From assembly GCF_900103715.1 (NCBI RefSeq), contig NZ_FNHL01000004.1, positions 248,001 to 312,000 on the forward strand: a stretch of DNA of 64,000 nt. Reading direction: 5' to 3'. Positions within the stretch are counted from its first letter, which is position 1. Each line of letters begins with the position of its first letter. The translations under genes and the position numbers were made by a program. The stretch comes from Halogranum gelatinilyticum (GTDB lineage: Archaea; Halobacteriota; Halobacteria; Halobacteriales; Haloferacaceae). Positions 1-64,000 of the stretch are shown one piece after another. Under the pieces are notes generated by a model that saw only the letters and a program-made list of their open reading frames with translations, did not search any database and was not told the DNA's origin.

Positions 1-97
1 ATGGCTTGCGCTCGTTCTGGATGCCGAATAAGCCTTCTTCTTTCCAGCGTTCTCCATGCGGCGCGAAATCTTTGCCCGTCGAGCGCGTAGCGACAGT

Positions 98-415
98 ATG
101 GCCGAGACACGAGCGACGCGCGTCGTCGTCTCCCATCCGACGGCACTGAGCGACTGGGGTCGCGACCAGCTGACGAGCGACCGCTACGTGAACTACCTGC
201 GGAAGACGCTCGGGAGGGTCCACGCCGGCGACGAGTTCGAGGAGTTCCTCGACGTCGGCTGCTGCGGCGACAGCCTCGACGTGCCGCTCAGAGTCGAAGC
301 GGTCGACGGCGGGCGCGAGGTCGGGATGGAGACGACAGTCGAGTTCGTCGAACGCGACGTCCCGATGGACGGTGGCTGGCGCGTGCAGAGCGCGGCCGGA
401 CCGGAAGACGCGTGA
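98..415 (+). CDS. Conserved haloarchaeal protein, function unknown
   Basis: A 105-residue acidic protein that I do not recognise by function. The ATG at 98 is preferred because the 14 codons upstream are basic (RREIFARRARSDS) and unlike haloarchaeal coding sequence, while MAETRATRVV is typical. The most distinctive stretch is GCCGDSLDVPLR (about residues 54-65), with adjacent cysteines. There is no signal peptide or membrane segment, so it should be cytoplasmic. It converges on the minus-strand gene that ends at 437, with only about 20 bp between them. It looks like one of the many small families restricted to haloarchaea. Confidence 0.7.
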   Translation: MAETRATRVVVSHPTALSDWGRDQLTSDRYVNYLRKTLGRVHAGDEFEEFLDVGCCGDSLDVPLRVEAVDGGREVGMETTVEFVERDVPMDGGWRVQSAAGPEDA

Positions 416-436
416 AAAGACGGGGACGGACGTGGT

Positions 437-922
437 TCAGGGCATATAGCGGACGCTCACGACGCCCGGCGTCCAGCGAATCTCGACGCGGTTGACGCCG
501 AGACGGGCCGCCCGGCTGAGCGTCGTCTCGATGTCGTCGGCGACGTCGTCGACGGCCTGTTCGGTCAGTTCTTCGGGGACCGTCAGAACGTGAATCTCGC
601 CGGTTCCGGCGCGTTCCTCGCGGTGAATCTCGCCCTCGGGCTGGTCGGCCGCGATGTCCGTGACGTGCGCCGTCGGCGACTCGTCGTTCTTCTCTATCGG
701 GATGGTCCAGCGGCGTTCGATCTCGACGAGTTGCCACGAGACGTTCATCGGCGGGTCGGGCGCGACCGTCCCGGTGACGGCGTCGTGAAGGTCGACGCCG
801 GGGTTCGTCGACAGGGTGTGGACCTGCCCGTCGTGGACGTCCCGCAGGACGGCCGAGTCGTCGTCCGCGGCCGTCACGAGGAACGTGCTCTCCTTCGCTT
901 CGTCTGTCGGCTCGTCAGTCAT
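437..922 (-). CDS. DUF5812-like haloarchaeal protein
   Basis: A 161-residue very acidic protein starting MTDEPTDEAKESTFLVTAADD. The N-terminal half (about 12-75) looks like a small beta barrel (TFLVTAADDDSAVLRDVHDGQVHTL is its first strand pair). The C-terminal half (about 105-160) is an alpha/beta segment ending in VEIRWTPGVVSVRYMP. From memory the overall pattern fits the haloarchaeal family DUF5812, but no biochemical role is known to me. It is followed upstream by a membrane protein gene on the same strand (1010-1528), 87 bp away, so the two may be co-transcribed. No catalytic motif is visible. Confidence 0.75.
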   Translation of the reverse strand: MTDEPTDEAKESTFLVTAADDDSAVLRDVHDGQVHTLSTNPGVDLHDAVTGTVAPDPPMNVSWQLVEIERRWTIPIEKNDESPTAHVTDIAADQPEGEIHREERAGTGEIHVLTVPEELTEQAVDDVADDIETTLSRAARLGVNRVEIRWTPGVVSVRYMP

Positions 923-1009
923 TGTCCTCTCTACTTCGTCTGTCCTTTTCCCGGTTTCGTCGCAGGTGCGGTGCGGGACGGTGTCACAGGGAGAGCGGGC
1001 ATCCCGACG

Positions 1010-1528
1010 TTACCGGCCGAGCACACGGTGGACGGCGAGGATGAGCAGTCCCGCCACGAACGGCGGCAGCAGTCCGGCCAGCGGCGGCAGCCCGTAGAGC
1101 ACCGAGACGACCGGAGCGAAGAATCCAGTCGGCGGCGTCTGGAACTCCGCGGGGACCGAGATGACGAGCCCGACGAACAGCGAGGCCAAGAAGAGGTAGC
1201 CAGCGACCGCGAGCAACTGGTCGTAGCGCGCGCCCGCGCCAGCCGCCAGCTCCCGGCGGTGGCGGCGGGCGACGAGCAGGACGGGGGCGAGGACCGGCGT
1301 CACCACGAAGAGACCGACGACGATGTAGAACGCCCGCGAGAGCGTCAGCGACCCGCCCTGGATGCTCGCCGTCTGCCCGATGAGGACGACCAGTGCCAGA
1401 AGCACGAACAGGGAGAGGGCGGCGGCGGCGACGCCGCCGACGAGGACGTACGATTTGAACAGCCGGGAGTCGGTACTGCCGAACGCGTAGGGGAACGCCC
1501 CGAACAGCCCACGGTAGCCGTCTGCCAT
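1010..1528 (-). CDS. Four-helix membrane protein, function unknown
   Basis: A 172-residue integral membrane protein. The ATG at 1528 begins MADGYRGLFGAFPYAFGSTDS, a typical amphipathic start; a longer frame upstream lacks haloarchaeal composition. Four hydrophobic segments are visible at about residues 25-50, 60-83, 100-121 and 140-165. The short loop between the second and third contains RRHRRELAAG, whose positive charge suggests a cytoplasmic position. No transporter or enzyme motif is apparent. It is divergent from pgi, sharing about 113 bp of upstream DNA. Confidence 0.75.
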   Translation of the reverse strand: MADGYRGLFGAFPYAFGSTDSRLFKSYVLVGGVAAAALSLFVLLALVVLIGQTASIQGGSLTLSRAFYIVVGLFVVTPVLAPVLLVARRHRRELAAGAGARYDQLLAVAGYLFLASLFVGLVISVPAEFQTPPTGFFAPVVSVLYGLPPLAGLLPPFVAGLLILAVHRVLGR

Positions 1529-1641
1529 TACTCGGGGTTGGGCCTTCGAGCGATTAAACTGCCCGATTGCGGGCGGGAGAGAGTGGTGGGTCGCCGACGA
1601 CAGGGACAACGACTTTACTGCCGCCACACGCGCGTTCACCC

Positions 1642-2928
1642 ATGTACGTCGACCTCGGTAACGTCCTCGACGCGACGCCCGGCATCTCCCGCGAGGGACT
1701 CGAACGGCTGGACGGCCGCGTCGCCGACGCCCACGACCGCATCGAACGGGGCCGCGCGGACGCGGAACACGGCTACGCCGCGCTCAATCTGCCAGAAACG
1801 ACCGACGCCGACGAGATTCGGACCGCCGTCTCGCGGTTCGACGACCCCGAAGCCGTCCTGACAGTCGGCATCGGCGGCAGCGCGCTCGGTGCGGCCACCA
1901 TCTCCGAAGCACTCGACTCCGACGTCGACGCCTACTACCTCGACAACGTCGACCCCGAGTGGGTCGCGGGGATGGTCGCCGACCTCCCGCTGGAAGACAC
2001 CGTCGTCAACGTCGTCTCGCGTTCGGGCACGACGGCCGAGACGCTCGCGAACTTCCTCGTCGTCCGCGACGCGATGGAACGAGCAGGCGTCGACTGGACC
2101 GACCGCACGCTCGTCACGACCGGCGAGTCGGGGAATCTGCGAGACCTCGCGAACAAACACGACCTGCCCGCGCTGCCGGTTCCTGATGGGGTTCCCGGCC
2201 GTTTCTCCGCGCTCTCGACGGTCGGGCTGGCCGTCGCCGCGATTCAGGGCCACGACCTCGACGCCCTCCTGGCAGGCGCGGCCGACGAGGCCGACCGCCT
2301 CTCTGGCTCCTTGTTCGATTCGCCCGCCTACGCCTACGGCGCGACGACCTACGCGCTCGACCGCCGCGGCGCGTCCATCAACGCAATGATGCCCTACGCC
2401 GAGTCGCTGGAATACTTCGCCGAGTGGTTCGCGCAACTCTGGGCGGAGAGCCTTGGGAAGGACGGCGTCGGCCAGACGCCCGCCCGCGCGCTCGGCGCGA
2501 CCGACCAGCACTCCCAGCTCCAGCTCTACCGTGCCGGCCCGCGCGACAAACTCGTGACGCTCGTGCGACCCCGCGAGAAACGGGACACGCCGATTCCGGA
2601 GACGGACCTCGACGGGCTGGCGTATCTCGGCGGCTCGTCGCTCGGCGACCTCTTGGATGCAGAGTTCGAGGCGACGGAGGCGTCGCTCGCGGCGGCGGAC
2701 TGCCCGAACATCCGCGTCGAGATCGACCGCGTCGACGAGCGCGGTCTCGGCGAACTGCTCTACGGCATGGAGGCCGCCTGCGTGCTCTACGGCGAACTCG
2801 ACACCGTCTCGACCTTTACGCAGCCCGCCGTCGAATGGGGGAAGAAAGCGGCTCGCGGCCTGCTCGGCGGTGGCGACTTCGAGGAAGCCGACGCCGTCAG
2901 CGACAAGACGCGGCTGGAAATCGAGTAA
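1642..2928 (+). CDS. pgi: Glucose-6-phosphate isomerase
   Basis: A 428-residue cytoplasmic enzyme interconverting glucose 6-phosphate and fructose 6-phosphate, used by haloarchaea mainly in gluconeogenesis. SIS-fold signatures are clear: GIGGSALG (76-83), the sugar-phosphate loop SRSGTTAET (126-134), GVPGRFSALSTVGL (183-196), WAESLGKDG and QHSQLQL in the second half, and a C-terminal QPAVEWGKKAARG carrying the conserved catalytic lysine region. The length is that of the archaeal/bacterial PGI superfamily, not the unrelated cupin-type PGI of other Euryarchaeota. The ATG at 1642 lies about 25 bp after a weak TATA-like ctttactg (1613-1620), suggesting a leaderless transcript. Confidence 0.95.
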   Translation: MYVDLGNVLDATPGISREGLERLDGRVADAHDRIERGRADAEHGYAALNLPETTDADEIRTAVSRFDDPEAVLTVGIGGSALGAATISEALDSDVDAYYLDNVDPEWVAGMVADLPLEDTVVNVVSRSGTTAETLANFLVVRDAMERAGVDWTDRTLVTTGESGNLRDLANKHDLPALPVPDGVPGRFSALSTVGLAVAAIQGHDLDALLAGAADEADRLSGSLFDSPAYAYGATTYALDRRGASINAMMPYAESLEYFAEWFAQLWAESLGKDGVGQTPARALGATDQHSQLQLYRAGPRDKLVTLVRPREKRDTPIPETDLDGLAYLGGSSLGDLLDAEFEATEASLAAADCPNIRVEIDRVDERGLGELLYGMEAACVLYGELDTVSTFTQPAVEWGKKAARGLLGGGDFEEADAVSDKTRLEIE

Positions 2929-2949
2929 CGAACGCCCAGCGACGCCCGC

Positions 2950-4377
2950 TCAGGCCGACGGAGCGGGCGTGATGTTCTGATTCGCCCGGAACAGGTTGTC
3001 CGGGTCGTACCGTGCTTTCACCTGCTGGAGCCGGTCGTAGTTGTCGCCGTAGACCGCCCGGACCAACTCCTCGCCCTCCTCGCCGAAGCCAGGGAAGTTG
3101 ACGTAGAGCCCACCGGGCGAGAACTCCTGCATCGTCTCGTACAGCTCCCTGGCCCACGCGATGTTCGCGTCGTCTCCCTCTGCGTCGTCCCAGTTGGCCT
3201 CGATGCCGAGCATATAGGGCGCGTCGCGCTCGCCGAAGGCCGTCTCGCCCTCGTCGACGTCGGCGATGGCTCCGCCGAGTTGCCAGACGTCGACCGTCGA
3301 GAGCGGCGAGGGTGCGGTCTCGCTCGCGGCGACGATGGCGTCGATGGCCGCGTCCGAGAGGCCGGTGAGGTAGGTCGATTTCCAGTAGTACCGACGGCCG
3401 TCAGGGTAGTCTTCGTCGAGGACGCGCTGGAACTCGGTGTAGGGCATGATGCCGCTGAAGTCGAGCACGGGCGTATCGAACTCCCGGAGCGGGGCGAGCA
3501 CGTTCAGTCCCGTCTCGAGGTCCTCGCCAGCGTAGCAGGCGAAGAAGCCGACGACCGGCTCGCCGCGTGCCGTTTCCGGGAACTCCGGTTCGTCGGGAAC
3601 CGTCGCGGTGAACGCGAGCGGGCTGACCTCCTCGGGTGCGTCTGCGGCGTACTCCCGCAGGAACTGGAAGGCTTCCGTCGCGCGGGCGGCCGGATGAAAC
3701 ACCAGACAGCCGGCGACATCCGGTCCCAGTGGATACGCCTCGAACTCGAAGCTGGTGACCACGCCGAAGTTGCCGCCACCGCCCCGGAGTGCCCAGAAGA
3801 GGTCTTCGTGCTCGTCGGCACTCGCGGTCAGGGCGTCGCCGTTGGCGGTAACGAGGTCCACCGAGCGGAGGGCGTCACACGAGAGTCCGTACGTGCGTCG
3901 GAGGTGGCCGAAGCCACCGCCGAGCGTGAGACCCGCGACGCCGGTATCTGAGACGACGCCACCGGGGACCGCGAGACCGAACTGCTGTGCTTCGCGGTCG
4001 ACGTCGGCCCACGTCGCGCCGCCAGCGACGCGGACCCGACGGCGGTTGGGGTCGACGTGGACGCCGCGCAGCTCCGAGAGGTCGACGACGATACCGTCGT
4101 CGCAGACCGCGGTGCCCGCGACGTTGTGGCCGCCGCCGCGCACCGACAGCGGGAGGTGCTCCTCGCGGGCGAAGTCGACACACGCGACGACGTCGGCCGT
4201 GCCGGTACACCGGACGATCGCCGCGGGTCGGCGGTCGACGAGACCGTTCCAGACGGTGCGCGCCTCGTCGTACTCGGGCTGTTCAGGGGTGATGACCGCA
4301 CCCGCGACGCGCTCAGCGAGGGCCGCGACGGGGGGTTCGTACTGTCCAGTTCGCTCTCCCGATTCGTCTATTGCCAT
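2950..4377 (-). CDS. FAD-binding oxidoreductase, berberine-bridge type
   Basis: A 475-residue flavoprotein of the PCMH/VAO superfamily. The FAD domain spans about 45-215, with RGGGHNVAG (80-88) whose His84 is the expected covalent FAD attachment site, and GVAGLTLGGGFGHL (about 145-158). The C-terminal BBE domain ends in NFPGF and YDPDNLFRANQNI. The second (cysteinyl) attachment site of bicovalent family members is absent: the equivalent stretch reads GVVSDTGVAG. One covalent bond is therefore likely. Substrate cannot be assigned; relatives oxidise sugars or alkaloid-like compounds. The gene converges on pgi across about 20 bp. Confidence 0.88.
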   Translation of the reverse strand: MAIDESGERTGQYEPPVAALAERVAGAVITPEQPEYDEARTVWNGLVDRRPAAIVRCTGTADVVACVDFAREEHLPLSVRGGGHNVAGTAVCDDGIVVDLSELRGVHVDPNRRRVRVAGGATWADVDREAQQFGLAVPGGVVSDTGVAGLTLGGGFGHLRRTYGLSCDALRSVDLVTANGDALTASADEHEDLFWALRGGGGNFGVVTSFEFEAYPLGPDVAGCLVFHPAARATEAFQFLREYAADAPEEVSPLAFTATVPDEPEFPETARGEPVVGFFACYAGEDLETGLNVLAPLREFDTPVLDFSGIMPYTEFQRVLDEDYPDGRRYYWKSTYLTGLSDAAIDAIVAASETAPSPLSTVDVWQLGGAIADVDEGETAFGERDAPYMLGIEANWDDAEGDDANIAWARELYETMQEFSPGGLYVNFPGFGEEGEELVRAVYGDNYDRLQQVKARYDPDNLFRANQNITPAPSA

Positions 4378-4532
4378 GACGGTTCACCACAAGAGGGTAC
4401 GTCGACGAGCGAAATAATCGCGTGTGGCCGAGCAGGAGGACTGTCGGCGGCGACGGAACGTGAGCGGTCGTCGGCGTGGCCGGGACAACCGGTGGCTCTA
4501 TTCGCGCCCGGCCGCTACAGTCGAGTCAGCAA

Positions 4533-5279
4533 ATGGCAACCGACGTCTCAACGTCCGACGTGCAGTTCCACCTCCGGACTGTCGGCGCGGTCATCATCAT
4601 CGTGGCCAGCGCGATCCTCTTTGCGACCCTGACGAGTGCCATCGGGCGAAGCCTGCTCGCATCCGCTGGCGTCTCGCTGATGGATCCGGAGCCGGGACCA
4701 CGCGCGCTGCTCGACGCGCTGCAGTTCATCGGCTTCGGCATCGCCGTCGCCACCTTCCTCCAGTTCCGCGACGAGTGGGACCTCATCCGCTGGCGGAGAC
4801 CGACCCTGCGCGACCTCGGCTGGATAGCCGCCGGACTGTTCGGACTGCTCGCGGTCCTCTACGTCCTCAGCACGGTCGTCAGCCTCCTCGGCGTCTCCAC
4901 GGCCGAGAGCCAGATCACCGCGGCGGGCAGGGAGAACCCCGCGTACCTGCTGTATCTGATTCCCGTCACCGTCCTGCTGGTCGGGACGACCGAGGAACTC
5001 ATCTTCCGCGGCATCGTCCAGGGGACGTTCAGCCGCGCCTACGGTCCCGTCGTCGGCGTCCTCGGCGCGAGCATCGTCTTCTCGTCGATTCACCTGCCCT
5101 CGCTTCTGGGGTCGGGCTCCGGACAGCTCGCGACGCTCGCCATCATCTTCACGCTCGGCGGGCTGCTCGGCGTGCTCTACGAGGTGACCGACAACATCCT
5201 CGTCCCCATCATGGTCCACGGTCTCTACAACGCGGTGCAGTTCGGCCTGCAGTACGCGACGCAGACGGGGCTGGTGTAG
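4533..5279 (+). CDS. CPBP family intramembrane metalloprotease
   Basis: A 248-residue polytopic membrane protein of the CPBP (Abi/Rce1-like) family. The diagnostic glutamate motif EELIFRG is at 154-160, the second motif FSSIHLPS puts a conserved His at 187, and MVHGLYNAVQF near the C terminus supplies the last conserved His/Asn. About seven hydrophobic segments are visible. Family members are intramembrane glutamic or metallo-proteases that process prenylated or other peptides; haloarchaeal substrates are unknown. The ATG at 4533 is chosen because MATDVSTSDV precedes the first helix directly; the upstream frame is basic, non-coding-like sequence. Confidence 0.88.
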   Translation: MATDVSTSDVQFHLRTVGAVIIIVASAILFATLTSAIGRSLLASAGVSLMDPEPGPRALLDALQFIGFGIAVATFLQFRDEWDLIRWRRPTLRDLGWIAAGLFGLLAVLYVLSTVVSLLGVSTAESQITAAGRENPAYLLYLIPVTVLLVGTTEELIFRGIVQGTFSRAYGPVVGVLGASIVFSSIHLPSLLGSGSGQLATLAIIFTLGGLLGVLYEVTDNILVPIMVHGLYNAVQFGLQYATQTGLV

Positions 5280-5570
5280 GCGACGGCCGAGTGCCACACT
5301 CCTGCGGTGGCGCGCGCTGGCGACGCGCCGTGTCTCGGCGCGTGACTCCCGCGCGAGGGATGAGCGAACGAGCACCGCGAGTGAGCGAATCGGTTGGGGA
5401 GGGCGTGGCCTCTCGGAGCGCGAGCAGTCGGAACGCAAGCAGTCGGAACGGAATATCGTCTCGTCACAACAGCCAAGAACAGCGACGACGACAGCCTGTG
5501 CAAACACGGCCAGAACGGCGACGCCACTCGCCGAACGAGCGACAGAACCGCAAAACCGTTCTCAGACGAC
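5280..5570. other. Convergent intergenic region with short repeats
   Basis: This 291-bp stretch lies between two convergent stop codons (CPBP gene and nob1). I see no gene. It contains GC-rich dyads around 5310-5345, a stretch near 5358-5405 of gagcgaac/gagtgagcgaat character that resembles repeats I associate with haloarchaeal intergenic DNA, and an imperfect 15-bp tandem pair (gcgagcagtcggaac, gcaagcagtcggaac) at about 5421-5450. It probably serves as a bidirectional terminator region. Confidence 0.45.
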
Positions 5571-6029
5571 TCAGTTCGGGTTCTTCCGCGAGAGGTCGCT
5601 GCCACAGATGGGACAGCGCGGCTTCTCCTCGTCGAACTCCCGGCCACAGCCGGCACACTGGAACGTCCAACTGCGCTGTTCGGTGATACCGTCTTGGGCG
5701 ATGGCTTCGACGACGACGCCGAGATGTTCGGCGACGTTCTGCATCGCGTAGTCGTCGGTGACGAGCGTGCCGTCGAGTTCGAAGGCGGCGGCGATGAGCC
5801 GCGTGTCGGTGTCCGAGAGGACGTCGCCGTCGCCGGTCTCGCCGGCGGCGCGCTGGACCTTCTCGACGGTCCCCTCGGCGGGGATGTGGATGTGCATCCC
5901 GGCACCCTCCATCGCGTCGAAGCGGAAGGCGTGTTCACCCTCTAGTTCCTCGTGAACCATCGGAACCGACGCTGTCTGGTTGTCCGTGTGGTACTCGTGA
6001 ATAAACGCGGAGGAATCGAGAACGTGCAT
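5571..6029 (-). CDS. nob1: Nob1-type ribosome maturation endonuclease
   Basis: A 152-residue protein with an N-terminal PIN nuclease domain and a C-terminal zinc ribbon, the architecture of archaeal Nob1, which trims the 3' end of 16S rRNA in pre-30S particles. Acidic metal-binding residues are in place: Asp5 (VLDSSAF), Glu28, Asp73/Asp75 (SDTDTR) and Asp92/93 (LVTDDYA). Zinc ligands are Cys125, Cys128, Cys139 and Cys142 (CAGC, CPIC). It follows the PRC-barrel gene by 11 bp and is probably co-transcribed with it. PRC-barrel proteins recur near RNA-processing genes in archaea, which fits this pairing. Confidence 0.92.
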   Translation of the reverse strand: MHVLDSSAFIHEYHTDNQTASVPMVHEELEGEHAFRFDAMEGAGMHIHIPAEGTVEKVQRAAGETGDGDVLSDTDTRLIAAAFELDGTLVTDDYAMQNVAEHLGVVVEAIAQDGITEQRSWTFQCAGCGREFDEEKPRCPICGSDLSRKNPN

Positions 6030-6040
6030 CTACTGTCTGC

Positions 6041-6289
6041 TTATCGGTTGACGACGATGTAGTCTGTGACTGCCTGCACGCGATCGACCGGCACGCGAAG
6101 GTGGCCGGCCTCGTCGGTCGAGAAGGAAGTCTGACTCGGTGCGAGCGAGTCTTCCTGGGACTCGACGACGAGGTCGCGGAGTTCGCCCGACTTGAGGTTC
6201 ATCGTGATGTTGTACAGCATCCCCAGCTTCGAGCCGTCAGAGCCCATGACGGCCTTGCCGGAGAGGTTCTCGGCGAGTATGTCGGCCAT
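6041..6289 (-). CDS. PRC-barrel domain protein
   Basis: An 82-residue protein that is almost entirely one PRC-barrel domain, starting MADILAENLSGKAVMGSDGSK and containing the typical LGMLYNITMN and GELRDLVVE strands. Stand-alone archaeal PRC-barrels have been linked by comparative genomics to RNA metabolism; no enzyme activity is expected. The ATG at 6289 is preferred over one eight codons upstream because it begins the conserved domain directly. The gene is divergent from infB and sits 11 bp upstream of nob1, suggesting a two-gene operon for ribosome maturation. Confidence 0.88.
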   Translation of the reverse strand: MADILAENLSGKAVMGSDGSKLGMLYNITMNLKSGELRDLVVESQEDSLAPSQTSFSTDEAGHLRVPVDRVQAVTDYIVVNR

Positions 6290-6373
6290 GAATCGGTATT
6301 CGTGTGGCGTCACATAAACGCCACGGGGCGCGTCTGACGGGCGTCTGCCTCGCGACAGCCGATGGCGATGGCT

Positions 6374-6436
6374 GAGACCACAGCGGCGACGACTGAGACC
6401 ACGGTGGCGACGGACGAGACCACGGTGGCGACGGAC
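6374..6436. repeat. Three tandem 21-bp repeats upstream of infB
   Basis: Three head-to-tail units begin at 6374, 6395 and 6416, each like gagaccacggtggcgacgga plus one base; units two and three are identical. They lie in the 288-bp divergent region between the PRC-barrel gene and infB. The 21-bp length keeps a reading frame open (ETTVATD repeats) in a 69-codon frame, but the flanking residues are not protein-like, so I treat this as non-coding repeat DNA. The infB promoter is probably the cttaacta at about 6525-6532. Confidence 0.7.
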
Positions 6437-6577
6437 GAGGTGAGGCCGCGTCGGGGGCGAGTGAGTCCGGCGTGTCTCCCGCTCACACGCCCCGAGACGA
6501 CCCTCCCCCGAGTTGAAAGACTTAACTACGGTCCACGGCTGAACTCACACAAGAGAACTTCTGCCGGGTGATTTTCG

Positions 6578-8380
6578 ATGTCGGACACAGATACACAAGG
6601 CCACGCTGAAACGCTACGTACCCCCATCGTCGCCGTCCTCGGACACGTCGACCACGGAAAGACCACGCTCCTCGACAAGATCCGCGGCTCCGCCGTGAGC
6701 GAGGGCGAGGCGGGGGCCATCACGCAACATATCGGGGCGACGGCCGTCCCGCTCGAGACCGTCTCGCAGATGGCGGGCAGCCTCGTCAATCCCGACGACT
6801 TCGACCTGCCGGGGCTGCTCTTCATCGACACGCCGGGGCACCACTCCTTCACGACGCTCCGCTCGCGCGGCGGCGCGCTCGCGGACATCGCGGTCCTCGT
6901 CGTCGACGTCAACGACGGCTTCCAGCCCCAAACCTTGGAAGCACTGGACATCCTCCAGCGCACGGGCACGCCCTTCGTCGTCGCCGCCAACAAGATCGAC
7001 ACGACGCCTGGCTGGAACCGCCAGGACGGCGAACCCATCCAGAAGACCTACGAAGCCCAGAGCAAGCAGGCCCGCAAACGGCTCGACGAGAACCTCTACA
7101 AGATCATCGGTAACCTCTCGGACGAGGGCTTCTCCGCGGACCTCTACTGGCGCGTCCAGAACTTCACGAAGAACATCGGCGTCGTCCCCCTTTCGGCCAT
7201 CACCGGCGAGGGCATTCCGGACCTGCTGGCCGTCCTCATGGGGCTCTCCCAGCGGTACATGAAAGAGGAGATGGAGATCGACGTCGACGGTCCCGGCAAG
7301 GGGACAGTCCTCGAAGTCAAAGAGGAGAAGGGCTTCGGCGCGACGCTGGACGTCGTGCTCTACGACGGCACGGTGAAAGAAGACGAGACCATCGTCGTCG
7401 GCGGCGCGAACGGTCCCATCGTCACCGAGGTACGTGCCATCCTCCAGCCGCGACCGAACGCCGAGATCCGAACGGAAAAGCGGTTCAACCGCGTCGAATC
7501 CGTCTCGGCCGCCACCGGGACGAAAATCGCCGCGCCGGACCTCGAAGACGCGATGGCCGGCGCGCCGGTGCGCGTCGTCCGCGACCGCGACCTCGACGAG
7601 GTCATCGCCGAGGTCGAAGCCGAACTCGCGGGCATCGAGGTCGACACCGCCGAACAGGGCGTCGTCGTCAAGGCCGACACCCTCGGCTCGCTGGAGGCGA
7701 TGGCCAACGCCCTCGACGAGGCCGAAGTACCCATCGTCCGCGCCGAAGTCGGCGACGTCGCCCCGCGGGACGTCTCCATCGCCGGGACGGCTCGCGAGGA
7801 CGAGCACAAGGTCATCCTCGGATTCAACGTCGACGTCCTCCCGGACGCCAAGAAGGAGTTGGAGAACTCCGACGTCCGGCTGTTCAAACACGACGTCATC
7901 TACCAGCTCATCGAGGACTACGACGAGTTCATCACCGAGCGCAAGCGCGAACAGCAGGAGACGGTCCTCGACAAGATCGTCCGGCCGTGTCGCTTCCGAA
8001 TCCTCGAAGACCACGTCTTCCGGCAGAACAACCCCGCCGTCGTCGGCGTCGAAGTGCTGGCGGGCACTATCAAGAACAACCAGTACGTCGTCAAGTGGGA
8101 CGGCAACGAGACCACCCGCGTCGGCCAGCTCAACGGGATTCAAGAGCAGGGTGAGGACGTGAGCCAGGCCCGCGCCGGCAAGCGCGTCAGTGTCGCCATC
8201 GACGGCCCGACCGTGGGCCGACAGATCGACGAGGGCGACGAACTCTGGATCGACCTCCCCGAGAAACACGCGAAGATTCTGGAGCAGGAACTGTCCAGCG
8301 AGATTCCGGGCGACGAGTTAGAAGCACTGCAGAGCTATCTCGACAAGAAGCGGCGGCGTGACCCGTTCTGGGGCAAATAA
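6578..8380 (+). CDS. infB: Translation initiation factor aIF5B (IF-2 family)
   Basis: A 600-residue translational GTPase that promotes ribosomal subunit joining and initiator tRNA positioning. G motifs are complete: GHVDHGKT (22-29), DTPGH (84-88) and NKID (138-141). A domain II beta barrel (about 230-350), the alpha/beta/alpha domain III (about 355-460) and the C-terminal domain IV ending KKRRRDPFWGK follow, as in archaeal aIF5B. No intein is present. The ATG follows TATA-like cttaacta by about 45 bp, so a short leader is likely. The long open frame on the opposite strand is a compositional shadow. Confidence 0.97.
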   Translation: MSDTDTQGHAETLRTPIVAVLGHVDHGKTTLLDKIRGSAVSEGEAGAITQHIGATAVPLETVSQMAGSLVNPDDFDLPGLLFIDTPGHHSFTTLRSRGGALADIAVLVVDVNDGFQPQTLEALDILQRTGTPFVVAANKIDTTPGWNRQDGEPIQKTYEAQSKQARKRLDENLYKIIGNLSDEGFSADLYWRVQNFTKNIGVVPLSAITGEGIPDLLAVLMGLSQRYMKEEMEIDVDGPGKGTVLEVKEEKGFGATLDVVLYDGTVKEDETIVVGGANGPIVTEVRAILQPRPNAEIRTEKRFNRVESVSAATGTKIAAPDLEDAMAGAPVRVVRDRDLDEVIAEVEAELAGIEVDTAEQGVVVKADTLGSLEAMANALDEAEVPIVRAEVGDVAPRDVSIAGTAREDEHKVILGFNVDVLPDAKKELENSDVRLFKHDVIYQLIEDYDEFITERKREQQETVLDKIVRPCRFRILEDHVFRQNNPAVVGVEVLAGTIKNNQYVVKWDGNETTRVGQLNGIQEQGEDVSQARAGKRVSVAIDGPTVGRQIDEGDELWIDLPEKHAKILEQELSSEIPGDELEALQSYLDKKRRRDPFWGK

Positions 8381-8388
8381 CAGCGTAA

Positions 8389-10302
8389 TTATCGGTTGCG
8401 CTCGTCTTCGAAGAAGTAGAATGCAGCAGTGTCGAATGGGTTTACGAACAAGTCGCCGAAGTATCCGTCTCCTGGTGCTCTGATTTCTCCGTCTACGTCT
8501 GGTTCCCAACCATCATTAAGTGGAATATTCGTTGTGAGATCGAACTCAGTTAAATCTGACCACGCAACAAGTCGTCGTGACGGATTGTCTATCATGTGGC
8601 GATTGAAGCCAATCGATGGGTATGGTTCCGTACATTCAACATCTGTGTATTTGTAATCGACTTCTCTCGCACTTCGACCAGATTCTTCGAATCTATCATA
8701 GCCAGCGATGGGTATCTCAGGGATTTCTGAGAGCATTTCAGGAATGTCGAGGTTATGGAAGCCTGCGAATATGTGGTCGAGTCCTTGGGATACATCCGTT
8801 CTGACCATTACAGGGTGTTTTCCTGTCATCCAATGCCCGACACCGATGAACAACATCGTTGACGTTACACAGTCCGAACCAGGGATATCTCTAGCCGTCG
8901 TGTCACGAAGAAACATATTCACGATTGTTTCTTCGGGTGTTTGTTGGTATAAGCTGATTGTAAACTGATAATCTAAATCTCCAACAAATGCTTTAAGCGT
9001 CGTTAATTTTCGGAATTCGATTGATTCAAATGTATTAGCATATGGCTTGTTTTCGATAGCTTCTGAGAACTTTTCACCCCAACGTCGAGCAAAACTTCTC
9101 CCAACGCAAAATTTTACTGGATTAACTGTCCGCAGCTCATCGGGTTCAAACGGGTCATCGTAGCCAACTTGTTCGTGTAGCGCCCCTCTGATGAATGCAT
9201 CTGAGGCAGGACTTGCGTCTTGTGCAACATGAGAAACCTCCCTCGGACTTGCCCTACTCTCACCGTATTCGTCTTTATCGACGATCATGCTTCCACCGAA
9301 GTCTTGTTTATTTTCGACTTCTTTCTGACGTACCCCACCCGTCCCAACGGACCAGTTATTGGCAGGGTTGAACAGTTTCATCGTTGGAGGTGAGTTGAAA
9401 TATATAGATTCAAGATACTCTAGTGCTGATAATTCAAGATTGAGAACAGTCCAATCACAGTATGCCCCGAGAATATCACCTTCATCATCGGTTGCGAATT
9501 TGCGGTCTAATACAGGTGACCTGATGACAACAGTCATTTGAATATCATAGAGGTCAAACCAGTCGTCTCCATCTGCTGTCTGTGTGGTATACTGCGTCAT
9601 ATCGAGCGCAGGCATATTGAACGACGGCTCGTCAGGCTCGGAATACCATATTTCGACCTTCTGTTTTTGTCCCCGTGGGTCAGACCAGTCGCCAGGGGGC
9701 ACATATGGGGGGCCAAGCTCTCTGAGCGTCTGCTCGTCTCTCGCCACGTTGTCGAAGGGGAGGTAGACCACATCGCTCCTGCCGAGGACGATCTCTGGGG
9801 CGTCCAGCTGTGGGCTGGCGAACCTGACTTCCAGCATCCGTGGGACGTTCATCAGGTCCTCACCGAACTCCAACGACATCTCATGTTCCTGTGAACTCCC
9901 CCTGAAACTGGCTCCCGTCTCGCCGAGGACAACCTCATCGTCCCCGATAGGTGTCTTCCCGTAGACTCGAAGGGTCCCCTCTACTGCCTCTTCGGGTTGT
10001 TGATTGGGTAGGAGACCGTTCTTTAGGGAGAACTGGAGCGAGTCCAGCGTTGCCTCGCCGAGTTCCAGTTCGTATCCTTCGACCACTTCGAGTTGCGTCC
10101 GAGCTCGCTGGAGGTCTTCGCTTCCCCAGACTTCCTCTTCGATCAGGCCGAGGTCTTGGCCGACATCTCGTGCTGTACCAGCACAGCCAGCCGTCCCCGT
10201 GGCCGCCGCCGTCGCTCCCGCCGCAAGGAATCTCCGTCGAGAGAGGGGTTCCGAATATCGAACTTCATCAGGAGAAGACGGCTCGTCAGACTCGTCGCTC
10301 AT
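8389..10302 (-). CDS. Tat-exported lipoprotein, possible transglutaminase-like fold
   Basis: A 637-residue protein with a twin-arginine signal (SRRRFLAAG, 21-29) followed by a lipobox-like TAGC with Cys40, so it is likely exported folded and lipid-anchored. I do not recognise a named family. Residues 453-494 (QQTPEET, then DCVTSTMLF around Cys478, then GVGHWMTG) and DHIFAGFH (His510, His516) resemble the Gln-Cys-His layout of transglutaminase-like cysteine peptidases; this is inference. The coding DNA for the C-terminal two-thirds (about 8400-9650) is markedly AT-richer than the window, whereas the N-terminal third is nearer normal, suggesting transfer or mosaicism. It is convergent with infB. 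Confidence 0.7.
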   Translation of the reverse strand: MSDESDEPSSPDEVRYSEPLSRRRFLAAGATAAATGTAGCAGTARDVGQDLGLIEEEVWGSEDLQRARTQLEVVEGYELELGEATLDSLQFSLKNGLLPNQQPEEAVEGTLRVYGKTPIGDDEVVLGETGASFRGSSQEHEMSLEFGEDLMNVPRMLEVRFASPQLDAPEIVLGRSDVVYLPFDNVARDEQTLRELGPPYVPPGDWSDPRGQKQKVEIWYSEPDEPSFNMPALDMTQYTTQTADGDDWFDLYDIQMTVVIRSPVLDRKFATDDEGDILGAYCDWTVLNLELSALEYLESIYFNSPPTMKLFNPANNWSVGTGGVRQKEVENKQDFGGSMIVDKDEYGESRASPREVSHVAQDASPASDAFIRGALHEQVGYDDPFEPDELRTVNPVKFCVGRSFARRWGEKFSEAIENKPYANTFESIEFRKLTTLKAFVGDLDYQFTISLYQQTPEETIVNMFLRDTTARDIPGSDCVTSTMLFIGVGHWMTGKHPVMVRTDVSQGLDHIFAGFHNLDIPEMLSEIPEIPIAGYDRFEESGRSAREVDYKYTDVECTEPYPSIGFNRHMIDNPSRRLVAWSDLTEFDLTTNIPLNDGWEPDVDGEIRAPGDGYFGDLFVNPFDTAAFYFFEDERNR

Positions 10303-10581
10303 TGTGAAAGTCAGTACGTTGAGAAATGAAAAGTGCTCGGGTAATCATCAACATCTATTCTACGAGGAATGGCTCATCGCTCGTCTGAAACAATGGAGGA
10401 TGCAGAAACGAGCGTCTGCTGTCGATGACGGGTTTGTCTATGATTCTGATACAATCAGCGACCTAATTCTGGGGGACGTAGTTTTAGATTGATTTTCGGC
10501 TCGAAAGGTCGCAATCCCGTTTCCAAGAATACCTCGAAAGCCCACGCGCAACAGCCACATCCGCCCCAACCGACTGCGTCC

Positions 10582-10754
10582 CCAGAACGCTCTGCGTTCT
10601 GGTGTGCAGACGAGACGCGAAGCGTCTCGTCAACGTTCCTCGGTCGCTTCGCTCCTTGCGGTACTCATCCCTCGCGAGAGCGAAGCTCTCGCTGCCCTTC
10701 GTTCGCTACGCTCACGAAGACCTCGCACGAGTGTTACGCGGCATGAAAGCCGCG
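10582..10754. repeat. Cluster of GC-rich hairpins with GAA loops
   Basis: Four inverted repeats lie within 173 bp: a 9-bp stem with TCT loop (10582-10602), an 8-bp stem with GAA loop (10611-10629), an 8-bp stem with GAA loop (10674-10692) and a 6-bp stem with a 6-base loop (10737-10754). The heptamer GCGAAGC occurs at 10617, 10680 and 10752, and its complement at 10646. The 515 bp from 10303 to 10817 contain no convincing gene; an 85-codon open frame here is generated by the palindromes. Confidence 0.75.
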
Positions 10755-10817
10755 AAGCCACGCGCCAAGTGGCTGGTCAAGAGTCAGCTAAATACGATTG
10801 GAAAGACGACACGAACC

Positions 10818-10994
10818 ATGGTCTCCCGCGAAAACAAACTCATCACCGGATTCGTCCTCGTCGCGTTCGTGTTACTCTTCGTCCTGTCACAGTACACGTC
10901 ACTCGCCTTCGAGTGGGTTATGGGGGTCGTATTCCTCGTCGGGATCCTCATCCCACAGATACTACTCCAGTACACGAACCTCGGAGCGGAGTAG
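10818..10994 (+). CDS. Small two-helix membrane protein
   Basis: A 58-residue protein starting MVSRENKLITGF, with two hydrophobic segments at about residues 9-23 and 31-50 and an acidic tail (LGAE). This is a plausible small inner-membrane protein, but no family can be named. The ATG at 10818 is supported by the clean start of haloarchaeal composition there; the frame upstream runs through the hairpin cluster and is not protein-like. No obvious partner is encoded nearby. Confidence 0.6.
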   Translation: MVSRENKLITGFVLVAFVLLFVLSQYTSLAFEWVMGVVFLVGILIPQILLQYTNLGAE

Positions 10995-11068
10995 TGCCTC
11001 GGGGTATCGACCGAAGTATCAAAGTCAGATCACCGAACCAACGCGAACAGGAAGGAGAACCGCGCCGA

Positions 11069-11452
11069 TTATCGAGCCGTCTGTGCGACGCCGTCGCCGA
11101 CGGCGTTCATGACCTGCATGGCCGCGCTGGCGGCCAGTCCGCGGGCGACCTCGCGGCGGTCGGCGTCGTCGAGACCGGATTCGAGGTCGTCGAGGTCCGG
11201 CGTGAAGCCGGCGCTGACGGGGTGGCCGGCGGGCGGGTGGACCGCCACCGTCGCCTGCGGGCCGTTCGAGCCGTAGGAGAGTTCCGACCCGATAGCGTAG
11301 CTGTCGGGGAGGTACGTCCGCGTCGTCGAGACGATCTGGGCGACGGCACGGCGGAGCATCCGTCGCTGCTCGGGTGTCAGTTCGACGTCTTTCGACGGCT
11401 GTCCAGCCTCGACCACGCCGGGTGCACCCGCGTACGGATTGTTTCCATTCAT
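11069..11452 (-). CDS. DUF5811-like haloarchaeal protein
   Basis: A 127-residue protein beginning MNGNNPYAGAPGVVEAG, a start I associate with the haloarchaeal family DUF5811. The central region (ELTPEQRRMLRRAVAQIVSTTRTYLPDSYAIGSEL) is helical and followed by beta-rich sequence (QATVAVHPPAGHPVSAGFTP). The C terminus (DREVARGLAASAAMQVMNAVGDG) is a second helix. No catalytic or membrane segment is visible. It lies 60 bp downstream of the arginine decarboxylase gene on the same strand and may share its transcript. Confidence 0.75.
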   Translation of the reverse strand: MNGNNPYAGAPGVVEAGQPSKDVELTPEQRRMLRRAVAQIVSTTRTYLPDSYAIGSELSYGSNGPQATVAVHPPAGHPVSAGFTPDLDDLESGLDDADRREVARGLAASAAMQVMNAVGDGVAQTAR

Positions 11453-11512
11453 AAGGGAGATGCTACCAGACGTAAGGGAGAACTGGTTAAAAAGGCGTCG
11501 GAGGAGGCGGTT

Positions 11513-11983
11513 TTAGAGAATCGGCTCGCTCTGCCCGTATGCCGCGAGCGTCAGGGCCGTGGTGTAGCCCTCGCCGTCGGCCTCCGCGGTCGTGACGAGC
11601 ACCTCCTCGTCGTCGAAGGTCCACTCGCGGAGGTCGCGACCCGCGTCGAGACCGGCGCGGACGGTCGCCTCGACTTTCTCGGGGTCGCTCCCGTCGGCCT
11701 CGTAGAACAGCCCCGGTCCCGGCCCGGTCGCCCAGCCGAGCCCGGCGGCGACGGTCCCCGCCTCGCCCGTCGTCGCCTTTGCCTGCACGACCGTGAGACG
11801 GTTGCCCGCGGGGCCGAGGTCCGGGGCGGTCTCGACGGCTTCGACCGTCGCGTCGGCGGGGATGACGGAGGAGACGGTGACGAGATTGTAGTTGTGGACG
11901 TTCGCCGCGGCGAGTGCGGCGTCGTAGGAAGCCATCGCCGTGGGGGCGGTGGCCGTGCCGCTGACGACGTAGATTGTACCCAT
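11513..11983 (-). CDS. pdaD: Pyruvoyl-dependent arginine decarboxylase
   Basis: A 156-residue proenzyme of the PvlArgDC family, which converts arginine to agmatine, the precursor used for agmatidine modification of archaeal tRNA-Ile and for polyamines. The self-cleavage site is visible as VSSVIPADA, with Ser38-Ser39 expected to split into beta and alpha chains and the second serine becoming the pyruvoyl group. The N-terminal IYVVSGTATAPT and later GLGWATGPGPGLFYEADG fit the family. Length matches archaeal homologues (about 150-165). It is a cytoplasmic trimer in characterised members. Confidence 0.92.
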   Translation of the reverse strand: MGTIYVVSGTATAPTAMASYDAALAAANVHNYNLVTVSSVIPADATVEAVETAPDLGPAGNRLTVVQAKATTGEAGTVAAGLGWATGPGPGLFYEADGSDPEKVEATVRAGLDAGRDLREWTFDDEEVLVTTAEADGEGYTTALTLAAYGQSEPIL

Positions 11984-12060
11984 TGGCGAGACTGAGACGA
12001 CCGAGGCAAGAAGCGGTTACGGAATCCGCCGGCAGCGTCGGTATCCGGCGACAGGGCGAA

Positions 12061-13857
12061 TCAGGACAGGAGCTGCGGCCCGAAGACCATCAGGACGAGT
12101 GCCGCGAGCATCGTCACGCCGATGGAGGTCGTGATGGTCCGGACGATGGGCCGGGGGTCGTTGACGGGCAGCCTGGAGACGACCGCCTCGACACAGGCGC
12201 GCATGATGCGGCCGCCGTCGAGCGGATAGCCCGGAATACAGTTGAACAGCCCGAGCTGGAGGTTGATCCACGCCGTCCAGAAGAGGACGTTGGCGAGGAC
12301 GAACACGCCGCCGCCGAGGACCGCGAGCGGTCCCTGGACGACGTAGAAGTTGACCACCTCGGGGGTGAAGCCGGGGAAGTTGTACGGAAGCCCGAAGACG
12401 CTCGCCAGCGGCAGGATGAGCGCGACGTAAGCCAGCCCGAGGAACGAGTCGAGCACGCCCGAGAGCTGGATGCCCGAGAGGTCGCTCCCCACGTCGCCAC
12501 CGAGCAGCGCGAGATAGGTCGCCGCAGGGTACGACTGGATGCCGAAGTCAGAGAGCACCAGCCCGCTCGTGCCCTGTGCGAGACCCAGAACCCCGAGAAG
12601 ACCGTTGCCGTCCTGTTCGTTCGTCCCGAGCGTCACCGTATAGGTCGAAAGCGAGCCCTCGGTGTAGGCTTGGACTTCGACGGTGTCGCCGGGGGCGGTC
12701 CCGTCGAGCAGTCGCGTCAGGTCCGCGCGGGAGGTCACCCGCTCGCCGCCGAAGCCGGTGACGACCACGCTGGCGTTCTCGGGAGCACCCGCCTCCGCGA
12801 GCGGCCCGTCCGGAGCCACCTCCACGGCGTAGGCACCGACAGGGACGACGCGCTCACCCTCCGTGGTCTCGATTCGGGCCAGCGGCCGGTCAGCCACCGC
12901 GTCCTCGAAGGCCGCCTGCGTGTAGACTTCAGTGCCGTTCACCGCGAGCACCCGGACCGGGTCGGCGTCCTGTTGCACAGTGATTCCGGCGGGGTTCCCT
13001 TGGACGGAGCCGACGACGACGAGCGACCGTTCGACTTGGACCGTCCGCTCACCGTTGACCTCGACGTCGACCGCCCGGTCGGGGGTCGACGCCAGCGCGT
13101 CGTCGAACGTCGAGTCGTTCGAGACAGGCATCCCAGCGACGGCCGTGATGCGGTCGCCGCCGCCGATATCCGCCTCTGCAGCGGGCGTCCCGTCGTAGGC
13201 ACCCGCGACGGCGACGCCAGGGGCGACGCCGATGGCACCGACGACCGGGCCGAAGAGCAGCGCGAAGGCGACGATGGTGACGACGAAGTTGTTCGTCACG
13301 CCCGCGGCGAACATCCGGGTTCGGCCGCCGCGGTCGGCCTTTCGCTGGCTCTCCTCGTTCGGTTCGACGAACGCGCCGATGGGGAGGATGGTGAGGAGGA
13401 CGACGCCCATCGACTCGATGTCGATGTCTTCGACCCGACAAAGCAGGCCGTGGCCGCCCTCGTGGACGACGAGCCCCACGAGGAGACCGAGGACGATCTC
13501 GGGAGCCATCGAGAGGGGAAGGAAGTCGTTGACGCCGGGGATGACGAGGAAGTTCCGCGGTTGGTTGACCTGGGTGACCTGGGGGCTCTGGACCGTCGCG
13601 ATGGCCGCCTGGAGGAACAGGAAGAACGAGCCGACCATGACGACGAGCGCGACGCCGACGCCGACGTTGCTGTAGGCGCGCCAGAACCGTTTCGGCCCGG
13701 CGAGCCAGTTGAGAAACGCTCGACCCCGTTTCGTGTGGATCGTCGTGAGCGGTCCCTGGAGACGGACGGATGACGGAAGCAACCCACGCGACTGCAGTGA
13801 GAGAGCGATGACTGAGTACAGGAGGACGCCGCCGAGTACCCAGAGCAGCGGATTCAT
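12061..13857 (-). CDS. Site-2 protease (M50) with PDZ domains
   Basis: A 598-residue membrane metalloprotease. The zinc motif HEGGH (132-136) lies in a hydrophobic segment, and the third ligand motif appears near the C terminus as NCIPGYPLDGGR. Between them are at least two PDZ-like regions (about 185-270 and 290-420), giving RseP/S2P architecture with N- and C-terminal membrane bundles. Such enzymes cut transmembrane regulators or remnant peptides; the haloarchaeal substrate is unknown. The ATG at 13857 (MNPLLWVLGGVLLYSVIALS) starts directly at the first helix and is preferred over a start nine codons upstream. Confidence 0.9.
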   Translation of the reverse strand: MNPLLWVLGGVLLYSVIALSLQSRGLLPSSVRLQGPLTTIHTKRGRAFLNWLAGPKRFWRAYSNVGVGVALVVMVGSFFLFLQAAIATVQSPQVTQVNQPRNFLVIPGVNDFLPLSMAPEIVLGLLVGLVVHEGGHGLLCRVEDIDIESMGVVLLTILPIGAFVEPNEESQRKADRGGRTRMFAAGVTNNFVVTIVAFALLFGPVVGAIGVAPGVAVAGAYDGTPAAEADIGGGDRITAVAGMPVSNDSTFDDALASTPDRAVDVEVNGERTVQVERSLVVVGSVQGNPAGITVQQDADPVRVLAVNGTEVYTQAAFEDAVADRPLARIETTEGERVVPVGAYAVEVAPDGPLAEAGAPENASVVVTGFGGERVTSRADLTRLLDGTAPGDTVEVQAYTEGSLSTYTVTLGTNEQDGNGLLGVLGLAQGTSGLVLSDFGIQSYPAATYLALLGGDVGSDLSGIQLSGVLDSFLGLAYVALILPLASVFGLPYNFPGFTPEVVNFYVVQGPLAVLGGGVFVLANVLFWTAWINLQLGLFNCIPGYPLDGGRIMRACVEAVVSRLPVNDPRPIVRTITTSIGVTMLAALVLMVFGPQLLS

Positions 13858-13947
13858 TAGCCGAAACGAGGGCGTGACGCGCAAAAGGCGTTCGGGTTAG
13901 CGAGTCGCACGACACCACCGTCGGGCGACGGCGTTCGTGTGACGTGG

Positions 13948-14163
13948 CTACTTGTCGGCGACGACGGGGTCGTCGTGGATCTCGATGGTCGTCATCTCGC
14001 GGTCGCGACGACGCGCCCGGAGCCGACGGGCGAGTGCGACGCCAGCGACGCCAGCGACGACCGCGCCGCCGAGGAGGAGATAGCGGCCGAGTCGCCGGCC
14101 GTCGTCGTCGCTCGTGTCGTCCGGTTCCGCTCGGTCGGTCTGCTCGGTTTGTGGCAATTGCAT
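13948..14163 (-). CDS. Small single-pass membrane protein
   Basis: A 71-residue protein with an acidic N terminus (TEQTDRAEPDDTSDDDG), one hydrophobic helix (about 27-46, GRYLLLGGAVVAGVAGVALA) followed by a strongly basic RRLRARRRDRE, and an acidic tail. The charge distribution suggests a bitopic protein with the basic side in the cytoplasm. No family can be assigned. It is divergent from the LURP-one-like gene, with a palindrome in the shared upstream region. Confidence 0.65.
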   Translation of the reverse strand: MQLPQTEQTDRAEPDDTSDDDGRRLGRYLLLGGAVVAGVAGVALARRLRARRRDREMTTIEIHDDPVVADK

Positions 14164-14220
14164 GAAAGTCTCCTATCGAGAAGTCTTGCGAGTTGGCGGC
14201 GCGTGGTTCGACTCCGCCCT

Positions 14221-14241
14221 TTCAGGCCCGCACGGCCTGAA
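14221..14241. promoter_or_regulatory. Perfect 8-bp inverted repeat in a divergent promoter region
   Basis: TTCAGGCC (14221-14228) and GGCCTGAA (14234-14241) are separated by five bases. The palindrome sits between divergent starts at 14163 and 14325 and about 25-45 bp upstream of a TATA-like gttataaaac (14264-14273) serving the plus-strand gene. It could be an operator for a dimeric regulator or a hairpin; position favours the former, but this is inference. Confidence 0.45.
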
Positions 14242-14324
14242 CACCGGTAGTAAGGGAGATGTCGTTATAAAACTACTCGGTCGCAGCCACAACACTCAAC
14301 AGGCTCACTCGCGGTCTTTTCACC

Positions 14325-14873
14325 GTGTTCGACGCCCGCCGTTACGAGGTCCGACAGAAGATTCGCATCGGCAACACGTACAACATCTACGAGGCGGGTG
14401 CCGACGAGCCCTTCCTCGAATCCGCCCAGAAGAAGTTCCGGCTGAAGGAGGACTTCCGGTTCGACGACCCCGAGACGGGCGAGGAACGGTTCCGCGTGAA
14501 GGCCGACAGCGTCCTCGACATCACCGCCGCCTACGACATCGTCGACAGCCGAACCGACGAGCGGGTCGGGTCGGTCAAACGCAGTGCCAAGTCCTTCTTC
14601 AAACACGAGTACGCCCTCCTCGGTCCCGACGGCGAGCAGGTCGCGACGGTGAAGGAGGACAGCTGGCTCCGAGCCGTGCTCCGACGCGGTCTCACGACGC
14701 TCATCCCCTTCTCCTACAACATCGAGGGATCGAACGGTGACCGTCTCGGCGACGTCTCCGGACAGTTCACGCCCGTCCGTGACCGCTACACCATCGACCT
14801 CGCTGACGACGGCCTGGACCCGCGGCTCGCCGTCATCGGGACAGTCGTCATCGACGCCATCGAGGAAAACTGA
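14325..14873 (+). CDS. LURP-one-related / scramblase-like protein
   Basis: A 182-residue protein of the LURP-one-related (DUF567, Tubby/scramblase-like) fold. Typical strands are YEVRQKIRIGNTYNIYEAG, FRVKADSVLDITAAYDIVDS, RVGSVKRSAKSFFKHEYALLGPDG and the C-terminal hydrophobic strand LAVIGTVVIDAIEE. Members may bind membranes or lipids; the archaeal role is unknown. The start is a GTG (14325) reading MFDARRYEVRQK; no ATG is better placed, and the TATA box at 14264-14273 leaves about 25-30 bases of leader. Confidence 0.82.
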   Translation: MFDARRYEVRQKIRIGNTYNIYEAGADEPFLESAQKKFRLKEDFRFDDPETGEERFRVKADSVLDITAAYDIVDSRTDERVGSVKRSAKSFFKHEYALLGPDGEQVATVKEDSWLRAVLRRGLTTLIPFSYNIEGSNGDRLGDVSGQFTPVRDRYTIDLADDGLDPRLAVIGTVVIDAIEEN

Positions 14874-14941
14874 CCGGTCTCGCCACGGCCGCGGACGTCG
14901 GCCGCGGACGTCGGCCGGGGCACAGCATTTCTCGGCGGAGT

Positions 14942-15346
14942 CTATCGCGAGAGGACGCGGAGAAACTCGGCCGTATCCGTGTGGTTGGTGAACTGGAGGA
15001 CGAGACCGTCGTGCAGGTCACAGACGTGCGCGAACGGGATCTCGAACGTCGTCCCCGCGGCCGTCGTTCCGACGAACATCCCCTCGACGACGACCGTCTC
15101 GCCGCCGTCGACGAACCGGCCGGGGCGGACCTCAAACCGTCGGTAGGCGGCCTTGAGCGGGGCGAACACCTGTGAGACGACTGCGGCCGGGCTGCGGTAC
15201 CGTCCCCCGGAGAGGGGGTCGCCACGCGGTTCGATCCAGGTCACGTCCGGATCCATCCCGGCCAGAACCGTGTCGATGTCGCCGCGGTTGAAGGCGTCGT
15301 ACAGCGCCGAGACGGTCGCGACGTTGTCCGTCGTCGTCGTTGCCAT
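14942..15346 (-). CDS. SnoaL-like (NTF2 fold) protein
   Basis: A 134-residue single-domain protein with the NTF2/SnoaL pattern: an N-terminal helix (VATVSALYDAFNRGDIDTVLAGMDPDVTWIEP), a beta sheet with FVDGGETVVVEGMFVG and FEIPFAHVCDLHDGLVLQFTNHTDTAEF. The fold binds small hydrophobic ligands or acts as an isomerase, hydrolase or dehydratase, so no reaction can be given. It is convergent with the LURP-one-like gene and precedes lysS in the same orientation, though transcription is likely separate. Confidence 0.85.
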   Translation of the reverse strand: MATTTTDNVATVSALYDAFNRGDIDTVLAGMDPDVTWIEPRGDPLSGGRYRSPAAVVSQVFAPLKAAYRRFEVRPGRFVDGGETVVVEGMFVGTTAAGTTFEIPFAHVCDLHDGLVLQFTNHTDTAEFLRVLSR

Positions 15347-15439
15347 AGCCGAAAGACGTGTCCCAAAAAGATAGTCGCTCGTTCCGTTCGGAAGACAGGA
15401 CCGCGGGCGACGGACGTGTCGGCGCGGGCGTGCCGACGG

Positions 15440-17152
15440 TTACTCTTCGCGACGGAGTCGCTTCACGACGAACTCGGAGTCGAGTTCGCCGAGGAACGTC
15501 CCGAGGCGCGGTCCCTGCGTCGCGTCGAAGAACAGCCGGTAGCCGGCCTGGAAGAAGTCGCCCGTCGCGACGTCGTTTCGCTTCGCCGTCTCGTAGATTT
15601 CGCCCTGAATCTCCTCGCCCGTGTGGCCCTCGTCGACGAAGTCAGCCAGTTCGTCGAGCGCGGCGGCTACCTCGCTGTCGAAGTCTGTCTCGGGCAGTTC
15701 GACCTGCAGGCGGTAGTTGTACTCGTTGTCGAGGCGTTCGGCCCACGTGCGGGCCTTCTCGACGCGCTTCATCGCCTCCTCGATGGCCCACTCGGGCGTG
15801 TCGTCGGTGATGTGGCCCTCGTTGCGCGCCATCTGCTCGCGGAGGTCCTCGTCGTCGGTCATGCCGAGGACGGCCGCGAAGGTGTAGGGGAGTCGGACGC
15901 GCTCCTCGCGTACGTCGTCGACGGTGAAGGGATACGCGCGGTCGGCGAGTCGCTTCAGGTCGTCGTCTTCCACTTCGTCGAAGTAGATACGCTCGAAGCG
16001 GTCGAACTCGTCGACCAGTTGATCGAGTCGGGAGATGTCGAAGTCCTTCGCCTTCTTCGGGTTGCGGACGAAGAAGTACCGCAGCACCTCGGGTTCGAGG
16101 AGTTCCAGTACCTCGTGGACGGTCACGACGTTACCGGAGGAAGAAGAGAGTGCCTCGCCGTTGAGCGTGAACCACTCGTACGTCATCGGCACGGGTGGCT
16201 GGATGTGCAGGAAGTTCTCGGCGATATCCTTGCCCGAGGGCCACGAGCCTTCGGCGTGGTCCTTGCCGAACGGCTCGAAGTCGACGCCGAGGACCTGCCA
16301 CTGGCCGGGCCACTCGAAGCGCCACGGCAGCTTGCCCTCGCGGAACGTCGCGGTCCCCTCGTGGCCACAGCCGTCGATCTGCTGGCCGCCGGCTTCGAGG
16401 CCTTCACAGACGTAGTCGACGGACTCGTTCTCGACGTCGACGCCCGTGATGTTCGTCGTCAGGACGCCGCACTCCGAACACTGCGCCTGGAACGGGACGT
16501 AGTCCTCGTCGATCTTGTCCTGGTACTCGGCGAGAATCTCGCGGGCCTCGTCCTGGTGTTCGAGGACGTATTCGACCACGTCGTCGAACGTCCCCTCACG
16601 GTAGAGTTCCGTGTTCGAGAGCATCTCGACGGGTACGTCGAGCATCTCGGCACTCTGGTGCAAGAGATCGGTAAAGTGCGCGCCGTAGGAGTCGTGGTCG
16701 CCGAAGGGGTCCGGAATGTCGGTGTAGGGCTTGCCGAGGTTGCGGCCGAGCGCGCCCGCGTCGACCTCGCCGAGACCGACGATGTTCCAGTCGGAGTCCG
16801 CGAGCTGTCGGGGGACCTTCCGAAGGGCGTCCTTGTCGTCGCTGGTGAAGACCTGCCGGACCTCGTGGCCGCGCTCGCGGAGGACTTCCGCGACGAAGAA
16901 GCCGCGCAGAATCTCGTTGAAGTGGCCGAGATGAGGGATGCCCGAGGGTGAGACGCCGCCCTTGATGACGATGGGTTCGTCGGGGTCGCGTGCCTCGATT
17001 TCGTCCGCCACTTCGTCGGCCCAGAAGGCGTGGTGGCCGTCGCCGCCCTCGTCGGGGTCGACGGTCTGCGCGCCGGTCGACTGGGCCTTGTCGCCACCGG
17101 CCGACTGCGGGCTGTCGGTCCCGCTCTCTTGGGAGGACTCGTCCGCGCTCAT
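15440..17152 (-). CDS. lysS: Lysyl-tRNA synthetase, class I
   Basis: A 570-residue class I LysRS, the archaeal type unrelated to class II LysRS. The HIGH equivalent is HLGH (74-77, in SPSGIPHLGHFNE), and the KMSKS equivalent is the serine-rich ALSSSSGNVV. A zinc-binding insertion with CSECG and later CEGLEAGGQQIDGCGHEG is present. The first 30 residues form a low-complexity acidic extension. The gene starts with an ATG overlapping the pyrH stop by 4 bp (17149-17152), so the two are translationally coupled. Confidence 0.96.
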   Translation of the reverse strand: MSADESSQESGTDSPQSAGGDKAQSTGAQTVDPDEGGDGHHAFWADEVADEIEARDPDEPIVIKGGVSPSGIPHLGHFNEILRGFFVAEVLRERGHEVRQVFTSDDKDALRKVPRQLADSDWNIVGLGEVDAGALGRNLGKPYTDIPDPFGDHDSYGAHFTDLLHQSAEMLDVPVEMLSNTELYREGTFDDVVEYVLEHQDEAREILAEYQDKIDEDYVPFQAQCSECGVLTTNITGVDVENESVDYVCEGLEAGGQQIDGCGHEGTATFREGKLPWRFEWPGQWQVLGVDFEPFGKDHAEGSWPSGKDIAENFLHIQPPVPMTYEWFTLNGEALSSSSGNVVTVHEVLELLEPEVLRYFFVRNPKKAKDFDISRLDQLVDEFDRFERIYFDEVEDDDLKRLADRAYPFTVDDVREERVRLPYTFAAVLGMTDDEDLREQMARNEGHITDDTPEWAIEEAMKRVEKARTWAERLDNEYNYRLQVELPETDFDSEVAAALDELADFVDEGHTGEEIQGEIYETAKRNDVATGDFFQAGYRLFFDATQGPRLGTFLGELDSEFVVKRLRREE

Positions 17153-17868
17153 CGCTGTGCCCAGTAGCTCGGTTCCGTGCCGGTCCCTTCGGGGATGACG
17201 TCCGTCCCGTTGTGCTCGCCGCGGAGGACGGCCTGTTCGACGCGTTCGGGGTCGTTGCCGTCGAGGACGATGGTGCGCATTCCGGCGCGTTCGATGAGCT
17301 TCGTCGCCAGCAGGTCGACCGGCGCGGAGGAACCCGCGTCCCGGCTCATCGGGGCGACGATGTCGACGAGTTCCGAGGGCGTCATCTCGTCGAATTTGAC
17401 TGCCTCGGGGTTCGTCTTCGGGTCCGAGTCGTAGACGCCGTTCGCGCTCGTCGCGTAGACGAGCAGGTCGGCGTTGACGTACTCGGCGAGTGCGGCGGCG
17501 ACGGCGTCGGTCGTCTGGCCAGGCATGACGCCGCCCATCACGCTCACGTCGCCGCGGCGGATGGAGTCGCCCGCCGCCTCGTAGTTCTTTGCGACCTTCG
17601 GGTCGACGCCCGAGTCGAGCGCGGCGATGAGCAGCCGCGCGTTGATGCGCGTCACGTCGATGCCGATCTGGTCGAGCTGGACCTCGTTCGCCCCGAGTTC
17701 GCGAGCGGCACCGATATACTCGCGGGCGACCCCGCCGCCGCCGACGACGACGCCGAGTTCACAGCCCTCGCGGGCCAGCGACTCGACGACCGCTGCGTGT
17801 CCCTCCACGCGCTCGGGGTCGAGTTCCGGCGCGAGCACACTACCGCCGATAGAAACCACGACTCTCAT
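17149..17868 (-). CDS. pyrH: UMP kinase
   Basis: A 239-residue amino-acid-kinase-family enzyme phosphorylating UMP to UDP. The N-terminal glycine loop VVSIGGSVLAP, the VVGGGGVAREYIGAARELG segment and the DLLVYATSANGVYDSDPKTNPEAVKFDEM segment match archaeal UMPK. Length is usual. It ends in a 4-bp overlap with the start of lysS, forming a pyrimidine kinase/aminoacyl-tRNA synthetase pair. It is divergent from the moaE fusion gene, with about 137 bp between start codons. Confidence 0.95.
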   Translation of the reverse strand: MRVVVSIGGSVLAPELDPERVEGHAAVVESLAREGCELGVVVGGGGVAREYIGAARELGANEVQLDQIGIDVTRINARLLIAALDSGVDPKVAKNYEAAGDSIRRGDVSVMGGVMPGQTTDAVAAALAEYVNADLLVYATSANGVYDSDPKTNPEAVKFDEMTPSELVDIVAPMSRDAGSSAPVDLLATKLIERAGMRTIVLDGNDPERVEQAVLRGEHNGTDVIPEGTGTEPSYWAQR

Positions 17869-18005
17869 TGCACCGGAATTGCCGGGTTTCGGGCTTAAGG
17901 GTTATCAAGTCGAGGACGGTCTGTGGGGGCGAGTCACGGGGGCGGACCGCAGAGGCGAGGCAGGCCGAAGCAACACTAAAGCCCCTCCGTCGCCGCCTTC
18001 GACGC

Positions 18006-18800
18006 ATGAAGCTCCTCTCGTTCGTCGGCGACGACGCCGACCAGGTTGCCGAACGCCTCGCTCCGCGGCTCGACGGCCGCGTCGCCACGGTCGAACGGCT
18101 CCCCGAGCGCGCGGCCGGAACCGACACCGACGGCGTCGACGGCGCGTTCGGTCTCGCCGACGACGGCGCGTGGGTCGGCGCGGGCGACGACCGGTCGCTC
18201 TCCGACCTTCTCGACGCGCTCGCACCGGAGTACGACTACGCCCTGCTCTCGGGCTTTCCGGAGGCGCGCGCACCCGCCGTGGTCGTCGGCGACGTGGATA
18301 TCGAAACTCGCGGTGACGTCGTCGCAGCGGTGAAATCCCCTGCCGACGCCGACCTCGATGAACTCGCGAAACACGCCGACGACGGCGAGGCGTACGTCAC
18401 TCTCGACACGCTCGTCGAACGGGTCAAACGGTCGCCGCGGGCGGACTACGCCGGGGCCATCGCGACCTTCACGGGTCGCGTCCGGGCGAAAGAAGACGCA
18501 GAGGACGCACGGACGACCCATCTGGCCTTCGAGAAGTACGAGGGCGTCGCCGAAGACCGGATGGCGGCCATCTCGGCGGAGTTGACCGAGCGCGAGGGCG
18601 TCGAGGAGGTCGTCATGCACCACCGGACGGGCGTCATCGAGGACGGCGAGGACATCGTCTTCGTCGTCGTCCTCGCGGGGCACCGTACCGAGTCGTTCCG
18701 GGCCGTCGAGGACGGCATCAACCGACTCAAGGACGAGGTTCCCATCTTCAAGAAGGAGACGACGGTCGACGAGGAGTTCTGGGTCCACGACCGCCAGTAG
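18006..18800 (+). CDS. moaE: Molybdopterin synthase large subunit with MobB-like N-terminal domain
   Basis: A 264-residue two-domain protein. The C-terminal half (about 140-264) is MoaE: AIATFTGRVR (151-160), HLAFEKYEG, MHHRTG (204-209), TESFRAVEDGINRLK and the catalytic-lysine region FKKETTVDEEFWVH (248-261, Lys249/Lys250). It inserts sulfur into precursor Z with a MoaD-type ubiquitin-like partner. The N-terminal 125 residues resemble MobB, but the P-loop is gone (LLSFVGDDADQVAERL at 3-18). The ATG at 18006 is preferred because the 46 upstream codons are basic. No other molybdenum cofactor genes are nearby. Confidence 0.9.
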   Translation: MKLLSFVGDDADQVAERLAPRLDGRVATVERLPERAAGTDTDGVDGAFGLADDGAWVGAGDDRSLSDLLDALAPEYDYALLSGFPEARAPAVVVGDVDIETRGDVVAAVKSPADADLDELAKHADDGEAYVTLDTLVERVKRSPRADYAGAIATFTGRVRAKEDAEDARTTHLAFEKYEGVAEDRMAAISAELTEREGVEEVVMHHRTGVIEDGEDIVFVVVLAGHRTESFRAVEDGINRLKDEVPIFKKETTVDEEFWVHDRQ

Positions 18801-19197
18801 CGTGTCGGACAGCGCGTTGATAGCGCGGCAAGCGGCGCGAGTGTGCTACGCAGCGCGGCGATAGCGTTTCGAGCAGCGTGTCGATGGCACGGCGACGACA
18901 CGGTGAGCAGGGACTGCCGACGCCGCGCACGGACGGAGACCACCGGCGTCTGACGGCAACAGTTGCCGTCTCTCGGCAGTTTCAGGGCCAAATCCGGGGC
19001 GAAAAGGACCATATGGTATCGCAGAACGAATGGCAAAAAGAAAGCGTCAGATAGAGTTCTAAACGTTCTAAACGTCTCTCAAAAGTTCGTAAAAGGTTCA
19101 CTTTCGTCGAATTTGACCTGAAAGAGACCGAACTCCCTCTAACGTTCCTCACTTTATATACTCCCGAAGTGGCTTAGCGAGAAGCGAGGACAAAGAC
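18801..19197. promoter_or_regulatory. Intergenic region with repeats and strong TATA promoter
   Basis: These 397 bp hold no gene. Just after the moaE stop, about 90 bp consist of degenerate units of cagcgcg-N-gatagcg type (18807-18893). From 19040 the DNA becomes AT-richer and contains a 9-bp tandem pair (gttctaaacgttctaaac, about 19055-19072). A strong TATA box, tttatata, lies at 19153-19160, about 38 bp before the ATG at 19198, with a possible Shine-Dalgarno gagg just before the start. The long promoter suggests a highly or specifically regulated downstream gene. Confidence 0.6.
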
Positions 19198-19458
19198 ATG
19201 AGCGCAACCGTACACCCCTCCACCGAAAGCCCGACCAAAGAAGAGCGTCTGAAGCAGTTCCTCCTGAACAAGGCGCAGAACGGCGAGCTCTACTTCAAGA
19301 GCAAGTTCATCGCCGAGGAAGTCGGTCTTTCACCCAAAGAGATCGGCGCGCTGATGGTCAAGCTCCGTGACTCCGCGACCGACCTCACGGTCGAGAAGTG
19401 GTCCTACACGAGCGCGACCACGTGGCGCGTCGAACCAGCCGCAGGCGACGCCGCCTAG
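19198..19458 (+). CDS. DUF7123-like small helix-turn-helix protein
   Basis: An 86-residue protein starting MSATVHPSTES. Residues 15-62 (KEERLKQFLLNKAQNGELYFKSKFIAEEVGLSPKEIGALMVKLRD) have the helical pattern of a winged helix-turn-helix, with VEKWSYTSATTWRVE as a possible wing. From memory it resembles the haloarchaeal family DUF7123. It is monocistronic, with the clearest TATA box of the window upstream, and probably acts as an abundant DNA-binding protein; this role is inferred from fold and promoter only. Confidence 0.78.
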   Translation: MSATVHPSTESPTKEERLKQFLLNKAQNGELYFKSKFIAEEVGLSPKEIGALMVKLRDSATDLTVEKWSYTSATTWRVEPAAGDAA

Positions 19459-19658
19459 AGCGTATCGGTCCCCGACAGAGACCCGAGTAGTGGCCTCACG
19501 CGAGCCGTCGGCCGCGAGCACGCCGCCCCGCCGCTCGCCCGCGACGGCTCGTTCCCCGCTTTTCCCCGTCGACACCGGTCGTCAGTGGCGACACCGTCGG
19601 AGTAGCCTCCGGCCGTCGTCACGGGCTTTATACAGCCGCGACGCGTAGCGGCGGGACG

Positions 19659-20885
19659 ATGGATTCGGTCGATTCGTCCGAGACCACCCCGCCGACGGAA
19701 GTCCTCTCTTCCGTCTTCCACCTCTACGAGTGCCGCCGGGACGGCGACCGGCTTCTCTACTACGGTGAGGTGCTCGTCCCCGAGCGGATGCTCCTCCGCG
19801 AAATCTGGCCCGCGTTCCGGTCTGCTGGCTACGAGGTCCAACTCGCCCAGACCGACCGCGCACAGGACGTCCTCGTCGCTCGCCCGCTCGACACGCCGGA
19901 CGGCAGCCTGCCGTGGAAGAACCTGCTGTTGCTCGCGCTGACGATCTGTTCGACGCTGTTCGTCGGCGCGACCGCGTGGTACTACGTCCCCGCTTCGGAG
20001 ATCTTCGCGAACCCGCTGTCGGCCCTCCAGGCGTGGCCGTTCACGGCCGCCGTCCTCGGCGTCCTCCTCGTCCACGAACTGGGCCACTACGCGATGGCGC
20101 GCTACCACGGCGTCGACGTCTCCTTACCGTACGTCATTCCCTTCATCTTCCCGTTCGGGACGATGGGGGCGATCATCCGGATGCGCGGGCAGATGCCCGA
20201 CCGGAAGTCGCTGTTCGACATCGGCGTCGCCGGGCCGCTGGCTGGGCTTGCGGCGACGATCGTCATCACGGTCATCGGCCTCTCGCTCGACCCGATAACC
20301 GTCCCCGAGCGCGTGCTCTCGGGCGGTGGCGAGGTCATCGTCTTCAACAATCCGCCCCTGCTCGACATCATCGCGGTCCTCATCAACCAGCCCGTCGCCT
20401 ACGGCACGGCCGCGTCGCCAGCGACGAACGTCCCGCTCAACCCCGTCGGGGCGGCGATTCTCGACCTCATCGGCCAGCCTAGCGTGAGCGACCGGACGGG
20501 CGTGACGGTGCATCCGGTCATCATCGGCGGCTGGGTCGGGATGTTCTTTACCGTCCTCAATCTGCTCCCCGTCGGCCAACTCGACGGCGGCCACATGCTC
20601 CGGGCGATGCTCGGTGAACGCCAGGAGACGGTGGCGGCGATGGTGCCGCTCGCGCTGTTCGGTCTGTCGGCGTATCTCTACTACGGCCGCGGGCTGAGCA
20701 TCAACGAGTCGGTCGGGCTGTGGGCCTTCTGGGGGCTGTTCTCGACGTTCATCGCGTTCAACGGTCCGGCCCACCCCATCGACGACACCGGGCTCGACGC
20801 GAAACGCATGGCCGTGGGTGTCTTCACGTTCCTCCTCGGCCTGCTCTGTTTCATGCTCGTGCCGATTCAGCTCCTCGGTGCCTGA
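19659..20885 (+). CDS. Site-2 protease family (M50) membrane protease
   Basis: A 408-residue polytopic metalloprotease. After a soluble N-terminal domain (about 1-85), the zinc motif HELGH is at 139-143 in a hydrophobic segment. The second motif is present as LNLLPVGQLDGGHML. No PDZ domain is evident, unlike the other M50 protein in this window (12061-13857), so the two are different subfamilies and not recent duplicates. About eight membrane segments are seen. A TATA box, ctttatac, at about 19624-19631 lies 30 bp before the ATG, implying a leaderless mRNA. Confidence 0.9.
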   Translation: MDSVDSSETTPPTEVLSSVFHLYECRRDGDRLLYYGEVLVPERMLLREIWPAFRSAGYEVQLAQTDRAQDVLVARPLDTPDGSLPWKNLLLLALTICSTLFVGATAWYYVPASEIFANPLSALQAWPFTAAVLGVLLVHELGHYAMARYHGVDVSLPYVIPFIFPFGTMGAIIRMRGQMPDRKSLFDIGVAGPLAGLAATIVITVIGLSLDPITVPERVLSGGGEVIVFNNPPLLDIIAVLINQPVAYGTAASPATNVPLNPVGAAILDLIGQPSVSDRTGVTVHPVIIGGWVGMFFTVLNLLPVGQLDGGHMLRAMLGERQETVAAMVPLALFGLSAYLYYGRGLSINESVGLWAFWGLFSTFIAFNGPAHPIDDTGLDAKRMAVGVFTFLLGLLCFMLVPIQLLGA

Positions 20886-20891
20886 GGCGAG

Positions 20892-21110
20892 TCAGTCGCT
20901 TCCCGGCGTCCTCGGGACCAGCCGTCGGAACACGCGGACAGCAGGCAGCAAGAGACACAGTGCGACCACGAGGAACAGTGGGACGCGTGCCTCGTTCGGG
21001 ACACCAAGCCAAACCAGTCCAGCGGTGAGTCCGAAGGAGAGCCCGACGTAGCCGAGGAAGGCGAGCGTGACCGGGAGGAACCCGTGGCTCGGAGCGGGGG
21101 CTTCGTACAA
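20892..21110 (-). CDS. Small two-helix membrane protein
   Basis: A 72-residue protein with two hydrophobic segments (about 11-35 and 42-60) separated by PNEAR, and a basic C-terminal RVFRRLVPRTPG. No family is recognised. It is convergent with the M50 gene, whose stop codon ends 6 bp away. A start further upstream in another frame is less protein-like. Confidence 0.6.
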   Translation of the reverse strand: MYEAPAPSHGFLPVTLAFLGYVGLSFGLTAGLVWLGVPNEARVPLFLVVALCLLLPAVRVFRRLVPRTPGSD

Positions 21111-21165
21111 ATGTCAGCGTGTTTTCCCGGAGCGGTAAGTCTTGTGTGGGGTCGTGGTATCGCCT

Positions 21166-21570
21166 TCACTCGCTCACGTGTGAACCCGGAGTCGGTCGGC
21201 TCTCGTCACCGTCGGACGGCCGGTTCTCCACGTCGACGGCGAACTCGACGGCGAGTCCCGCGCTCGCGTAGCCGACACTGATGAGAAGCAAACTCAGCGC
21301 GAGGCGGTGGCCGAGCGCGAGCGGGAGTCCCTGTACCCCGAGGAACGCTGTGGCGGTGACGAGACCGGCGAGCGCGCCGGACCACCGATTGCCGCTCGCC
21401 CCCCAGACGTCCCAGCGACGGGCCATCGTCCAGCCAGCGACGCCGGTCACGAGACCGAAGACGAGCGCGAACAACGGCCCCGTCGGGAAGGCGACGAGTC
21501 CGACTGTTCCGGCGAGGAGAGCGGCGACGGTGCCGACGAGGCGAGGGCGGGAGCCGTTGGACGGATTCAT
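21166..21570 (-). CDS. Membrane protein, function unknown
   Basis: A 134-residue protein starting MNPSNGSRPRL with about four hydrophobic segments (about 12-30, 32-47, 62-83, 88-105), ending in an acidic hydrophilic tail (ENRPSDGDESRPTPGSHVSE). The ATG at 21570 is preferred over one four codons upstream, since haloarchaeal starts of this type are common. No transporter motif is seen. The gene runs towards the two-helix protein gene and may be co-transcribed with it; the separation is 55 bp. Confidence 0.65.
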   Translation of the reverse strand: MNPSNGSRPRLVGTVAALLAGTVGLVAFPTGPLFALVFGLVTGVAGWTMARRWDVWGASGNRWSGALAGLVTATAFLGVQGLPLALGHRLALSLLLISVGYASAGLAVEFAVDVENRPSDGDESRPTPGSHVSE

Positions 21571-21784
21571 ACCACGAACCACCGATGTGAGCGTGAAAAG
21601 GCTTCATCCCCTTCCAGTGCTGTTTTCACTGACAGGACGCACAGTCGAACCGATGACGACCCTCCAAATCGCACGGGCTGTCGCGACCGCGACGTCTCGG
21701 CAACCGCGTCGGCGACCCGCCAACGGACAGCGTCGGCGACGACGGACGAAACCGAACGGGACAGGGAGCGGAGGTGGCCGGTAG

Positions 21785-22294
21785 ATGGCCGACGACAGCG
21801 GCCTCAGTATCGACGGCCCGGAGACGCTGCGTGGCGCGCTCGTCGTGCTCGTGTTCGGGTGCGCGCTTGCGGGATACGGCGTCTACGACTACGTCCAGCA
21901 GGACGACGCGGTGCGTGATGCGGTCGAAGTCGACGCGACGATAACCGACGTCGGCGTCGAGACGAGATCGACGACCGGGTCGAGCGACGTCGAGTACCAG
22001 CCGACCGTCAGATACAGCTACGAGTACGAGGGTGAGTCCTACGCCGGAACGGACCTGTTCGCGGCGTCGATCCCGCCGAGCTACGACACCGAGTCGGCGG
22101 CCGAGGAGGTCGTCGCGGGCTACGAGACGGGGGAGACGGTGACAGCCTACGTCCCTCCGGACGACCCGAATGACGCGTTCGTGCGGACGGAGCGGTCGAA
22201 CAGCCCGCTGCTCGCCGCCGGGATCGGCGGGATACTCGCGCTCCTCGGCGGTGCCTCCGCGGCGAAGCGCGTCACTACTCGCTCGCGTGCGTGA
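21785..22294 (+). CDS. DUF3592 domain membrane protein
   Basis: A 169-residue protein with an N-terminal transmembrane helix (about 17-35), a beta-rich extracytoplasmic domain (VDATITDVGVETRSTTGSSDVEYQPTVRYSYEYEGESYAG) and a C-terminal helix (about 142-157). The strand order and the YEYEGESY motif fit DUF3592. Function is unknown. Its last 20 bp overlap the 3' end of the convergent thiL gene (22275-22294), an unusual tail-to-tail overlap. Confidence 0.82.
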   Translation: MADDSGLSIDGPETLRGALVVLVFGCALAGYGVYDYVQQDDAVRDAVEVDATITDVGVETRSTTGSSDVEYQPTVRYSYEYEGESYAGTDLFAASIPPSYDTESAAEEVVAGYETGETVTAYVPPDDPNDAFVRTERSNSPLLAAGIGGILALLGGASAAKRVTTRSRA

Positions 22295-23159
22295 ACCCAC
22301 GGTCCGGCAAGGGGTCGCCGTCGGCGACGACGCCCGTCTCCGAGTCGGTGACGGTCCCGATTCGGGTCACGTCGACGTCGAGTGCTGACTGGACGGTGTC
22401 GACTCGGTCGTCGGGAACGGTGAACACGAGTTCGAAATCCTCGCCGAAATGCAGCGCGCACTCCCGTCTGTCGGCGGCGTCGTTGGTGACCTCGTCGACG
22501 GCAGGGTCGACGGGCACGCGGTCGAAGGCGACGTCGAAGCCACAGTCGCTCGCCTCGGCGAGTTGGTGGAGTGAGCGGGCAAGCCCGTCGCTGGAGTCCA
22601 TCATCGCCGTCGCGTGGTCGCGGAGCCGAACCCCGGCGTCGACCCGCGGCGTGAACTGGAAGAGGTCGTTGCCGCGCTCGGCGTCGCCCTCGTCGAAAAA
22701 GCGGAGCGCGGCGGCACTCCGGCCGAGCGTGCCGGTGACGCAGACGGCGTCGCCGGGGGTCGCCCCGCTCCGGAGGACGGGGTCGTCGGCGTCGCCGATG
22801 GCGGTCGTGGCGACGGTGAACTCCTCGTGGCCGTCGAGGTCGCCGCCGACGTACTCAGCGTCGACGGCGGTACAGACGTCGCGAGCACCCGAGAGGAAGG
22901 CACGGAGGTCGGCCTCGTCGAATTCGGGGGAAGCGTAGACTGCGACGGCCGCCGTCGCCTGCGCCCCCATCGCGGCGACATCCGAGAGCGAGGCCCCGAC
23001 GGCCCGCCACCCGGCGGTGTAGCGCGTCGTCCCCGCCGGGAAGTCCGTCGTCTCGTGGAGCATATCGGTCGTGATGACCGTGCCGTCGACGACGGCGGCG
23101 TCGTCGCCAGCACCGGGGAGGTCCATAGCGAGCATCCGCAGGGCCGTACGCTCGTCCAT
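22275..23159 (-). CDS. thiL: Thiamine-phosphate kinase
   Basis: A 294-residue AIR-synthase-superfamily kinase making thiamine diphosphate from thiamine monophosphate. Signatures are DLPGAGDDAAVVDG near the N terminus, TTDMLHETTDFPAG, the ALSDVAAMGAQATAAVAVYASP segment, and TAMMDSSDGLARSLHQLAEAS. The ATG at 23159 (MDERTALRMLAMDLPG) fits; the longer frame upstream is non-haloarchaeal in composition. Its 3' end overlaps the DUF3592 gene by 20 bp. Confidence 0.9.
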   Translation of the reverse strand: MDERTALRMLAMDLPGAGDDAAVVDGTVITTDMLHETTDFPAGTTRYTAGWRAVGASLSDVAAMGAQATAAVAVYASPEFDEADLRAFLSGARDVCTAVDAEYVGGDLDGHEEFTVATTAIGDADDPVLRSGATPGDAVCVTGTLGRSAAALRFFDEGDAERGNDLFQFTPRVDAGVRLRDHATAMMDSSDGLARSLHQLAEASDCGFDVAFDRVPVDPAVDEVTNDAADRRECALHFGEDFELVFTVPDDRVDTVQSALDVDVTRIGTVTDSETGVVADGDPLPDRGFTHASE

Positions 23160-23281
23160 GCACGGGCCTACGACGCCGGGGGTGTAAAAGCTCCGAGACG
23201 GGAGTGGGGTAGGCGAGAGACGAACCGACGACAGGGGCCGGTTCCGGTGGCTTAAAGCCGTCAGTGGGCGACGGTCGGGAC

Positions 23282-24319
23282 ATGGCAAACGAGCGACTGC
23301 GGACGACAGTGCTCGGGTTCGCACTGACGTTTGCCGTCTTCGCCGCGCTGTTCTATTTCGCCGGAACCGACCGGTTGGTCTCCCAGTTACAGATGGCCGA
23401 GACGAGCCTCGTCGTCGCCGTCGTCGGCATCACGCTCCTGTGGCTGTCGGCGTGGAGTCTCTCGCTCAAGGTCGTCCTCGACGTGCTCGGCGTCGACGTC
23501 TCGGCCGTGAAGACCTTCTTCATCTTCGCGGGCGCGATGTTCTCGAACAACATCACGCCGTTCGGCCAGGCCGGTGGCGAGCCGGTGACCGCGTTGCTCA
23601 TCTCGCGGACGGCCGACGCGGAGTACGAGACCGGTCTCGCGGCCATCGCGAGCGTCGACACGCTCAACTTCGTCCCCTCCATCACCATCGCGCTGTTCGG
23701 CGCGGGCTACTTCGTCACGGAGACGACGCTCGTGGCGAGCGACTCGCGCATCGAGATGGCGGTCATCGCCATCGTCGCCCTCGCGGTCGCCGTCCCCGGT
23801 ATCCTCTATCTGGGGTGGCAGAACCGCTACGAGATCGAACGTCGGGCGATCCGACGGCTGACGCCCACGATTCGGTGGGTGACCGAGAAGCTCCCCCGGG
23901 TGTCCGTCCCGACCGCCGAGAGCATCGAGGGACGCGTCAACCGGTTCTTCCGGGCCATCGAGCGGGTGGCGACGAACCGCCGCGGGCTAGCTCTCGCTCT
24001 GGGGCTGTCGGCACTCGGCTGGTTCTGCCAGATGGTGGCGCTCTGGGTCGCGTTCCAGGCCATCGGCGTTCCCATCAAGCTCTCGTTGGCGATGTTCGTC
24101 GTCCCCATCGGTGCCATCGCGGGCGTGACGCCGCTGCCGGGCGGGGCCGGTGGCATCGAGTGGGTGTTGGCGACGCTGCTCGCGGCGGCGACTGGTCCTG
24201 CCATCGGCTTCGCGACGGCGACGGCCGCGGTCATCGTCTATCGGGGTGCGGTCTACTGGGTCCCGACGCTGCTCGGGGGGGCCGTGATGGGCGTTCTCAG
24301 CGTCCGTGGACGGGCCTAA
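23282..24319 (+). CDS. Flippase-like LPG synthase TM-region family protein
   Basis: A 345-residue polytopic membrane protein of the UPF0104/YbhN/AglD-like family (lysylphosphatidylglycerol synthase transmembrane region). Typical elements are LSLKVVLDVLGVDVSAVKTFFIFAGAMFSNNITPFGQAGGEP (a conserved family signature), a soluble loop near RYEIERRAIRRLTPTIRW, and the C-terminal PLPGGAGGIEWVL. Members are thought to flip lipid-linked sugars or lipids. Substrate here is unknown. The ATG at 23282 (MANERLRTT) is preferred over one six codons upstream. Confidence 0.85.
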   Translation: MANERLRTTVLGFALTFAVFAALFYFAGTDRLVSQLQMAETSLVVAVVGITLLWLSAWSLSLKVVLDVLGVDVSAVKTFFIFAGAMFSNNITPFGQAGGEPVTALLISRTADAEYETGLAAIASVDTLNFVPSITIALFGAGYFVTETTLVASDSRIEMAVIAIVALAVAVPGILYLGWQNRYEIERRAIRRLTPTIRWVTEKLPRVSVPTAESIEGRVNRFFRAIERVATNRRGLALALGLSALGWFCQMVALWVAFQAIGVPIKLSLAMFVVPIGAIAGVTPLPGGAGGIEWVLATLLAAATGPAIGFATATAAVIVYRGAVYWVPTLLGGAVMGVLSVRGRA

Positions 24320-24358
24320 TACGATGGCTTTTTACAGCGATACCATGAAATCGTTGTT

Positions 24359-24814
24359 ATGGTAACCCTCTACGACGTGCCGGCGGACGAGCTCATCGAC
24401 GAGCTCGCCGTCCGACTCGAGGACCGTATCGAAGCACCCGAATGGGCGCAGTTCACGAAGACGGGCTCCGGCAAGGAGCTGCCGCCGCAGGACGACGACT
24501 TCTGGTTCGTCCGCGCGGGCAGCCTGCTCCGTAAGGTCGCCACGAAGGGGCCCATCGGGATGGAGCGACTCGCCGTCGAGTACGGCTCGAAGAAGCGCGG
24601 TTCGAACCGCTACAGCGTCTCGAAGGCCAAGACCTCGACCGGCGCGAAGAAGATCAACCGCGTCATTCTCCAGCAGCTCGAAGAGGAGGGTCTCGTCGAG
24701 ACCGCACAGGGCGAGGGCCGCCGCATCACCGCCGAGGGTCGCAGCTTCCTCGACGAGGTCGCTGGCGACGTGCTCGAACAGCTCGACCGTCCCGAGCTGG
24801 AACGCTACGCGTAG
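24359..24814 (+). CDS. rps19e: 30S ribosomal protein S19e
   Basis: A 151-residue archaeal/eukaryotic-type ribosomal protein. The family pattern is complete: VTLYDVPADELIDELAVRLEDR, PEWAQFTKTGSGKELPPQDDDFWFVRAGSLLRKVATKGPIGMERLAVEYGSKKRGSNRY, and a C-terminal winged-helix part (INRVILQQLEEEGLVETAQGEGRRITAEGR). TATA-like ctttttac lies about 30 bp upstream, so the mRNA is probably leaderless. It starts a likely operon with the PDCD5-like gene and the PP-loop gene, all in the same orientation. Confidence 0.97.
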   Translation: MVTLYDVPADELIDELAVRLEDRIEAPEWAQFTKTGSGKELPPQDDDFWFVRAGSLLRKVATKGPIGMERLAVEYGSKKRGSNRYSVSKAKTSTGAKKINRVILQQLEEEGLVETAQGEGRRITAEGRSFLDEVAGDVLEQLDRPELERYA

Positions 24815-24907
24815 AGTTTCACACACGGATTCGCTTTCTTCGACCTCGACTCGGTAGCGGTCGCGCTGTCCGTAATCGTTTTCCTGCCGAAGCGGGAACC
24901 ATGAGCC

Positions 24908-25267
24908 ATGAGTGGGAACCCTGACGACGACCGACTGGAGGAGCTTCGCCAGAAGAAGATGCAGGAACTGCAGGACCAAGCCGAACAACAACAGCAGCAG
25001 GGCGGCGGCGAGGCCGACGAGGCCGCCCGCCAGCAGGCCGAAGCGCAGAAGGACGCGCTGCTCCGGAAGTTCCTGACCGACGGCGCGCGCCAGCGGCTCA
25101 ACGCCGTCCAGATGTCCAAGCCTGACTTCGCCGAACAGGTCGAACAGCAGGTCCTCGCGCTCGCACAGAGCGGGCGCATCCAGGGCCAGATCGACGAAGA
25201 GCAGATGAAGAGCATCCTGAAGGAACTCAAGCCCGACTCCAAGAGCTTCGACATCCGGCGCCGGTAG
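24908..25267 (+). CDS. PDCD5/TFAR19-family DNA-binding protein
   Basis: A 119-residue protein of the archaeal PDCD5-related family, widely annotated as a DNA-binding protein. An N-terminal coiled coil rich in Gln and Glu ([21 protein letters not shown]) precedes a three-helix core ([43 protein letters not shown]) and a C-terminal [12 protein letters not shown]. The gene commonly follows rps19e in archaea, as here. The next gene starts immediately after its stop codon (TAG then ATG with no spacing), indicating an operon. Confidence 0.92.
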
Positions 25268-25858
25268 ATGGAGCTGGCGCTTCTGTACAGCGGCGGCAAG
25301 GACTCCTCGTTAGCCGCTTTGCTGCTCGATACGTTCTACGACGTCCGGCTCGTGACCGCCCATTTCGACGTGACCGACGACTGGCAACACGCCGAGCGCG
25401 CCGCCGAGACGCTGGGCTTCCCGTTCGAGACGCTCGAACTCGACACCGACGTCGCTCGGACGGCGGCCGAACGGATGTACGAGGACGGCTACCCGCGCAA
25501 CGGTATCCAGACCGTCCACGAACACGCGCTCGAACGCGTCGCCGAGTGGGACGTCGACGCCGTCGCCGACGGCACCCGCCGCGACGACCGCGTCCCGACC
25601 GTCTCGCGTGCGCAGGCGCAGAGCCTCGAAGACCGCCACGGCGTCGACTATCTCTCGCCGCTGTCGGGCTTCGGCCGCCACGCCGTCGACCGGCTCGTCG
25701 AGACGGCACTCGACGTGCAGACTGGACCGAGCGAGGAGATTCCCCGCGCCGACTACGAGGCCGAACTCCGCGTCGTCCTGACCGACAACTACGGTCCCGA
25801 GGCCGTCGCCGAGGTCTTCCCCGACCACACGCAGACGTACGTACGTGGTCGGCAGTAA
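25268..25858 (+). CDS. PP-loop ATP pyrophosphatase superfamily protein
   Basis: A 196-residue adenine-nucleotide alpha-hydrolase-like protein. The PP-loop SGGKDSS (9-15) is intact near the N terminus. Further support is ADGTRRDDRVPTVSRAQAQSLEDRHGVDYLSPLSG, which resembles the second half of N-type ATP pyrophosphatases. Family members adenylate a substrate for amidation or thiolation (for example tRNA modification), but the substrate cannot be named. It begins directly after the PDCD5-like stop codon. Its last 15 bases are the start of a 37-bp tandem repeat that copies the stop codon. Confidence 0.85.
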   Translation: MELALLYSGGKDSSLAALLLDTFYDVRLVTAHFDVTDDWQHAERAAETLGFPFETLELDTDVARTAAERMYEDGYPRNGIQTVHEHALERVAEWDVDAVADGTRRDDRVPTVSRAQAQSLEDRHGVDYLSPLSGFGRHAVDRLVETALDVQTGPSEEIPRADYEAELRVVLTDNYGPEAVAEVFPDHTQTYVRGRQ

Positions 25859-25953
25859 GTCGTCGGCCGCTACCACCGTCCGTGGTCGGCAGTAAGTCGT
25901 CGGCCGCTACCACCGTCCGTGGTCGGCAGTAATCGCCGACAACTACCACCGTC
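25844..25953. repeat. 37-bp tandem repeat spanning a stop codon
   Basis: Units begin at 25844, 25881 and 25918. The first two are identical over 37 bp, and the third is 36 bp with divergence in its middle. The first unit contains the final codons and TAA stop of the PP-loop gene (stop at 25856-25858), so the gene end and its 3' flank have been duplicated in tandem. There are no spacers between units, which excludes a CRISPR array. Confidence 0.9.
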
Positions 25954-25974
25954 CCTGGCTGACGGACACCGTTC

Positions 25975-26328
25975 TCAGACGAACTTACGAGCGAAGGGAT
26001 AGCTCCAAGCGTTCCCACGGAGCGCCTGCACCGTCGCCCAGCCACAGCAGAGAACGTCGAGAAAGAGTAGACCGAAGATAGCGAACCCGGGGACGATACT
26101 GACGAGGTCCCAGGGGGAAACGGTGAAGCAGAACGTCAGTAGGAAGAGCGCGAACAGGACGAACAGCTGCCAGTTGAGTGCGTTGCGCGCGTTCGACGTC
26201 GAGAACCGCCGACGCGACAGGAAGAAGACGAGGGCCGTGCCGAACACGCCGAACACGAATCCGATTGCGTGAACGATGACGCCCGTCGCAGTTCTGTCTT
26301 CCTCGTCTCGGACGTTCGTGGAGGGCAT
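25975..26328 (-). CDS. DUF4870/Tic20-like membrane protein
   Basis: A 117-residue protein with three to four hydrophobic segments. The conserved pattern FFLSRRRFSTSNARNALNWQLFVLFALFLLTFC matches the DUF4870 family, where a basic loop and an NA/Q-containing helix are typical, followed by VPGFAIFGLLFLDVLCCGWATVQALRGNAWSYPF. Function is unknown. The ATG at 26328 (MPSTNVRDEEDRT) is preferred over an upstream ATG in less haloarchaeal sequence. Confidence 0.82.
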   Translation of the reverse strand: MPSTNVRDEEDRTATGVIVHAIGFVFGVFGTALVFFLSRRRFSTSNARNALNWQLFVLFALFLLTFCFTVSPWDLVSIVPGFAIFGLLFLDVLCCGWATVQALRGNAWSYPFARKFV

Positions 26329-26486
26329 GGCTTCGATTCGGATGTGGAATTGTTGATGTAAAGAAGTTCGTTTCGAACCGTCTCGGAGACGCGCCATCAC
26401 CCTGCCAGTAGCCGAGAGACTCGTTCACAGGGCTCAATTGGCAGGGAATTCGAACCGCTCTTAGGCCCGTAACCTGACCGACAACC

Positions 26487-27368
26487 GTGGACCCCGGAAT
26501 TCTCTACTCTCTCGTTGCCGCACTCCTGTGGGGCGTCCAGATCGTCGCCCTGAAGCGCTACTTCGACGGCTACTCCGCATACGCGCTGCCCGTCCTCATC
26601 AACGGCTTTGCCGCGCTCACCTTCGCCCCCTTCGCGGTCGCGACGACGTCGCCCGCGGAGCTACCGTCGCTTGCGACGTTCACGCCCGTCGCCATCGGCG
26701 CGATTCTCCTCACCGTCGTCGCCATCGGCGGCGCGTTCATCACCTTCCTGCAGGCACTCGAAATCGGCGAGGTGTCGTACGTCGCCCCCATCAACAAGCT
26801 CGCGCCGGTGTTCGTCCTGCCCATCGAAGTCGCGCTCTTGGGCGCGGTGCTCGGCCCGCTGGAACTCGCGGGCGTCGGCGTCGCGACCCTCGCGGTCTAC
26901 GTCGCCAACTACGAACCCGGCGAACTCGTCGAGCCGATCAAGCGCGCAGCGTACTCGAAGCCCGCCCAACTCGCGCTCTTGAGTGCCGCTGGCTGGGGCG
27001 TCGGCGACGTGGGGAAACGCGTCGCCCTGCAGGAACTCGCGCTGCCGCCGCAGCTGTGGGTGCCGCTGCTCGAAGTCGGCGTCGTCCTCGTGCTCCTGCC
27101 GGTTGCGTTCCGAAAACTCCCCTCGTGGAGCCAGCTCCGCCCCGACCTGCCGAAGTTCCTCGCGCTCGGCGCGCTCGTCGCCTCCGCGGAGTTCGTCACG
27201 TCGCTGGCGTTCGGACTCATCCCCGCCAGCATCGCGTCGCCGGTCATCAACACCCAAGCGGTGGTCGCGGTCGTCCTCGGTGGGCTCCTCTTGGGCGAGG
27301 AGAACCTCGGCATCCGGCTCGTCGCCGCGCTGCTCGCCGTGGCCGGCGTCGGCCTACTCGCACTCTGA
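26487..27368 (+). CDS. EamA/DMT superfamily transporter
   Basis: A 293-residue protein with about ten transmembrane segments in two EamA halves (1-140 and 155-293). The start MDPGILYSLVAALLWGVQIVALKRYF is read from a GTG at 26487; the WG in the first helix and the final VINTQAVVAVVLGGLLLGEENLGIRLVAALLAVAGV are characteristic. It is expected to export or import small metabolites across the cytoplasmic membrane; the substrate cannot be predicted. It precedes hisS by about 50 bp in the same orientation. Confidence 0.88.
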   Translation: MDPGILYSLVAALLWGVQIVALKRYFDGYSAYALPVLINGFAALTFAPFAVATTSPAELPSLATFTPVAIGAILLTVVAIGGAFITFLQALEIGEVSYVAPINKLAPVFVLPIEVALLGAVLGPLELAGVGVATLAVYVANYEPGELVEPIKRAAYSKPAQLALLSAAGWGVGDVGKRVALQELALPPQLWVPLLEVGVVLVLLPVAFRKLPSWSQLRPDLPKFLALGALVASAEFVTSLAFGLIPASIASPVINTQAVVAVVLGGLLLGEENLGIRLVAALLAVAGVGLLAL

Positions 27369-27419
27369 GGCCGTCGCGAAAGGGCAGGCTTGAAGCGCGC
27401 CTGTCTCGAATCCTCGCCC

Positions 27420-28715
27420 ATGTACGACCGACTCAAGGGCTTCCGCGACTTCTACCCCGAAGAGATGGGGTCGCGTCGGCAGGTCTTCGACGCGATGGAG
27501 GACACCGCGGCCCGCTACGGCTTCCGTGAAATCGGGACGCCCACGCTCGAACGGACGCAGATGTACGTCGACAAATCGGGCGAGGAGATCGTCGACGAAC
27601 TCTACGCCTTCACCGACAAGGGCGGCCGTGACGTCACCCTCACCCCCGAACTGACGCCGACCGTCGCCCGGATGGTCGTCGCCAAGCAACAGGCACTCTC
27701 GAAGCCCATCAAGTGGGTCTCGACGCGACCCTTCTGGCGCTACGAGCAGGTCCAGCAGGGCCGCTTCCGCGAGTTCTACCAGACCAACGTCGACATCTTC
27801 GGCTCCAGCGAACCCGAGGCCGACGCCGAGATTCTGGCGTTCGCCGCCGACACGCTGTTCGACCTCGGCCTCTCCGCCGACGACTTCGAGTTCCGCGTCA
27901 GCCACCGCGACATCCTCTCCGGCCTCCTCGACGCCTTCGACGCCGACGTCAACAGCCGCGACGCCATCCGCGCGGTCGACAAGCGCGCCAAAATCGAGGA
28001 CGCGGAGTATCTCGGTCTCCTGCAGGACGCCGGTCTCTCGGCCAGCCAGGCCCAGCAGTTCGACGACCTCATCACCGCAGGCAATCTCGACGCCATCGCC
28101 GACTTCGGCGACGAAGACCTCGCCGACGCGGTCGACAACCTCCGGAACGTCCTCGACGCCGCGGAGGACTTTGGCGCGGGCGACGTGACCACGCTGTCGC
28201 TGACGACGGCCCGCGGGCTGGACTACTACACCGGCGTCGTCTTCGAGTGCTTCGACACGACGGGCGAGGTCTCCCGCGCCGTCTTCGGCGGCGGCCGCTA
28301 CGACGACCTCATCGAGGACTTCGGCGGCCAGCCGACGCCCGCCGTCGGTGTCGCCCTCGGCGACGCGACGCTCCAACTGCTCCTCCAGCGCGCGGACGCG
28401 TGGCCCGACGAGGAACTGCGGACGGACTACTACGTCCTGCAGGTCGGCGACACCCGCGAGACGGCCGCCCGCGTCGCCCGCGACCTCCGCGAGGAGGGCA
28501 ACGTCGTCGAGTCGGACGTCGCCGGCCGCAGCTTCGGCGCGCAGATGAACTACGCCGACGGCATCAACGCGAAGACCGTCGTCATCGTCGGCGAACAGGA
28601 CCTCGCGAACGGCGAGGTGACGGTCAAGGACATGGAGAGCGGCGACCAGACGACCGTGCCGGTCGACGAGTTCCCCGGCGACCTCGACGCGCCGACGTAC
28701 GAGGACTTCGAGTGA
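27420..28715 (+). CDS. hisS: Histidyl-tRNA synthetase
   Basis: A 431-residue class II synthetase charging tRNA-His. Motif 2 is RPFWRYEQVQQGRFREFYQTNVDIFG. The histidine-specific signatures RGLDYYTG and FGGGRYDDL are present, and a C-terminal anticodon-binding domain begins near LRTDYYVLQVGDTRE. The ATG at 27420 (MYDRLKGFRDFYPEEM) matches the universal N terminus of HisRS, so the longer frame upstream is rejected. Length is normal. Confidence 0.97.
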   Translation: MYDRLKGFRDFYPEEMGSRRQVFDAMEDTAARYGFREIGTPTLERTQMYVDKSGEEIVDELYAFTDKGGRDVTLTPELTPTVARMVVAKQQALSKPIKWVSTRPFWRYEQVQQGRFREFYQTNVDIFGSSEPEADAEILAFAADTLFDLGLSADDFEFRVSHRDILSGLLDAFDADVNSRDAIRAVDKRAKIEDAEYLGLLQDAGLSASQAQQFDDLITAGNLDAIADFGDEDLADAVDNLRNVLDAAEDFGAGDVTTLSLTTARGLDYYTGVVFECFDTTGEVSRAVFGGGRYDDLIEDFGGQPTPAVGVALGDATLQLLLQRADAWPDEELRTDYYVLQVGDTRETAARVARDLREEGNVVESDVAGRSFGAQMNYADGINAKTVVIVGEQDLANGEVTVKDMESGDQTTVPVDEFPGDLDAPTYEDFE

Positions 28716-28798
28716 GCAGTCATCCGGTTCTCGCCGACTGAGAACCGCCACCGACGCTTAATCCGGTCTGTCTCGTCTCTCTAGACGTGGTGACGACG

Positions 28799-29227
28799 AT
28801 GTACGACACGATTCTAGTTCCGACAGACGGCAGTGACGCAGCGATGAACGCGGTCGACCACGCGGTCGACCTCGCCCGGCAGTACGACGCGACGCTCCAC
28901 GTGCTGGCCGTCGTCGACCCGACGTCGTTCAGCACGCTCGACGTCGACCCCAGCACCGTCGTCGTCGCGATGGAGCGGCAGGCCCGCGAGGCGGCCCAGC
29001 GGGTCGAGACTGTGGCCGAGGAGGCCGGTGTCGCAATCGAGACGGCCGTCGTCCGCGGCGACCCCGCCCGGACCATCACGACCTACGCGACCGACAACGA
29101 GGCCGACCTCGTCGTCATGGGCACCCACGGCCGGAGCGGTCTCGACCGCTATCTCCTCGGCAGCGTGACCGAGCGGGTCGTCCGAACCGCGGACGTTCCC
29201 GTCCTCACCGTCCGCTACGAGGAGTAA
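28799..29227 (+). CDS. Universal stress protein (UspA family)
   Basis: A 142-residue single Usp domain. It starts MYDTILVPTDGSDAAMNAVDHAVDLA and has the ATP-binding glycine motif GTHGRSGLDRYLLGS (G-2x-G-9x-G-S) followed by VTERVVRTADVPVLTV. It should bind ATP and act in stress adaptation. The ATG at 28799 is chosen over a GTG four codons earlier because Usp proteins begin at this methionine. A paralogue follows 100 bp downstream. Confidence 0.93.
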   Translation: MYDTILVPTDGSDAAMNAVDHAVDLARQYDATLHVLAVVDPTSFSTLDVDPSTVVVAMERQAREAAQRVETVAEEAGVAIETAVVRGDPARTITTYATDNEADLVVMGTHGRSGLDRYLLGSVTERVVRTADVPVLTVRYEE

Positions 29228-29327
29228 CCGGCTACTGCGGGGCGTCGCCAGCCGCGACGGAGCGTTGCCGACGGCGAGAGGGGGGAGTCGAGGCGGCGTT
29301 TATCTCGTTTTCCGACGTATCTCCCGT

Positions 29328-29762
29328 ATGAACACACAGTACGAGCGGATCCTGGTCCCCACCGACGGAAGTGCCGAAGCGGAGGCGGCCGTCGCACACG
29401 CGGTCGAACTCGCCGCCCGCTACGACGCGGCACTCCACGCCCTCTCGGTCGTCGACGTGAGCAACTTCAGAGGTCTCGACGTCGACAGCGTCATCGTCGA
29501 CGGCTTCGAGGAGGAGGCGCGGGCGGCCGTCGACCGTGTCGCCGACGCGGCCACCGAGGCGGGCGTCACGGCCGAGACGGCAGTCGTCCACGGCGCGGCC
29601 GGCGAGGAGATCTTGGCGTACGTCGCGACCCACGACGTGGACCTCGTCGTCGTCGGGACGCGGGGGCGTCACGGACTGGAGGGACTCCTCCTCGGCAGCG
29701 TCGCCGAGCGGGTCGTCCGCCACGCCGACGTGCCCGTCCTCACCGTCCAATACGACGAGTGA
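29328..29762 (+). CDS. Universal stress protein (UspA family), tandem paralogue
   Basis: A 144-residue Usp domain beginning MNTQYERILVPTDGSAEAEAAVAHAVELA, with the ATP-binding motif GTRGRHGLEGLLLGS intact and ending VVRHADVPVLTVQYDE. It is clearly a tandem duplicate of the preceding gene. The ATG at 29328 is supported by tttatctcg about 27 bp upstream, a possible TATA element. Together with the gene at 48085 the window encodes three Usp proteins. Confidence 0.93.
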   Translation: MNTQYERILVPTDGSAEAEAAVAHAVELAARYDAALHALSVVDVSNFRGLDVDSVIVDGFEEEARAAVDRVADAATEAGVTAETAVVHGAAGEEILAYVATHDVDLVVVGTRGRHGLEGLLLGSVAERVVRHADVPVLTVQYDE

Positions 29763-29805
29763 GTGAATCCGCGGCCGTTAAGCGCGCCGCCGGAAATCCA
29801 CGAGT

Positions 29806-30666
29806 ATGCCCACGCGTGCGTTCCGCGTCGCATACGACGGCCGCCCCTTCTACGGCTTCCAGCGACAGCCCGACGTGCCGACCGTCGAGGACACCCTGTT
29901 CGACGCGCTCCGCCGACTCGACGTGCTCGCCGACGACGCCAACAAACCCGCGGGCTACGCGGCCGCCGGGCGGACCGACGCTGGTGTCTCCGCCGTCGCC
30001 CAGACTGTCGCCTTCGAGTGCCCCGACTGGGCGACGCCGCGGGCACTGAACAGCGAGCTACCGGGGACGGTCCGCGCGTGGGCCGCCGCCGACGTCGCCG
30101 ACGGCTTCCACGCGACCCACGACGCCGTCGCCCGGCGGTACAGCTACTATCTCTACGCGCCCGAATCCGGCGTCGACGCGCTCGACGGCCGCGGTGGCGT
30201 CGACGACGAGCGGGCGCGGGCCGCGCTCGACGCGCTCTGCGGCGAACACGACTTCCACAACCTCACGCTCGACGACACCGGGACCGTCCGCGAGCTGTCG
30301 GGCGAGCTGACCCGTGACGGCGACTTCCTCGTCGTTCGAGTCGAAGCGGGGGGGTTCGCCCGCGAACTCGTCCGCCGCGTCGTCTCGCTCGTCCACGGCG
30401 TCGCGAGCGGCGACTCGGAGATGTCGAAAGTCGAGCGCGTGCTCGGTCCCGACCCCCTCGACGGTGCCGAGGGCGTTCCCTCCGCGCCGCCGACGCCGCT
30501 GGTGTTGACCGGGGTCGACTATCCCGACGTCGCGTTCACCGTCGACGAGATGGCCGCGGCGTCGACGCGGCAGGCGTTCGGCGAGGCGGCCGTCGCCGGG
30601 CGCGTGGCGGGGCGCGTCGCGACCGCGGTCCGGGCGGGCGTGCCGTCGACTCGCGGAGACGAGTGA
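29806..30666 (+). CDS. truA: tRNA pseudouridine synthase A
   Basis: A 286-residue TruA-family enzyme that makes pseudouridine in the tRNA anticodon arm (positions 38-40). The catalytic aspartate is Asp58 in AAGRTDAGVSA (53-63). Family blocks FRVAYDGRPFYGFQRQP at the N terminus, ARRYSYYLY, HDFHNLT and FVVRVEAGGFARELVRRVV are recognisable, though the last reads FLVVRVEAGGFARELVRR. It lies downstream of the two Usp genes in the same orientation, separated by 43 bp. Confidence 0.95.
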   Translation: MPTRAFRVAYDGRPFYGFQRQPDVPTVEDTLFDALRRLDVLADDANKPAGYAAAGRTDAGVSAVAQTVAFECPDWATPRALNSELPGTVRAWAAADVADGFHATHDAVARRYSYYLYAPESGVDALDGRGGVDDERARAALDALCGEHDFHNLTLDDTGTVRELSGELTRDGDFLVVRVEAGGFARELVRRVVSLVHGVASGDSEMSKVERVLGPDPLDGAEGVPSAPPTPLVLTGVDYPDVAFTVDEMAAASTRQAFGEAAVAGRVAGRVATAVRAGVPSTRGDE

Positions 30667-30717
30667 GAGCAGCGGAGCCGAGTAGTCGGCGGCAGCCGGG
30701 AGACGTCAGCCGACAGC

Positions 30718-32082
30718 TCACCAGGCCGTCGGCCAGAGGTCGGCCGCCCGCATCCCGCGCTCGAAGTCGGCGTCGCGGAACGCCGCCGCCAACGCGTCGG
30801 TGTCGAGCCGTGCCGGGTCGCGTGCTGCGAGTTCACGGACTAACAGTGCCGTCAGCATTGCGTGTTCGCGGAGGTTTCTGGGGTCCACTTTGTCGCGGGT
30901 GTCGGCCGTCGTGTGTGCCCAGCCGCGGCCGCGCTCGCCGCTATCGCTGTGGAGTTGCAGTGACGGAACACCGCGCCGGACGAAGGGCCACTGGTCGCTG
31001 AAGGGATGTGGCTCCGGCTCGACGCGGATCGGCTGGCCTGTCTCGTCGGCGACCGTCCGGGCGACGTCGGCCGTCGACTCCGAGGTATGAGTCATCGCGA
31101 CGAGGTCGCGGAACCGTCCCGCGCCGTCGACGTTGACGACGGCGGCGACGTCGTCGAGCGCGAGGCGGTCGGCAAGGGCCTCCGAGCCGACGAGACCGGT
31201 CTCCTCGCAGCCGACGGCCGCCACGCGGACGCGACGGTCGAGGTCCAACTGGGCGAGCAGCCGGGCGGCCGCGACGACGACCGCGATGCCACAGCCGTTG
31301 TCGAGCGCGCCTTCCGCGATGTCGTGGGCGTCGTAGTGCGCGAGCAGCAGCAGGTCGCCGTCGGCTCCGGCGTCATCCTCCCCTGACGCGGCACCGACGC
31401 TCCCGAGGACGTTCTGACTCGTCGCCGGGTCGGTCCGGGCGTCGACCGAGAGCCGGACGCGGCCGCCGCGGTCGGCGTAGTCGGTCAGCCACGCGCCCGT
31501 CTCTTTGGACACGCCGACCGCGATGGCGTCGGCCTCCTCGTCGAACCGGAGCGCGCCCGTCGGCGGCAGCTGTCCGGCGACGTGGTTGACGAAGACGAAG
31601 CCCAGTGCTCCGGCCTCGACGGCGTGGCCGAACTTCTCCATCCGGTGGACGAACCGGCCGCCGGAGGGGGTGGTCGTGCTGGCGACGGCTATCTTGCCGT
31701 CGACGTCGGCCTCGTCGACCTCCGCGGGCGTCCCGTGGCCGACGTCGACCAGTTCGCCCTCGACCTCGCCGGGCGGACAGTACGGCAGGGCGATGGTCTC
31801 GAAGGCACGCTCGTCGGGTTCGAGCAGGTCGAGGGAGGCAGAGCCGCGGGTCCAGCGGTTCGTGTCGAACTCGTGGAGATGGACGTCGTCGAGTCCGGCG
31901 TCGCGGAAGGCGTCGGCGACGAGGTCGGCGGCGCGGCGTTCGCCGTCGCTGCCGCCCATCCGGTTGCCGATGGCGGTGAGATCGGAGAGAAGCTCCCACG
32001 GGGTGTCGTCGAGCCACGCGCGGCCGAGAGCGGCGTCGCCGTGCTGCGTGTCGCCGGAGTCGTGTGCGTCGGTGTCGTCCAT
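30718..32082 (-). CDS. M28 family zinc aminopeptidase with PA domain
   Basis: A 454-residue metallopeptidase. A PA domain (about 110-210: FETIALPYCPPGEVEGELVDVGHGTPAEVDEADVDGKIAVAS) is inserted after the N-terminal region. Zinc-site residues of M28 follow: LLAHYDAHD (His, Asp), GALDNGCG (bridging Asp), GCEETGLVGSE (catalytic Glu pair), VVNVDGAG and a late SLQLHSDSG. There is no signal peptide; it is probably cytoplasmic. It is divergent from pepF, so two peptidases share an upstream region. Confidence 0.88.
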   Translation of the reverse strand: MDDTDAHDSGDTQHGDAALGRAWLDDTPWELLSDLTAIGNRMGGSDGERRAADLVADAFRDAGLDDVHLHEFDTNRWTRGSASLDLLEPDERAFETIALPYCPPGEVEGELVDVGHGTPAEVDEADVDGKIAVASTTTPSGGRFVHRMEKFGHAVEAGALGFVFVNHVAGQLPPTGALRFDEEADAIAVGVSKETGAWLTDYADRGGRVRLSVDARTDPATSQNVLGSVGAASGEDDAGADGDLLLLAHYDAHDIAEGALDNGCGIAVVVAAARLLAQLDLDRRVRVAAVGCEETGLVGSEALADRLALDDVAAVVNVDGAGRFRDLVAMTHTSESTADVARTVADETGQPIRVEPEPHPFSDQWPFVRRGVPSLQLHSDSGERGRGWAHTTADTRDKVDPRNLREHAMLTALLVRELAARDPARLDTDALAAAFRDADFERGMRAADLWPTAW

Positions 32083-32243
32083 GGCGGTGGTTCAGAAAGG
32101 AGTGACAAAGGTTCGTGGGTGGCGGCGGGTGTGGTGGATGTGACGGCGGATTGGGCGGTGAATATGGCGACGGATGCGGCGAGTGAGGTGTGTGCGCAGC
32201 CGGTTTGGCAAGACTTACCACCACGTCTACCATCCCTGCGTCT

Positions 32244-34046
32244 ATGAGTTCGGTTCCCGAGCGGAGCGACATCGACGAGGAGTACAAGTGGGATCTCGAG
32301 AGCATCTACGCCGACGACGAGGAGTGGGAGGCAGCCTTCGAGGACGTCGAAGAGCGCGTCGACGACATCCGTGCCTACGAGGGGCGCGTCACCGAGGACG
32401 CCGAGACGCTGCTGGAGGCACTCGAACTGGAGGAGGCGGTCATCCGCGACGTCTCGAAGGTCTCGTCGTACGCCCAACTCCGGAGCAGCGAGGACACGCG
32501 AAATCAGGAGTATCAGGCACTCTCCGCCCGCGCGCAGTCGCTGGCCTCGAAGGCCCAGAGTGCGGCGAGCTTCATCGAACCCGAGATTCAGCAGACCCTC
32601 GACGAGTCGGACGTCGCCGCGTTCGTCGACGACGAACCCGCGCTCGCGGAGTACCAGCACTACTTCGACGACGTGCTCCGGATGAAGCCCCACACCCGCT
32701 CGGCGGAGGTCGAGGAACTGCTCGCCGAACTGTCGGAAGTGACGGGCGCGCCGAGCGACATCTACTCGATGTTGTCGAACGCGGACATGACGTTCCCGAC
32801 GGTCGAGAACCCCGAGGGCGAGGACGTCGAAATCTCGCAGGGCAACTTCACGAAGCTGCTGAAGCATCCGAACCGTGAGTTCCGCCAGACCGTCCACGAG
32901 GAGTTCTACGAGGAGTGGGCCGACGTCAGAAACGCGGTCGGCAGTTCGTTGAAAAACAGCGTGAAGACGGACGTCAAACTCGCTCGTGCCCGGAACTACG
33001 AGACGGCCCGCGAGGCAGCACTCGACGACCCGAACGTCCCGGTCGAGGTCTACGACAACCTGCTCAACACCGTCCGCGACAACCTCGGCTACCTCCACCG
33101 TCACGCCGACCTGAAGCGGCAGGCCATCGACGCCGACGAACTGCAGATGTGGGATCTCTATATGTCGCTGACGGGCGACGAAGGGCCCGAAATCCCGTAC
33201 GAGCAGGCCAAGGAGTACATCGTCGAGGCCGTCGCGCCGCTCGGCGAGGACTACCAAGAGCGCGTCGCGGAGGGCCTGGAGAACCGCTGGGTCGACGTCT
33301 ACGAGAACCGCGGCAAGCGCTCGGGTGCCTACTCCGCGGGGACCTACGACACCCAGCCGTTCATCATGATGAACTACCAGGACGACATCACCTCGATGTT
33401 TACCCTAGCTCACGAGTTGGGCCACTCGCTGCACTCGGAGCTGTCGAAGGAGGCCCAGCCGTGGCAGTATTCGGGCTACGAGATCTTCGTCGCCGAGGTC
33501 GCCTCGACGGTCAACGAGACGCTCCTGACGCACTATCTCTTGGAGAACGTCGAAGACGACGAACTCCGGACGCACGTGCTCGACGAGTATCTCGAGCGCG
33601 TCCGGTCGACGCTCTACCGCCAGACGATGTTCGCCGACTTCGAGCAGCAGATCCACGAGGTCGCCGAGGACGGCGGCGCGCTGACGCCCGACACGTTCGA
33701 CGAACTCTACGGCAACCTGAAAGCTGAGTTCTACGAGCCCGCCGTCGTCGACGACGCCATCCGCCGCGAGTGGATGCGCATCCCGCACTTCTACTACTCC
33801 TACTACGTCTACCAGTACTCGACGGGTATCAGCGCGGCCGTCTCCATCGTGGAGCGCATCCGCGAAGAGGGCGACGACGCCGCCGCCGACTATCTGGACG
33901 CACTGGAGATGGGTGGGGCGGCCTACCCGATGGAGATTCTGGAGACCGCCGGCGTCGACATGGCCTCGCCGGAACCCATCGAGGAGGCACTGGCCGTCTA
34001 CGGCGACTACCTCGAACGGATGGCCGACCTGCTCGACCTCGACTGA
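32244..34046 (+). CDS. pepF: Oligoendopeptidase F (M3B)
   Basis: A 600-residue cytoplasmic zinc endopeptidase that degrades short peptides. The zinc motif is in LAHELGHSLHSELSK near residue 390, with the downstream Glu in NETLLTHYLLEN. Typical M3B N-terminal sequence DEEYKWDLESIYADDEEWEAAFEDV and late FYYSYYVYQYSTGISAA are seen. The ATG at 32244 (MSSVPERSDIDEEYKWDL) is preferred over one 18 codons earlier that gives a basic, non-halophilic leader. A cttacca about 30 bp upstream may be the TATA element. Confidence 0.95.
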   Translation: MSSVPERSDIDEEYKWDLESIYADDEEWEAAFEDVEERVDDIRAYEGRVTEDAETLLEALELEEAVIRDVSKVSSYAQLRSSEDTRNQEYQALSARAQSLASKAQSAASFIEPEIQQTLDESDVAAFVDDEPALAEYQHYFDDVLRMKPHTRSAEVEELLAELSEVTGAPSDIYSMLSNADMTFPTVENPEGEDVEISQGNFTKLLKHPNREFRQTVHEEFYEEWADVRNAVGSSLKNSVKTDVKLARARNYETAREAALDDPNVPVEVYDNLLNTVRDNLGYLHRHADLKRQAIDADELQMWDLYMSLTGDEGPEIPYEQAKEYIVEAVAPLGEDYQERVAEGLENRWVDVYENRGKRSGAYSAGTYDTQPFIMMNYQDDITSMFTLAHELGHSLHSELSKEAQPWQYSGYEIFVAEVASTVNETLLTHYLLENVEDDELRTHVLDEYLERVRSTLYRQTMFADFEQQIHEVAEDGGALTPDTFDELYGNLKAEFYEPAVVDDAIRREWMRIPHFYYSYYVYQYSTGISAAVSIVERIREEGDDAAADYLDALEMGGAAYPMEILETAGVDMASPEPIEEALAVYGDYLERMADLLDLD

Positions 34047-34163
34047 GCACCGAGCCGTTCTCTCTCGATCGAGCGACTGTCTCGAACGGCGGACAGTATC
34101 ACCGGAGAGAGGTCCGTCGACCCAAAGGCACATTTACGCGCATCCCAAACCGTGTCGTAGCTA

Positions 34164-35393
34164 ATGTCACGTAGCCCGTCCCTTCCGGAGCGACCACGGC
34201 TCGACCTCGACCCGGATATGTCGGACGCCGAGCGACTGGACGCGATGCGCAAGCACTACGCCCGCATCCTCCAGGTCAACGACGAACTCGACGACCGCCT
34301 CGACAGCGCGGAGACACGTCGCGACGACCTCCAGGAGGAGGTCGACCAGCTCAAGCGGCGCAACGACGTCCTCAAGAGTTCCTCGCTCTACATCGCGAGC
34401 ATCGAGGAGGTCACCGACGACGGCGTCGTCATCAAACAACACGGCAACAACCAGGAGGTTCTGACCGAGGTCTCGCCCGCGCTGGAGGGCGACCTCGAAC
34501 CGGGCGACCGCGTCGCCATCAACGACTCCTTCGCCGTCCAGACGCTGCTCGACACCGAGACCGACGCCCGCGCACAGGCGATGGAGGTCGACACGTCGCC
34601 GACCGTCACCTACGACGACATCGGCGGCATCGACGAGCAGGTCCGGGAGGTCCGCGAGGCCGTCGAGGACCCGCTCGTCAACCCCGAGCAGTTCGAGACC
34701 GTCGGCGTCGAGCCGCCGGCCGGCGTCCTGCTCTACGGCCCGCCGGGCACCGGGAAGACGATGCTCGCGAAGGCCGTCGCCAACGAGACCGACGCGACGT
34801 TCATCAAGATGGCCGGCTCCGAACTCGTCCGGAAGTTCATCGGCGAAGGCTCGCGGCTGGTCCGTGACCTCTTCGAACTCGCCGCCGAGCGCGAACCCGC
34901 CGTCATCTTCATCGACGAGATCGACGCCGTCGCCTCCAAGCGGACGGACTCGAAGACCTCCGGCGACGCCGAGGTCCAGCGGACGATGATGCAGCTGCTC
35001 TCGGAGATGGACGGCTTCGAGGACCGTGGCGACATCCGCATCATCGCGGCGACCAACCGCTTCGATATGCTCGACGAGGCCATCCTCCGCCCCGGCCGCT
35101 TCGACCGCCTCATCGAGGTGCCGAAGCCCGCCGTCGAGGGCCGCGAGCAGATCCTCCGCATCCACACCCGCAACATGAACGTCGCCGACGACGTCGACCT
35201 CACGGCACTCGCCGAGGAACTCGACGACTACAGCGGTGCCGACATCGCCTCGCTGTCGACGGAGGCGGGGATGTTCGCCATCCGCGACGAGCGGACCGAG
35301 ATCCGTCGCGAGGACTTCGAACAGGCGCGGGAGCGGATGGCACTCGAAGACGAGACCGACTCGGACGCGAAGGCGCGAAGCTACCAGTACTGA
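34164..35393 (+). CDS. pan: Proteasome-activating nucleotidase (PAN)
   Basis: A 409-residue AAA+ unfoldase that feeds substrates to the 20S proteasome. An N-terminal coiled coil (about 30-72) is followed by an OB domain (about 75-125), then the ATPase module with GPPGTGKT near residue 192, FIDEIDA near 250 and the second-region SRH GRFDRLIEVPKP. The protein ends SYQY; the usual C-terminal HbYX has Tyr at the penultimate position, but here that residue is Gln. Haloarchaea often carry two PAN paralogues, so this may be one of a pair. Confidence 0.95.
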   Translation: MSRSPSLPERPRLDLDPDMSDAERLDAMRKHYARILQVNDELDDRLDSAETRRDDLQEEVDQLKRRNDVLKSSSLYIASIEEVTDDGVVIKQHGNNQEVLTEVSPALEGDLEPGDRVAINDSFAVQTLLDTETDARAQAMEVDTSPTVTYDDIGGIDEQVREVREAVEDPLVNPEQFETVGVEPPAGVLLYGPPGTGKTMLAKAVANETDATFIKMAGSELVRKFIGEGSRLVRDLFELAAEREPAVIFIDEIDAVASKRTDSKTSGDAEVQRTMMQLLSEMDGFEDRGDIRIIAATNRFDMLDEAILRPGRFDRLIEVPKPAVEGREQILRIHTRNMNVADDVDLTALAEELDDYSGADIASLSTEAGMFAIRDERTEIRREDFEQARERMALEDETDSDAKARSYQY

Positions 35394-35488
35394 ACTGAGT
35401 CGGCGCGGCTGTCGCTGTTCTCTCTCCGTTTCCCGTGCGTGAACACGTAGAACAGTGGCGTCGCCAGTCGGATTCGTAGTTAGCAGCC

Positions 35489-36010
35489 TCAGCCGTCGAG
35501 GTCGAGACCGTTTCGCTCGGAGAACTCTTCGGGCGTGTCGTCGACGCGCTCGAAGGGACCGAAGTCCCGCTCGTGGTGGCGGATGGTCTGTTCGACGATC
35601 CACGAGCTGAACGTCTCGTCGAAACACCAGTCGTCGTCGGGGCAGTCGACGCCGAACCGGTCGTCGGTGGCGAAGGCGACGTAGACGTGGTAGAAGCCGA
35701 GGATGACGTCGGCGAACTCGCGGGCTTTCGTCCCGCAGTCGCTGCGTTTCTCGGCCAGCTCCTCCCTGCCAGCGTCGGTGATGGCGAAGTACTTCCGGTC
35801 GGGTTCGTCCTCGCGTTCGACGCGTTCGGTCCAGCCCTTGTCCTCGAACTTGTAGAGGATGGGGTAGACGGAGCCGTAGGAGGGTTCCCAGTGGCCGCCG
35901 CTGAGGTCCTGAATCTCCTTGAGAATCTCGTAGCCGTAGCACGGCTTCTCCTCCAGGAGTTCGAGGACGAGATACGAGATCAGTCCTTTCGGTGGGCCAC
36001 TCTTCCGCAT
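35489..36010 (-). CDS. PadR-family transcriptional regulator
   Basis: A 173-residue winged-helix regulator. The PadR signature is clear: LISYLVLELLEEKPCYGYEILKEIQDLSGGHWEPSYGSVYPILYKFEDKGWTER, then EDEPDRKYFAITDAGREEL as the wing. The C-terminal part (about 95-173) is acidic and helical for dimerisation or sensing and contains two Cys residues (CPDDDWC). The ATG at 36010 is preferred since the upstream frame is basic. It is divergent from pitA across 110 bp and so probably controls pitA and itself. Confidence 0.92.
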   Translation of the reverse strand: MRKSGPPKGLISYLVLELLEEKPCYGYEILKEIQDLSGGHWEPSYGSVYPILYKFEDKGWTERVEREDEPDRKYFAITDAGREELAEKRSDCGTKAREFADVILGFYHVYVAFATDDRFGVDCPDDDWCFDETFSSWIVEQTIRHHERDFGPFERVDDTPEEFSERNGLDLDG

Positions 36011-36120
36011 TGTCGCTTCGTTTCCTGGGTGCTCGTGAAAGGGTTTCGGTCGCTTCGAGCGTGCCGTGGCGACGCGGCGAACACGCAAACCCCATACGAA
36101 TGCGGGCCAAACCCCAGCGT

Positions 36121-37641
36121 ATGCCGACGGCACCACAGACCGACGAAGGGTGGTACGTGCTGCACGACTTCCGCAGCGTCGACTGGGACGCCTGGCGCGA
36201 CGCTCCCGAGCGCGCGCGACAGCGAGCCACCGACGAGGGGATCGCCTACCTCGAAGACCACGAAGCCGTCGCCGACGCCGACGAGGGTGCCTCCGCCGTC
36301 TTCTCCGTGCTCGGCCACAAGGCCGACCTGCTGGTCGTCCACTTCCGGCCGACGCTCGACGCGCTCTCGGCGGCCGAGCGACGCTTCGAGGGCACTGCGC
36401 TCGCAGGCTTCACCGAGCAGACGACCTCCTACGTCTCCGTCACAGAAGTCTCGGGCTACGTCTCCGACGACTGGTTCGACGGCAACAAAGACGACATCGA
36501 CGAGGGACTGCGCCGCTACATCGAGGGGAAACTGAAGCCCGACATCCCGGACGACGGCTACGTCTCGTTCTACCCGATGAGCAAGCGTCGCGGCGAGGAG
36601 TACAACTGGTACGACCTCTCGTTCGACGAGCGCGCCGAACTGATGGCGGGCCACGGCGACACGGGCCGGGAGTACGCCGGCAAGATCAAGCAGGTCATCG
36701 CCTCCTCCGTCGGCTTCGACGACCACGAGTGGGGCGTGACGCTCTTCTCCGACGACCCCGCGCACATCAAGGACATCGTCTACGAGATGCGCTTCGACGA
36801 GGCCTCCTCGCGCTACGGCGAGTTCGGCCAGTTCTACGTCGGCCGCCGCTTCCCGCCCTCGGACCTCGGAGCCTACCTCGACGGCCAGCCGGTGCCGACG
36901 AGCGAGCACGAGAGCCACCACGGCCACAGTGACGCCGCGGGCCACCCCCACGGCGAGAGCGAGGGCCACGACAGCCACGCCCACGCCCACGGCGACGAGG
37001 GCGACCACGGCCACGACGACGCGGCGGGACACCCCCACGGTGGCGGCGAGGACGACGAGGAGAGCATCCGCGGCGAACTGGAGGAGCTCAACATCTACGC
37101 GGGCAAGCCCCACGGCGAGGACGTGTATGCGACCGTCCTCTACTCGGAGGCCGACTCCGAGGAGCTGTTCGACGAGGTCAACGGCCTGCGGAAGAACTTC
37201 GACCACTACGGCACGCACGTCAAGACCGCCGTCTACGAGGCCAACGGGCGCGACCGCGCGGCTGTCGTGAGCATCTGGGAGACCGCGAGCGCGGCCGACA
37301 CCGCCGCGGGCTTCCTCTCGGAGCTGCCGGGCATCGTCGAGCGCGCCGGCGAGGAGTCCGGCTTCGGGACGATGGGGATGTTCTACACCGTCAAGCCCGA
37401 TTACCGGGAGGACTTCGTCGAGAAGTTCGGGACCGTCGGCGGCGTCCTCGCGGACATCGACGGTCACCACGACACGGACCTGATGGTCAACGTGGAGGAC
37501 GAGAACGATATGTTCATCGCGAGCCAGTGGCGGTCGAAGGAGGACGCGATGGGCTTCTTCCGCTCGGACGCCTTCCGCGACACGGTGTCGTGGGGTCGCG
37601 ACGTGCTGGCGGACCGGCCGCGACACGTCTTCCTGGCCTGA
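36121..37641 (+). CDS. pitA: Heme-binding chlorite dismutase-like/ABM fusion protein (PitA type)
   Basis: A 506-residue fusion. Residues 1-255 are a chlorite-dismutase/HemQ-like domain (EGWYVLHDFRSVDWDAW, SFYPMSKRR, YNWYDLSFDERAELMAGHGDTGREYAGKIKQV), which binds heme or coproheme. Residues about 263-313 form a His/Gly/Asp-rich linker (HESHHGHSDAAGHPHG and related), probably metal-binding. Residues about 325-506 carry antibiotic-biosynthesis-monooxygenase-like (ABM) repeats. This order is known from haloarchaeal PitA. The ATG at 36121 is the start of haloarchaeal-type composition. It is divergent from padR, a likely regulator. Confidence 0.92.
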   Translation: MPTAPQTDEGWYVLHDFRSVDWDAWRDAPERARQRATDEGIAYLEDHEAVADADEGASAVFSVLGHKADLLVVHFRPTLDALSAAERRFEGTALAGFTEQTTSYVSVTEVSGYVSDDWFDGNKDDIDEGLRRYIEGKLKPDIPDDGYVSFYPMSKRRGEEYNWYDLSFDERAELMAGHGDTGREYAGKIKQVIASSVGFDDHEWGVTLFSDDPAHIKDIVYEMRFDEASSRYGEFGQFYVGRRFPPSDLGAYLDGQPVPTSEHESHHGHSDAAGHPHGESEGHDSHAHAHGDEGDHGHDDAAGHPHGGGEDDEESIRGELEELNIYAGKPHGEDVYATVLYSEADSEELFDEVNGLRKNFDHYGTHVKTAVYEANGRDRAAVVSIWETASAADTAAGFLSELPGIVERAGEESGFGTMGMFYTVKPDYREDFVEKFGTVGGVLADIDGHHDTDLMVNVEDENDMFIASQWRSKEDAMGFFRSDAFRDTVSWGRDVLADRPRHVFLA

Positions 37642-37711
37642 CGTCGTTCACATCGGCAGAGACTGGCCAGTATCCGAACGTCTTTTTTCGAGGGCCGCCG
37701 ACCGAGGAGCC

Positions 37712-39286
37712 GTGCCCTCCCACGAGTTACACTATACCCGCCGGACAGCCCTCGCTCTCCTCGGAACGACGCTGAGCAGTGTCGGTCTCGTGCAGGCGAG
37801 CCAAGAGACGACGACACCGTCGGCGGCGAACGCCACGACGACAGACGCACCGGAGACCAGCGACGCCGCGACGATGTCGGCACCACCCGCACCAGCCCCG
37901 ACCGGAAGCCATCCGATGTTTGGCGTCGATACCACCCGGACCGGCTACGCGCCCGAGGAGTCCGGGCCGGGTGAGCCAGTGTCGCCGTGGTGGTGCATCG
38001 GGGTCGACGGGAGCCGACTCACGCCGATGACACTGGTCGACGGACGGCTCTACGTCGGCAGTCCGGGTGGCGGTCTCCGCGCACTCGACCCGACGACCGG
38101 CGAGACGGTGTGGGAAACGCGGTTCGAGACCTATCCGAACGCACCGACCGTCGCCGGCGACCGCCTGTTCACGAGCGACGGGACCGCCGTCTACGCACTC
38201 GGGGTCGAGAGTGGCAGGGAACTCTGGTCGAAGCGGTTCGGCGCACAGCTCTGGACATCCGTCCTCGTGGCCGACGGTGGCCCCGGCGACCCGACGCTGT
38301 TCGTCGTGAGAGACGAGATTCGCGAATCGGACGGCGACAGCGACGCCGAGCGGGAGCCGGACAGTCCCCGACTGTTCGCACTCGACGGGGCGGACGGTGC
38401 GGTTCGGTGGGACGCTCCGCTCGAACACGGACCGCTGTACGGCTCGCTCGCCGCCCGCGACGGTGCCGTCTACGGCGGTGGTAAGTTCGGGCTCGCTGCG
38501 TTCGACGCGGCCACCGGGGAACGACAGTGGCACGCGGACATCGGTCGGGCGACGAATCCTGCGGTCGGCGACGGCTCCGTCTTCGTCGGGACCGACGCCG
38601 CGACCGTCCACGCACTCGACCCGAACGATGGGAGCGAGCAGTGGGCGGTCGAGCTCCCGAACGCCGGGAGCGAGGAGCGACAGGTCGAGGTGCGTACCTC
38701 GCCGGCCGTCGCCGACGGGACCGTCTACGTCGCCGTGACCGACGGGAACCTGTACGCACTGGACGGAGAGACAGGAAGGCAGCAGTGGACCTTCGACGGC
38801 GGGACGTGGCTCGACGTCTCGCCGACGGTCGCCGGTGCAGGAACCGACGCGACCGTCTACGTCGGCAGCCGGCAGGGCAACGTCTTCGCCGTCGACGCGG
38901 CCGACGGCTCGCTCGGCTGGTCGTATCAACTGACTGGTCCCGTCGAGACGTCACCCGTCGTCGTCGACGGCACGGTCTTCGTCGGCGACGAGGAGGGGCG
39001 GGTCCACGCGCTCGTCGGCGAGTCGGTCGCAGTGGAGACAGAAGGCTGTCGCGTCGCCGAGCGGACGCCGACGCCACAGCCGTCGAGCGAGGACAGTGAC
39101 AACGACGGCGTCCCCGACAGACAGGACTACGCTCCGCGAGACAGCAGCGTCCAGCGACGGAGCGACCTCACCACGGCCGACGAAGAAGAGCCGGGATTCT
39201 TCGCGGGCGTCGGCGTCGGGACGGCGGTCGCCGCGTTCGGGGCCGGGACGGGCTGGTGGCTCGGCCAACGTGGCGACGGAGAGTAA
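37712..39286 (+). CDS. Secreted PQQ-like beta-propeller protein, Tat-exported and C-terminally anchored
   Basis: A 524-residue protein read from a GTG at 37712. A Tat signal (TRRTALALLGTT, 9-20) is followed by a Thr/Ala/Pro-rich linker (about 31-65), then about seven propeller blades with PQQ-like motifs such as GGLRALDPTTGETVWE, TAVYALGVESGRELW, ATVHALDPNDGSEQW and GNLYALDGETGRQQW. Near the C terminus is a thrombospondin-type calcium-binding motif DSDNDGVPDRQDYAPRD, and a last hydrophobic segment (about 500-517) is a membrane anchor. It likely acts in the envelope as a scaffold or enzyme; PQQ binding is not proven. Confidence 0.9.
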   Translation: MPSHELHYTRRTALALLGTTLSSVGLVQASQETTTPSAANATTTDAPETSDAATMSAPPAPAPTGSHPMFGVDTTRTGYAPEESGPGEPVSPWWCIGVDGSRLTPMTLVDGRLYVGSPGGGLRALDPTTGETVWETRFETYPNAPTVAGDRLFTSDGTAVYALGVESGRELWSKRFGAQLWTSVLVADGGPGDPTLFVVRDEIRESDGDSDAEREPDSPRLFALDGADGAVRWDAPLEHGPLYGSLAARDGAVYGGGKFGLAAFDAATGERQWHADIGRATNPAVGDGSVFVGTDAATVHALDPNDGSEQWAVELPNAGSEERQVEVRTSPAVADGTVYVAVTDGNLYALDGETGRQQWTFDGGTWLDVSPTVAGAGTDATVYVGSRQGNVFAVDAADGSLGWSYQLTGPVETSPVVVDGTVFVGDEEGRVHALVGESVAVETEGCRVAERTPTPQPSSEDSDNDGVPDRQDYAPRDSSVQRRSDLTTADEEEPGFFAGVGVGTAVAAFGAGTGWWLGQRGDGE

Positions 39287-39297
39287 AGAGAGCGTCG

Positions 39298-39486
39298 TCA
39301 GTCGTCGGCGCGGACGTAGCCCGCGACGCCCAGCAGCCCACCGAGGAGCGTCGCGAGTGCCCACTTCGGCCCGTCGTCACGGCCCGACGAGCGGGCGTGG
39401 GCGACGACACCCGCAGCGAGCACCGAGTGGACGACGAGCGTGACGGTGACGACGACGCCGAGCAGGCGTCGAATCGAGCGGTTCAT
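39298..39486 (-). CDS. Small two-helix membrane protein
   Basis: A 62-residue protein starting MNRSIRRLLGVVVTVTLVVHSVL with two hydrophobic segments (about 8-27 and 43-56), a basic start and an acidic end (RADD). It lies 8 bp downstream of the aldo/keto reductase gene on the same strand and may be co-transcribed. No family can be named. Confidence 0.55.
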   Translation of the reverse strand: MNRSIRRLLGVVVTVTLVVHSVLAAGVVAHARSSGRDDGPKWALATLLGGLLGVAGYVRADD

Positions 39487-39494
39487 GGTTCGGC

Positions 39495-40553
39495 TCAGTC
39501 GTCGGCGACCTGCTTGTCGACGCCGGCGGCGCGGATGTCCTCGCCACCCATCGACGACCGGAGGCTGTCCATGCCGTCGGCGCGGTCGATGCCGAAGTTG
39601 TCCTGGTAGAGTTCCTCCACGCGCTGAACCTCCTCGTCGGAGAGTGGCGGCGTCTCGGAGGCAGCGGCCCACTCGCGGATGTCGTCGGCGGTGTAGAACG
39701 TCGGCGTGACGGAGGCGACGGCGTCGTGGCTGAGGAGCCACTGGATGGCGGCCTGCCCCATCGTCCGCTCGCCGTCGCGTTCGAGGAACCGCAGGGTCTC
39801 GAGTTTCTCCCAGCCCGTCTCGTACCACGCGTCGGGGCGGAAGCCGCGGTGGTCGCCAGCTTCGAGTTCCGTGTCGGGCCGGACGTGTTCGTTCAGCAGT
39901 CCCGAGGAGTGCGGGACGCGGGCGATGACGGAGGTATCCGCGCCAATCTCCTCGATGTGGTCCAGTGCGTGGCGGCCCGGCGTCTGCTCGAAGACGTTAA
40001 AGACGGTCTGGAGACCGTCGAAGTCGAGGTCCGCAGCGGCCTCGTGTTCGGCCAGCCAGCCGATGGAGGGACCCATCGCCCAGCCGAGTGCGTCGACGAC
40101 GCCCTCCTCTCGCAACTGTTCGAGCGTCTCCATGACCTCGGGGGTCACCTCGTCGACGTTGGCGTTGTGCAGCTGGAGATACTCGATGTGGTCGGTGTCG
40201 AGTCGGTCGAGGCTGCGCTCGACGCAGGTCCGAATCCAGTCGGGCTCGAGGTTCTTCGGCAGTTCGCCGTGACCGGCCTGGGGATGGTTGTAGAAGTCGT
40301 AGCCGATTTTGGTCCCGAGCGTAATCTCGTCGCGGTACTCGTTGAGTGCCCGAGCGAGCAGCTTCTCGCTCTCGCCGTGGCCGTAGACGTCGCCCGTGTC
40401 GAAGTAGGTGATGCCCTGGTCCAGCGCGAGTTGGACCATCTCGATGGTCTCCTCGTCCGAGCGGTCGCCCCACCAGTCCGTCCCGACGACCCACGCGCCG
40501 AAGCCGACTTCGCTCACTTCGATGCCGGAATCACCGAGCGTACGGTAGTTCAT
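39495..40553 (-). CDS. Aldo/keto reductase
   Basis: A 352-residue NAD(P)H-dependent oxidoreductase. Family blocks are MNYRTLGDSGIEVSEVGFGAW at the N terminus, the catalytic Asp/Tyr in YFDTGDVYGHGESEKLL, the Lys in TLGTKIGYD, and the His equivalent in YLQLHNAN. The C-terminal GQAAIQWLLSHDAVASVTPTFYTADDIREW is typical of the AKR family. The ATG at 40553 is the conserved start. Substrate is not predictable; the class often reduces sugars or aldehydes. It is divergent from a hexapeptide acyltransferase gene. Confidence 0.93.
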   Translation of the reverse strand: MNYRTLGDSGIEVSEVGFGAWVVGTDWWGDRSDEETIEMVQLALDQGITYFDTGDVYGHGESEKLLARALNEYRDEITLGTKIGYDFYNHPQAGHGELPKNLEPDWIRTCVERSLDRLDTDHIEYLQLHNANVDEVTPEVMETLEQLREEGVVDALGWAMGPSIGWLAEHEAAADLDFDGLQTVFNVFEQTPGRHALDHIEEIGADTSVIARVPHSSGLLNEHVRPDTELEAGDHRGFRPDAWYETGWEKLETLRFLERDGERTMGQAAIQWLLSHDAVASVTPTFYTADDIREWAAASETPPLSDEEVQRVEELYQDNFGIDRADGMDSLRSSMGGEDIRAAGVDKQVADD

Positions 40554-40640
40554 ACCTAGGCCGTAGCTTCCCGGCCACTTAGCCGAAACGGTTCGCCGGA
40601 AAACCCATGCTGTCGTGTGTCGTGTCGACCGGGAATCGCC

Positions 40641-40680
40641 TCCGACAGCCCCCGACAACCCCCGACAACCCCCGACAGCC
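40641..40680. repeat. Four 10-bp tandem repeats, G-rich on the minus strand
   Basis: Units at 40641, 40651, 40661 and 40671 follow the pattern cccgacaacc (first unit starts with t, first and last have cagcc). The minus strand has three G5 tracts separated by TTGTC plus flanking GG, so a quadruplex is conceivable. The 10-bp period equals about one helical turn. They lie in the 298-bp divergent region between the aldo/keto reductase and acyltransferase genes, which contains no gene; a TATA-like ttcatatg is near 40822-40829. Confidence 0.75.
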
Positions 40681-40851
40681 GCGCCATCACTTCCGTCTCG
40701 GAACGTCCCGGTGCACTGTTCAGCCCAACGCACCGCACCGGGGGACGGACGCTGGCCGTCCAGAAGGAGGCAAAACCGGCCGCCAGCGTCGGGGTCTGAC
40801 GCCTCCGTTACACACCCGAATTCATATGGGTAGCCCCACCGAACAGCCCCC

Positions 40852-41772
40852 ATGACCAAGCGCCACGTCTCCCTGCCCGAGGAGGCAGAATCCGGGCTAC
40901 AGGCGTTCATCGACGAGGTCGACGAGCGACTCTCCGGCGACGAGAGCACCTGTACAGTCGTCGAAGACACGCTTATCGACCTCTTCGGCGACCGCGACGC
41001 CTACGAGCGGTGGCAGGCTGGTGCGGACGTCAGCCCCGCCGAGCGCGTCCGACTGCAGGGCTACGACCCCTGTAACTCCACACTGGAGTCCGAATACTAC
41101 GCCGAGAAGGACGAAGAGCGGTACAAACGCTCGAAACATCTCCAGTGGCTCTGGCGGCAGTTCGACGCGACGCCGATGGCCGACAACGTCGAGTTCGCGC
41201 TGCGGTTCCGCCAGATGCTCGCGAACCATCTCTTCGACGAGGCGGGCGACAACCTCCGCATCTTTAAGGGCGTCTCCTTCTCCTACGGCCACAACATCTC
41301 CATCGGCGACAACACCGTCGTCCACGACAACGTCCATCTCGACGACCGCGGCAAACTGACCATCGGCAACCGGGTCTCTATCTCCGACAACGCCCACCTC
41401 TACAGCCACGACCACGACGTCGTCGACCAGACCGAGGTGCGGAACTTCCACACCGTCGTCGAGGACGACGTCCGGATCACCTACGACGCGATGGTCCGCG
41501 CTGGCTCCCGCGTCGGCGAGAACGCCATCGTCGGTGCCCGCGCGAACGTCCAGGGCGACGTACCCGCCCACCACATCGTCGTCGGCGCGCCCGCACAGAG
41601 CGTCAAGATCAAGCCCGGCTTCGAGGACGAGGCCGAGGAGATCGGCGACGGCAAACTCGTCAGTCGCCAAGACGAACGAGAGATTCCCTACGACCTCCCC
41701 GAGAACTTCGAGCCCTTCGACGAGTTCCAGCGGGACGTCGGCGGTCCCGTGACGCCGCACAAGCAGCCCTGA
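40852..41772 (+). CDS. Left-handed beta-helix (hexapeptide) acyltransferase
   Basis: A 306-residue protein. The N-terminal 110 residues are helical (LPEEAESGLQAFIDEVDERL, then YKRSKHLQWLWRQFDATP). From about residue 135 hexapeptide repeats build a left-handed beta helix: ISIGDNTVVHDNVHLDDRGKLTIGNRVSISDNAHLYSHDHDV, VEDDVRITYDAMVRAGSRVGENAIVGARANVQGDVPAHHIVVGAPA. The SHDHD/GAPA pattern is typical of O- or N-acyltransferases of the maltose/galactoside acetyltransferase group. The acyl acceptor is unknown. The ATG at 40852 starts MTKRHVSLPEEAES. Confidence 0.9.
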   Translation: MTKRHVSLPEEAESGLQAFIDEVDERLSGDESTCTVVEDTLIDLFGDRDAYERWQAGADVSPAERVRLQGYDPCNSTLESEYYAEKDEERYKRSKHLQWLWRQFDATPMADNVEFALRFRQMLANHLFDEAGDNLRIFKGVSFSYGHNISIGDNTVVHDNVHLDDRGKLTIGNRVSISDNAHLYSHDHDVVDQTEVRNFHTVVEDDVRITYDAMVRAGSRVGENAIVGARANVQGDVPAHHIVVGAPAQSVKIKPGFEDEAEEIGDGKLVSRQDEREIPYDLPENFEPFDEFQRDVGGPVTPHKQP

Positions 41773-41928
41773 GTCTCGAACGGCGGACGGCAGACTGTTC
41801 TCGGGTCCTGTCGCTCGGTCCAGTGATTCGACGTGTAGCGGTGGCAACGGCGGTAGACGACCGCTCCGACCGACGTGAGTCGTCAGTCGACCGAAGCAAC
41901 AAAGTTCCTTGAGAACATAGCACATGGT

Positions 41929-42234
41929 ATGGAGTGGTTCGCCTGGGTCGCACTCTACGCCGTGGCCCTCGTCGTGTTCCAGGTCCTGGTCTACAGATAT
42001 CTGTGGACGCAGGAGGAGCCGTTCGAGCGGCGGACCGCCCGGTCCAGCGAAAGCGAGGGACCGGAGCGTGCCCGACACGTCGGTCCCGAACCCTCGACGG
42101 GCGTGTGGACCGAGTCGCGGCCCGCCGACGTCGACGGTCTCACCGGCGACCGCAGCTGCCCGCACTGCGGTGAGACGAACGAGCCGGAGCCGATGTTCAC
42201 CTTCTGTCGCAACTGCGCCGGGCGGCTGGCGTAG
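41929..42234 (+). CDS. Membrane-anchored zinc-ribbon protein
   Basis: A 101-residue protein starting MEWFAWVALYAVALVVFQVLVY, with one N-terminal transmembrane helix (about 3-22), a hydrophilic linker, and a C-terminal zinc ribbon with CPHC and CRNC (last 24 residues: SCPHCGETNEPEPMFTFCRNC). Such anchored ribbons are common in haloarchaea but uncharacterised. The ATG at 41929 is preferred over upstream starts because it begins at the membrane helix. An overlapping frame starting 5 bp earlier is a basic shadow. Confidence 0.78.
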   Translation: MEWFAWVALYAVALVVFQVLVYRYLWTQEEPFERRTARSSESEGPERARHVGPEPSTGVWTESRPADVDGLTGDRSCPHCGETNEPEPMFTFCRNCAGRLA

Positions 42235-42278
42235 CTTCCAACGCCTCCCTTTTCACTCTCGTCGTCGTAGCCGCGGCC

Positions 42279-43004
42279 ATGTCCCGCAGTATCGCCATCA
42301 ACGTCGGAGCCAACACCAACCAGCCCGGCGTCCGCGGCCCGATCTACGCCGACGGCCGCTTCGAGTACGTCCCGATTCCCGAAGAGGAGCCGACGAGCGA
42401 GTCGGTTCCGACCTACGCCGACCTCGACCTCGCCGTCGACCTCCCCGACGGTGCCGCCAATCTACCAGTTCACCTCGACCCGGAGTTCGCCGAGTATCCG
42501 ACGTGTGACCGCTACACCTACGGCGACGACCACGGCGTGAAAGCCGGGCCGCTCTCGAAACTCGACCCCGGCGACTCGCTGTTCTTCTATGCGACGCTGA
42601 CGTTCCACGGCGACGAAGCGGGCGCGGCCGACTGGGTCACCCCGGACTGGGGGACCTACCTCATCGGCGAGTTCCGCGTCGTCCGCGCGGTGACGGGCGA
42701 CGAGTACGACGCTCTCGCTCCCGACGAGCAGGCCGTCTTCGCCAACAACGCCCACGTCAAACGCGACCCGTTCGACGCGAAGGTCCTCGTCGAGGGCGGC
42801 GAGGACTCACGGCTGTTCGACCACGCGGTCCCGCTCTCGACGGCCGAGGCGGGCGTCGACGCGAACCGCCTCGTCACCGAGCTGTCGAACGACTCCGGCA
42901 AGGGACCGTGGTGGCGACGGCGGCTCTGGTTCGACGAAGGAGCGACGAGCGAACTCCGCGCGCTGGTCGACGCGTGGCCCGAGGGCGACGTGTCGGCACC
43001 GTAG
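42279..43004 (+). CDS. Nmad3-like putative nucleotide-modification-associated protein
   Basis: A 241-residue protein starting MSRSIAINVGANTNQPGVRGPIYADGRFEYVPIPE. This N-terminal pattern (IxVGANTNxxGVRGPIxxDGxFEYVPIPE) recalls the nucleotide modification associated domain 3 (Nmad3), proposed by comparative genomics to act in DNA-base modification. Support elsewhere: YTYGDDHGVKAGPLSKLDPGDSLFFYATLTF and GTYLIGEFRVVRAVTG. No enzyme signature is evident and no other modification genes flank it, so function is uncertain. Its 3' end, with the stop codon, is the first unit of a 19-bp tandem repeat. Confidence 0.65.
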   Translation: MSRSIAINVGANTNQPGVRGPIYADGRFEYVPIPEEEPTSESVPTYADLDLAVDLPDGAANLPVHLDPEFAEYPTCDRYTYGDDHGVKAGPLSKLDPGDSLFFYATLTFHGDEAGAADWVTPDWGTYLIGEFRVVRAVTGDEYDALAPDEQAVFANNAHVKRDPFDAKVLVEGGEDSRLFDHAVPLSTAEAGVDANRLVTELSNDSGKGPWWRRRLWFDEGATSELRALVDAWPEGDVSAP

Positions 43005-43044
43005 TCACGTGTCGGCATCGTGGTGACACGTCGGCATCGTAGTG
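42988..43044. repeat. 19-bp tandem repeat spanning a stop codon
   Basis: Three 19-bp units (42988, 43007, 43026) of the form acgtgtcggcatcgtagtg overlap the end of the Nmad3-like gene; the first contains its TAG (43002-43004). Units differ at a few positions. This is the second place in the window where a gene terminus has been tandemly copied (compare 25844-25953). Confidence 0.8.
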
Positions 43045-43125
43045 ACGGTCGAAACCACATGACGTGTCGGAGTGAAGACACCCACCGACAGACGAGGTTA
43101 TCCGTGCAGCACGCTAACAGAAGTC

Positions 43126-43734
43126 ATGTCTACAGCCGCAGGTGACGGGACGACGAACGTCGAGCATCGGACAGTCCAGGGACGCGAAGCGCGGGTGTAC
43201 AGCGTCCCGGACGAACTCTACATCGAGTGGCGGCCGGGCAGACCGGTCTACTTCGGGGTGAAAGTCGGCGACCGCATCAAGGACGCCGACCGCGACGTCG
43301 AGTCGGCGCACATCACCGAGTGGGAGGTTGTCGAAATCACGCCCGAGCAGGTTGTCGGCGTCGACGAGCGGACCGGCGAGCGGACGGTGTGGGAACGCCG
43401 CGAACTCGAACAGGGGCTGTTGCTCCGCCGCTACGCGACGAACCTCTCGGGGTTCGCGACCGTCGTCGTCCACACGGTTGGCAACTGGGGGGCGTACGAG
43501 GCAGCCACCGAAGCCGGTGAGCCGGCCCGCGAACCCTGTCTCGGCGTGGTCGTCTTCGGCAACAACGGCGAGAAGTACGGCCGTCGCTACCGCTTCATCG
43601 AGCCGGGCGAGACCGCCGAAGTCGAACTCATGGACGAGGACCCGAGCATCGAACGGCTCTCCCCAGAGCTACGGGCGAAACTGGACGAGACGGTCGCAGA
43701 AGCACTGAGCGAAGACGGCCACACGGTTCGGTAA
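43126..43734 (+). CDS. Conserved haloarchaeal protein, function unknown
   Basis: A 202-residue acidic protein starting MSTAAGDGTTNVEHRTVQGREARVYSVPDELYIEWRPG. I do not recognise the family. The sequence looks like a mostly-beta domain (IEWRPGRPVYFGVKVGDRIKDAD; WEVVEITPEQVVGVDERTGERTVWERREL; TVVVHTVGNWGAYEAATE), ending in a helical acidic tail (ERLSPELRAKLDETVAEAL). No signal peptide or membrane segment. It is 121 bp downstream of the Nmad3-like gene. Confidence 0.7.
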   Translation: MSTAAGDGTTNVEHRTVQGREARVYSVPDELYIEWRPGRPVYFGVKVGDRIKDADRDVESAHITEWEVVEITPEQVVGVDERTGERTVWERRELEQGLLLRRYATNLSGFATVVVHTVGNWGAYEAATEAGEPAREPCLGVVVFGNNGEKYGRRYRFIEPGETAEVELMDEDPSIERLSPELRAKLDETVAEALSEDGHTVR

Positions 43735-43755
43735 CGGCTCGTTTTTCCGCAGGAC

Positions 43756-44136
43756 TCACACGACCCGGACCGTCACCCGTCGCGTCCGCGGCCCGTCGCA
43801 CTCGACGAAGAGCACTGACTGCCACGTCCCGAGGTCGAGCGTGCCGTCGGTGACGGGGAGGGTGACGCTGTTACCGACGAGCATCGCCCGGAGATGCGAG
43901 TCGGCGTTGCCGTCGAGTTCGTCGTGCGCCCAGCCCTCGTCGGCCACGGCGTCGGCGAGGTAGCGTTCGATGTCGCCGACGAGGCGGCGTTCGTGCTCTT
44001 GCAGACAGACACCGGCGGTCGTGTGCTCGACGAAGACGAGAGAGAGACCGGTCGCCTCGGCTGGGACGGCGTCGGCGACGCGGTCGGTGATGTCGGTGAC
44101 GCAGAGTCGCTCGTCGGTCTCGACGGTGAGTTGCAT
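43756..44136 (-). CDS. YjbQ/UPF0047 family protein
   Basis: A 126-residue protein of the YjbQ family. Signature stretches are MQLTVETDERLCVTDITDRV at the N terminus, LVFVEHTTAGVCLQEHE with conserved His, GNADSHLRAMLVGNSVTLPVTDGTLDLGTWQSVLFVECDGPRTRRV at the C terminus. Bacterial YjbQ has been linked to a weak thiamine-phosphate synthase activity; the native role is unsettled. The ATG at 44136 is preferred over one eight codons earlier. It is convergent with the preceding gene. Confidence 0.9.
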   Translation of the reverse strand: MQLTVETDERLCVTDITDRVADAVPAEATGLSLVFVEHTTAGVCLQEHERRLVGDIERYLADAVADEGWAHDELDGNADSHLRAMLVGNSVTLPVTDGTLDLGTWQSVLFVECDGPRTRRVTVRVV

Positions 44137-44207
44137 ACTGGTGAGACGGGAGGGAGTCAAAAGAGTGTGTGTCGTCGGAGTCTCGCGCTGGAGGCAAAGA
44201 GACGGGT

Positions 44208-44408
44208 TCAGAGCGGTGCGAGCGGCTCTTCGTAGGCCTGCAGGAGGATTTCGGTGATCTCGCTCTTGTTGTGGCTCGTCATCAGATGCACCCGTAGGTC
44301 GGTCCGCGTGCCGTGCGCGAGCTCACAGAGTGGGCACGTCGAGAGTTCCCCTCCCGTCTCCTCTGTCGGTTCGACTCCCCTCTCCTCGGTGAGTTGACTA
44401 CTCAACAT
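44208..44408 (-). CDS. Single C2H2-type zinc-finger protein
   Basis: A 66-residue protein with one finger, CPLCELAHGTRTDLRVHLMTSH, that is CxxC-12x-H-4x-H, flanked by acidic sequence. The ATG at 44408 is preferred; TATA-like aaattata (minus strand, 44441-44448) is about 33 bp upstream, predicting a nearly leaderless mRNA. Single C2H2 fingers of this type are frequent in haloarchaea and may bind DNA or RNA. No partner is nearby except the tRNA-Gly gene further upstream. Confidence 0.72.
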   Translation of the reverse strand: MLSSQLTEERGVEPTEETGGELSTCPLCELAHGTRTDLRVHLMTSHNKSEITEILLQAYEEPLAPL

Positions 44409-44582
44409 GGTCTTGAGCAAAAAATGGCCGCGAGAGGCAATATAATTTCGCCCACGTGCTAGGGAAGTGAAATGTATTCAAATCATAGACAGTTGTCGGA
44501 AGGTACAATCCTGCGAAGGCGTGGAACGAGTGGGTCGGCAAATGACCGAAGGGAACGTGCTGCTCGTCGGTTGGTTCTCGGG

Positions 44583-44722
44583 GAAATGCGCCGACCGGGA
44601 ATCGAACCGGAGCCAGACGGTCGTTCTCACTCCGCTCGAACGCTGCGACTGGCAGGGTTCGGATTCCCTGCGCATTTCGTCTCACTTCGTTCGACAGAAA
44701 TGCGCCGACCGGGAATCGAACC
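44583..44722. repeat. 26-bp partial tRNA-Gly duplicate (att-like direct repeat)
   Basis: The last 21 bases of the minus-strand tRNA-Gly gene plus 5 flanking bases (copy at 44697-44722) recur perfectly at 44583-44608, 114 bp away. The duplicated segment, gaaatgcgccgaccgggaat plus cgaacc, is the 3' half of the T arm and the 3' acceptor strand. This is the configuration left by integrases that recombine at tRNA 3' ends. The 114-bp interval carries no gene, only a small dyad (gcgcatttc/gaaatgcgc, 44671-44706). The rest of 44409-44582 shows nothing but a TATA box for the zinc-finger gene. Confidence 0.75.
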
Positions 44723-44771
44723 CGGACTAGTGGCTTGGGAAGCCACTGTCCTACCATTGGACCATCGGCGC
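44702..44771 (-). tRNA. tRNA-Gly(CCC)
   Basis: A complete cloverleaf of 70 nt on the minus strand. Acceptor stem gcgccga/tcggcgc, D stem gtcc/ggac with a 7-base loop, anticodon stem gtggc/gccac with loop ttcccaa (anticodon CCC), a 4-base variable loop, and T stem ccggg/cccgg with loop ttcgatt. The anticodon reads GGG glycine codons. CCA is not encoded. The 3' end is partly duplicated 114 bp downstream. Confidence 0.95.
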
Positions 44772-44948
44772 GCTCGTTGTCACGCTCCGAGACTCACCTC
44801 ACAGCGTTCGGTGACCCATCGGTGCTCGGCGCACCACAGCCTACCCCGGCCCGTCACTTGAATATAGCGTTTCTCCGGAATGGACACGTGTCCAACTTCC
44901 GCGAGTCGAAAGGTGGCTATTAGTCCTCGCGCTCCGAAGAACGCTGTA

Positions 44949-45782
44949 ATGAGCGACCACCAGTCCGTCGTCTCCGACGCCGCACCACTCGACCTCCGGC
45001 TCTCGGAGGCAGAACTCGAAGCCACTCGCGACCATCTCGTCTCGTTTATCCGCGACACCGTCGAGAACGCCGGTGCCGACGGTGCCGCGCTCGGTCTCTC
45101 CGGCGGCATCGACAGCACGCTGACGGCCTATCTCACCGTCGAGGCACTCGGCGAGGACGGTCTGCACGGACTCGTCATGCCGAGCGAGGTCAACACCGAC
45201 GGCAACATGAGCGACGCCGAGCGCGTCGCCCAGGAACTGGGCATCGAGTACGACGTCATCGAGATCAACCCCATCGTCGACGCCTTCTTCGAGGCCTATC
45301 CGGAGGGCAAAGACGACCAGATGGCTGCGGGCAACGTCCGCGTCCGCTCGCGGGCCGTCGTGAACTACTTCGTCGCCAACCACGAGAACCGCATCGTCCT
45401 CGGGACCGGAAACCGGAGCGAGGCGATGACGGGCTACTTCACGAAGTACGGCGACCAGGCGGTTGACTGCAACCCCATCGGGACCCTCTACAAACAGCAA
45501 GTCCGGCAACTCGCCAGCCACGTCGGCGTCCCCGACGACCTCGTCATGAAGACGCCCTCCGCCGAGATGTGGCTGGGCCAGACCGACGAGGAGGAGATGG
45601 GCCTGACCTACGACACGCTCGACGCGGTGCTCGCACTCCACGTCGACGGGCCGCTGTCGACGTCGGCGACGGTCCGCGAACTCGATGTCACCGAAGAACA
45701 GGTCGCCCGCGTCGACGAACTCGTCGCCACGAGCGAACACAAGCGCCATATGCCGCCCGCACCCGAATCGCTGGACCTCTGA
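44949..45782 (+). CDS. nadE: NH3-dependent NAD+ synthetase
   Basis: A 277-residue enzyme that amidates nicotinic acid adenine dinucleotide to NAD+. The PP-loop is LSGGIDST (50-57). Further family blocks: HGLVMPSEVNTDGNMSDAERVAQELG, RVRSRAVVNYFVANHENRIVLGTGNRSEAMTGYFTKYGDQAVDCNPIGTLYKQQVRQLA and KTPSAEMWLGQTDEEEMGLTYDTLD. The length lacks a glutaminase domain, so free ammonia is the donor. The ATG at 44949 (MSDHQSVVSD) is preferred to a start 23 codons upstream. It is convergent with a crotonase gene. Confidence 0.95.
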   Translation: MSDHQSVVSDAAPLDLRLSEAELEATRDHLVSFIRDTVENAGADGAALGLSGGIDSTLTAYLTVEALGEDGLHGLVMPSEVNTDGNMSDAERVAQELGIEYDVIEINPIVDAFFEAYPEGKDDQMAAGNVRVRSRAVVNYFVANHENRIVLGTGNRSEAMTGYFTKYGDQAVDCNPIGTLYKQQVRQLASHVGVPDDLVMKTPSAEMWLGQTDEEEMGLTYDTLDAVLALHVDGPLSTSATVRELDVTEEQVARVDELVATSEHKRHMPPAPESLDL

Positions 45783-45817
45783 ACACTACGGCCACGACCA
45801 CGACCGCACAACCGACG

Positions 45818-46516
45818 CTACTTCTTCTCGCGGTCGGCCGCGATGTCGGCAGCGTAGGCCTTGACCAGCCGGTCGAACGCAGCCGCCTCGGCCGCCTCCT
45901 GCTCCTCTCGTGGACGGTCGTCACGCATCCGTGCTTTGACCACCCGGAGTGCGTCGGCTTTGTTGGCCGCGACCTCCTCGGCGACGGCCTTCGGGTCGTC
46001 GACGACCCGCGAGACGAGTCCGAGACGGTTCGCCTCCGCGGCGTCGACGACACGGCCCGAGAGCGCGAAGTCGAGCGCGTCGCCCTCCCGCAGGACTCGC
46101 GAGAGCCGGACCGTCCCACCCCAGGCACCGAACAGGCCGAACTTCACGCCCGGCTCGGCGAACGTCGCGTCCGGGGACGCGACCCGGATGTCGCAGGCGA
46201 GGGCGAGTTCGACGCCGCCGCCGCGGGCCGCCCCGTCGATTCCGGCGACGACGACGCTCGCCGAGTCCTGCAGTGCGTCGGCGACGCGTTGGCCGTGGCG
46301 GGCGAACGCCGCGGGGTCGTCGAGGGCGGCGACGGTGTCGAGATCCGCGCCCGCACAGAAGGCGTCGCCCGCGCCGTGGAGGTAGACCACCGACGCGTCG
46401 GTGTCGGTGACGGCAGCCTCCAGTGCGTCGAGTTCGTCGGGCCGGAGGGCGTTGCGTCGCTCGGGTCGGTCGATGGTGACGACCCGAAGCACTCCCTCGT
46501 CTGTCGTGCGAATCAC
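45818..46516 (-). CDS. Enoyl-CoA hydratase/isomerase (crotonase) family protein
   Basis: A 232-residue crotonase. Oxyanion-hole blocks are GDAFCAGADLDTV and ARGGGVELALACDIRVAS; the latter keeps the first catalytic glutamate (GGGVE, Glu144 in rat hydratase). The second catalytic glutamate (FGQPE in hydratases) is replaced: the stretch reads FAEPGVKFGLFGAWGG, with Gly in its place. A classical hydratase activity is therefore doubtful; isomerase or another reaction is more likely. The start is a GTG at 46516 (VIRTTDEGVLRVVTIDRPERRNAL); the ATG of a longer frame gives a basic leader. It is divergent from the next gene. Confidence 0.85.
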   Translation of the reverse strand: MIRTTDEGVLRVVTIDRPERRNALRPDELDALEAAVTDTDASVVYLHGAGDAFCAGADLDTVAALDDPAAFARHGQRVADALQDSASVVVAGIDGAARGGGVELALACDIRVASPDATFAEPGVKFGLFGAWGGTVRLSRVLREGDALDFALSGRVVDAAEANRLGLVSRVVDDPKAVAEEVAANKADALRVVKARMRDDRPREEQEAAEAAAFDRLVKAYAADIAADREKK

Positions 46517-46576
46517 GACCCCACGTGTCGCCCACTTTCCAAAGGTCTTTGCCCTTGCCGTCGCTAGACGACTCCA

Positions 46577-47239
46577 ATGGAAGATGCCGTGCGGGCCCGC
46601 GATGCCGCGCGCGAGGCGCTCGCCGATATCGAACCCGAAGAGCTCCATGCGGTGCTCGACGGGCGACTCGTCGAGACCTCCATGACGCCGGGTGTCCTCA
46701 CCCTGACGAGCGCGCGGGCACTGGACCCCGTGGTCGACCTCGACACGATCGCCGAGCGGGCCGCTGGAGTCCAACTCATCTACGAAGGACTCCGTCTCAC
46801 TCGGACGCTGGCGCACGACGAGCCGTGGCTCGCTGCCGCCGACCTCGACGCCGACCTCGATGCTGACCTCGACATCCTCGCAGCCGACGTGCTCGTCTCC
46901 CGCGGCTTCTACCTCCTTGCCCGGACGGAGGCCGCCGCCGAACGCGCCGTCGAGACGGTCCGTGCCTTCGGCCGCGACCAGACTCGCCGCGAGTCCACGG
47001 ACGAGAACGCCGACCTCGACCGCAATCTCGAAGCCGACATCTTCGAACTCGCCGTCGTCGCCGGGACGACCGCCGTCGGCGGCGAGACGCCGAACGCTCT
47101 CTTGGAGTACGCCGCCGGTCTCGCTCGCGACTACGACGGCGAGCTACCACCGGCGGCGGTGGTGCTCCCCGAGACGACCGCCGACCGGATCGCCTCGCTC
47201 TCGGGCGACGACCGCGTCACCTCCGTCTCGGACCGGTAG
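46577..47239 (+). CDS. DUF7114-like protein, possible degenerate polyprenyl synthase
   Basis: A 220-residue all-helical acidic protein starting MEDAVRARDAAREALADIEPEEL. The middle (ADLDADLDADLDILAADVLVSRGFYLLARTEA) recalls the helix before and after the GD-x-LL-x-RAF stretch of trans-isoprenyl diphosphate synthases, but no DDxxD metal motif is present, so enzyme activity is unlikely. From memory this family is DUF7114; the fold assignment is an inference. It is divergent from the crotonase gene across 60 bp. Confidence 0.65.
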   Translation: MEDAVRARDAAREALADIEPEELHAVLDGRLVETSMTPGVLTLTSARALDPVVDLDTIAERAAGVQLIYEGLRLTRTLAHDEPWLAAADLDADLDADLDILAADVLVSRGFYLLARTEAAAERAVETVRAFGRDQTRRESTDENADLDRNLEADIFELAVVAGTTAVGGETPNALLEYAAGLARDYDGELPPAAVVLPETTADRIASLSGDDRVTSVSDR

Positions 47240-47345
47240 GTGAATGAGTCAGTTCGTGCCGATGCTTCACTCCCGCCGAGTGTCGACGACGGCGCGGGGG
47301 ATGGTACGACACCGCACGGCACTCTCGACGCGTTTTCACCAGATT

Positions 47346-47353
47346 CTTATATA
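47346..47353 (+). promoter_or_regulatory. TATA box of the tRNA-Thr gene
   Basis: The sequence cttatata at 47346-47353 fits the archaeal TATA consensus and lies about 53 bp upstream of the mature tRNA-Thr 5' end, leaving room for a 25-bp spacing to the transcription start and a short 5' leader removed by RNase P. Confidence 0.7.
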
Positions 47354-47405
47354 CCACCGAAGTAGAACTGGATGCGTAACAGCGCGTGCGGGAACACCGC
47401 AACGT

Positions 47406-47476
47406 GCCTGGGTAGCTTAGCGGTAAAGCGCGTCCTTGGTAAGGACGAGAGCCCGGGTTCAAATCCCGGCCTAGGC
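47406..47476 (+). tRNA. tRNA-Thr(GGT)
   Basis: A 71-nt cloverleaf. Acceptor stem gcctggg/cctaggc (one G-T pair), D stem gctt/aagc with loop agcggta, anticodon stem cgtcc/ggacg with loop ttggtaa (anticodon GGT), variable loop agagc, T stem ccggg/cccgg with loop ttcaaat. The anticodon decodes ACC and ACT threonine codons. No CCA is encoded. A TATA box is upstream, and a hairpin (tgcctc/gaggca at 47485-47506) followed by a T-rich tract is a likely terminator. An accessory region follows. Confidence 0.95.
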
Positions 47477-48084
47477 TTCTCTTGTGCCTCAAGCCTTCTA
47501 GAGGCATTTCTTATTTGGGCATTATGTAGTCAACCAATCCAAGAAAGGTCGTTCCGACTTGTTGATTGGATGGTGCTGACTGGACATCTATCCTCCAACC
47601 GGCGACACGACGACCACGTCACCCACCTTCGGAAACAAACGAAGTTATGCTGCTGAATGCACCCGCTAAGTTCAGCACGCCACTTCCATCATCTTTTGAG
47701 GATTTCAACAAGCCAATCACAACGACGGAGAGAGTGTGAGAACCGCCGAAAAAGAATATTATCTGCATTCGGCAGTTCACTCCGAGTGTACACTCCCTCC
47801 TTCCACCCGCAATAATAGTATAGTAAAGAATCAACCCCACCCGAGTGTGCGAAACCGGACACCACCGACACGCAGCGATTGAATCCACTGAGTGCAACAA
47901 CAGCCCATCTCACCCACTCACTGGAGCAGAACTGTCCAACACGATGCAGACACCAAACCCCAACAACGACGCCGTCAATTGAACACTCGGTTGCCGTCCT
48001 GCTTTGCAGTGAGACCAACCTCCAACAGTGTGTGACAAGAGCTGTCGCTCAGTTTTATTGTCATCATCTTCGAAGTTCAGATGT
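47477..48084. other. AT-richer gene-poor region downstream of tRNA-Thr
   Basis: These 608 bp are visibly AT-richer than the window and I find no convincing gene. Two overlapping minus-strand frames (about 47619-47900 and 47689-48018) have cysteine- and tryptophan-rich, non-acidic translations unlike haloarchaeal proteins. A tRNA-Thr 3'-end duplicate is not found here. The last 100 bp hold the upstream region of the Usp gene at 48085. The composition and position after a tRNA suggest remnants of an integrated element. Confidence 0.55.
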
Positions 48085-48534
48085 ATGTACGACCGAATCT
48101 TGCTTTCGACGGACGGGACAGTCGCCTCCACAGAGGCTGAGAGTCATGCACTGACTCTCGCAGCCGCGCACGATGCTACCCTTCACGTGCTCTACGTCGT
48201 CGACGAAGATGTCGTAACTGCGTACAGCGGTGACGAATACGTCGACGAAGCTGAGGGTCCCGAACATGGGCTCGAAGAACTCGGCGAGGAGACGCTGTCG
48301 GACCTCCGTGGTCGCGCTTCCGAGGCAGGCGTTGAGATCGAGACAGTGATGGAGCATGGCCACCCCGCTGAGACGATCGTCGGGTACGCAGACGAGATCG
48401 ATGCGGACGTGCTCGTCCTCGGGACCAAACGGCGACCGGACGAATATCGTGCCCTACTCGGTAGTGTCACGGACAGAGTCCTCCGGTTGACGACCCGGCC
48501 AGCAACCGTGGTCAAAACTGAAGTCAAAGAGTAG
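48085..48534 (+). CDS. Universal stress protein (UspA family), divergent member
   Basis: A 149-residue Usp domain starting MYDRILLSTDGTVASTEAESHAL. Unlike the other two Usp proteins of the window its ATP-binding loop is degenerate: GTKRRPDEYRALLGSVTDRV, where the second glycine of G-2x-G is Arg. An acidic insertion (YVDEAEGPEHGLEEL) lies in the middle. It may not bind ATP, as in UspA-proper types. It stands between tRNA-Thr and the convergent polB gene. Confidence 0.88.
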   Translation: MYDRILLSTDGTVASTEAESHALTLAAAHDATLHVLYVVDEDVVTAYSGDEYVDEAEGPEHGLEELGEETLSDLRGRASEAGVEIETVMEHGHPAETIVGYADEIDADVLVLGTKRRPDEYRALLGSVTDRVLRLTTRPATVVKTEVKE

Positions 48535-48614
48535 CTGTCGCGCGGTCACAGCGACGGTACGGCGGACTCAAACTGGTAGTTTCGAGGGAGTATGACCGGT
48601 TTTTGGACGCACTA

Positions 48615-50714
48615 CTAGAACGCTTGCAGTGAGACATCCTTGTGGTCAGCAAGATACTGCTCGACGTCTCCCTCTCGCCACCCAAGCGGAGAAAGAACGC
48701 TCTCAGCGGCCCGAAGCAGTTGAGCACGATAGAAGTCGACATCATACTCGTCCAAGCCCTCGGAGGCGAGCGCAACGCGATCGGATGATTGCTTGCTGTC
48801 GTCGACGACGACGTACTCGACATCCTGTCCCGGAGAGCGCGTCAGTCCCCGATTCTCTACTCGCTCAAGTGCGGCAACGTTCCGGGTCGACTGCGTGTAG
48901 TCGTCGAGCGGCTTCGATACGCGGTTCTTGACCACGAGGTCTTCGACATCAACTTCTCCTGTCTGGATCTTCTGAATCCAGCGTTTCAGTCGCTCACAGA
49001 CCCCCTTTATATCCCGGTGCTCGTCGAGTGCCGCAATCAGGTCCTTCTGCGCGTCCTCGATGAACTGAGGTGTGCTCCGTTGGCGGCACTCGATACCTCT
49101 GAACTTGTAGTCGTCGTCGCCGTCAACCTTACCGAAATACTTCGTTAGGGCACCCGCTTCGGAATTTCGCATCGGGACGAACGCAACCCAATCGTAGTGA
49201 GCCTCGTGCTCTAACCGGATGTCAACAGCTTCCGTGACCGTCGCTGCCAGTTCATCGAGCGGCGTCTGCTCTTCACCCGCCTCGGGTGTCACCCAGACAG
49301 AGTCGACGATCCCGTGGACGACGCGCCACCCGTGAGCTTCGAGCGTCTGCTTCGTGTCGAGCAGTATCTCACGGGCGAAGGCGTTGATGGCCTCATGACA
49401 TTCGATACGGCCGAACTTCGCGTTCGAGAAGCCCTGATACCCGAAGCAAGAGACGAGAATCCACTTGATGGCACTGGATTGTCCTTCCAACTCTGCGGCT
49501 CGCTCGGGGTCGTTGGTCTCGCAGAGTTCCTGCTTGATCGCATCACGGTCAGCAATGAGCGGCCCCAGAACGGCCGGCAGATACCCACGTTCGTCGCAGA
49601 TACAGTAGCCGAGACCGGGAACATCGTCACGACCGGCATGGCAGTCGCACCGAATCTTCTCGGGACTCACGTTGCGCGTGACGATGATGTTCGGATAGAG
49701 CGACGAGAAGTCTAGCTCGTGGACGTCCTCATGGACGCCGACGTCGGGAGCAAAGGTGAACCCACCCCGATCAGCTTCGTGGAGCTGGCGCATCGTCTTG
49801 AACTGCTCGTGACGCCACGAATGCCACGGGACCAACACCCCACGTCGACGAGCCTCTCGAATCTGAATCGCGGTGAGGATGTTGCCGATAGAGGCCCACG
49901 CGAGTTCTTGCAGTGGTTTCCCTGACTGCTCGATGAGGTAGAGACAGCCATCAAGGTTCGACTGCGACCAGAAGAACGTGTTCGAGCGGTCGATGATGGC
50001 CCGTCCGGGTAGGTTGTATCGCGCTGGAGAGTGGCCGACTTGGCCATAGCTCGCATAGGTAGAGTCACCAGCGAGCTGTTGCCAGCCGGGGAGTCGTCCG
50101 AGTTGGAACTCATCGAGGTCGAGCCGGTCAGCTGCCCGGTACAGTACCGGGACGACCTCGCTGGTGTTCAGCATCAATACGTCCGGGTCTTCTGCGTCGA
50201 CGATTCGGTCGAGGTCGGTGAGTACCGTCTCCGGGTCTCCTGTGAGTGGTTCGTCGTCGACGACGACCTCAGTAGGTTGCTCGGACGCCAACACTTCCTC
50301 GTCGACGGTGAGTTCCAGCACAGTCGGCTTCCGAGCCGGGGTCGGGGAGATACCCTGCTCCAGACAGTACCGGAACTCGCGTGAGAAGTCGACGTTGTAG
50401 AGCCGATAGTCACCCGGTGCGCCCCAGCCAGCGATCTCGTGGGCGAGTGTGGTCACGGCATCCAGGCTGTCGACGTCGACACGAAGAACCGGGCTGGGAT
50501 CGTGGCGGAAGCTGACGCGCTCCTCAACACGCCTGGCGTGGGTGACGTTCGGATGCTCTCGGAGCGTCGCATAGACCTCTGGAAGGTCTTTCCCTCCGTG
50601 AACGGAGACGTACAGCGTCGGGGTGTACGACTGGGTGCGCTCGTGCGTAACGCCGTCCTCGGTGAGCGTCCACTCAACGACGTCACCGTCGAGGTAGTCG
50701 ACTTTGAACGGCAT
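48615..50714 (-). CDS. polB: Divergent B-family DNA polymerase, likely exonuclease-deficient
   Basis: A 699-residue B-family polymerase, shorter than replicative archaeal PolB. Motif A is intact (ELDFSSLYPNI, Asp335). Motif B is KWILVSCFGY (417-426), with Ser-Cys in place of Asn-Ser. Motif C reads HGIVDS (467-472) instead of YGDTDS, keeping the second Asp (471) but not the first. A KY pair (525-526) remains. The three exonuclease motifs are not recognisable: Exo I reads VLELTVDEE (132-140) without DxE, and Exo II reads LNTSEVVPV. This resembles the archaeal PolB2 group. It is the last gene of an operon after the 89-residue and RadA-like genes (6-bp gap). Confidence 0.9.
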   Translation of the reverse strand: MPFKVDYLDGDVVEWTLTEDGVTHERTQSYTPTLYVSVHGGKDLPEVYATLREHPNVTHARRVEERVSFRHDPSPVLRVDVDSLDAVTTLAHEIAGWGAPGDYRLYNVDFSREFRYCLEQGISPTPARKPTVLELTVDEEVLASEQPTEVVVDDEPLTGDPETVLTDLDRIVDAEDPDVLMLNTSEVVPVLYRAADRLDLDEFQLGRLPGWQQLAGDSTYASYGQVGHSPARYNLPGRAIIDRSNTFFWSQSNLDGCLYLIEQSGKPLQELAWASIGNILTAIQIREARRRGVLVPWHSWRHEQFKTMRQLHEADRGGFTFAPDVGVHEDVHELDFSSLYPNIIVTRNVSPEKIRCDCHAGRDDVPGLGYCICDERGYLPAVLGPLIADRDAIKQELCETNDPERAAELEGQSSAIKWILVSCFGYQGFSNAKFGRIECHEAINAFAREILLDTKQTLEAHGWRVVHGIVDSVWVTPEAGEEQTPLDELAATVTEAVDIRLEHEAHYDWVAFVPMRNSEAGALTKYFGKVDGDDDYKFRGIECRQRSTPQFIEDAQKDLIAALDEHRDIKGVCERLKRWIQKIQTGEVDVEDLVVKNRVSKPLDDYTQSTRNVAALERVENRGLTRSPGQDVEYVVVDDSKQSSDRVALASEGLDEYDVDFYRAQLLRAAESVLSPLGWREGDVEQYLADHKDVSLQAF

Positions 50715-50720
50715 GGCTGC

Positions 50721-50990
50721 TCACCGCATCGTTTGCGAGATGGCGAGTTCCTCGACTGTCCGTTCCAGGTCAGCGATGCGTCGTTCGTGTTCGACGAGAA
50801 TCGACATCAGGAGCGGTATCTCGACCGACTGGTGGTTGAGATAGCCAGCTGCATCAGCGTGTGCACGCCCATGTTCGAACAGCCGATCGAAATGTTCTCC
50901 GTCGTGCTTGCGAAGGGCGCGGCGGTACGAGGACCACCGTTCCTCGGTCCCCCGAAGCATATCGCGGTACGTCGGATTAGTGCGACCCAA
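50721..50990 (-). CDS. Small helical protein of the polymerase operon
   Basis: An 89-residue charged, mostly helical protein starting MGRTNPTYRDMLRGTEERWSSYRRALRKHDGEHFDRLFEHGRAH. The C-terminal part (MSILVEHERRIADLERTVEELAISQTM) has heptad spacing and is probably a coiled coil. Its start overlaps the 3' end of the RadA-like gene by 14 bp, and its stop lies 6 bp before polB, so it is firmly in the operon. I recall this MGRTNPTYRD type as a haloarchaeal family found beside PolB; function is unknown. It could be an adaptor linking the polymerase to partners. Confidence 0.82.
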   Translation of the reverse strand: MGRTNPTYRDMLRGTEERWSSYRRALRKHDGEHFDRLFEHGRAHADAAGYLNHQSVEIPLLMSILVEHERRIADLERTVEELAISQTMR

Positions 50991-51654
50991 CGGTACTCAC
51001 CTCCGGAGTCGTCGCCGTCGAAAGAGCCGGGTGCCGTTCGGTGAGCACACGCTGCCAGAAGGCAAGCGTCGTCTGGACGAGTCCCCCGTCGACCGGGTAG
51101 ACGAGCGTCTCGAACTCCTCACCGGCGAAGCGGGGCCCGAACTTCGTCATCTCACAGCTGACCGTGTGTTCGGCAGCCGAGCGCAGCGGGGCAGTCAACG
51201 AGTCAGCCCGATACTGGGTCACGACGACTGGGACGTCGTACTCGTCGACGACATCGCCGACGAGGTTGAGGCCCGCAGTCATCATTCGCTTTCCTTCGCT
51301 ACGCCGGACGTCGTCACCGCGGTAGAACGCGTCGAACGACGGGAGGACGACGAGAGAGGTGTCGTTGTCGACTTCGTCGGCGAGGTCGCGTAAGAGGCTC
51401 TGGTGTTGCCACGGCGTGAACGCTCGGGCGACGTGAATCCGTTCGAGCGTCCGCATACTTGGAGCGACCTGTGCGAGTGTGCGGGTCGTACTGTTGCCCT
51501 TTGCGTCGACCCAAACAGCCGATCCGTCAGCAACGAGGATGTGGTCGAGCACGAGCGACTGCAACGCGCCCGTGAGACGGTCGTCCGAATCGAGCAGCGT
51601 CAGCCCCGAATCGAGTGTCGGGAGTGCTGGCGTGTCAGGCGGTCTGTGGTTCAT
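50977..51654 (-). CDS. RadA/RecA-like protein lacking Walker A
   Basis: A 225-residue protein that matches RadA/Rad51-superfamily sequence but without a P-loop. IHVARAFTPWQHQSLL (73-88) resembles the IHVARAFNSNHQMLL block of RadA, TSLVVLPSFDAFYR (99-112) sits where Walker B does, and VPVVVTQYRADS (141-152) resembles the loop leading to the N/Q strand. The N-terminal stretch GLTLLDSDDRLTGALQSLVLDHIL (17-40) occupies the Walker A position but has no GxxxxGK[ST]. The ATG at 51654 (MNHRPPDTPALP) is preferred over one six codons earlier. It is the first gene of the operon ending in polB, and is preceded by a repeated regulatory element. Confidence 0.82.
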   Translation of the reverse strand: MNHRPPDTPALPTLDSGLTLLDSDDRLTGALQSLVLDHILVADGSAVWVDAKGNSTTRTLAQVAPSMRTLERIHVARAFTPWQHQSLLRDLADEVDNDTSLVVLPSFDAFYRGDDVRRSEGKRMMTAGLNLVGDVVDEYDVPVVVTQYRADSLTAPLRSAAEHTVSCEMTKFGPRFAGEEFETLVYPVDGGLVQTTLAFWQRVLTERHPALSTATTPEVSTVGSH

Positions 51655-51702
51655 CACAGAGACACCGTTCACCGGAGAGACACATAGGCAAGGGCGAGCA
51701 GC

Positions 51703-51719
51703 TTCCGATTCTTCCGATA
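51703..51719 (-). promoter_or_regulatory. Shared double motif upstream of the RadA-like/polB operon
   Basis: On the plus strand the site reads TTCCGATTCTTCCGATA, two 8-bp half-sites 9 bp apart. It ends 48 bp upstream of the ATG at 51654. A TATA-like gcctatgtg follows between it and the start. The same arrangement occurs upstream of the orc gene at 52773-52789, suggesting a common operator bound by one factor. Confidence 0.65.
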
Positions 51720-51725
51720 GCGGGT

Positions 51726-52727
51726 TCAGCGGACTCGGTAGGTGCGTGCACGGTTCTTGCCCTCGGAGACGATGAGCCGGTACTGGTCCATCTTCGAAAG
51801 GTAATTTCTGACTGTGCGCTTCGTCTTCGGTTCATCGACAGACTCCGAATAGCGGTCGTACAGCTCCCCCGGCGACAGTTCACCTTCCTCCTGCAAAATC
51901 TCGTAGAGGGCGTGCTGATGTGGCGTCAACTGGTTCACCGCTTTCTGTCGGACTTCCTGCTTCCCACCCGGGATGGCATCGTGGAGAATGTCGTTGGTAA
52001 TCTCCTCTGCACCCTCCTGGTCGGCCCGTCGCGCCGCGTTTCGCAAGATACCGATTGCGACCCGTGCGTCGCCGGCAGCACCGTCGGCGATGAGCGCAAG
52101 TTGTTGCTTTCCGATAACGTCTTCCGAAAGTCCCCACCGGACGCGGGCTTCGAGGATTGAGATGAGCTCGTCGAAATGGTACTTCTCGAAGTGGATCCGT
52201 GTACAGCTTTGAAGCCGACTTGTCAGTCGCCCATCGAACTGTGAGAAGAGGTCGTTCTCGCGGTTCGCCATGAGGATCATGGAGATGTTTCGCGCACGGT
52301 AGAGATCGTAGAGAACACTCATGTCCTCCAGCTGGTCTGCCTCGTCGAGAATGAGGACGTACTGTGGCCCATCGTACTGTTGAATCCGGTCGAGTAGTTC
52401 GTCTTTCGGCGTCGACCGTCGGTGGATATCGACCGTCTTTCCGATGCCCTCGAGAGCGCGGTACAACACCCGAAAGCGTGTGTAGTCCTGCCAGCAGTTG
52501 ATGTACTGCGAGTTGATGTCGAGGACGTTCTCCCGCAGCTTTTCCACGGTAAACTGGGCGATACAGGTCTTTCCTGCACCCGAGGGGCCGGTGAGCAGGG
52601 TCGTCTGGGCGGTCTCACCATCCATGATCGGCCGCAACGAGTTCGAGAGGAGGTTTACCTCCTGGTTTCGATGCTCGACTTTCCGTGGGATGAACTCCGA
52701 CTGTAACACCCGAGCATCGGTAATCAT
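51726..52727 (-). CDS. orc: Orc1/Cdc6-type AAA+ protein
   Basis: A 333-residue Orc1/Cdc6 paralogue. Walker A is GPSGAGKT (47-54), Walker B LILDEAD (125-131), sensor 1 Asn155 (ILMANREND), arginine-finger region RLTSRLQS (167-174), sensor 2 AAGDARVAIG (218-226). A C-terminal winged helix (about 265-333: LTPHQHALYEILQEEGELSPGELYDRYSE...YLSKMDQYRLIV) binds DNA. At 333 residues it is shorter than typical replication-initiator Orc1 (about 400). The ATG at 52727 (MITDARVLQSEFIPRKVEHRNQEV) is preferred over a start 63 codons upstream. No canonical ORB repeat is evident next to it. It lies 71 bp upstream of the RadA-like/polB operon. Confidence 0.93.
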   Translation of the reverse strand: MITDARVLQSEFIPRKVEHRNQEVNLLSNSLRPIMDGETAQTTLLTGPSGAGKTCIAQFTVEKLRENVLDINSQYINCWQDYTRFRVLYRALEGIGKTVDIHRRSTPKDELLDRIQQYDGPQYVLILDEADQLEDMSVLYDLYRARNISMILMANRENDLFSQFDGRLTSRLQSCTRIHFEKYHFDELISILEARVRWGLSEDVIGKQQLALIADGAAGDARVAIGILRNAARRADQEGAEEITNDILHDAIPGGKQEVRQKAVNQLTPHQHALYEILQEEGELSPGELYDRYSESVDEPKTKRTVRNYLSKMDQYRLIVSEGKNRARTYRVR

Positions 52728-52772
52728 TGAGTAGCCGTTCAGACCGAAGCTCAATAAACGGAACCGGGTCGT

Positions 52773-52789
52773 TTCCGATAGTTCCGATA
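52773..52789 (-). promoter_or_regulatory. Shared double motif upstream of the orc gene
   Basis: The plus strand reads TTCCGATAGTTCCGATA, again two half-sites 9 bp apart. It ends 45 bp upstream of the orc ATG at 52727, just above a TATA-like gtttattga. It differs from the copy at 51703-51719 only at the last base of the first half-site and the spacer base. The location immediately upstream of the core promoter suits an activator or repressor site. Confidence 0.65.
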
Positions 52790-52837
52790 CGACAGTGATG
52801 TGCAAACGGTCACGGAGCGGGTTGGTCGACGACGCCG

Positions 52838-53074
52838 CTAGACGTACGTCTGATAGCCGATATACGTGGCAATAGCGAGACACGCAACACCGAGTCCACG
52901 AACGGTCCACGCCCACCGGTCGGGGATAACGTCGTCAGCACCGTACTCATTGCGTCGGCGACGGTTCTGGCCGACGAACACGGAGAGTCTGAGCGCGGTT
53001 CGTGGCGCGACGAGCAAGCCAATGCCGAGCGCGGCACCGAGGACTACTGCAAGCAGTTCGCGGCTGGCGAGCAT
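52838..53074 (-). CDS. Small two-helix membrane protein downstream of htpX
   Basis: A 78-residue protein with two hydrophobic segments (about 6-25 and 55-72) joined by LSVFVGQNRRRRNEYGADDVIPDRWAW, a basic-then-acidic loop. Its ATG (53072-53074) abuts the htpX stop codon, so the two form an operon. The family cannot be named; co-transcription suggests a partner or regulator of the protease. The stretch down to the orc ATG (52728-52837) is promoter DNA with the shared double motif. Confidence 0.75.
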   Translation of the reverse strand: MLASRELLAVVLGAALGIGLLVAPRTALRLSVFVGQNRRRRNEYGADDVIPDRWAWTVRGLGVACLAIATYIGYQTYV

Positions 53075-53980
53075 CTATGAGCGGAGCCGCTGGACGCGCT
53101 TCTCCATCGGTGGATGCGTAGAGATGATCTTCTGCAGGAAGCCGCGGTCGGGGCTGGAGATGCAGAGCGCGCTCACCTGCTGGTCGATGTTCGCGTCGCG
53201 ACGCCGGCTGTCGCGGCTACGACCACGCCGGGCAGTTCGAGACGACTCGCTTGCCTGTTGGTTGCCTTGGTGAATCTTCTCCAGCGCACGGGCCAGCGGG
53301 TCGCCGGAACCGATAGCGCGCTTTGCGTCGGCATCGGCGACGTACTCTCGGTACCGCGAGATAGCAAGGACGAAGATCATCACGAGGAACTGCACGAGGG
53401 TCCCGACGACGATGGCGAGGAAGAAGTCAGCGAGGTCGTTGTCACCCGTGAACAGCACGATGTACTGGGCGACGATGCCAACGATGGACGCGATGCCCTG
53501 CCCGAGTTGCATCGTCACGACGTCCCGGTTAGCGATGTGGGCAAGCTCGTGTGCGAGTACACCCTCGAGTTCGTCTCGGTCCAACAGCTGGATGAGCTCT
53601 TCGGAGACGACGACGATACCAGCACCTTTCCGGCCGACGGCAAAGGCGTTCGGCACGCCCATGCGAGCGATCTTCAACTCAGGCTTCGTGATACCCATCT
53701 CCTGAGAGTGCTCCTCCACCATCTGGTGGATGTGCGGATACCGCTGTTCGGACAAGTCTTCGGCACCGACGCTGCGGAGAGCCATCCACTTTCCAACTTT
53801 GTACTGGACACCGACGAGCAGGACACTGCCAGCGATGGCGATCGGCAGGACGCCCTGACCGAAGGCGGCCATCGCGACAGCGACCGCGACGAGGTAGAAC
53901 GTCGCAAGGATAGCACCAACGACGGCCATCCGTACTTTGAGTCCGAAGTCTCCCATGTACTCGGACACGTTCTGGGCCAC
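53075..53980 (-). CDS. htpX: HtpX-family membrane protease (M48)
   Basis: A 301-residue membrane-anchored zinc protease used in membrane protein quality control. Two N-terminal transmembrane helices (about 17-38 and 42-57) precede the zinc motif in LEGVLAHELAHIANRD, and the third ligand is in REYVADADAKRAIG. A Ser/Arg-rich insertion (SESSRTARRGRSRDSRRRD) lies near the C terminus, which ends STHPPMEKRVQRLRS as in HtpX. The gene is directly followed by a small membrane-protein gene. Its position beside a polymerase/Orc cassette may be incidental. Confidence 0.93.
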   Translation of the reverse strand: MAQNVSEYMGDFGLKVRMAVVGAILATFYLVAVAVAMAAFGQGVLPIAIAGSVLLVGVQYKVGKWMALRSVGAEDLSEQRYPHIHQMVEEHSQEMGITKPELKIARMGVPNAFAVGRKGAGIVVVSEELIQLLDRDELEGVLAHELAHIANRDVVTMQLGQGIASIVGIVAQYIVLFTGDNDLADFFLAIVVGTLVQFLVMIFVLAISRYREYVADADAKRAIGSGDPLARALEKIHQGNQQASESSRTARRGRSRDSRRRDANIDQQVSALCISSPDRGFLQKIISTHPPMEKRVQRLRS

Positions 53981-54038
53981 TCACATGAGGCTTCTGTTAG
54001 TCTCTCGCGCCGACTGACGGATTCACTGGATACACTCC

Positions 54039-54257
54039 TCAAATGAATAGAGAGGTCGTTGAAGCAGTCGACAGACAGCCATAGCCGGTAATACTGGAGG
54101 AAGAATCGAGGCTGTCTGCGGTTGATCCAATCCGGTCGAGAGCCATCTCTGCGGCTGCTCGACGAACAGCCTCACACTCTTCGATAGGGATCAAGCTTCC
54201 GTTGTCCTTGACGACTCGGACGATGTCGGTGCCTTCACCGGCTCGCTGGACGTGCAT
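54039..54257 (-). CDS. Possible small protein, uncertain
   Basis: A 72-codon frame, MHVQRAGEGTDIVRVVKDNGSLIPIEECEAVRRAAAEMALDRIG in its first part, has plausible acidic helical composition; the remainder (STADSLDSSSSITGYGC...) is less protein-like. It precedes htpX by 58 bp on the same strand. The frame extends further upstream without stop for about 20 codons but without a better start. I am not sure it is a gene. Confidence 0.35.
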   Translation of the reverse strand: MHVQRAGEGTDIVRVVKDNGSLIPIEECEAVRRAAAEMALDRIGSTADSLDSSSSITGYGCLSTASTTSLFI

Positions 54258-54307
54258 CTCCTGACGCTCCTGGACTGCACCGTCTTCGTCGAGGAGGCGA
54301 TGAACTG

Positions 54308-54520
54308 ATGTCCGCCGGCCCGGCCGTCGCGACCAGCTACCCTATCGAACGCGACAACGAGTTCCACTGTGCGGTCTGCAAGGCGTGCTGTATGCGCACG
54401 CTCGACCACGGTGAGGTTGGCCACAAGTACCGCTGCCCACGCCGTCCGAACCACCTGCTGAAGGGTGGCGGGACTGGCGGTGGCTCCTACTACGAACCAA
54501 CGGAGGTGACGGCGGAGTGA
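54308..54520 (+). CDS. Small cysteine-rich (zinc-binding) protein, uncertain
   Basis: A 70-residue frame with FHCAVCKACCMRTLDHGEVGHKYRCPRRPNHLL, a CxxCxxCC...C/H arrangement able to bind zinc, followed by a Gly-rich tail. A Shine-Dalgarno-like ggagg lies about 12 bp before the ATG. It is divergent from the preceding frame. No family is recognised. Such small zinc proteins are common in haloarchaeal accessory regions. Confidence 0.45.
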   Translation: MSAGPAVATSYPIERDNEFHCAVCKACCMRTLDHGEVGHKYRCPRRPNHLLKGGGTGGGSYYEPTEVTAE

Positions 54521-54978
54521 TCACCGCTGTCCCGATGTCGACGCCGGCCACGATCACGGCCGCAACCACGACTCGCTCCGGCTCCTCTACCCCGCGACTC
54601 CAGCGGCTCTCAGAGACGGGTTCTTGTATTGGGATTAGTGACAACAGGTTCGTAGCTCGGCCCAGGTTTCTACGATTTCTCCGACTCTGAGAGTCATTTC
54701 TCGGATTCAACGTACCGAAACGAGGACGCTTCCAGCGGGGACGCTCAACAGTTTCGGATCCAGAGTCACACCTTCACGGAGAGGTCTGTCCGAAACGGTA
54801 CCTTGGGCGTCTCGTATCGAGACGAAATTTCTGTTTATCACGACAGTCTCTTCAACAGGATTTATTCTCTGACCAACATTATCTTGCGTGTTCGAGGTCG
54901 GGAAAATTATACCGCATATTCATAGATATAGTTTCTAATCGAGTAGTTTATATTTTTTTAATCTGAAAGGATGAGTAG
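54521..54978. promoter_or_regulatory. AT-rich intergenic region with TATA box for the GT2-PMT gene
   Basis: These 458 bp contain no gene that I can support. A short perfect dyad cgtctcg-tat-cgagacg (54808-54824) is followed by aaattt, and another, gactc-tga-gagtc, lies near 54682-54694. The final 130 bp are strongly AT-rich. The TATA box tttatattt at 54947-54955 is about 25-30 bp before the ATG at 54979, so the mRNA is probably leaderless. Confidence 0.6.
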
Positions 54979-57933
54979 ATGGACGTCAGTCAGCTGTTAT
55001 CTACGTTCACGTTCACGTCGGTTCAGGCTGCTGCGATCTTCTTCGGTGTGATCTGGACGACGGTCAACTTCTACACGTATACTCCAATCCTAAAGTACGG
55101 GACGGACAGGCTGGTCGAACGAGTCACAGGCCGGTCACACGCGACGTCGGTCGACCCCCAGAGCGTTCCGCAGTCGGAGTGGCCGACAGTCGAGGTGTTC
55201 ATCTCCGCCTACGACGAGGCCGCAGTTATCGAGCAGGCGATACGGTCGACACTAGCGACGGAATATCCCAGTGAGAAGCGTACCGTAACGGTGCTCACCG
55301 AACCCGGAGACGACGAGACGAACGCCGTAGTGAGCAGTCTCCGCGAGGAGTTGGAGTTCGTCCACCGGGTGGTTCCCGAGGGGTATCCCGGCTCTCCGAA
55401 CAAGCCACGGGCACTCAACTACGGGTTCGCCTTCAGTGACGCAGAGGTTATCGGCGTCATCGATGCCGAGGACGTCGTCGGGGAGACTCTCCTCAGTCAG
55501 GCCGCAGTGACGATCAGTGCCGGGAAGCCCGACTTCGTCCACGGCGTGCTCGACATGGTAAACGAGAACGACGGGTGGCTGAACCTGTTGTTCCGCGCGG
55601 AGTACGGCTACTGGTTCCGGCTGGTCGCACCGGGGTTCGTCGCCTCCGGTTTCGACATCCCACTGCCGGGGACGACCTGCTTCTTCGACCGAGAAGTGTT
55701 GACGGAGGTGGCCGCCCGCCGCGTCGAGCGGCTCGGTGAGACCTGGACAGAAGAAGCGCGGACACAGGCACGTGAGCTGGGTATCGGTGCCGTGAAGCCG
55801 TGGGACCCGACGAACGTGACGGAGGATTTCGAGATCGGCTTGATCCTCAGTTCGTACGGGTTCGACGCCGGATACGTTCCCGCGGTGACGCGAGAGGAGT
55901 CACCGCTCGAACTCAACGACTGGATTGAACAGCGTACTCGTTGGCAGAAAGGGAAGGTGTTCACCTTCCTCCGCTACCGGAAGAGTCTCCCGAAGGGAAT
56001 CAACCACAAGTTCCACTTCCTGTATCAGTCACTGTTGCCACATCTCGGGCCGATCAACATCAGTGCCGTCGTGATCATCTTCATCCTCTCGCGGCTGTTG
56101 GCCTACGAGCCGCTCCCGATCGTCCGGATCGTGCTCAGCCTCGGGTTGGCGTTCATGGTGATCGCGGCCGGGGCCACTCTGGTCGGTTACTGGCTGGCTT
56201 CCGACGCACCGCGGCGAACGCGTCTGCGTCGGTCCGTCATCGTCGCGGTGGGGCTGTTCCCGTACTGGGTACTCCAGTGGGGTGCAGACCTCCGTGCGCT
56301 TCACCGGACGTATCTCGGCCGGTTCCACTGGGAGCACACGACACATCTCGGGCGGAACCTGACGGAGTCGATAACCGAGTCACGGCGGGACACCGAGTTC
56401 GACCCGACGTACACCCTCGATGGACTGCACCGAGAGCTGCTCTTGGCCGTTGTTCTCGTCGGTGCCGTTCTGCTCCGGCTCCCGCGGCTGGGGACCCAGA
56501 GCCTTTGGACCGACGAGATCTACTCCGTCGCCGTCCGTGCGAGCCTCTCGGTTCCGGACCTGCTCGTGATGCCGCAGGATCCCCATCCGCCGCTGTACTA
56601 TCTCCTGTTGCGGGGGTGGATGACCGTGTTCGGGACGTCACCCGGGGCCGTGCGGGCATTCTCGGTGCTCTGTTCCGTCGCAGCTGTGTATGTCGCGTAC
56701 TCGCTCGCGACGCGGCTGTTCGACGACCGGACCGGTCTCGTCGTCGCCGCGTTACTGGCGGTCTCGGTCTTCCACATCCACGTCGGGCGGACGGCACGGA
56801 TGTACGCTCTCTTCGTGTTCCTCACGACAGTGTCGTGGTACAGCCTGCTCGACGTGCGAACCGGGAGTCTGCTCCAGCGCGCCGGCTACGCGGTCGCGAC
56901 GGCGGCAGTCCTGTACGTCCACGTCTTCGGCGTGTTCGTCGTCGCAGCCCAGTGGGCGTATCTCGCCGTCAGTGCTCCGCCGTCCGGTGACCGCGGTCCG
57001 GAGCGACGGGCGGTCGCCGGAGTCGGGGTCCTGTCGCTGCCGTTGGTATATCTCTTCGGACAGGTCGTCTACCGGATGGCGACGTCGACCGGCCCGTCGC
57101 TCGACTGGATTCCGGCACCGACCGCCGACCTGCTGAGTCGAATCGGCCTGTTGTACGCGGGCTATCCGGAGATCTACCCGATTCTGGGTGGGAGCGTCGA
57201 AACACGGATGATCGCCACCGTGGTCGCGGTCCTCTTTCTCGTCGCTATCGCGTTCAGTATCTTCGAGTACGACGGCGAGAACGGCTTCGAACTCTCGCCG
57301 CCGCGGGCGAACGCACAGATGCTCGCGCTGGCGGTTGTCCCGATCGGTGGGCCGCTGTTGGTCTCGCTGCTGTACGAGCCGGTGTTGGTACCCCGGTATA
57401 CGATCCCTGCGACCGTCGGCGTGTTCGTTCTCGTCGCCAACGGGCTGACGAACGTGCCGGTCCGGTCCGGACGGATCGCCACGGTGGCCGTCGTCCTCGT
57501 CGGTCTCCTGGCGATGGGCGGGGTGTATCACTCAACGGATTCGTTCGAGGACTGGCAGGGGGCGGCGAACGCCATCGAGACCGAGGCGTCCGACACCGAC
57601 GCCATCGTCTACCAGCCTCAGTGGACCGACACGGACGTCGAGTACTACTACGACGGCCCGGCACTGACCTCGTACCGGCTCCCGCCCGACGACGGCGACC
57701 TCTCGGCCGCCGACCGCGGAAGGCTACGGGAGGTCGTCACCACTCACGAGCAGTTCTGGTACGTACAGTACGGTGCCCCGTACGACGCACCGACGAGTCG
57801 GTGGCTTCGGGAAAACGCCGCACAGGAATCGGTTCAGGAGTTCGGAATCGTCACCGTCTACCGGTTCACCGTCCCGGAGGAGCCGGACCGCACACAAGGG
57901 GTTTCGGAGACGCCACGGACGGGCGAATCCTGA
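54979..57933 (+). CDS. Fused GT2 glycosyltransferase and PMT/ArnT-like glycosyltransferase
   Basis: A 984-residue membrane protein with two enzyme modules. Residues 1-465 are a processive family-2 glycosyltransferase: N-terminal helix (13-37), catalytic domain 68-340 with DAED (162-165), TED (281-283) and QRTRW (318-322), then helices at about 362-405 and 418-435. Residues about 480-984 are a GT39/GT83 (PMT/ArnT-like) lipid-linked-sugar transferase with the first-loop acidic motif LWTDEIYS (509-516) and DPHPPLYYLLLRGW (534-547), about ten helices and a C-terminal extracytoplasmic domain (YYDG, WYVQYGAP). The GT2 part could make a polyprenyl-linked sugar or polymer and the C-terminal part pass it on. 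The frame at 54971 is out of phase; the ATG at 54979 is used. Confidence 0.88.
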   Translation: MDVSQLLSTFTFTSVQAAAIFFGVIWTTVNFYTYTPILKYGTDRLVERVTGRSHATSVDPQSVPQSEWPTVEVFISAYDEAAVIEQAIRSTLATEYPSEKRTVTVLTEPGDDETNAVVSSLREELEFVHRVVPEGYPGSPNKPRALNYGFAFSDAEVIGVIDAEDVVGETLLSQAAVTISAGKPDFVHGVLDMVNENDGWLNLLFRAEYGYWFRLVAPGFVASGFDIPLPGTTCFFDREVLTEVAARRVERLGETWTEEARTQARELGIGAVKPWDPTNVTEDFEIGLILSSYGFDAGYVPAVTREESPLELNDWIEQRTRWQKGKVFTFLRYRKSLPKGINHKFHFLYQSLLPHLGPINISAVVIIFILSRLLAYEPLPIVRIVLSLGLAFMVIAAGATLVGYWLASDAPRRTRLRRSVIVAVGLFPYWVLQWGADLRALHRTYLGRFHWEHTTHLGRNLTESITESRRDTEFDPTYTLDGLHRELLLAVVLVGAVLLRLPRLGTQSLWTDEIYSVAVRASLSVPDLLVMPQDPHPPLYYLLLRGWMTVFGTSPGAVRAFSVLCSVAAVYVAYSLATRLFDDRTGLVVAALLAVSVFHIHVGRTARMYALFVFLTTVSWYSLLDVRTGSLLQRAGYAVATAAVLYVHVFGVFVVAAQWAYLAVSAPPSGDRGPERRAVAGVGVLSLPLVYLFGQVVYRMATSTGPSLDWIPAPTADLLSRIGLLYAGYPEIYPILGGSVETRMIATVVAVLFLVAIAFSIFEYDGENGFELSPPRANAQMLALAVVPIGGPLLVSLLYEPVLVPRYTIPATVGVFVLVANGLTNVPVRSGRIATVAVVLVGLLAMGGVYHSTDSFEDWQGAANAIETEASDTDAIVYQPQWTDTDVEYYYDGPALTSYRLPPDDGDLSAADRGRLREVVTTHEQFWYVQYGAPYDAPTSRWLRENAAQESVQEFGIVTVYRFTVPEEPDRTQGVSETPRTGES

Positions 57934-58065
57934 GACGGCCGACGAGCGAGGCGGCCACGTCGGTCACCGGGGCAGGGAGAACTATGTCCGTCCGGTCCAA
58001 AGGGAGGATGAGAAGCGGACACACGGCGCGTCGGCGAACCGCAGCCGTGGACAGTTCACCGACAC

Positions 58066-59661
58066 ATGAGCCTCCCAGATCCAGCCGTCGTCGACGCCGC
58101 GCTACGCCGTCTCGACACTGACTCGCTCGTCGCCCTCGCCGCCGACCTGTGGGCCGCCCGCGGCTTCGACGTCGCTCGCGACGGGAGCCGCCTCGTCGTC
58201 GACGGCGACACCGTGGTCTGGGTCGTCGGCGACCGTCGAGTCGGCAGTCCGACCGTCCCGGCCGGCTCGGTCGACGTCGTGCTCGCGCCGGGGGCTGGCC
58301 GTACCGCACGGCGCGTCGCGGACGAGGCGGACGCTCGCCTCGTCGCCGCCGCCGGGCTTCGCGAGATGCTCTGGTACGCCGTCGAGCGGCCCGTCTGGCG
58401 GACGCTCTGTGCGGAGCATCTCGGCGCGGCACCGGAGGCACTCACCCCGCCGCTGTCGACGCGGCTGCGTGCTGCCGGGCGCGACGCTGCCGACACGGCC
58501 GAGGCGTCGCTCGCCCGCGTCACAGCGGTGCCGTCACCGGCCGTCGCTGTCGTCGCCGTAATCCTCCTCGTTGCCAGCGTCGGGCTGGTCGCGCCCGGCC
58601 TGACCGGGACGGGTGACTCCGGCGGCGAGTTCGGCGCGCTCGGCAGTCTCGGCGGCTTCGGCGGCGGGGACGCCAGTACCGGAAGCGAGGAGGCGTCGGG
58701 CGCGAGGGCCGAACCGACCGAAGCGACCGGGACTCCCGCGTCGGACGCGGCCGGGAGCGACAGTGGCGACGGAGAGGCGTCGGTAGCCGGGGACGATGGA
58801 GAGGCGTCGATAGCCGGTGTCGAGTCGATACCGGGAGTGACGCGCAACGGAATCGAGAACCTGAGTGCGTTCACCGCTGCACACAGCCGCAGCGTCGCGA
58901 ACCGGTCGTACACGCTCTGGTTCGACAGCTACCGGCAGGACGTCGGCCGCCCGGAGACGCGCGTCCAGGGGGACGTCGACATCCAGGTGGAGGGCGAACG
59001 GTATCTGCTCGTCAGCGAAATCGAGAGGAACGGGACGCGGACGCGGGTCGGCCGAGTCTACTACGACGGCGAGGGGTGGTACGTGAGCGAACCGGATGAC
59101 GGGGACGGGACGGACGGGTCGGGAGCGACGAACGAGTCGGGACCGGCGAACGCGACGGGCAACGGCACGGCAGACTGGCGACCCGCCGAGTCGAGCGAGA
59201 CCGCCAGCATCGGTCCGAGTCCGTTCGACTACCGGGAGTTCGGTCTCGAACGGTATCTCGCGACACCGAACACGGTGGTCGCGGCGCGTCTGGAGGGTGA
59301 CGACGGCCGCACCCGGTACCGTATCATCGGCGACGGGACGCCCTCTGGCCCCTTCGCCACGCAGATGACCGAGTACAGCGTCGTCGCCATCGTCGACAGC
59401 GAGGGCTTCGTCAGCGACCTCACCGTCGAATACCGCATCGAGGCGAAACAGCCCTACCGGGTCCGCTTCGAGTGGACCTACGGTCGGCTCGGCGAGACGA
59501 CAGTCGAGTTGGGGAACGAGACGCTCGGGTCGCAAAACGAGACGGTCGAAGCGGTCAAAGCGGTCCAGACGGGAGCGGCCACGCCAGCAATCGAGACGGA
59601 GCCGACCGCCACAGCGGTCGTGTCGCGTGGTGCAGCGGCCGACGTGACGTGGCCGGTGTAG
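58066..59661 (+). CDS. Single-pass membrane protein with LolA-like outer domain
   Basis: A 531-residue protein. Residues 1-145 are cytoplasmic and resemble a restriction-endonuclease-like fold (LAADLWAARGFDVARDGSRLVVDGDTVVWVVGDRR) but lack the usual Asp and Glu-x-Lys residues. One membrane helix follows (about 157-178), then a Gly/Ser/Asp-rich linker (180-265). The outside part (about 270-500) has beta strands like ANRSYTLWFDSYRQD, YYDGEGWYVSEP, FATQMTEYSVVAIVDSEGFVSDLTVEYRI, recalling haloarchaeal LolA/LppX-like envelope proteins. Fold assignments are by pattern only. It is 132 bp downstream of the glycosyltransferase gene. Confidence 0.72.
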   Translation: MSLPDPAVVDAALRRLDTDSLVALAADLWAARGFDVARDGSRLVVDGDTVVWVVGDRRVGSPTVPAGSVDVVLAPGAGRTARRVADEADARLVAAAGLREMLWYAVERPVWRTLCAEHLGAAPEALTPPLSTRLRAAGRDAADTAEASLARVTAVPSPAVAVVAVILLVASVGLVAPGLTGTGDSGGEFGALGSLGGFGGGDASTGSEEASGARAEPTEATGTPASDAAGSDSGDGEASVAGDDGEASIAGVESIPGVTRNGIENLSAFTAAHSRSVANRSYTLWFDSYRQDVGRPETRVQGDVDIQVEGERYLLVSEIERNGTRTRVGRVYYDGEGWYVSEPDDGDGTDGSGATNESGPANATGNGTADWRPAESSETASIGPSPFDYREFGLERYLATPNTVVAARLEGDDGRTRYRIIGDGTPSGPFATQMTEYSVVAIVDSEGFVSDLTVEYRIEAKQPYRVRFEWTYGRLGETTVELGNETLGSQNETVEAVKAVQTGAATPAIETEPTATAVVSRGAAADVTWPV

Positions 59662-59705
59662 AGCTCTATAGAGCGCAAGAGCGCGAGAGCGCGATTCTCG
59701 GTCGC

Positions 59706-60554
59706 TCAGCGGAACGGTGCGGCGGGCCGCGACACTTTCTCGCGCAGCGTGCGGAACTGTGACTCGGCGGTGTCGACGCGGTTGCGCATCTCCTCGACCT
59801 TCGTCTCGGCGCGCTTGTACTCGGTGATGTCGCGGGCGAACAGCGAGACGCCGTCGTCAGCGGGGTAGGCGACGACGGAGATCCAGCGGTCCAACGGCGG
59901 GTAGTGTGCCTCGAACGTCCGGGACTCGCCGTCGTCGACGGCGGCGCGCAGCCCCGCCCCGAACGCCCGTTCGGTGAGCGCGGGCAGCGTCTCCCCGAGC
60001 GGGCGGCCGACGACGTCGTCGGCCGTGCAGTCGAAGAGTGTCTCGGCCGGGGAGTTGAGATACGTCACCGTCCAGTCGGCGTCGACGGCGAGGAAGCCGT
60101 CGCTGATACGCTCGTAGAGTTGGCGGACGCGTGCCTCGGCCTCCTGGGCGGCGCGGGCGGCGCGGTCGTTGGCGACGAGCGTCTGCACCCGGTTCCGGAG
60201 GAAGAGAAACGCCTTGTCGGTCCCCTTCTGGAGGTAGTCGGTGACGCCAGCGTGGATGGCTTCGGCGGCGACGCGCTCGCTCCCGTGGCCCGTGAAGAAG
60301 ACGACCGGGAGGTCCGAATCGAACTCTCTGAGGGCCGTCAGAAACGCCAGCCCGTCCATCTCGTCCATCTGGTAGTCGGAGACGACACAGTCGATGCCGC
60401 CGTCTCGGAGCCGTTCGAGAGCCGCCTCGGCGTCAGTTTCGGTCTCGACGACCAGCTCCTCGTGGACTTCGAGCGTCGCCTTCGACAGGTCGAGGAAGGC
60501 CTCGTCGTCATCGACGTGGAGCACGGTGATCGGCGCGTCCTGCTGAGAAAACAT
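59706..60554 (-). CDS. Receiver-PAS response regulator without kinase
   Basis: A 282-residue protein. The receiver domain (about 8-120) has the acidic pocket Asp15-17 (HVDDDEA), phosphoacceptor Asp60 (VVSDYQMDEMDG) and Lys110 (LQKGTD). A PAS domain follows (about 148-255: RQLYERISDGFLAVDADWTVTYLNSPAETLFD, ITEYKRAETKVEEM) with a C-terminal coiled coil. There is no histidine kinase or DNA-binding domain, so it may relay phosphate to a kinase or act as a sensor adaptor. The ATG at 60554 (MFSQQDAPITVLHV) is preferred over a GTG three codons earlier. Confidence 0.9.
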   Translation of the reverse strand: MFSQQDAPITVLHVDDDEAFLDLSKATLEVHEELVVETETDAEAALERLRDGGIDCVVSDYQMDEMDGLAFLTALREFDSDLPVVFFTGHGSERVAAEAIHAGVTDYLQKGTDKAFLFLRNRVQTLVANDRAARAAQEAEARVRQLYERISDGFLAVDADWTVTYLNSPAETLFDCTADDVVGRPLGETLPALTERAFGAGLRAAVDDGESRTFEAHYPPLDRWISVVAYPADDGVSLFARDITEYKRAETKVEEMRNRVDTAESQFRTLREKVSRPAAPFR

Positions 60555-60788
60555 ACCCTCCACATTGTCGCCAGAGGAGATTAACGTTGCTACGAATCAA
60601 CCGCATGACACCACGTGCCGGGTCGAAAGAACGAACGGATTGACAGAATGACTGGATTCACGGAATAAACGGACTCGCGGAGCGAACAGGTCCGTGGAGC
60701 GTCGCGACCGACGGAACGAACGAATTTGCGGAGTAACGGCCGCGAACGGCCGTTTCAGGGTCAGAGGTGCGTCGCTGGCGACGGCCGC

Positions 60789-61400
60789 TCAGCGGAAGTC
60801 CTCGACGAACCGTTCGGGCAGTCGGTCGAGGACGTGCGTCGGCAGCGCGGCGACGACGCGTTCGGCGACGGCGACGAGCGGCTTTCTGAGCAGCGCGTAG
60901 ACCGCAGAGACCGCGAGGGCGACGACCACGGCCGACTGGACCGGGCCGTCGAAGACGGCGAGCGGGAGCGCGGCGAACGTCCCGGCGAGCAGGAGGTCCT
61001 CGGGCGCGCCGTCGTAGCGGATCCACCGTCGCGGCGGGACCCACCGACCCCGGAAGTGGTCGTAGACCGCGCGGTCGGAGGTGCCCTGCCACGGTTTCAG
61101 TTCGAGGCCGCCGCCGAAGGCGTCCATCACGGAGTGGAGGGCCGCGCCGGCGAGAAACAGCGCGACCGCGACCGACAGCGTCGTCGGCACGGCGAGCGCG
61201 AGCACCGTCGCCGGGACTGCGAGTGCCGAGAAGTACACCGGGAAGTGCAGCGTCTTGCGGTGGCCGGCGTAGAGGTCGAAGTCGGGGAACAGCCCGCCGA
61301 AGGCCGCCGCGGCAACGGCCACGACGCCGACCTCCGGCGCGACGAGGAACACGAGGGTTCCGAGCACGGCCCCTGCGAGGGCGTGCGTAGTTGCCATCAT
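60789..61400 (-). CDS. YdjM/DUF457-like membrane-bound metal-dependent hydrolase
   Basis: A 203-residue polytopic protein. Conserved features are MMATTHALAGAVLG (His near the start), FPDFDLYAGHRKTLHFPVYFSAL (Asp and His cluster) and HSVMDAFGGGLEL (His, Asp). This pattern fits the DUF457/YdjM family of inner-membrane metal-dependent hydrolases. Five or so hydrophobic segments are visible. The start may be at 61400 or the next Met codon at 61397. The 234 bp between this gene and the receiver-PAS gene hold only degenerate cgga-rich repeats. Confidence 0.82.
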   Translation of the reverse strand: MMATTHALAGAVLGTLVFLVAPEVGVVAVAAAAFGGLFPDFDLYAGHRKTLHFPVYFSALAVPATVLALAVPTTLSVAVALFLAGAALHSVMDAFGGGLELKPWQGTSDRAVYDHFRGRWVPPRRWIRYDGAPEDLLLAGTFAALPLAVFDGPVQSAVVVALAVSAVYALLRKPLVAVAERVVAALPTHVLDRLPERFVEDFR

Positions 61401-61533
61401 CTGTCCCGGCTAGGCCGTCGGGTTAGATAGGACTGTCGTGTGCCGTGTTGGCACGGATGCCGTCGGCCGCGAGACCGGGTGGCGGCCGCTGACGACGACA
61501 CAGAGTTTAGCCGCTCGACGACCAACCTCCCGT

Positions 61534-62172
61534 ATGGTCCATCCGCTCTCCGCACGGGGGCAGCTGGCTGCCAGCCGGGTGATGCAGCTCGCCATCGTCG
61601 GGATCCTGCTCGTCGGGCTGTGGACCCGAAACGTCGCCGTCGTGGTCAACGCCGCCCTCTCGCTGGCCGTCACGGTGCTACCGGCGGTGCTCGAACGCGA
61701 CTGGGATATCCCGCTCGACGCCGGGCTGACGCTGTGGCTGACGACGGCCGTCCTCCTGCACGCCATCGGAATGCTCGGGCTGTACAGTTCGGTGCCGTGG
61801 TGGGACCATCTCACCCACACGCTCTCGGCGACGGTCGTCGCCGCCGTCGGCTATACGACCGCCCGCGCCATCGACGAACACAGCGACGCCGTCTACTTCC
61901 CGCCGCGGTTCCTCTTCGTCTACGTCCTGCTTTTCACCCTCGCACTCGGCGTCTTCTGGGAGGTGCTCGAGTTCGCCGTCCACGGACTGAGCGACGTCGT
62001 CGGCATCGACGCCGTGCTCGTCCAGTACAGTCTCGAAGACACGCTCGTCGACCTCGTCTTCGACGCGGTCGGCGCGGTGCTCGTCTCGTTGTTCGGGACG
62101 ACGACGCTCCGGTCGGCCGTCGACACGCTGACCGCGCGACTCGCGGGCAGTTCGACTGACGAGAGTCGGTGA
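61534..62172 (+). CDS. DUF2238/YjdF-like membrane protein
   Basis: A 212-residue protein with about six hydrophobic segments. The pattern SSVPWWDHLTHTLSATVVAAVGYTTARAIDE and FLFVYVLLFTLALGVFWEVLEF is characteristic of the DUF2238/YjdF type. Function is unknown. The ATG at 61534 (MVHPLSARGQLAASRVMQL) is preferred over one 32 codons upstream with non-halophilic sequence. It precedes trkA by 55 bp and may be transcribed with it. Confidence 0.72.
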   Translation: MVHPLSARGQLAASRVMQLAIVGILLVGLWTRNVAVVVNAALSLAVTVLPAVLERDWDIPLDAGLTLWLTTAVLLHAIGMLGLYSSVPWWDHLTHTLSATVVAAVGYTTARAIDEHSDAVYFPPRFLFVYVLLFTLALGVFWEVLEFAVHGLSDVVGIDAVLVQYSLEDTLVDLVFDAVGAVLVSLFGTTTLRSAVDTLTARLAGSSTDESR

Positions 62173-62227
62173 AGTGACGGGGAAAATCGGGACCTACCTT
62201 TTTGTTCCGGCTGACGTATGGACCCCC

Positions 62228-62884
62228 ATGCGATTTGTTATCGTTGGCTACGGTCGGGTCGGGTCGCGGACGGCCCGCATCCTGATGGAGGAGGGTCACG
62301 ACGTCGTCATCGTCGAGAACGTCCACGAGAAGGTCGAGCGTGCGAGCGAGGCCGGATTCGAGGTCATCGAGGGCGACGGCAGCAACGAGACGGTCTTGGA
62401 GAAGGCGGACCTCGACAGTGCGGACGCCATCGGCGGGCTGACCGGCGACCCCAACATCAACTTCGCGGCCTGTATGATCGGCAAGGAACACGGCTGTCGG
62501 TCGGTGCTCCGCATCGACGAGGACTACCGCAAGGAGATCTACGAACAGTACGCCGAGGACGTCGACGAGATCATCTACCCCGAACGGCTGGGCGCGGCGG
62601 GCGCGAAGACGGCACTCTTGGGTGGCAACTTCAACGCCATCGGCGAGCTGACCCAGCATCTCCAGCTATCGACGGTGACCATCCCGTCGGGGTCGCCCGT
62701 CGTCGGCAAGCGGGTCAGCGACATCGAGTTGCCCCAGAGCGCGCGGCTCTACGCCCACGGCCGGGGCCGCGAGCCGATGACGATTCCGTTGCCGGGGACG
62801 ACCATCGAGGAGGGCGACCACGTTTCGCTCATCCTCGAACAGGAGGCCATCGGTGAGGTGCGGCAGGCACTCATCGGTGCGTGA
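62228..62884 (+). CDS. trkA: TrkA-family potassium uptake regulator
   Basis: A 218-residue RCK protein. The N-terminal Rossmann domain has GYGRVGSRTA (7-16) and an acidic end of the second strand in VVIVE (26-30), typical for NAD+/NADH binding. The C-terminal TrkA_C domain (about 140-218) starts TVTIPSGSPVVGKRVSDIELPQSARLYAHGRG. It would gate a membrane Trk/Ktr-type K+ channel; that partner is not in the window. The ATG at 62228 starts MRFVIVGYGRVG; the frame upstream is rejected. K+ uptake is essential for the salt-in strategy of haloarchaea. Confidence 0.93.
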   Translation: MRFVIVGYGRVGSRTARILMEEGHDVVIVENVHEKVERASEAGFEVIEGDGSNETVLEKADLDSADAIGGLTGDPNINFAACMIGKEHGCRSVLRIDEDYRKEIYEQYAEDVDEIIYPERLGAAGAKTALLGGNFNAIGELTQHLQLSTVTIPSGSPVVGKRVSDIELPQSARLYAHGRGREPMTIPLPGTTIEEGDHVSLILEQEAIGEVRQALIGA

Positions 62885-62978
62885 GGAACAGACCCAGCCG
62901 ACCCCGGCCCCGAAGCGCGGAGCCGGGAAGTCGGCTGTCGGCCGACAGGGTGGGGGGAGGTCGGCCGTCGGTCGAACA

Positions 62979-63013
62979 GGGGGTGTCGGGCGCGCGGGGG
63001 GTGGGAGGATGGG
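62979..63013 (+). other. G-quadruplex-capable G-rich tract
   Basis: Runs G5 (62979-62983), G3 (62988-62990), G6 (62996-63001), G3 (63003-63005) and G3 (63011-63013) are separated by 1-5 bases, satisfying the usual G3+N1-7 pattern. It lies on the plus strand in the 301-bp region between trkA and the aldolase gene, about 50 bp above a TATA box. No gene lies in this region. Formation of a quadruplex at high K+ is plausible for a salt-in archaeon, but this is inference. Confidence 0.55.
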
Positions 63014-63060
63014 AACTGAGGCCGTCAGTGCGCGCCCGGTAGACTGGTTTTTCCCGGTTG

Positions 63061-63068
63061 GTATAAAT
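63061..63068 (+). promoter_or_regulatory. TATA box upstream of the DapA-family gene
   Basis: gtataaat at 63061-63068 matches the archaeal TATA consensus. It lies about 118 bp upstream of the ATG at 63186, so the transcript would have a leader of about 90 bases, longer than usual for this organism. A closer promoter cannot be excluded. Confidence 0.5.
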
Positions 63069-63185
63069 CCGCGTCAGACGGCTGACCGACGGACGGAGAC
63101 CGCTTTCGCGGCGGTTTCGACCCGGACGTGCGCCGCGTATCGCCGCGGGCAGAAGCTACTTCGACGCCGGGGGTGAGAACTTCCC

Positions 63186-64000
63186 ATGCACGGCATCGGC
63201 CCACCCCTCGTGACACCGTTCACCGAAGACGGCGACGTCGACGACGCCGCCCTCCGCGACCTCGTCGGCTGGGTCGAGGCGCGCGGCGTCGACTTCCTCG
63301 TCCCCTGCGGCTCCAACAGCGAAGCCGAACTGATGACCGCCGACGAACGCGCCCGCGTCGTCGAGACCGTCGTCGACGAAGCCTCCGTCCCCGTCCTCGC
63401 GGGTACGGGCCATCCGGGCCGTCGCGAGACGCTCCAGCAGACGGAGCGCGCCGCCGACGCCGGTGCCGACGCCGCCCTCGTCATCACGCCGTTCTACTAC
63501 CACCACACCCACGACGCGCTCGAAGCCTACTACGAGAGCGTCGCCGACGAGTCGCCGCTGCCGGTCTATCTCTACAGCGTCCCCGCCTACACCGACGTCG
63601 CGCTCGACCCCGAGCTCGTCGGACGGCTCTCGACACACGGCAACGTCCACGGCATGAAGGATTCCAGCGGGAGCATCGACGCGTTCGTCCGCAGCAAGCG
63701 CGCGACGGCCGAGGAGGATTTCGATCTCCTCGTCGGCAGCGGCGGCGTCCTCGCACCCGCACTCGACGCCGGTGGGGCGGGCGGGGTGCTCGCGCTCGCC
63801 AACGTTGCCCCCGAGGCCGCGGCGGAGGTCTTCCGTCTGCACCGCGCCGGCGACGACGACGCGGCCCGCGCACTCAACGCCGAGTTGGTCGAGCTGAACC
63901 GCGCAGTCACCGCCGAATACAGCGTGCCGGGACTGAAGGCGGCGATGCGGGCGAGAGGCGCGCCCGCCGGACACGTGCGCAGCCCACACCAGCCGGTCGG
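63186..64000 (+). CDS. DapA/KDG-aldolase family protein (partial, runs off the window)
   Basis: The first 271 residues of a class I aldolase-fold enzyme. The Schiff-base lysine is Lys158 (HGMKDSSGS), the conserved tyrosine is Tyr130 (YLYSVPAYT), and the substrate-carboxylate loop is CGSNSEAEL (41-49), where DapA has GTTGE. The atypical loop and SVP instead of NVP argue for a 2-keto-3-deoxy-sugar-acid aldolase or related lyase rather than dihydrodipicolinate synthase. It begins MHGIGPPLVTPFTEDGDVDD. The 3' end is cut by the window edge at 64000. Confidence 0.88.
   Translation, partial: MHGIGPPLVTPFTEDGDVDDAALRDLVGWVEARGVDFLVPCGSNSEAELMTADERARVVETVVDEASVPVLAGTGHPGRRETLQQTERAADAGADAALVITPFYYHHTHDALEAYYESVADESPLPVYLYSVPAYTDVALDPELVGRLSTHGNVHGMKDSSGSIDAFVRSKRATAEEDFDLLVGSGGVLAPALDAGGAGGVLALANVAPEAAAEVFRLHRAGDDDAARALNAELVELNRAVTAEYSVPGLKAAMRARGAPAGHVRSPHQPV

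Follow-up and report, generated by a model that had tools for sequence, protein, structure and literature searches.

A candidate operator of an Orc-family transcription factor above the orc and PolB2-operon promoters of haloarchaea

Introduction

Control of DNA-damage genes in euryarchaea is largely open, and the one well-worked archaeal case is that of Orc1-2 in Sulfolobus. The role of an Orc protein as a damage regulator in Sulfolobus, the gene neighbourhood considered here and a different haloarchaeal UV-B motif are already known. Orc1-2 of Saccharolobus/Sulfolobus is a DNA-damage regulator with the DDRE element ANTTTC (PMC9738581, PMC5817253, PMC7744417), a hexanucleotide located at −39 to −44 and required for promoter activity (PMC5817253); the signal is DNA damage (PMC7744417). 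Specific promoter binding requires the arginine pair R381/R383 of Sulfolobus Orc1-2, whose counterparts in ApeORC1 are R367/R369 (PMC9738581). In Halobacterium, a UV-B promoter motif, TTTCACTTTCA, was described for radA1, top6B and other genes (PMC2556686); it differs from the element reported below in its word, TTTCA, and in its period of 6 bp, and it is absent from both promoters studied here. A neighbourhood of PolB2, inactive RadA, arCOG07300 and arORC2 genes, including a euryarchaeal orc neighbour assigned to arORC2, has been described, with the inactive-RadA-type genes as a family (PMC4104785). The gene cassette is the same as here, orc neighbour included; the passages on this neighbourhood in that paper deal with gene content, without a promoter motif or a regulator, both of which we propose in this work.

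Archaeal ORB and mini-ORB elements are bound by the winged helices of Orc proteins. At origins, the ORB forms a dyad that includes a G-stretch, whereas the element described here is a direct repeat at promoters. The TTCC/GGAA arms of ORB and mini-ORB resemble the palindromic variant that we find in plasmid relatives. Literature searches on TATCGGAA and TTCCGATA returned nothing relevant, and none of the papers searched described this operator or a haloarchaeal Orc that acts as a regulator, which is not the same as absence from the literature. What the present analysis provides for a haloarchaeal Orc is a predicted operator, a target set, a spacing rule and a single specificity residue, all directly testable in a tractable haloarchaeon.

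Results

Two Double Motifs Lie above the Promoters of the Cassette

The window, by which we mean the whole 64-kb stretch of DNA analysed, contains two exact double motifs when both strands are scanned, TTCCGATTCTTCCGATA above the RadA-like gene and TTCCGATAGTTCCGATA above orc (Table 1). Since every cassette gene lies on the minus strand, the motif takes the coding-strand form TATCGGAA-nn-ATCGGAA, in full TATCGGAAnnATCGGAA, with two 7-bp half-sites and a 9-bp period. It ends 45 bp from the ATG of orc and 48 bp from that of the RadA-like gene. A preliminary description had singled out these sites as nearly identical, with two half-sites on a 9-bp period and just upstream of TATA-like sequences; its coordinates and distances are exact, and TTTAT and CTATG are the TATA-like boxes in question. 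No other such pair had been noticed by eye, and the scan returned the same two sites alone even with up to three mismatches (0.92 expected), whereas 100 dinucleotide shuffles of the window contained no exact motif.

Table 1. Features of the cassette and its promoters, in window coordinates
Feature	Position	Strand	Basis
Putative double operator TATCGGAActATCGGAA, orc promoter	52773–52789	−	Exact match, absent from shuffles; position conserved in orc relatives
Conserved TTCCG before the orc TATA-like box	52759–52763	−	Sequence
TATA-like box TTTAT of orc	52754–52758	−	14 bp past second half-site, the spacing of most 9-bp-type orc promoters
orc, Orc1/Cdc6-family AAA+ with winged helix, 333 aa, proposed regulator	51726–52727	−	TIGR02928, 186 bits; Cdc6_lid, AAA_22
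Codons 303–315, predicted recognition helix KRTVRNYLSKMDQ, including N308	51783–51821	−	Model secondary structure; N308 versus T/S covariation
Codon 325 (AAC, Asn), wing tip, proposed specificity residue	51753–51755	−	Disjoint-column covariation
Putative double operator TATCGGAAgaATCGGAA, RadA-like/orf89/PolB2 promoter	51703–51719	−	Exact match; conserved above RadA-like genes
TATA-like box CTATG of RadA-like operon	51683–51687	−	15 bp past second half-site; same spacing in relatives
RadA/RadB-like gene, inactive-RadA type	50977–51654	−	Rad51, 28.7 bits; RadB, 37 bits, below cut-off
Gene for 89-aa (about 90-aa) protein, start codon TTG	50721–50990	−	Resembles arCOG07300 in size, location and gene neighbours
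PolB2-type family B DNA polymerase, 699 aa	48615–50714	−	NF004418, 1089 bits; DNA_pol_B

The PolB2, RadA-like and ~90-aa genes form one operon (48615–51654), with the same order in relatives. No P-loop was seen in the RadA/RadB-like sequence. The 89-aa protein gave no match in Pfam and NCBIfam searches, and the placement of its gene between the RadA-like and PolB2 genes is conserved in relatives. The orc promoter is immediately preceded by a same-strand gene for an HtpX-type zinc metalloprotease (53075–53980).

The Proposed Regulator Has an Orc1/Cdc6 Fold with an Arginine Pair in the Wing

The window Orc has the AAA+ ATPase, lid and winged-helix domains of the Orc1/Cdc6 fold, with the Walker A motif GPSGAGKT and the Walker B motif ILDEAD. 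Its structural model (pLDDT 91.6) places residues 303–315 in the recognition helix and residue 325 at the wing tip, and its PDB matches, of which 2qby_A is the best and 1w5t and 2v1u are further ones, are archaeal Orc1/Cdc6 proteins, in some cases in complex with origin DNA. When the window Orc is aligned to 2v1u, R326 and R328 fall opposite R367 and R369 of ApeORC1, an equivalence that is based on the matching arginine pairs, as the chain numbering in the alignment lies 12 below the published one. Among relatives R328 is invariant and R326 is mostly R or K. At the initiator-specific motif, GLS of ApeORC1 lies opposite RRS of the window Orc in an alignment to ApeORC1 alone; the G-L of Orc1 proteins aligns with R-R here.

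The Element Keeps Its Place above the Core Promoter in orc and RadA-like Promoters

We collected 100 distinct relatives of the window Orc (48–100% identity) with their upstream DNA and scored a 36-bp slot above the ATG. Tandem GGAA was present in 58 of the 100 orc promoters, as GGAA-N5-GGAA with a 9-bp period in 47 and with an 8-bp period in 11, while the palindrome TTCCGGAA occupied another 28, which belong to a plasmid-borne clade, and about 14 had no recognisable site or a degenerate form. The 9-bp tandem is expected by chance at 0.004 per slot (0.4%). From the last GGAA to a TTTAT/CTTAT box, the distance is 14 bp in 37 and 13 bp in 7 of the 47 promoters of the 9-bp type, and it is nearly equal in the palindromic class. 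Furthermore, a TATA-like box lies 13–16 bp from the site in 42/58 exact sites with context, against 2% of random positions. The consensus of the orc promoters is T(T/A)TCGGAAnn(A/T)TCGGAAACGACCCnnTTCCGTTTAT.

RadA-like promoters carry the strict tandem, in register, in 44 of 76 cases (0.035 expected per promoter), and the remainder mostly have a variant with one GGAA in register. In genome G233 the two half-sites above orc have both become TATCGGCA (TATCGGCAaTATCGGCA), and the RadA-like promoter reads TATCGGCA/TATCGGTA (TATCGGCAgTATCGGTA), having changed along with the orc site; the private changes of the G233 Orc are enriched in the winged helix (17/79 versus 22/254, p = 0.004). The co-regulation that had been suggested from the shared placement of the window sites is supported by these data, in which the same element stands at the same TATA distance above orc and the RadA-like operon throughout haloarchaea, and both promoters of G233 have changed.

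The two window promoters are alike and only 1.07 kb apart, as they would be if they descended from one duplicated promoter whose motif is inert. They differ, however, outside the motif and the TATA-like box, orc relatives with as little as ~48% protein identity still have the half-sites but not the flanks, and variants change jointly in both promoters; we consider such a duplication scarcely credible as the explanation. A 48%-identical cassette-type orc (L308, genome G371) is without the GGAA repeat and has TTTCACTTTCA at about the same place of its promoter.

Plasmid-type orc loci (L104–L144) have the palindrome TTTCCGGAAACnACCC above a TATA box. Plasmid-borne relatives carry TTTCCGGAAAC above orc and, 60–160 bp upstream, TTTCCGGAAA/TTTCCACAAAC elements that resemble origin repeats, and because of this arrangement an origin-recognition arm may be the ancestor of the half-site. 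The sites could, on the other hand, still be replication-origin elements, ORB-like arms at which Orc initiates, and they would then be near promoters only because orc genes lie at origins. The TTTCCGGAAAC and TTTCCACAAAC elements of the plasmid relatives, the membership of the proposed regulator in the Orc/Cdc6 proteins and the numbering of some complete chromosomes from this orc gene would all suit such a role. We nevertheless regard it as very unlikely: the element is fixed 14–15 bp above a TATA-like box, it also stands above RadA-like operons far from orc, above tyrosine recombinases and above another orc family, and the window sites are direct repeats at promoters rather than dyad ORB repeats next to an AT-rich unwinding region, the G+C content being 58–64% across 50.5–54 kb with no AT-rich stretch at either site.

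One Wing Residue of Orc Covaries with One Base of the Half-Site

The clearest link between the Orc protein and the element is a covariation between residue 325, which directly adjoins the aligned wing arginine pair R326/R328, and the base (T or C) two positions before GGAA in the right half-site, scored for 81 Orcs with a scorable site. T-type sites go with K, N, R or T at residue 325 (40/40) and C-type sites with G or S (41/41). Residue 325 ranks first of the 333 columns (z 14.2 versus 6.7 for the next) and is the sole column with disjoint residue sets for the two types of site. The pattern had been spotted by eye ahead of this unbiased ranking and was therefore tested on new sequences, in which it held in 22 of 24 cases (Fisher p = 0.0002), namely 6/6 named genomes and plasmids and 16/18 further haloarchaeal loci, the breakers being L290 and L314.

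The left half-site obeys the same rule (p 3e-10). So do the RadA-like promoters at these loci, with p = 4e-5 for the left and p = 0.005 for the right half-site, although their right half-sites are less strict, with C in 7/22 of the K/N/R/T cases. In a tree built from the ATPase part alone, with the winged helix left out, four site switches coincide with four residue switches; the switches being about four independent events, two of them on well-supported branches, significance after correction for phylogeny is weak. The base just before GGAA and that three before it were rejected as covarying positions, being weaker and mixed, and N308 of the recognition helix (N versus T/S) was set aside as the main specificity residue, as it tracks the site less cleanly than residue 325.

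The Motif Is Rare in the Genome and Recurs across Haloarchaea

Genome-wide work was done by pattern scans. A second, diverged cassette in the same genome (C6:89683-93855) has an orc 91% and a PolB2 88% identical in a like arrangement, with one exact and one degenerate motif copy. A degenerate scan of the 3.77-Mb genome returned the three exact cassette sites and two further matches without the promoter layout; a large regulon in this genome was rejected, as matches beyond the two cassettes are at chance level. Among 391 haloarchaeal genomes, the exact motif occurs at 61 sites in 42 genomes (reversed control 0) and a looser form, WTCGGAANNWTCGGAAA, in 75 (control 0). A chance origin of the motif is ruled out by the shuffles and reversed controls, and the genome-wide scan that the preliminary description had called for excludes many random occurrences unrelated to promoters, in the own genome as in the 391. 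Use by viruses was likewise rejected: the 32 viral contigs that match an 18-letter form are mostly AT-rich and without promoter spacing, and the matches are apparently coding or chance.

The scans also bear on whether orc and the PolB2 operon are under the control of some other protein that binds the motif, be it an HTH regulator encoded elsewhere or another Orc paralogue. The cassette Orcs of genus g35 have H325 and the site above their orc is lost, yet exact sites above other genes are kept, and another reader therefore has to be considered in g35. The motif is likewise present in genome G118, in which no strong cassette Orc was found, and a second Orc family (DILHR type) has it above its own gene. 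Against a different binder, residue 325 of the cassette Orc goes with the base found in the promoter of that Orc, as the sole column of 333 and also on new data. Furthermore, the DILHR-type Orcs carry T at the aligned wing position and so obey this rule too, which would make them partners and not competitors. We consider a different binder unlikely overall, and the earlier suggestion that the Orc protein itself may be the regulator gains support from the covariation of residue 325 with the site.

Discussion

The paired element, its fixed place above both core promoters, its conservation and its covariation with the Orc wing were computed directly. They make it probable, in our judgement with good confidence, that orc encodes an Orc-family transcription factor with the double motif as its operator, which would bind its own promoter and that of the PolB2 operon and switch both. 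Physical binding of Orc to the half-sites is what we infer from this pattern. Presumably Orc, most likely as a pair of adjacent molecules, would use its winged helix to read the TATCGGAA half-sites, which are spaced by about one turn of the helix. From a position immediately above BRE/TATA, in its own promoter as in that of the RadA-like/90-aa/PolB2 operon, it would contact or recruit the basal machinery at TATA/BRE and thereby activate its own gene, in positive autoregulation, together with the operon. Activation is likely rather than repression because the site lies upstream of BRE/TATA and not over the core promoter, as for Orc1-2.

The analogy with Orc1-2 of Sulfolobus, which had been raised for the window sites, is borne out for position, for the targets, which are the regulator's own gene and dpo2/PolB2, and for the region of the wing involved, and fails for the motif word. 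Both are AAA+/winged-helix proteins of the Orc family with a site directly above BRE/TATA, including the own promoter (here in most relatives), and with the PolB2 (dpo2) operon among the targets, as judged here from the site above the RadA-like gene and from most of the RadA-like/PolB2 promoters examined; the wing arginines R381/R383 there align with R326/R328 here. The word of Orc1-2, however, is one ANTTTC, whereas here TATCGGAA occurs twice at 9 bp, as an (A/T)TCGGAA tandem, and Orc1-2 has far more sites per genome. Because the DDRE word was looked for and is not the word found here, we class this as putative Orc1-2-like regulation with a different word rather than as a member of the Orc1-2 family. 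Orc1-2 is damage-induced, and its mutants are sensitive to damage; for the haloarchaeal Orc, the target genes and Orc1-2 point to DNA damage as the possible signal, and the literature searched had nothing linking this haloarchaeal orc to DNA damage.

We tentatively entertain a wider reading, for which the odds seem to us slightly short of even, in which haloarchaea have an SOS-like regulon run by a relative of the replication initiator that has itself ceased to initiate, with the operator TATCGGAAnnATCGGAA and a one-residue wing code at position 325 that would determine base preference. In some families this regulon would also take in tyrosine recombinases, a second Orc and an RNase H-type nuclease, and it would have evolved from plasmid Orcs with origin arms beside their own promoter. 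The proposed operator offers a readable step between origin arm and promoter operator, and it suggests that the conversion of an initiator of replication into a transcriptional switch of the PolB2 cassette may be common to distant archaea.

Other Occurrences of the Double Motif

In one haloarchaeal family, f4, the exact motif is also found above tyrosine recombinases, the second Orc family, RadA-like genes and an RNase H-type nuclease. The tyrosine recombinase genes with the exact double motif are L034, L037, L038, L040, L041, L172–L176, L179, L191, L195–L198 and L203, and the motif is followed by a conserved 5′ leader of ~90 nt that folds strongly (ACCGACGGACAGC...GGTGAGTCCGCGGTCCC...GAGACCATG; fold z-scores −3.6 to −4.6) and has no match in Rfam. 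In several f4 genomes (L177, L181, L192–L194) the motif, partly as a triple half-site, GAATCGGAAGAATCGGAA, lies above a conserved gene of unknown function, whose product starts MTNTEPPVP.../MTDDDPPEP... and gave no Pfam match for one member. The second Orc family (MI..WVFDD.Y.TDILHR; L184, L189, L199) has the exact double motif 44–68 bp above its own start codon. In genome G207 (L206/L035), the exact motif stands above a gene with an RNase_H_2 domain (Pfam PF13482).

Follow-up and report, generated by a model that had tools for sequence, protein, structure and literature searches.

Whether a GT2 glycosyltransferase and a GT-C glycosyltransferase have truly been joined in one archaeal protein, and what such a protein would make, are the questions raised by a gene of Halogranum gelatinilyticum. 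The gene lies in a stretch of 64,000 nucleotides of contig NZ_FNHL01000004.1 (positions 248,001 to 312,000), the whole of which is referred to here as the window. A preliminary description of the DNA had read the gene as a GT2/GT-C fusion of 984 residues.

The fused gene is genuine and recurs among haloarchaea

The fusion gene occupies 54979..57933 on the + strand, as do all features described below, and forms a single open frame of 984 codons that runs from ATG to the stop with no internal stop. Both Pfam domains score above their cut-offs: Glyco_tranf_2_3 (PF13641) at residues 69-325 (E 6.4e-25, 88.9 bits against 27) and PMT_2 at residues 536-665 (E 8.7e-12, 46 bits against 26.1). The two-domain reading of the preliminary description is thus borne out, and each motif that it had named (DAED, TED, QRTRW, LWTDE and DPHPP) was located in the protein. 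GC3 is 0.75-0.89 in ten 300-base blocks across the frame, the composition by codon position is coding-like throughout, and no break in codon-position GC was observed in these blocks at the GT2/GT-C junction. The AF2 model of the whole fusion, built from 14 homologues, has a mean pLDDT of 81.1 and a pTM of 0.75; the GT2 half modelled alone without an alignment reached a pLDDT of 37.7, and this model was set aside. All NCBIfam matches of the protein fall far below the equivalog cut-offs, the best being to an XrtP-associated transferase, PgaC/IcaA and CelA.

The total came to 16 fused loci from 15 haloarchaeal genomes. A search of 170 genomes of the family detected the fusion in 8 (G000, G028, G031, G035, G047, G058, G071 and G167), a search of 392 genomes of the order, overlapping with the family set, added 6 at E 1e-20 (G176, G362, G387, G403, G407 and G435), and Halorientalis pallida contributed two loci. 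The carriers include Haloferax profundi, Haloferax marisrubri, Salinigranum salinum, Halonotius roseus, Halohasta salina, Haloarcula pellucida and Halorhabdus amylolytica. Contigs scanned with a single protein gave no locus; scanned with the alignment they gave 13, of which 11 span both halves and 2 (L081 and L083) hold the GT2 half only. A search of 392 genomes of the phylum at E 1e-60 returned matches in 9 genomes, the fused ones all previously known and none outside the order at that depth. In the family and order sets, relatives of the GT-C half often stand alone, and those of the GT2 half rarely do. The fusion of G071 was matched as two pieces of one 1037-aa frame.

The residues of both active-site motifs are kept in 14/14 aligned fused sequences. 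Separate trees for the GT2 half (26 rows) and the GT-C half (38 rows) contain groups that largely agree. The first clade comprises Salinigranum, Halohasta, Halonotius, Halorhabdus, G407 and the second copy of H. pallida; the second group comprises the window's member, Haloferax, Haloarcula, Halorientalis, G071, G362, QS_1_68_20 and H. marisrubri. In the GT-C tree the split between fused and standalone members has 13% support, Salinigranum joins its clade at 60%, and several branches are long. The trees are consistent with one old fusion event. Given this low deep support and the long branches, a single event is the simplest reading but not a proven one.

A frameshift or misassembly could in principle have merged two ordinary adjacent genes, and either half is indeed also found alone in relatives. 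However, 15 other fused loci come from separate assemblies, the trees of the two halves match, and the codon-position composition is even along the frame. The preliminary description had itself raised an undetected frameshift and absence of the fusion from relatives as grounds for doubt; the frame has no internal stop and coding-like GC, the fusion recurs as single open frames, and the same order of halves at a similar length is seen in 13 other genomes and at the two Halorientalis pallida loci. Because the fusion recurs and its codon-position composition is even, the chance of an artefact is practically nil and the fused architecture is genuine.

The GT2 half carries synthase motifs and matches a synthase fold

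The GT2 (CESA-like) half comprises residues 1-459 (54979..56355) and was delimited by PF13641 and PF13632, hydropathy and VIA. It consists of an N-terminal TM helix, a cytosolic GT-A domain, two further TM helices and an interface-like helix. Four motifs of the catalytic domain are conserved in 14/14 sequences: EPGD, the first acidic motif (residues 108-111, 55300..55311; E108, P109 and D111 invariant); DAED, the metal/donor motif (residues 162-165, 55462..55473; D162, A163 and E164 invariant); TED, the catalytic base motif (residues 281-283, 55819..55827); and QRTRW, the QxxRW motif of synthase-type GT2 enzymes (residues 318-322, 55930..55944), the last two being invariant throughout. Close to the end of this half lies FHWEHTTH (residues 449-456, 56323..56346), a putative gating-loop counterpart in which W451, T454 and H456 are likewise invariant in 14/14. 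The acidic motifs, TED, QxxRW and a match to the synthase fold are features of processive GT2 synthases. GtrB/DPM-type enzymes are not known to carry the QxxRW motif, and at E 1e-4 a profile built from five neighbouring GtrBs matched none of the 16 fused proteins, whereas the adjacent GtrB genes score 306-409 bits.

Plain phmmer of the protein against the PDB gave no match, and a profile search found PcManGT of Pyrobaculum calidifontis (PDB 6yv7; E 1.6e-9). PcManGT is the best solved match of this half by VIA Z as well: model residues 13-448 align with 333 of its 345 residues at Z 28.2. The GT2 half also matches BcsA (Z 24.8) and hyaluronan synthase (Z 23.2), with alignments that start at the N-terminus.

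This resemblance bears on the mechanism put forward in the preliminary description, the direct passage of a lipid-linked sugar from synthesis inside to transfer outside. Spelled out, the GT2 half would load dolichyl phosphate with a sugar on the inner side, and the GT-C half would pass that same sugar to a protein or glycan acceptor on the outer side. Such a mechanism explains the similarity to PcManGT best, as that enzyme is listed in a review table as Mn-dependent and working with dolichyl (di)phosphate-linked substrates (PMC12715860). It is opposed by the GtrB profile, which misses the fused GT2 half, and by the invariant QRTRW.

The predicted topology places the two active sites on opposite faces

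By averaged hydropathy, the GT2 half has approximately three TM helices (residues 11-29, 356-374 and 381-399). No TM helix was found at residues 412-445, and the next one is at 486-504. The linker between the halves (residues 460-477, 56356..56409) has a pLDDT <50. With the GT-A domain inside, this count places residues 446-480 in the cytosol and leaves LWTDE and DPHPP on the outer side, where GT-C enzymes have them; the orientation given in the preliminary description, a cytoplasmic GT2 site and an outer GT-C site, agrees with this family topology. PcManGT itself has a small number of TM helices, so that the three helices of the GT2 half fit its fold and favour the mechanism based on one shared lipid-linked sugar.

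BcsA contains an interface helix, a gating loop and last TM helices. By analogy, helix 412-445 and FHWEHTTH would be the counterparts of the interface helix and the gating loop, and the GT-C half would occupy the place of the last TM helices. Some VIA rows for BcsA extend to model residue 822, which may or may not reflect GT-C helices that fill this place in the model.

The GT-C half keeps the motif residues of its family

The GT-C (GT39/GT83-type) half comprises residues 478-965 (56410..57873), as judged from PMT_2, secondary structure and VIA, and ends in a soluble alpha/beta part from residue ~860. It bears the marks of GT-C membership, a PMT_2 domain with a DE motif after TM1. This motif, LWTDE, is located in the first outer loop (residues 509-513, 56503..56517), with E513 invariant and D512 present in at least 90% of the 14 sequences; in DPHPP (residues 534-538, 56578..56592), H536, P537 and P538 are invariant and D534 is kept in at least 90%. 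From residue ~478 on, VIA matched the model to Pmt4 (Z 28.3), OST (Z 27.6) and ArnT (Z 26.8); ALG12 is a further match of this fold. The window's GT-C half lies on a long branch (1.07), which would fit a passive membrane anchor or lipid binder devoid of transfer activity. With E513 and the HPP residues kept in 14/14 and D512 and D534 in at least 90%, such a loss is very improbable.

ALG12, OST, ArnT and Pmt act in lipid-linked glycosylation routes, and the matched fold agrees with a further mechanism. In it, a glycan linked to dolichyl diphosphate would be lengthened by the GT2 half on the inside and, once flipped, would receive another sugar from dolichyl phosphate through the GT-C half. The product would be an N-glycan, an O-glycan or a capsule unit carried on a lipid. 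The review already cited is in accord with this route, as it describes transfer of mannose by PcManGT to dolichyl-diphosphate-linked intermediates (PMC12715860).

GtrA/GtrB genes adjoin half of the fused loci, and hydrolase genes nearly half

Genes were called ~8-10 kb on each side, neighbours were named by Pfam, and the loci were then searched with profiles. The profile comparison set consisted of 16 fused loci and 22 standalone GT-C loci, of which 21 were counted. The one left out was L123, a 17th locus with GtrB, GtrA and GH5 beside it; the contig ends within its GT-C half, so that its GT2 half cannot be seen, and it was excluded from both counts. A locus on a 4.4 kb contig too short to show neighbours (L003) was retained among the 16. 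Two kinds of control match were left out of the tally of GtrB and hydrolase neighbours: weak ones (<60 bits) to the profiles for GtrB, CESA or epimerase (L104, L070, L107 and others), and those that come from the separate GT2 genes at L069 and L118.

A GtrA-like and/or GtrB-like gene adjoins 8/16 fused loci (L053, L054, L055, L056, L060, L062, L063 and L077), both genes being present in seven and GtrA only in L060. A GH5 or GH10 hydrolase adjoins seven (L053, L054, L055, L060, L062, L063 and L077) and an epimerase gene two (L056 and L062). The other eight, which include the window's locus and L003, are without these neighbours. Among the standalone GT-C relatives the profile search found GtrA/GtrB in 0/21 and a hydrolase in 0/21, and four loci with the GT2 half only (L064-L067) gave no GtrA, GtrB or hydrolase match. 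Fisher tests of fused against standalone loci, uncorrected for kinship, gave p 3e-4 for GtrA/GtrB and p 1e-3 for the hydrolases.

Such neighbours occur in 6/6 loci of the first clade and in only 2/10 of the other fused loci, so part of the count reflects shared descent. In addition, the profile matches are not independent discoveries, because the profiles were built from some of the same neighbours; the Pfam calls are independent. Nevertheless, the neighbours vary among loci: GtrB occurs in two types, the hydrolases belong to GH10 or to one of two GH5 groups, and positions are both upstream and downstream. This variable make-up and position indicates a link beyond inherited order and argues for function. 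In Halonotius roseus (L055), four genes follow one another in the same direction, overlapping by 4 bases or lying 2 bases apart: the fusion, GtrB, GtrA and a translocase-like gene of PF04018. A twin-arginine-like N-terminus, judged by eye, is present in 7/8 neighbouring hydrolases. Co-occurrence of GtrB and the fusion across genomes is uninformative, as the GtrB family is present in 110/167 genomes.

A separate GtrB and/or GtrA at 8/16 fused loci is difficult to reconcile with a GT2 half that charges the dolichyl phosphate itself, for which GtrB would be redundant. The extension of a dolichyl-diphosphate-linked glycan meets a different difficulty, in that no AglB-type oligosaccharyltransferase was present among the chosen neighbour proteins run against Pfam.

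Across the 64 kb window, the GT2, GT-C, GtrA, GtrB, GH5, GH10 and epimerase profiles match only the fusion gene, and the earlier remark that no agl-type gene adjoins it agrees with this as far as these profiles reach. The genome has one GtrA match, in a GtrB-GtrA pair beside a DUF2298 gene on a different contig, and a second, weaker GtrB-family match (G000:C4:183724-184404); no GH5 (PF00150) match was found in it. The window's member comes from a lineage in which the partner genes do not cluster with the fusion, and its role is consequently read from its relatives; its protein would use the unlinked GtrB-GtrA pair of its genome.

Some bacterial and split relatives pair GT2 with BcsB or GT-C-like genes

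Relatives of the GT2 half that span residues 25-473 were found on bacterial plasmids or chromosome-sized records, and BcsB is annotated in 2/10 of the records whose surroundings were inspected (L138 and L141). In Geobacillus stearothermophilus the gene order is nucleotidyltransferase, BcsB, GT2 and a GT39-annotated gene. The last of these scores 25.2 bits to PMT_2, just under the cut-off of 26.1, and does not match the GT-C profile of the fusion relatives. In Listeria, GT2 has a DUF2334 gene on one side and BcsB on the other, and a diguanylate cyclase comes next; a membrane protein encoded two genes upstream of GT2 has no Pfam match. The profile of the fused GT2 halves scores the Geobacillus GT2 at 193 bits and the Listeria GT2 at 101 bits.

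No BcsB or GT39 annotation was present near GT2 in Mycobacterium (L137), Frigoribacterium (L139) or Priestia (L142). The records L143-L148 are unannotated, and chosen ORFs were tested there: in Nonomuraea (L147) a PMT_2-like gene abuts GT2 (19.8 bits, below the cut-off), and in Hyphomicrobiales UR115 (L143) a GH113 lies near GT2. Two standalone haloarchaeal GT-C genes (L069 and L118) directly follow or overlap a chitin-synthase-like GT2, which belongs to a different GT2 group. The bacterial arrangements and these two loci indicate that synthase-type GT2 and GT-C enzymes are paired in more than one form.

A candidate polysaccharide synthase with its own decorating transferase

The GH5/GH10 neighbours of the fused loci and BcsB beside the bacterial relatives point to a polymer synthase. 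On the sequence evidence, we suggest with a probability of roughly one half that the fusion is a polysaccharide synthase joined to its own decorating transferase, with GtrB/GtrA supplying a dolichyl-phosphate sugar; the activities, sugars, linkage and export assigned to the protein are conjectural. The CESA/BcsA-like GT2 half would use nucleotide sugars on the cytosolic side to assemble a beta-linked glycan and would perhaps assist its extrusion. At the outer face, the GT-C half of the same chain would attach side sugars to that glycan. Its donor would be a dolichyl-phosphate sugar not made by the fusion protein, produced by a GtrB-type enzyme and flipped by a GtrA-type protein. The PF04018 carrier translocase of one locus could recycle the lipid, and the exported GH5/GH10 enzymes may shorten the product or set it free, as hydrolases do in other synthase-dependent systems.

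A polymer with decoration accounts for three features: the hydrolases, GtrB/GtrA as separate genes, and BcsB beside bacterial relatives. Neither dolichol-based alternative explains the first or the third. It is weakened by several observations. The eight fused loci that lack GtrA, GtrB and hydrolase neighbours include the window's, in whose genome PF00150 is missing and the GtrB-GtrA pair is unlinked; the GH5 neighbours elsewhere could serve scavenging; and the Geobacillus GT39 gene is under the PMT_2 cut-off and unmatched by the GT-C profile. Furthermore, the tunnels of BcsA and hyaluronan synthases are lined by six TM helices, more than the approximately three of the GT2 half, and the best solved match is a dolichol-dependent enzyme.

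Since PcManGT, the closest solved relative, acts on dolichol-linked substrates, both alternatives keep some probability. Synthesis by the GT2 half of the lipid-linked sugar that its own GT-C half uses, as first proposed, is not favoured in view of the separate GtrB/GtrA genes and the missed GtrB profile, and we consider it unlikely. The extension of a lipid-linked oligosaccharide is rated slightly lower still. As for the S-layer or exopolysaccharide role suggested at the outset, exopolysaccharide stands as one option, and nothing was found that ties the fusion to the S-layer.

The proposed synthase with a decorating transferase has a partial precedent in Haloarcula hispanica, where the dolichol-phosphate glucuronosyltransferase AepG is reported to feed exopolysaccharide and not the S-layer N-glycan (PMC9943897). 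A haloarchaeal exopolysaccharide can accordingly depend on a dolichyl-phosphate sugar without S-layer N-glycosylation being touched. A more speculative and rather doubtful version is that the GT2 half gives half a polymer tunnel and the GT-C helices complete it, the emerging chain being decorated unit by unit at the GT-C site from a dolichyl-phosphate sugar. If true, this would represent an archaeal synthase-dependent exopolysaccharide route with decoration coupled to export.

Comparison with known systems

The fused GT2 half shares the GT-A core, DAED/TED/QxxRW and fold with BcsA/CESA-type synthases, and its bacterial relatives, for example that of Listeria, share the adjacent BcsB. Compared with BcsA, the fused GT2 half has fewer TM helices (~3), the fusion protein has no PilZ match in Pfam, and the place of the last TM helices of BcsA would be taken by a whole GT-C enzyme, as judged from topology. 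PcManGT shares both sequence and a fold with a small TM part. Conversely, it is a chain of 345-356 residues with no GT-C half, and its acceptor is given as dolichol-linked in the review (PMC12715860).

The adjacency of GtrA and GtrB to a GT-C-bearing gene at 7/16 fused loci resembles the GtrA/GtrB/GT-C system of the Shigella O-antigen type, whose three-component glycosylation logic is outlined in PMC11127046; in contrast to that system, the haloarchaeal GT-C is fused to a synthase-type GT2. The GT39/GT83 enzymes Pmt4 and ArnT have the same PMT_2 domain, DE motif in the first outer loop and fold, but are not fused behind a GT2 as the haloarchaeal GT-C is. The AepG pathway is likewise a haloarchaeal exopolysaccharide pathway fed by a dolichyl-phosphate sugar; AepG differs as a standalone DPM-like GT2, and the available part of its description contains no GT2/GT-C fusion (PMC9943897). 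The same source regards archaeal exopolysaccharide biosynthesis as little known.

A GT2/GT-C fusion of this kind was not found in the openly licensed papers searched. The novelty is the fused arrangement, each half and each neighbour being of a known kind. The fusion links two routes usually kept apart, synthase-dependent polymerisation and outer-face Gtr decoration. With its recurrence and its GtrA/GtrB and hydrolase neighbours, it is a testable candidate for archaeal exopolysaccharide synthesis, and its carriers include Haloferax, a genus with laboratory genetics.

Truncated and standalone relatives of the GT2 half

A truncated protein of 228 aa (L067, positions 9258-9944) is closest to the GT2 half of the window's fusion, with which it shares 58% identity over 182 aa. 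This protein stops within the GT2 domain, and its frame is likely a decayed fusion or a fragment. Two standalone GT2 proteins (L065, 8967-11434; L066, 8535-11137) exceed the GT2 half in length. At both loci the GT2 gene is overlapped or abutted by a conserved gene, which encodes a DUF7139 protein in L065.

A plasmid of Halorussus halophilus (L149, 4601-7128) carries a GT2 gene immediately after a DUF2334 gene, an order that resembles that of the Listeria record, in which a GT2 gene lies between a DUF2334 gene and BcsB. The GT2 relative of Hyphomicrobiales UR115 contains an MshEN domain (L143, 3222-9777). At this locus an overlapping gene encodes a protein with 10 TM helices, and a gene for a GH113 hydrolase is divergent.

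Genes beside the fusions

Halorientalis pallida has two fusions (L073 and L077), each from a different clade. GtrB, GtrA and GH5 genes adjoin one of them and are absent beside the other. In the window, the gene 132 bases downstream of the fusion (58066-59661, + strand) encodes a 531-aa protein with no match in Pfam or NCBIfam, and its profile found no match among the other fused loci or the control loci. A membrane protein gene of 440-450 codons adjoins one fusion (L056, 11759-13087) and lies close to one standalone GT-C gene (L108, 2636-3994). Its product has no Pfam match and is perhaps a further GT-C protein.

The GtrB family is present in 110 of the 167 genomes of the family. In the window's own genome, the GtrB-GtrA pair is divergent from a gene for an 803-aa DUF2298 membrane protein (positions 6333-10110 of L124, which spans 818500-838400 of contig C1 of G000).
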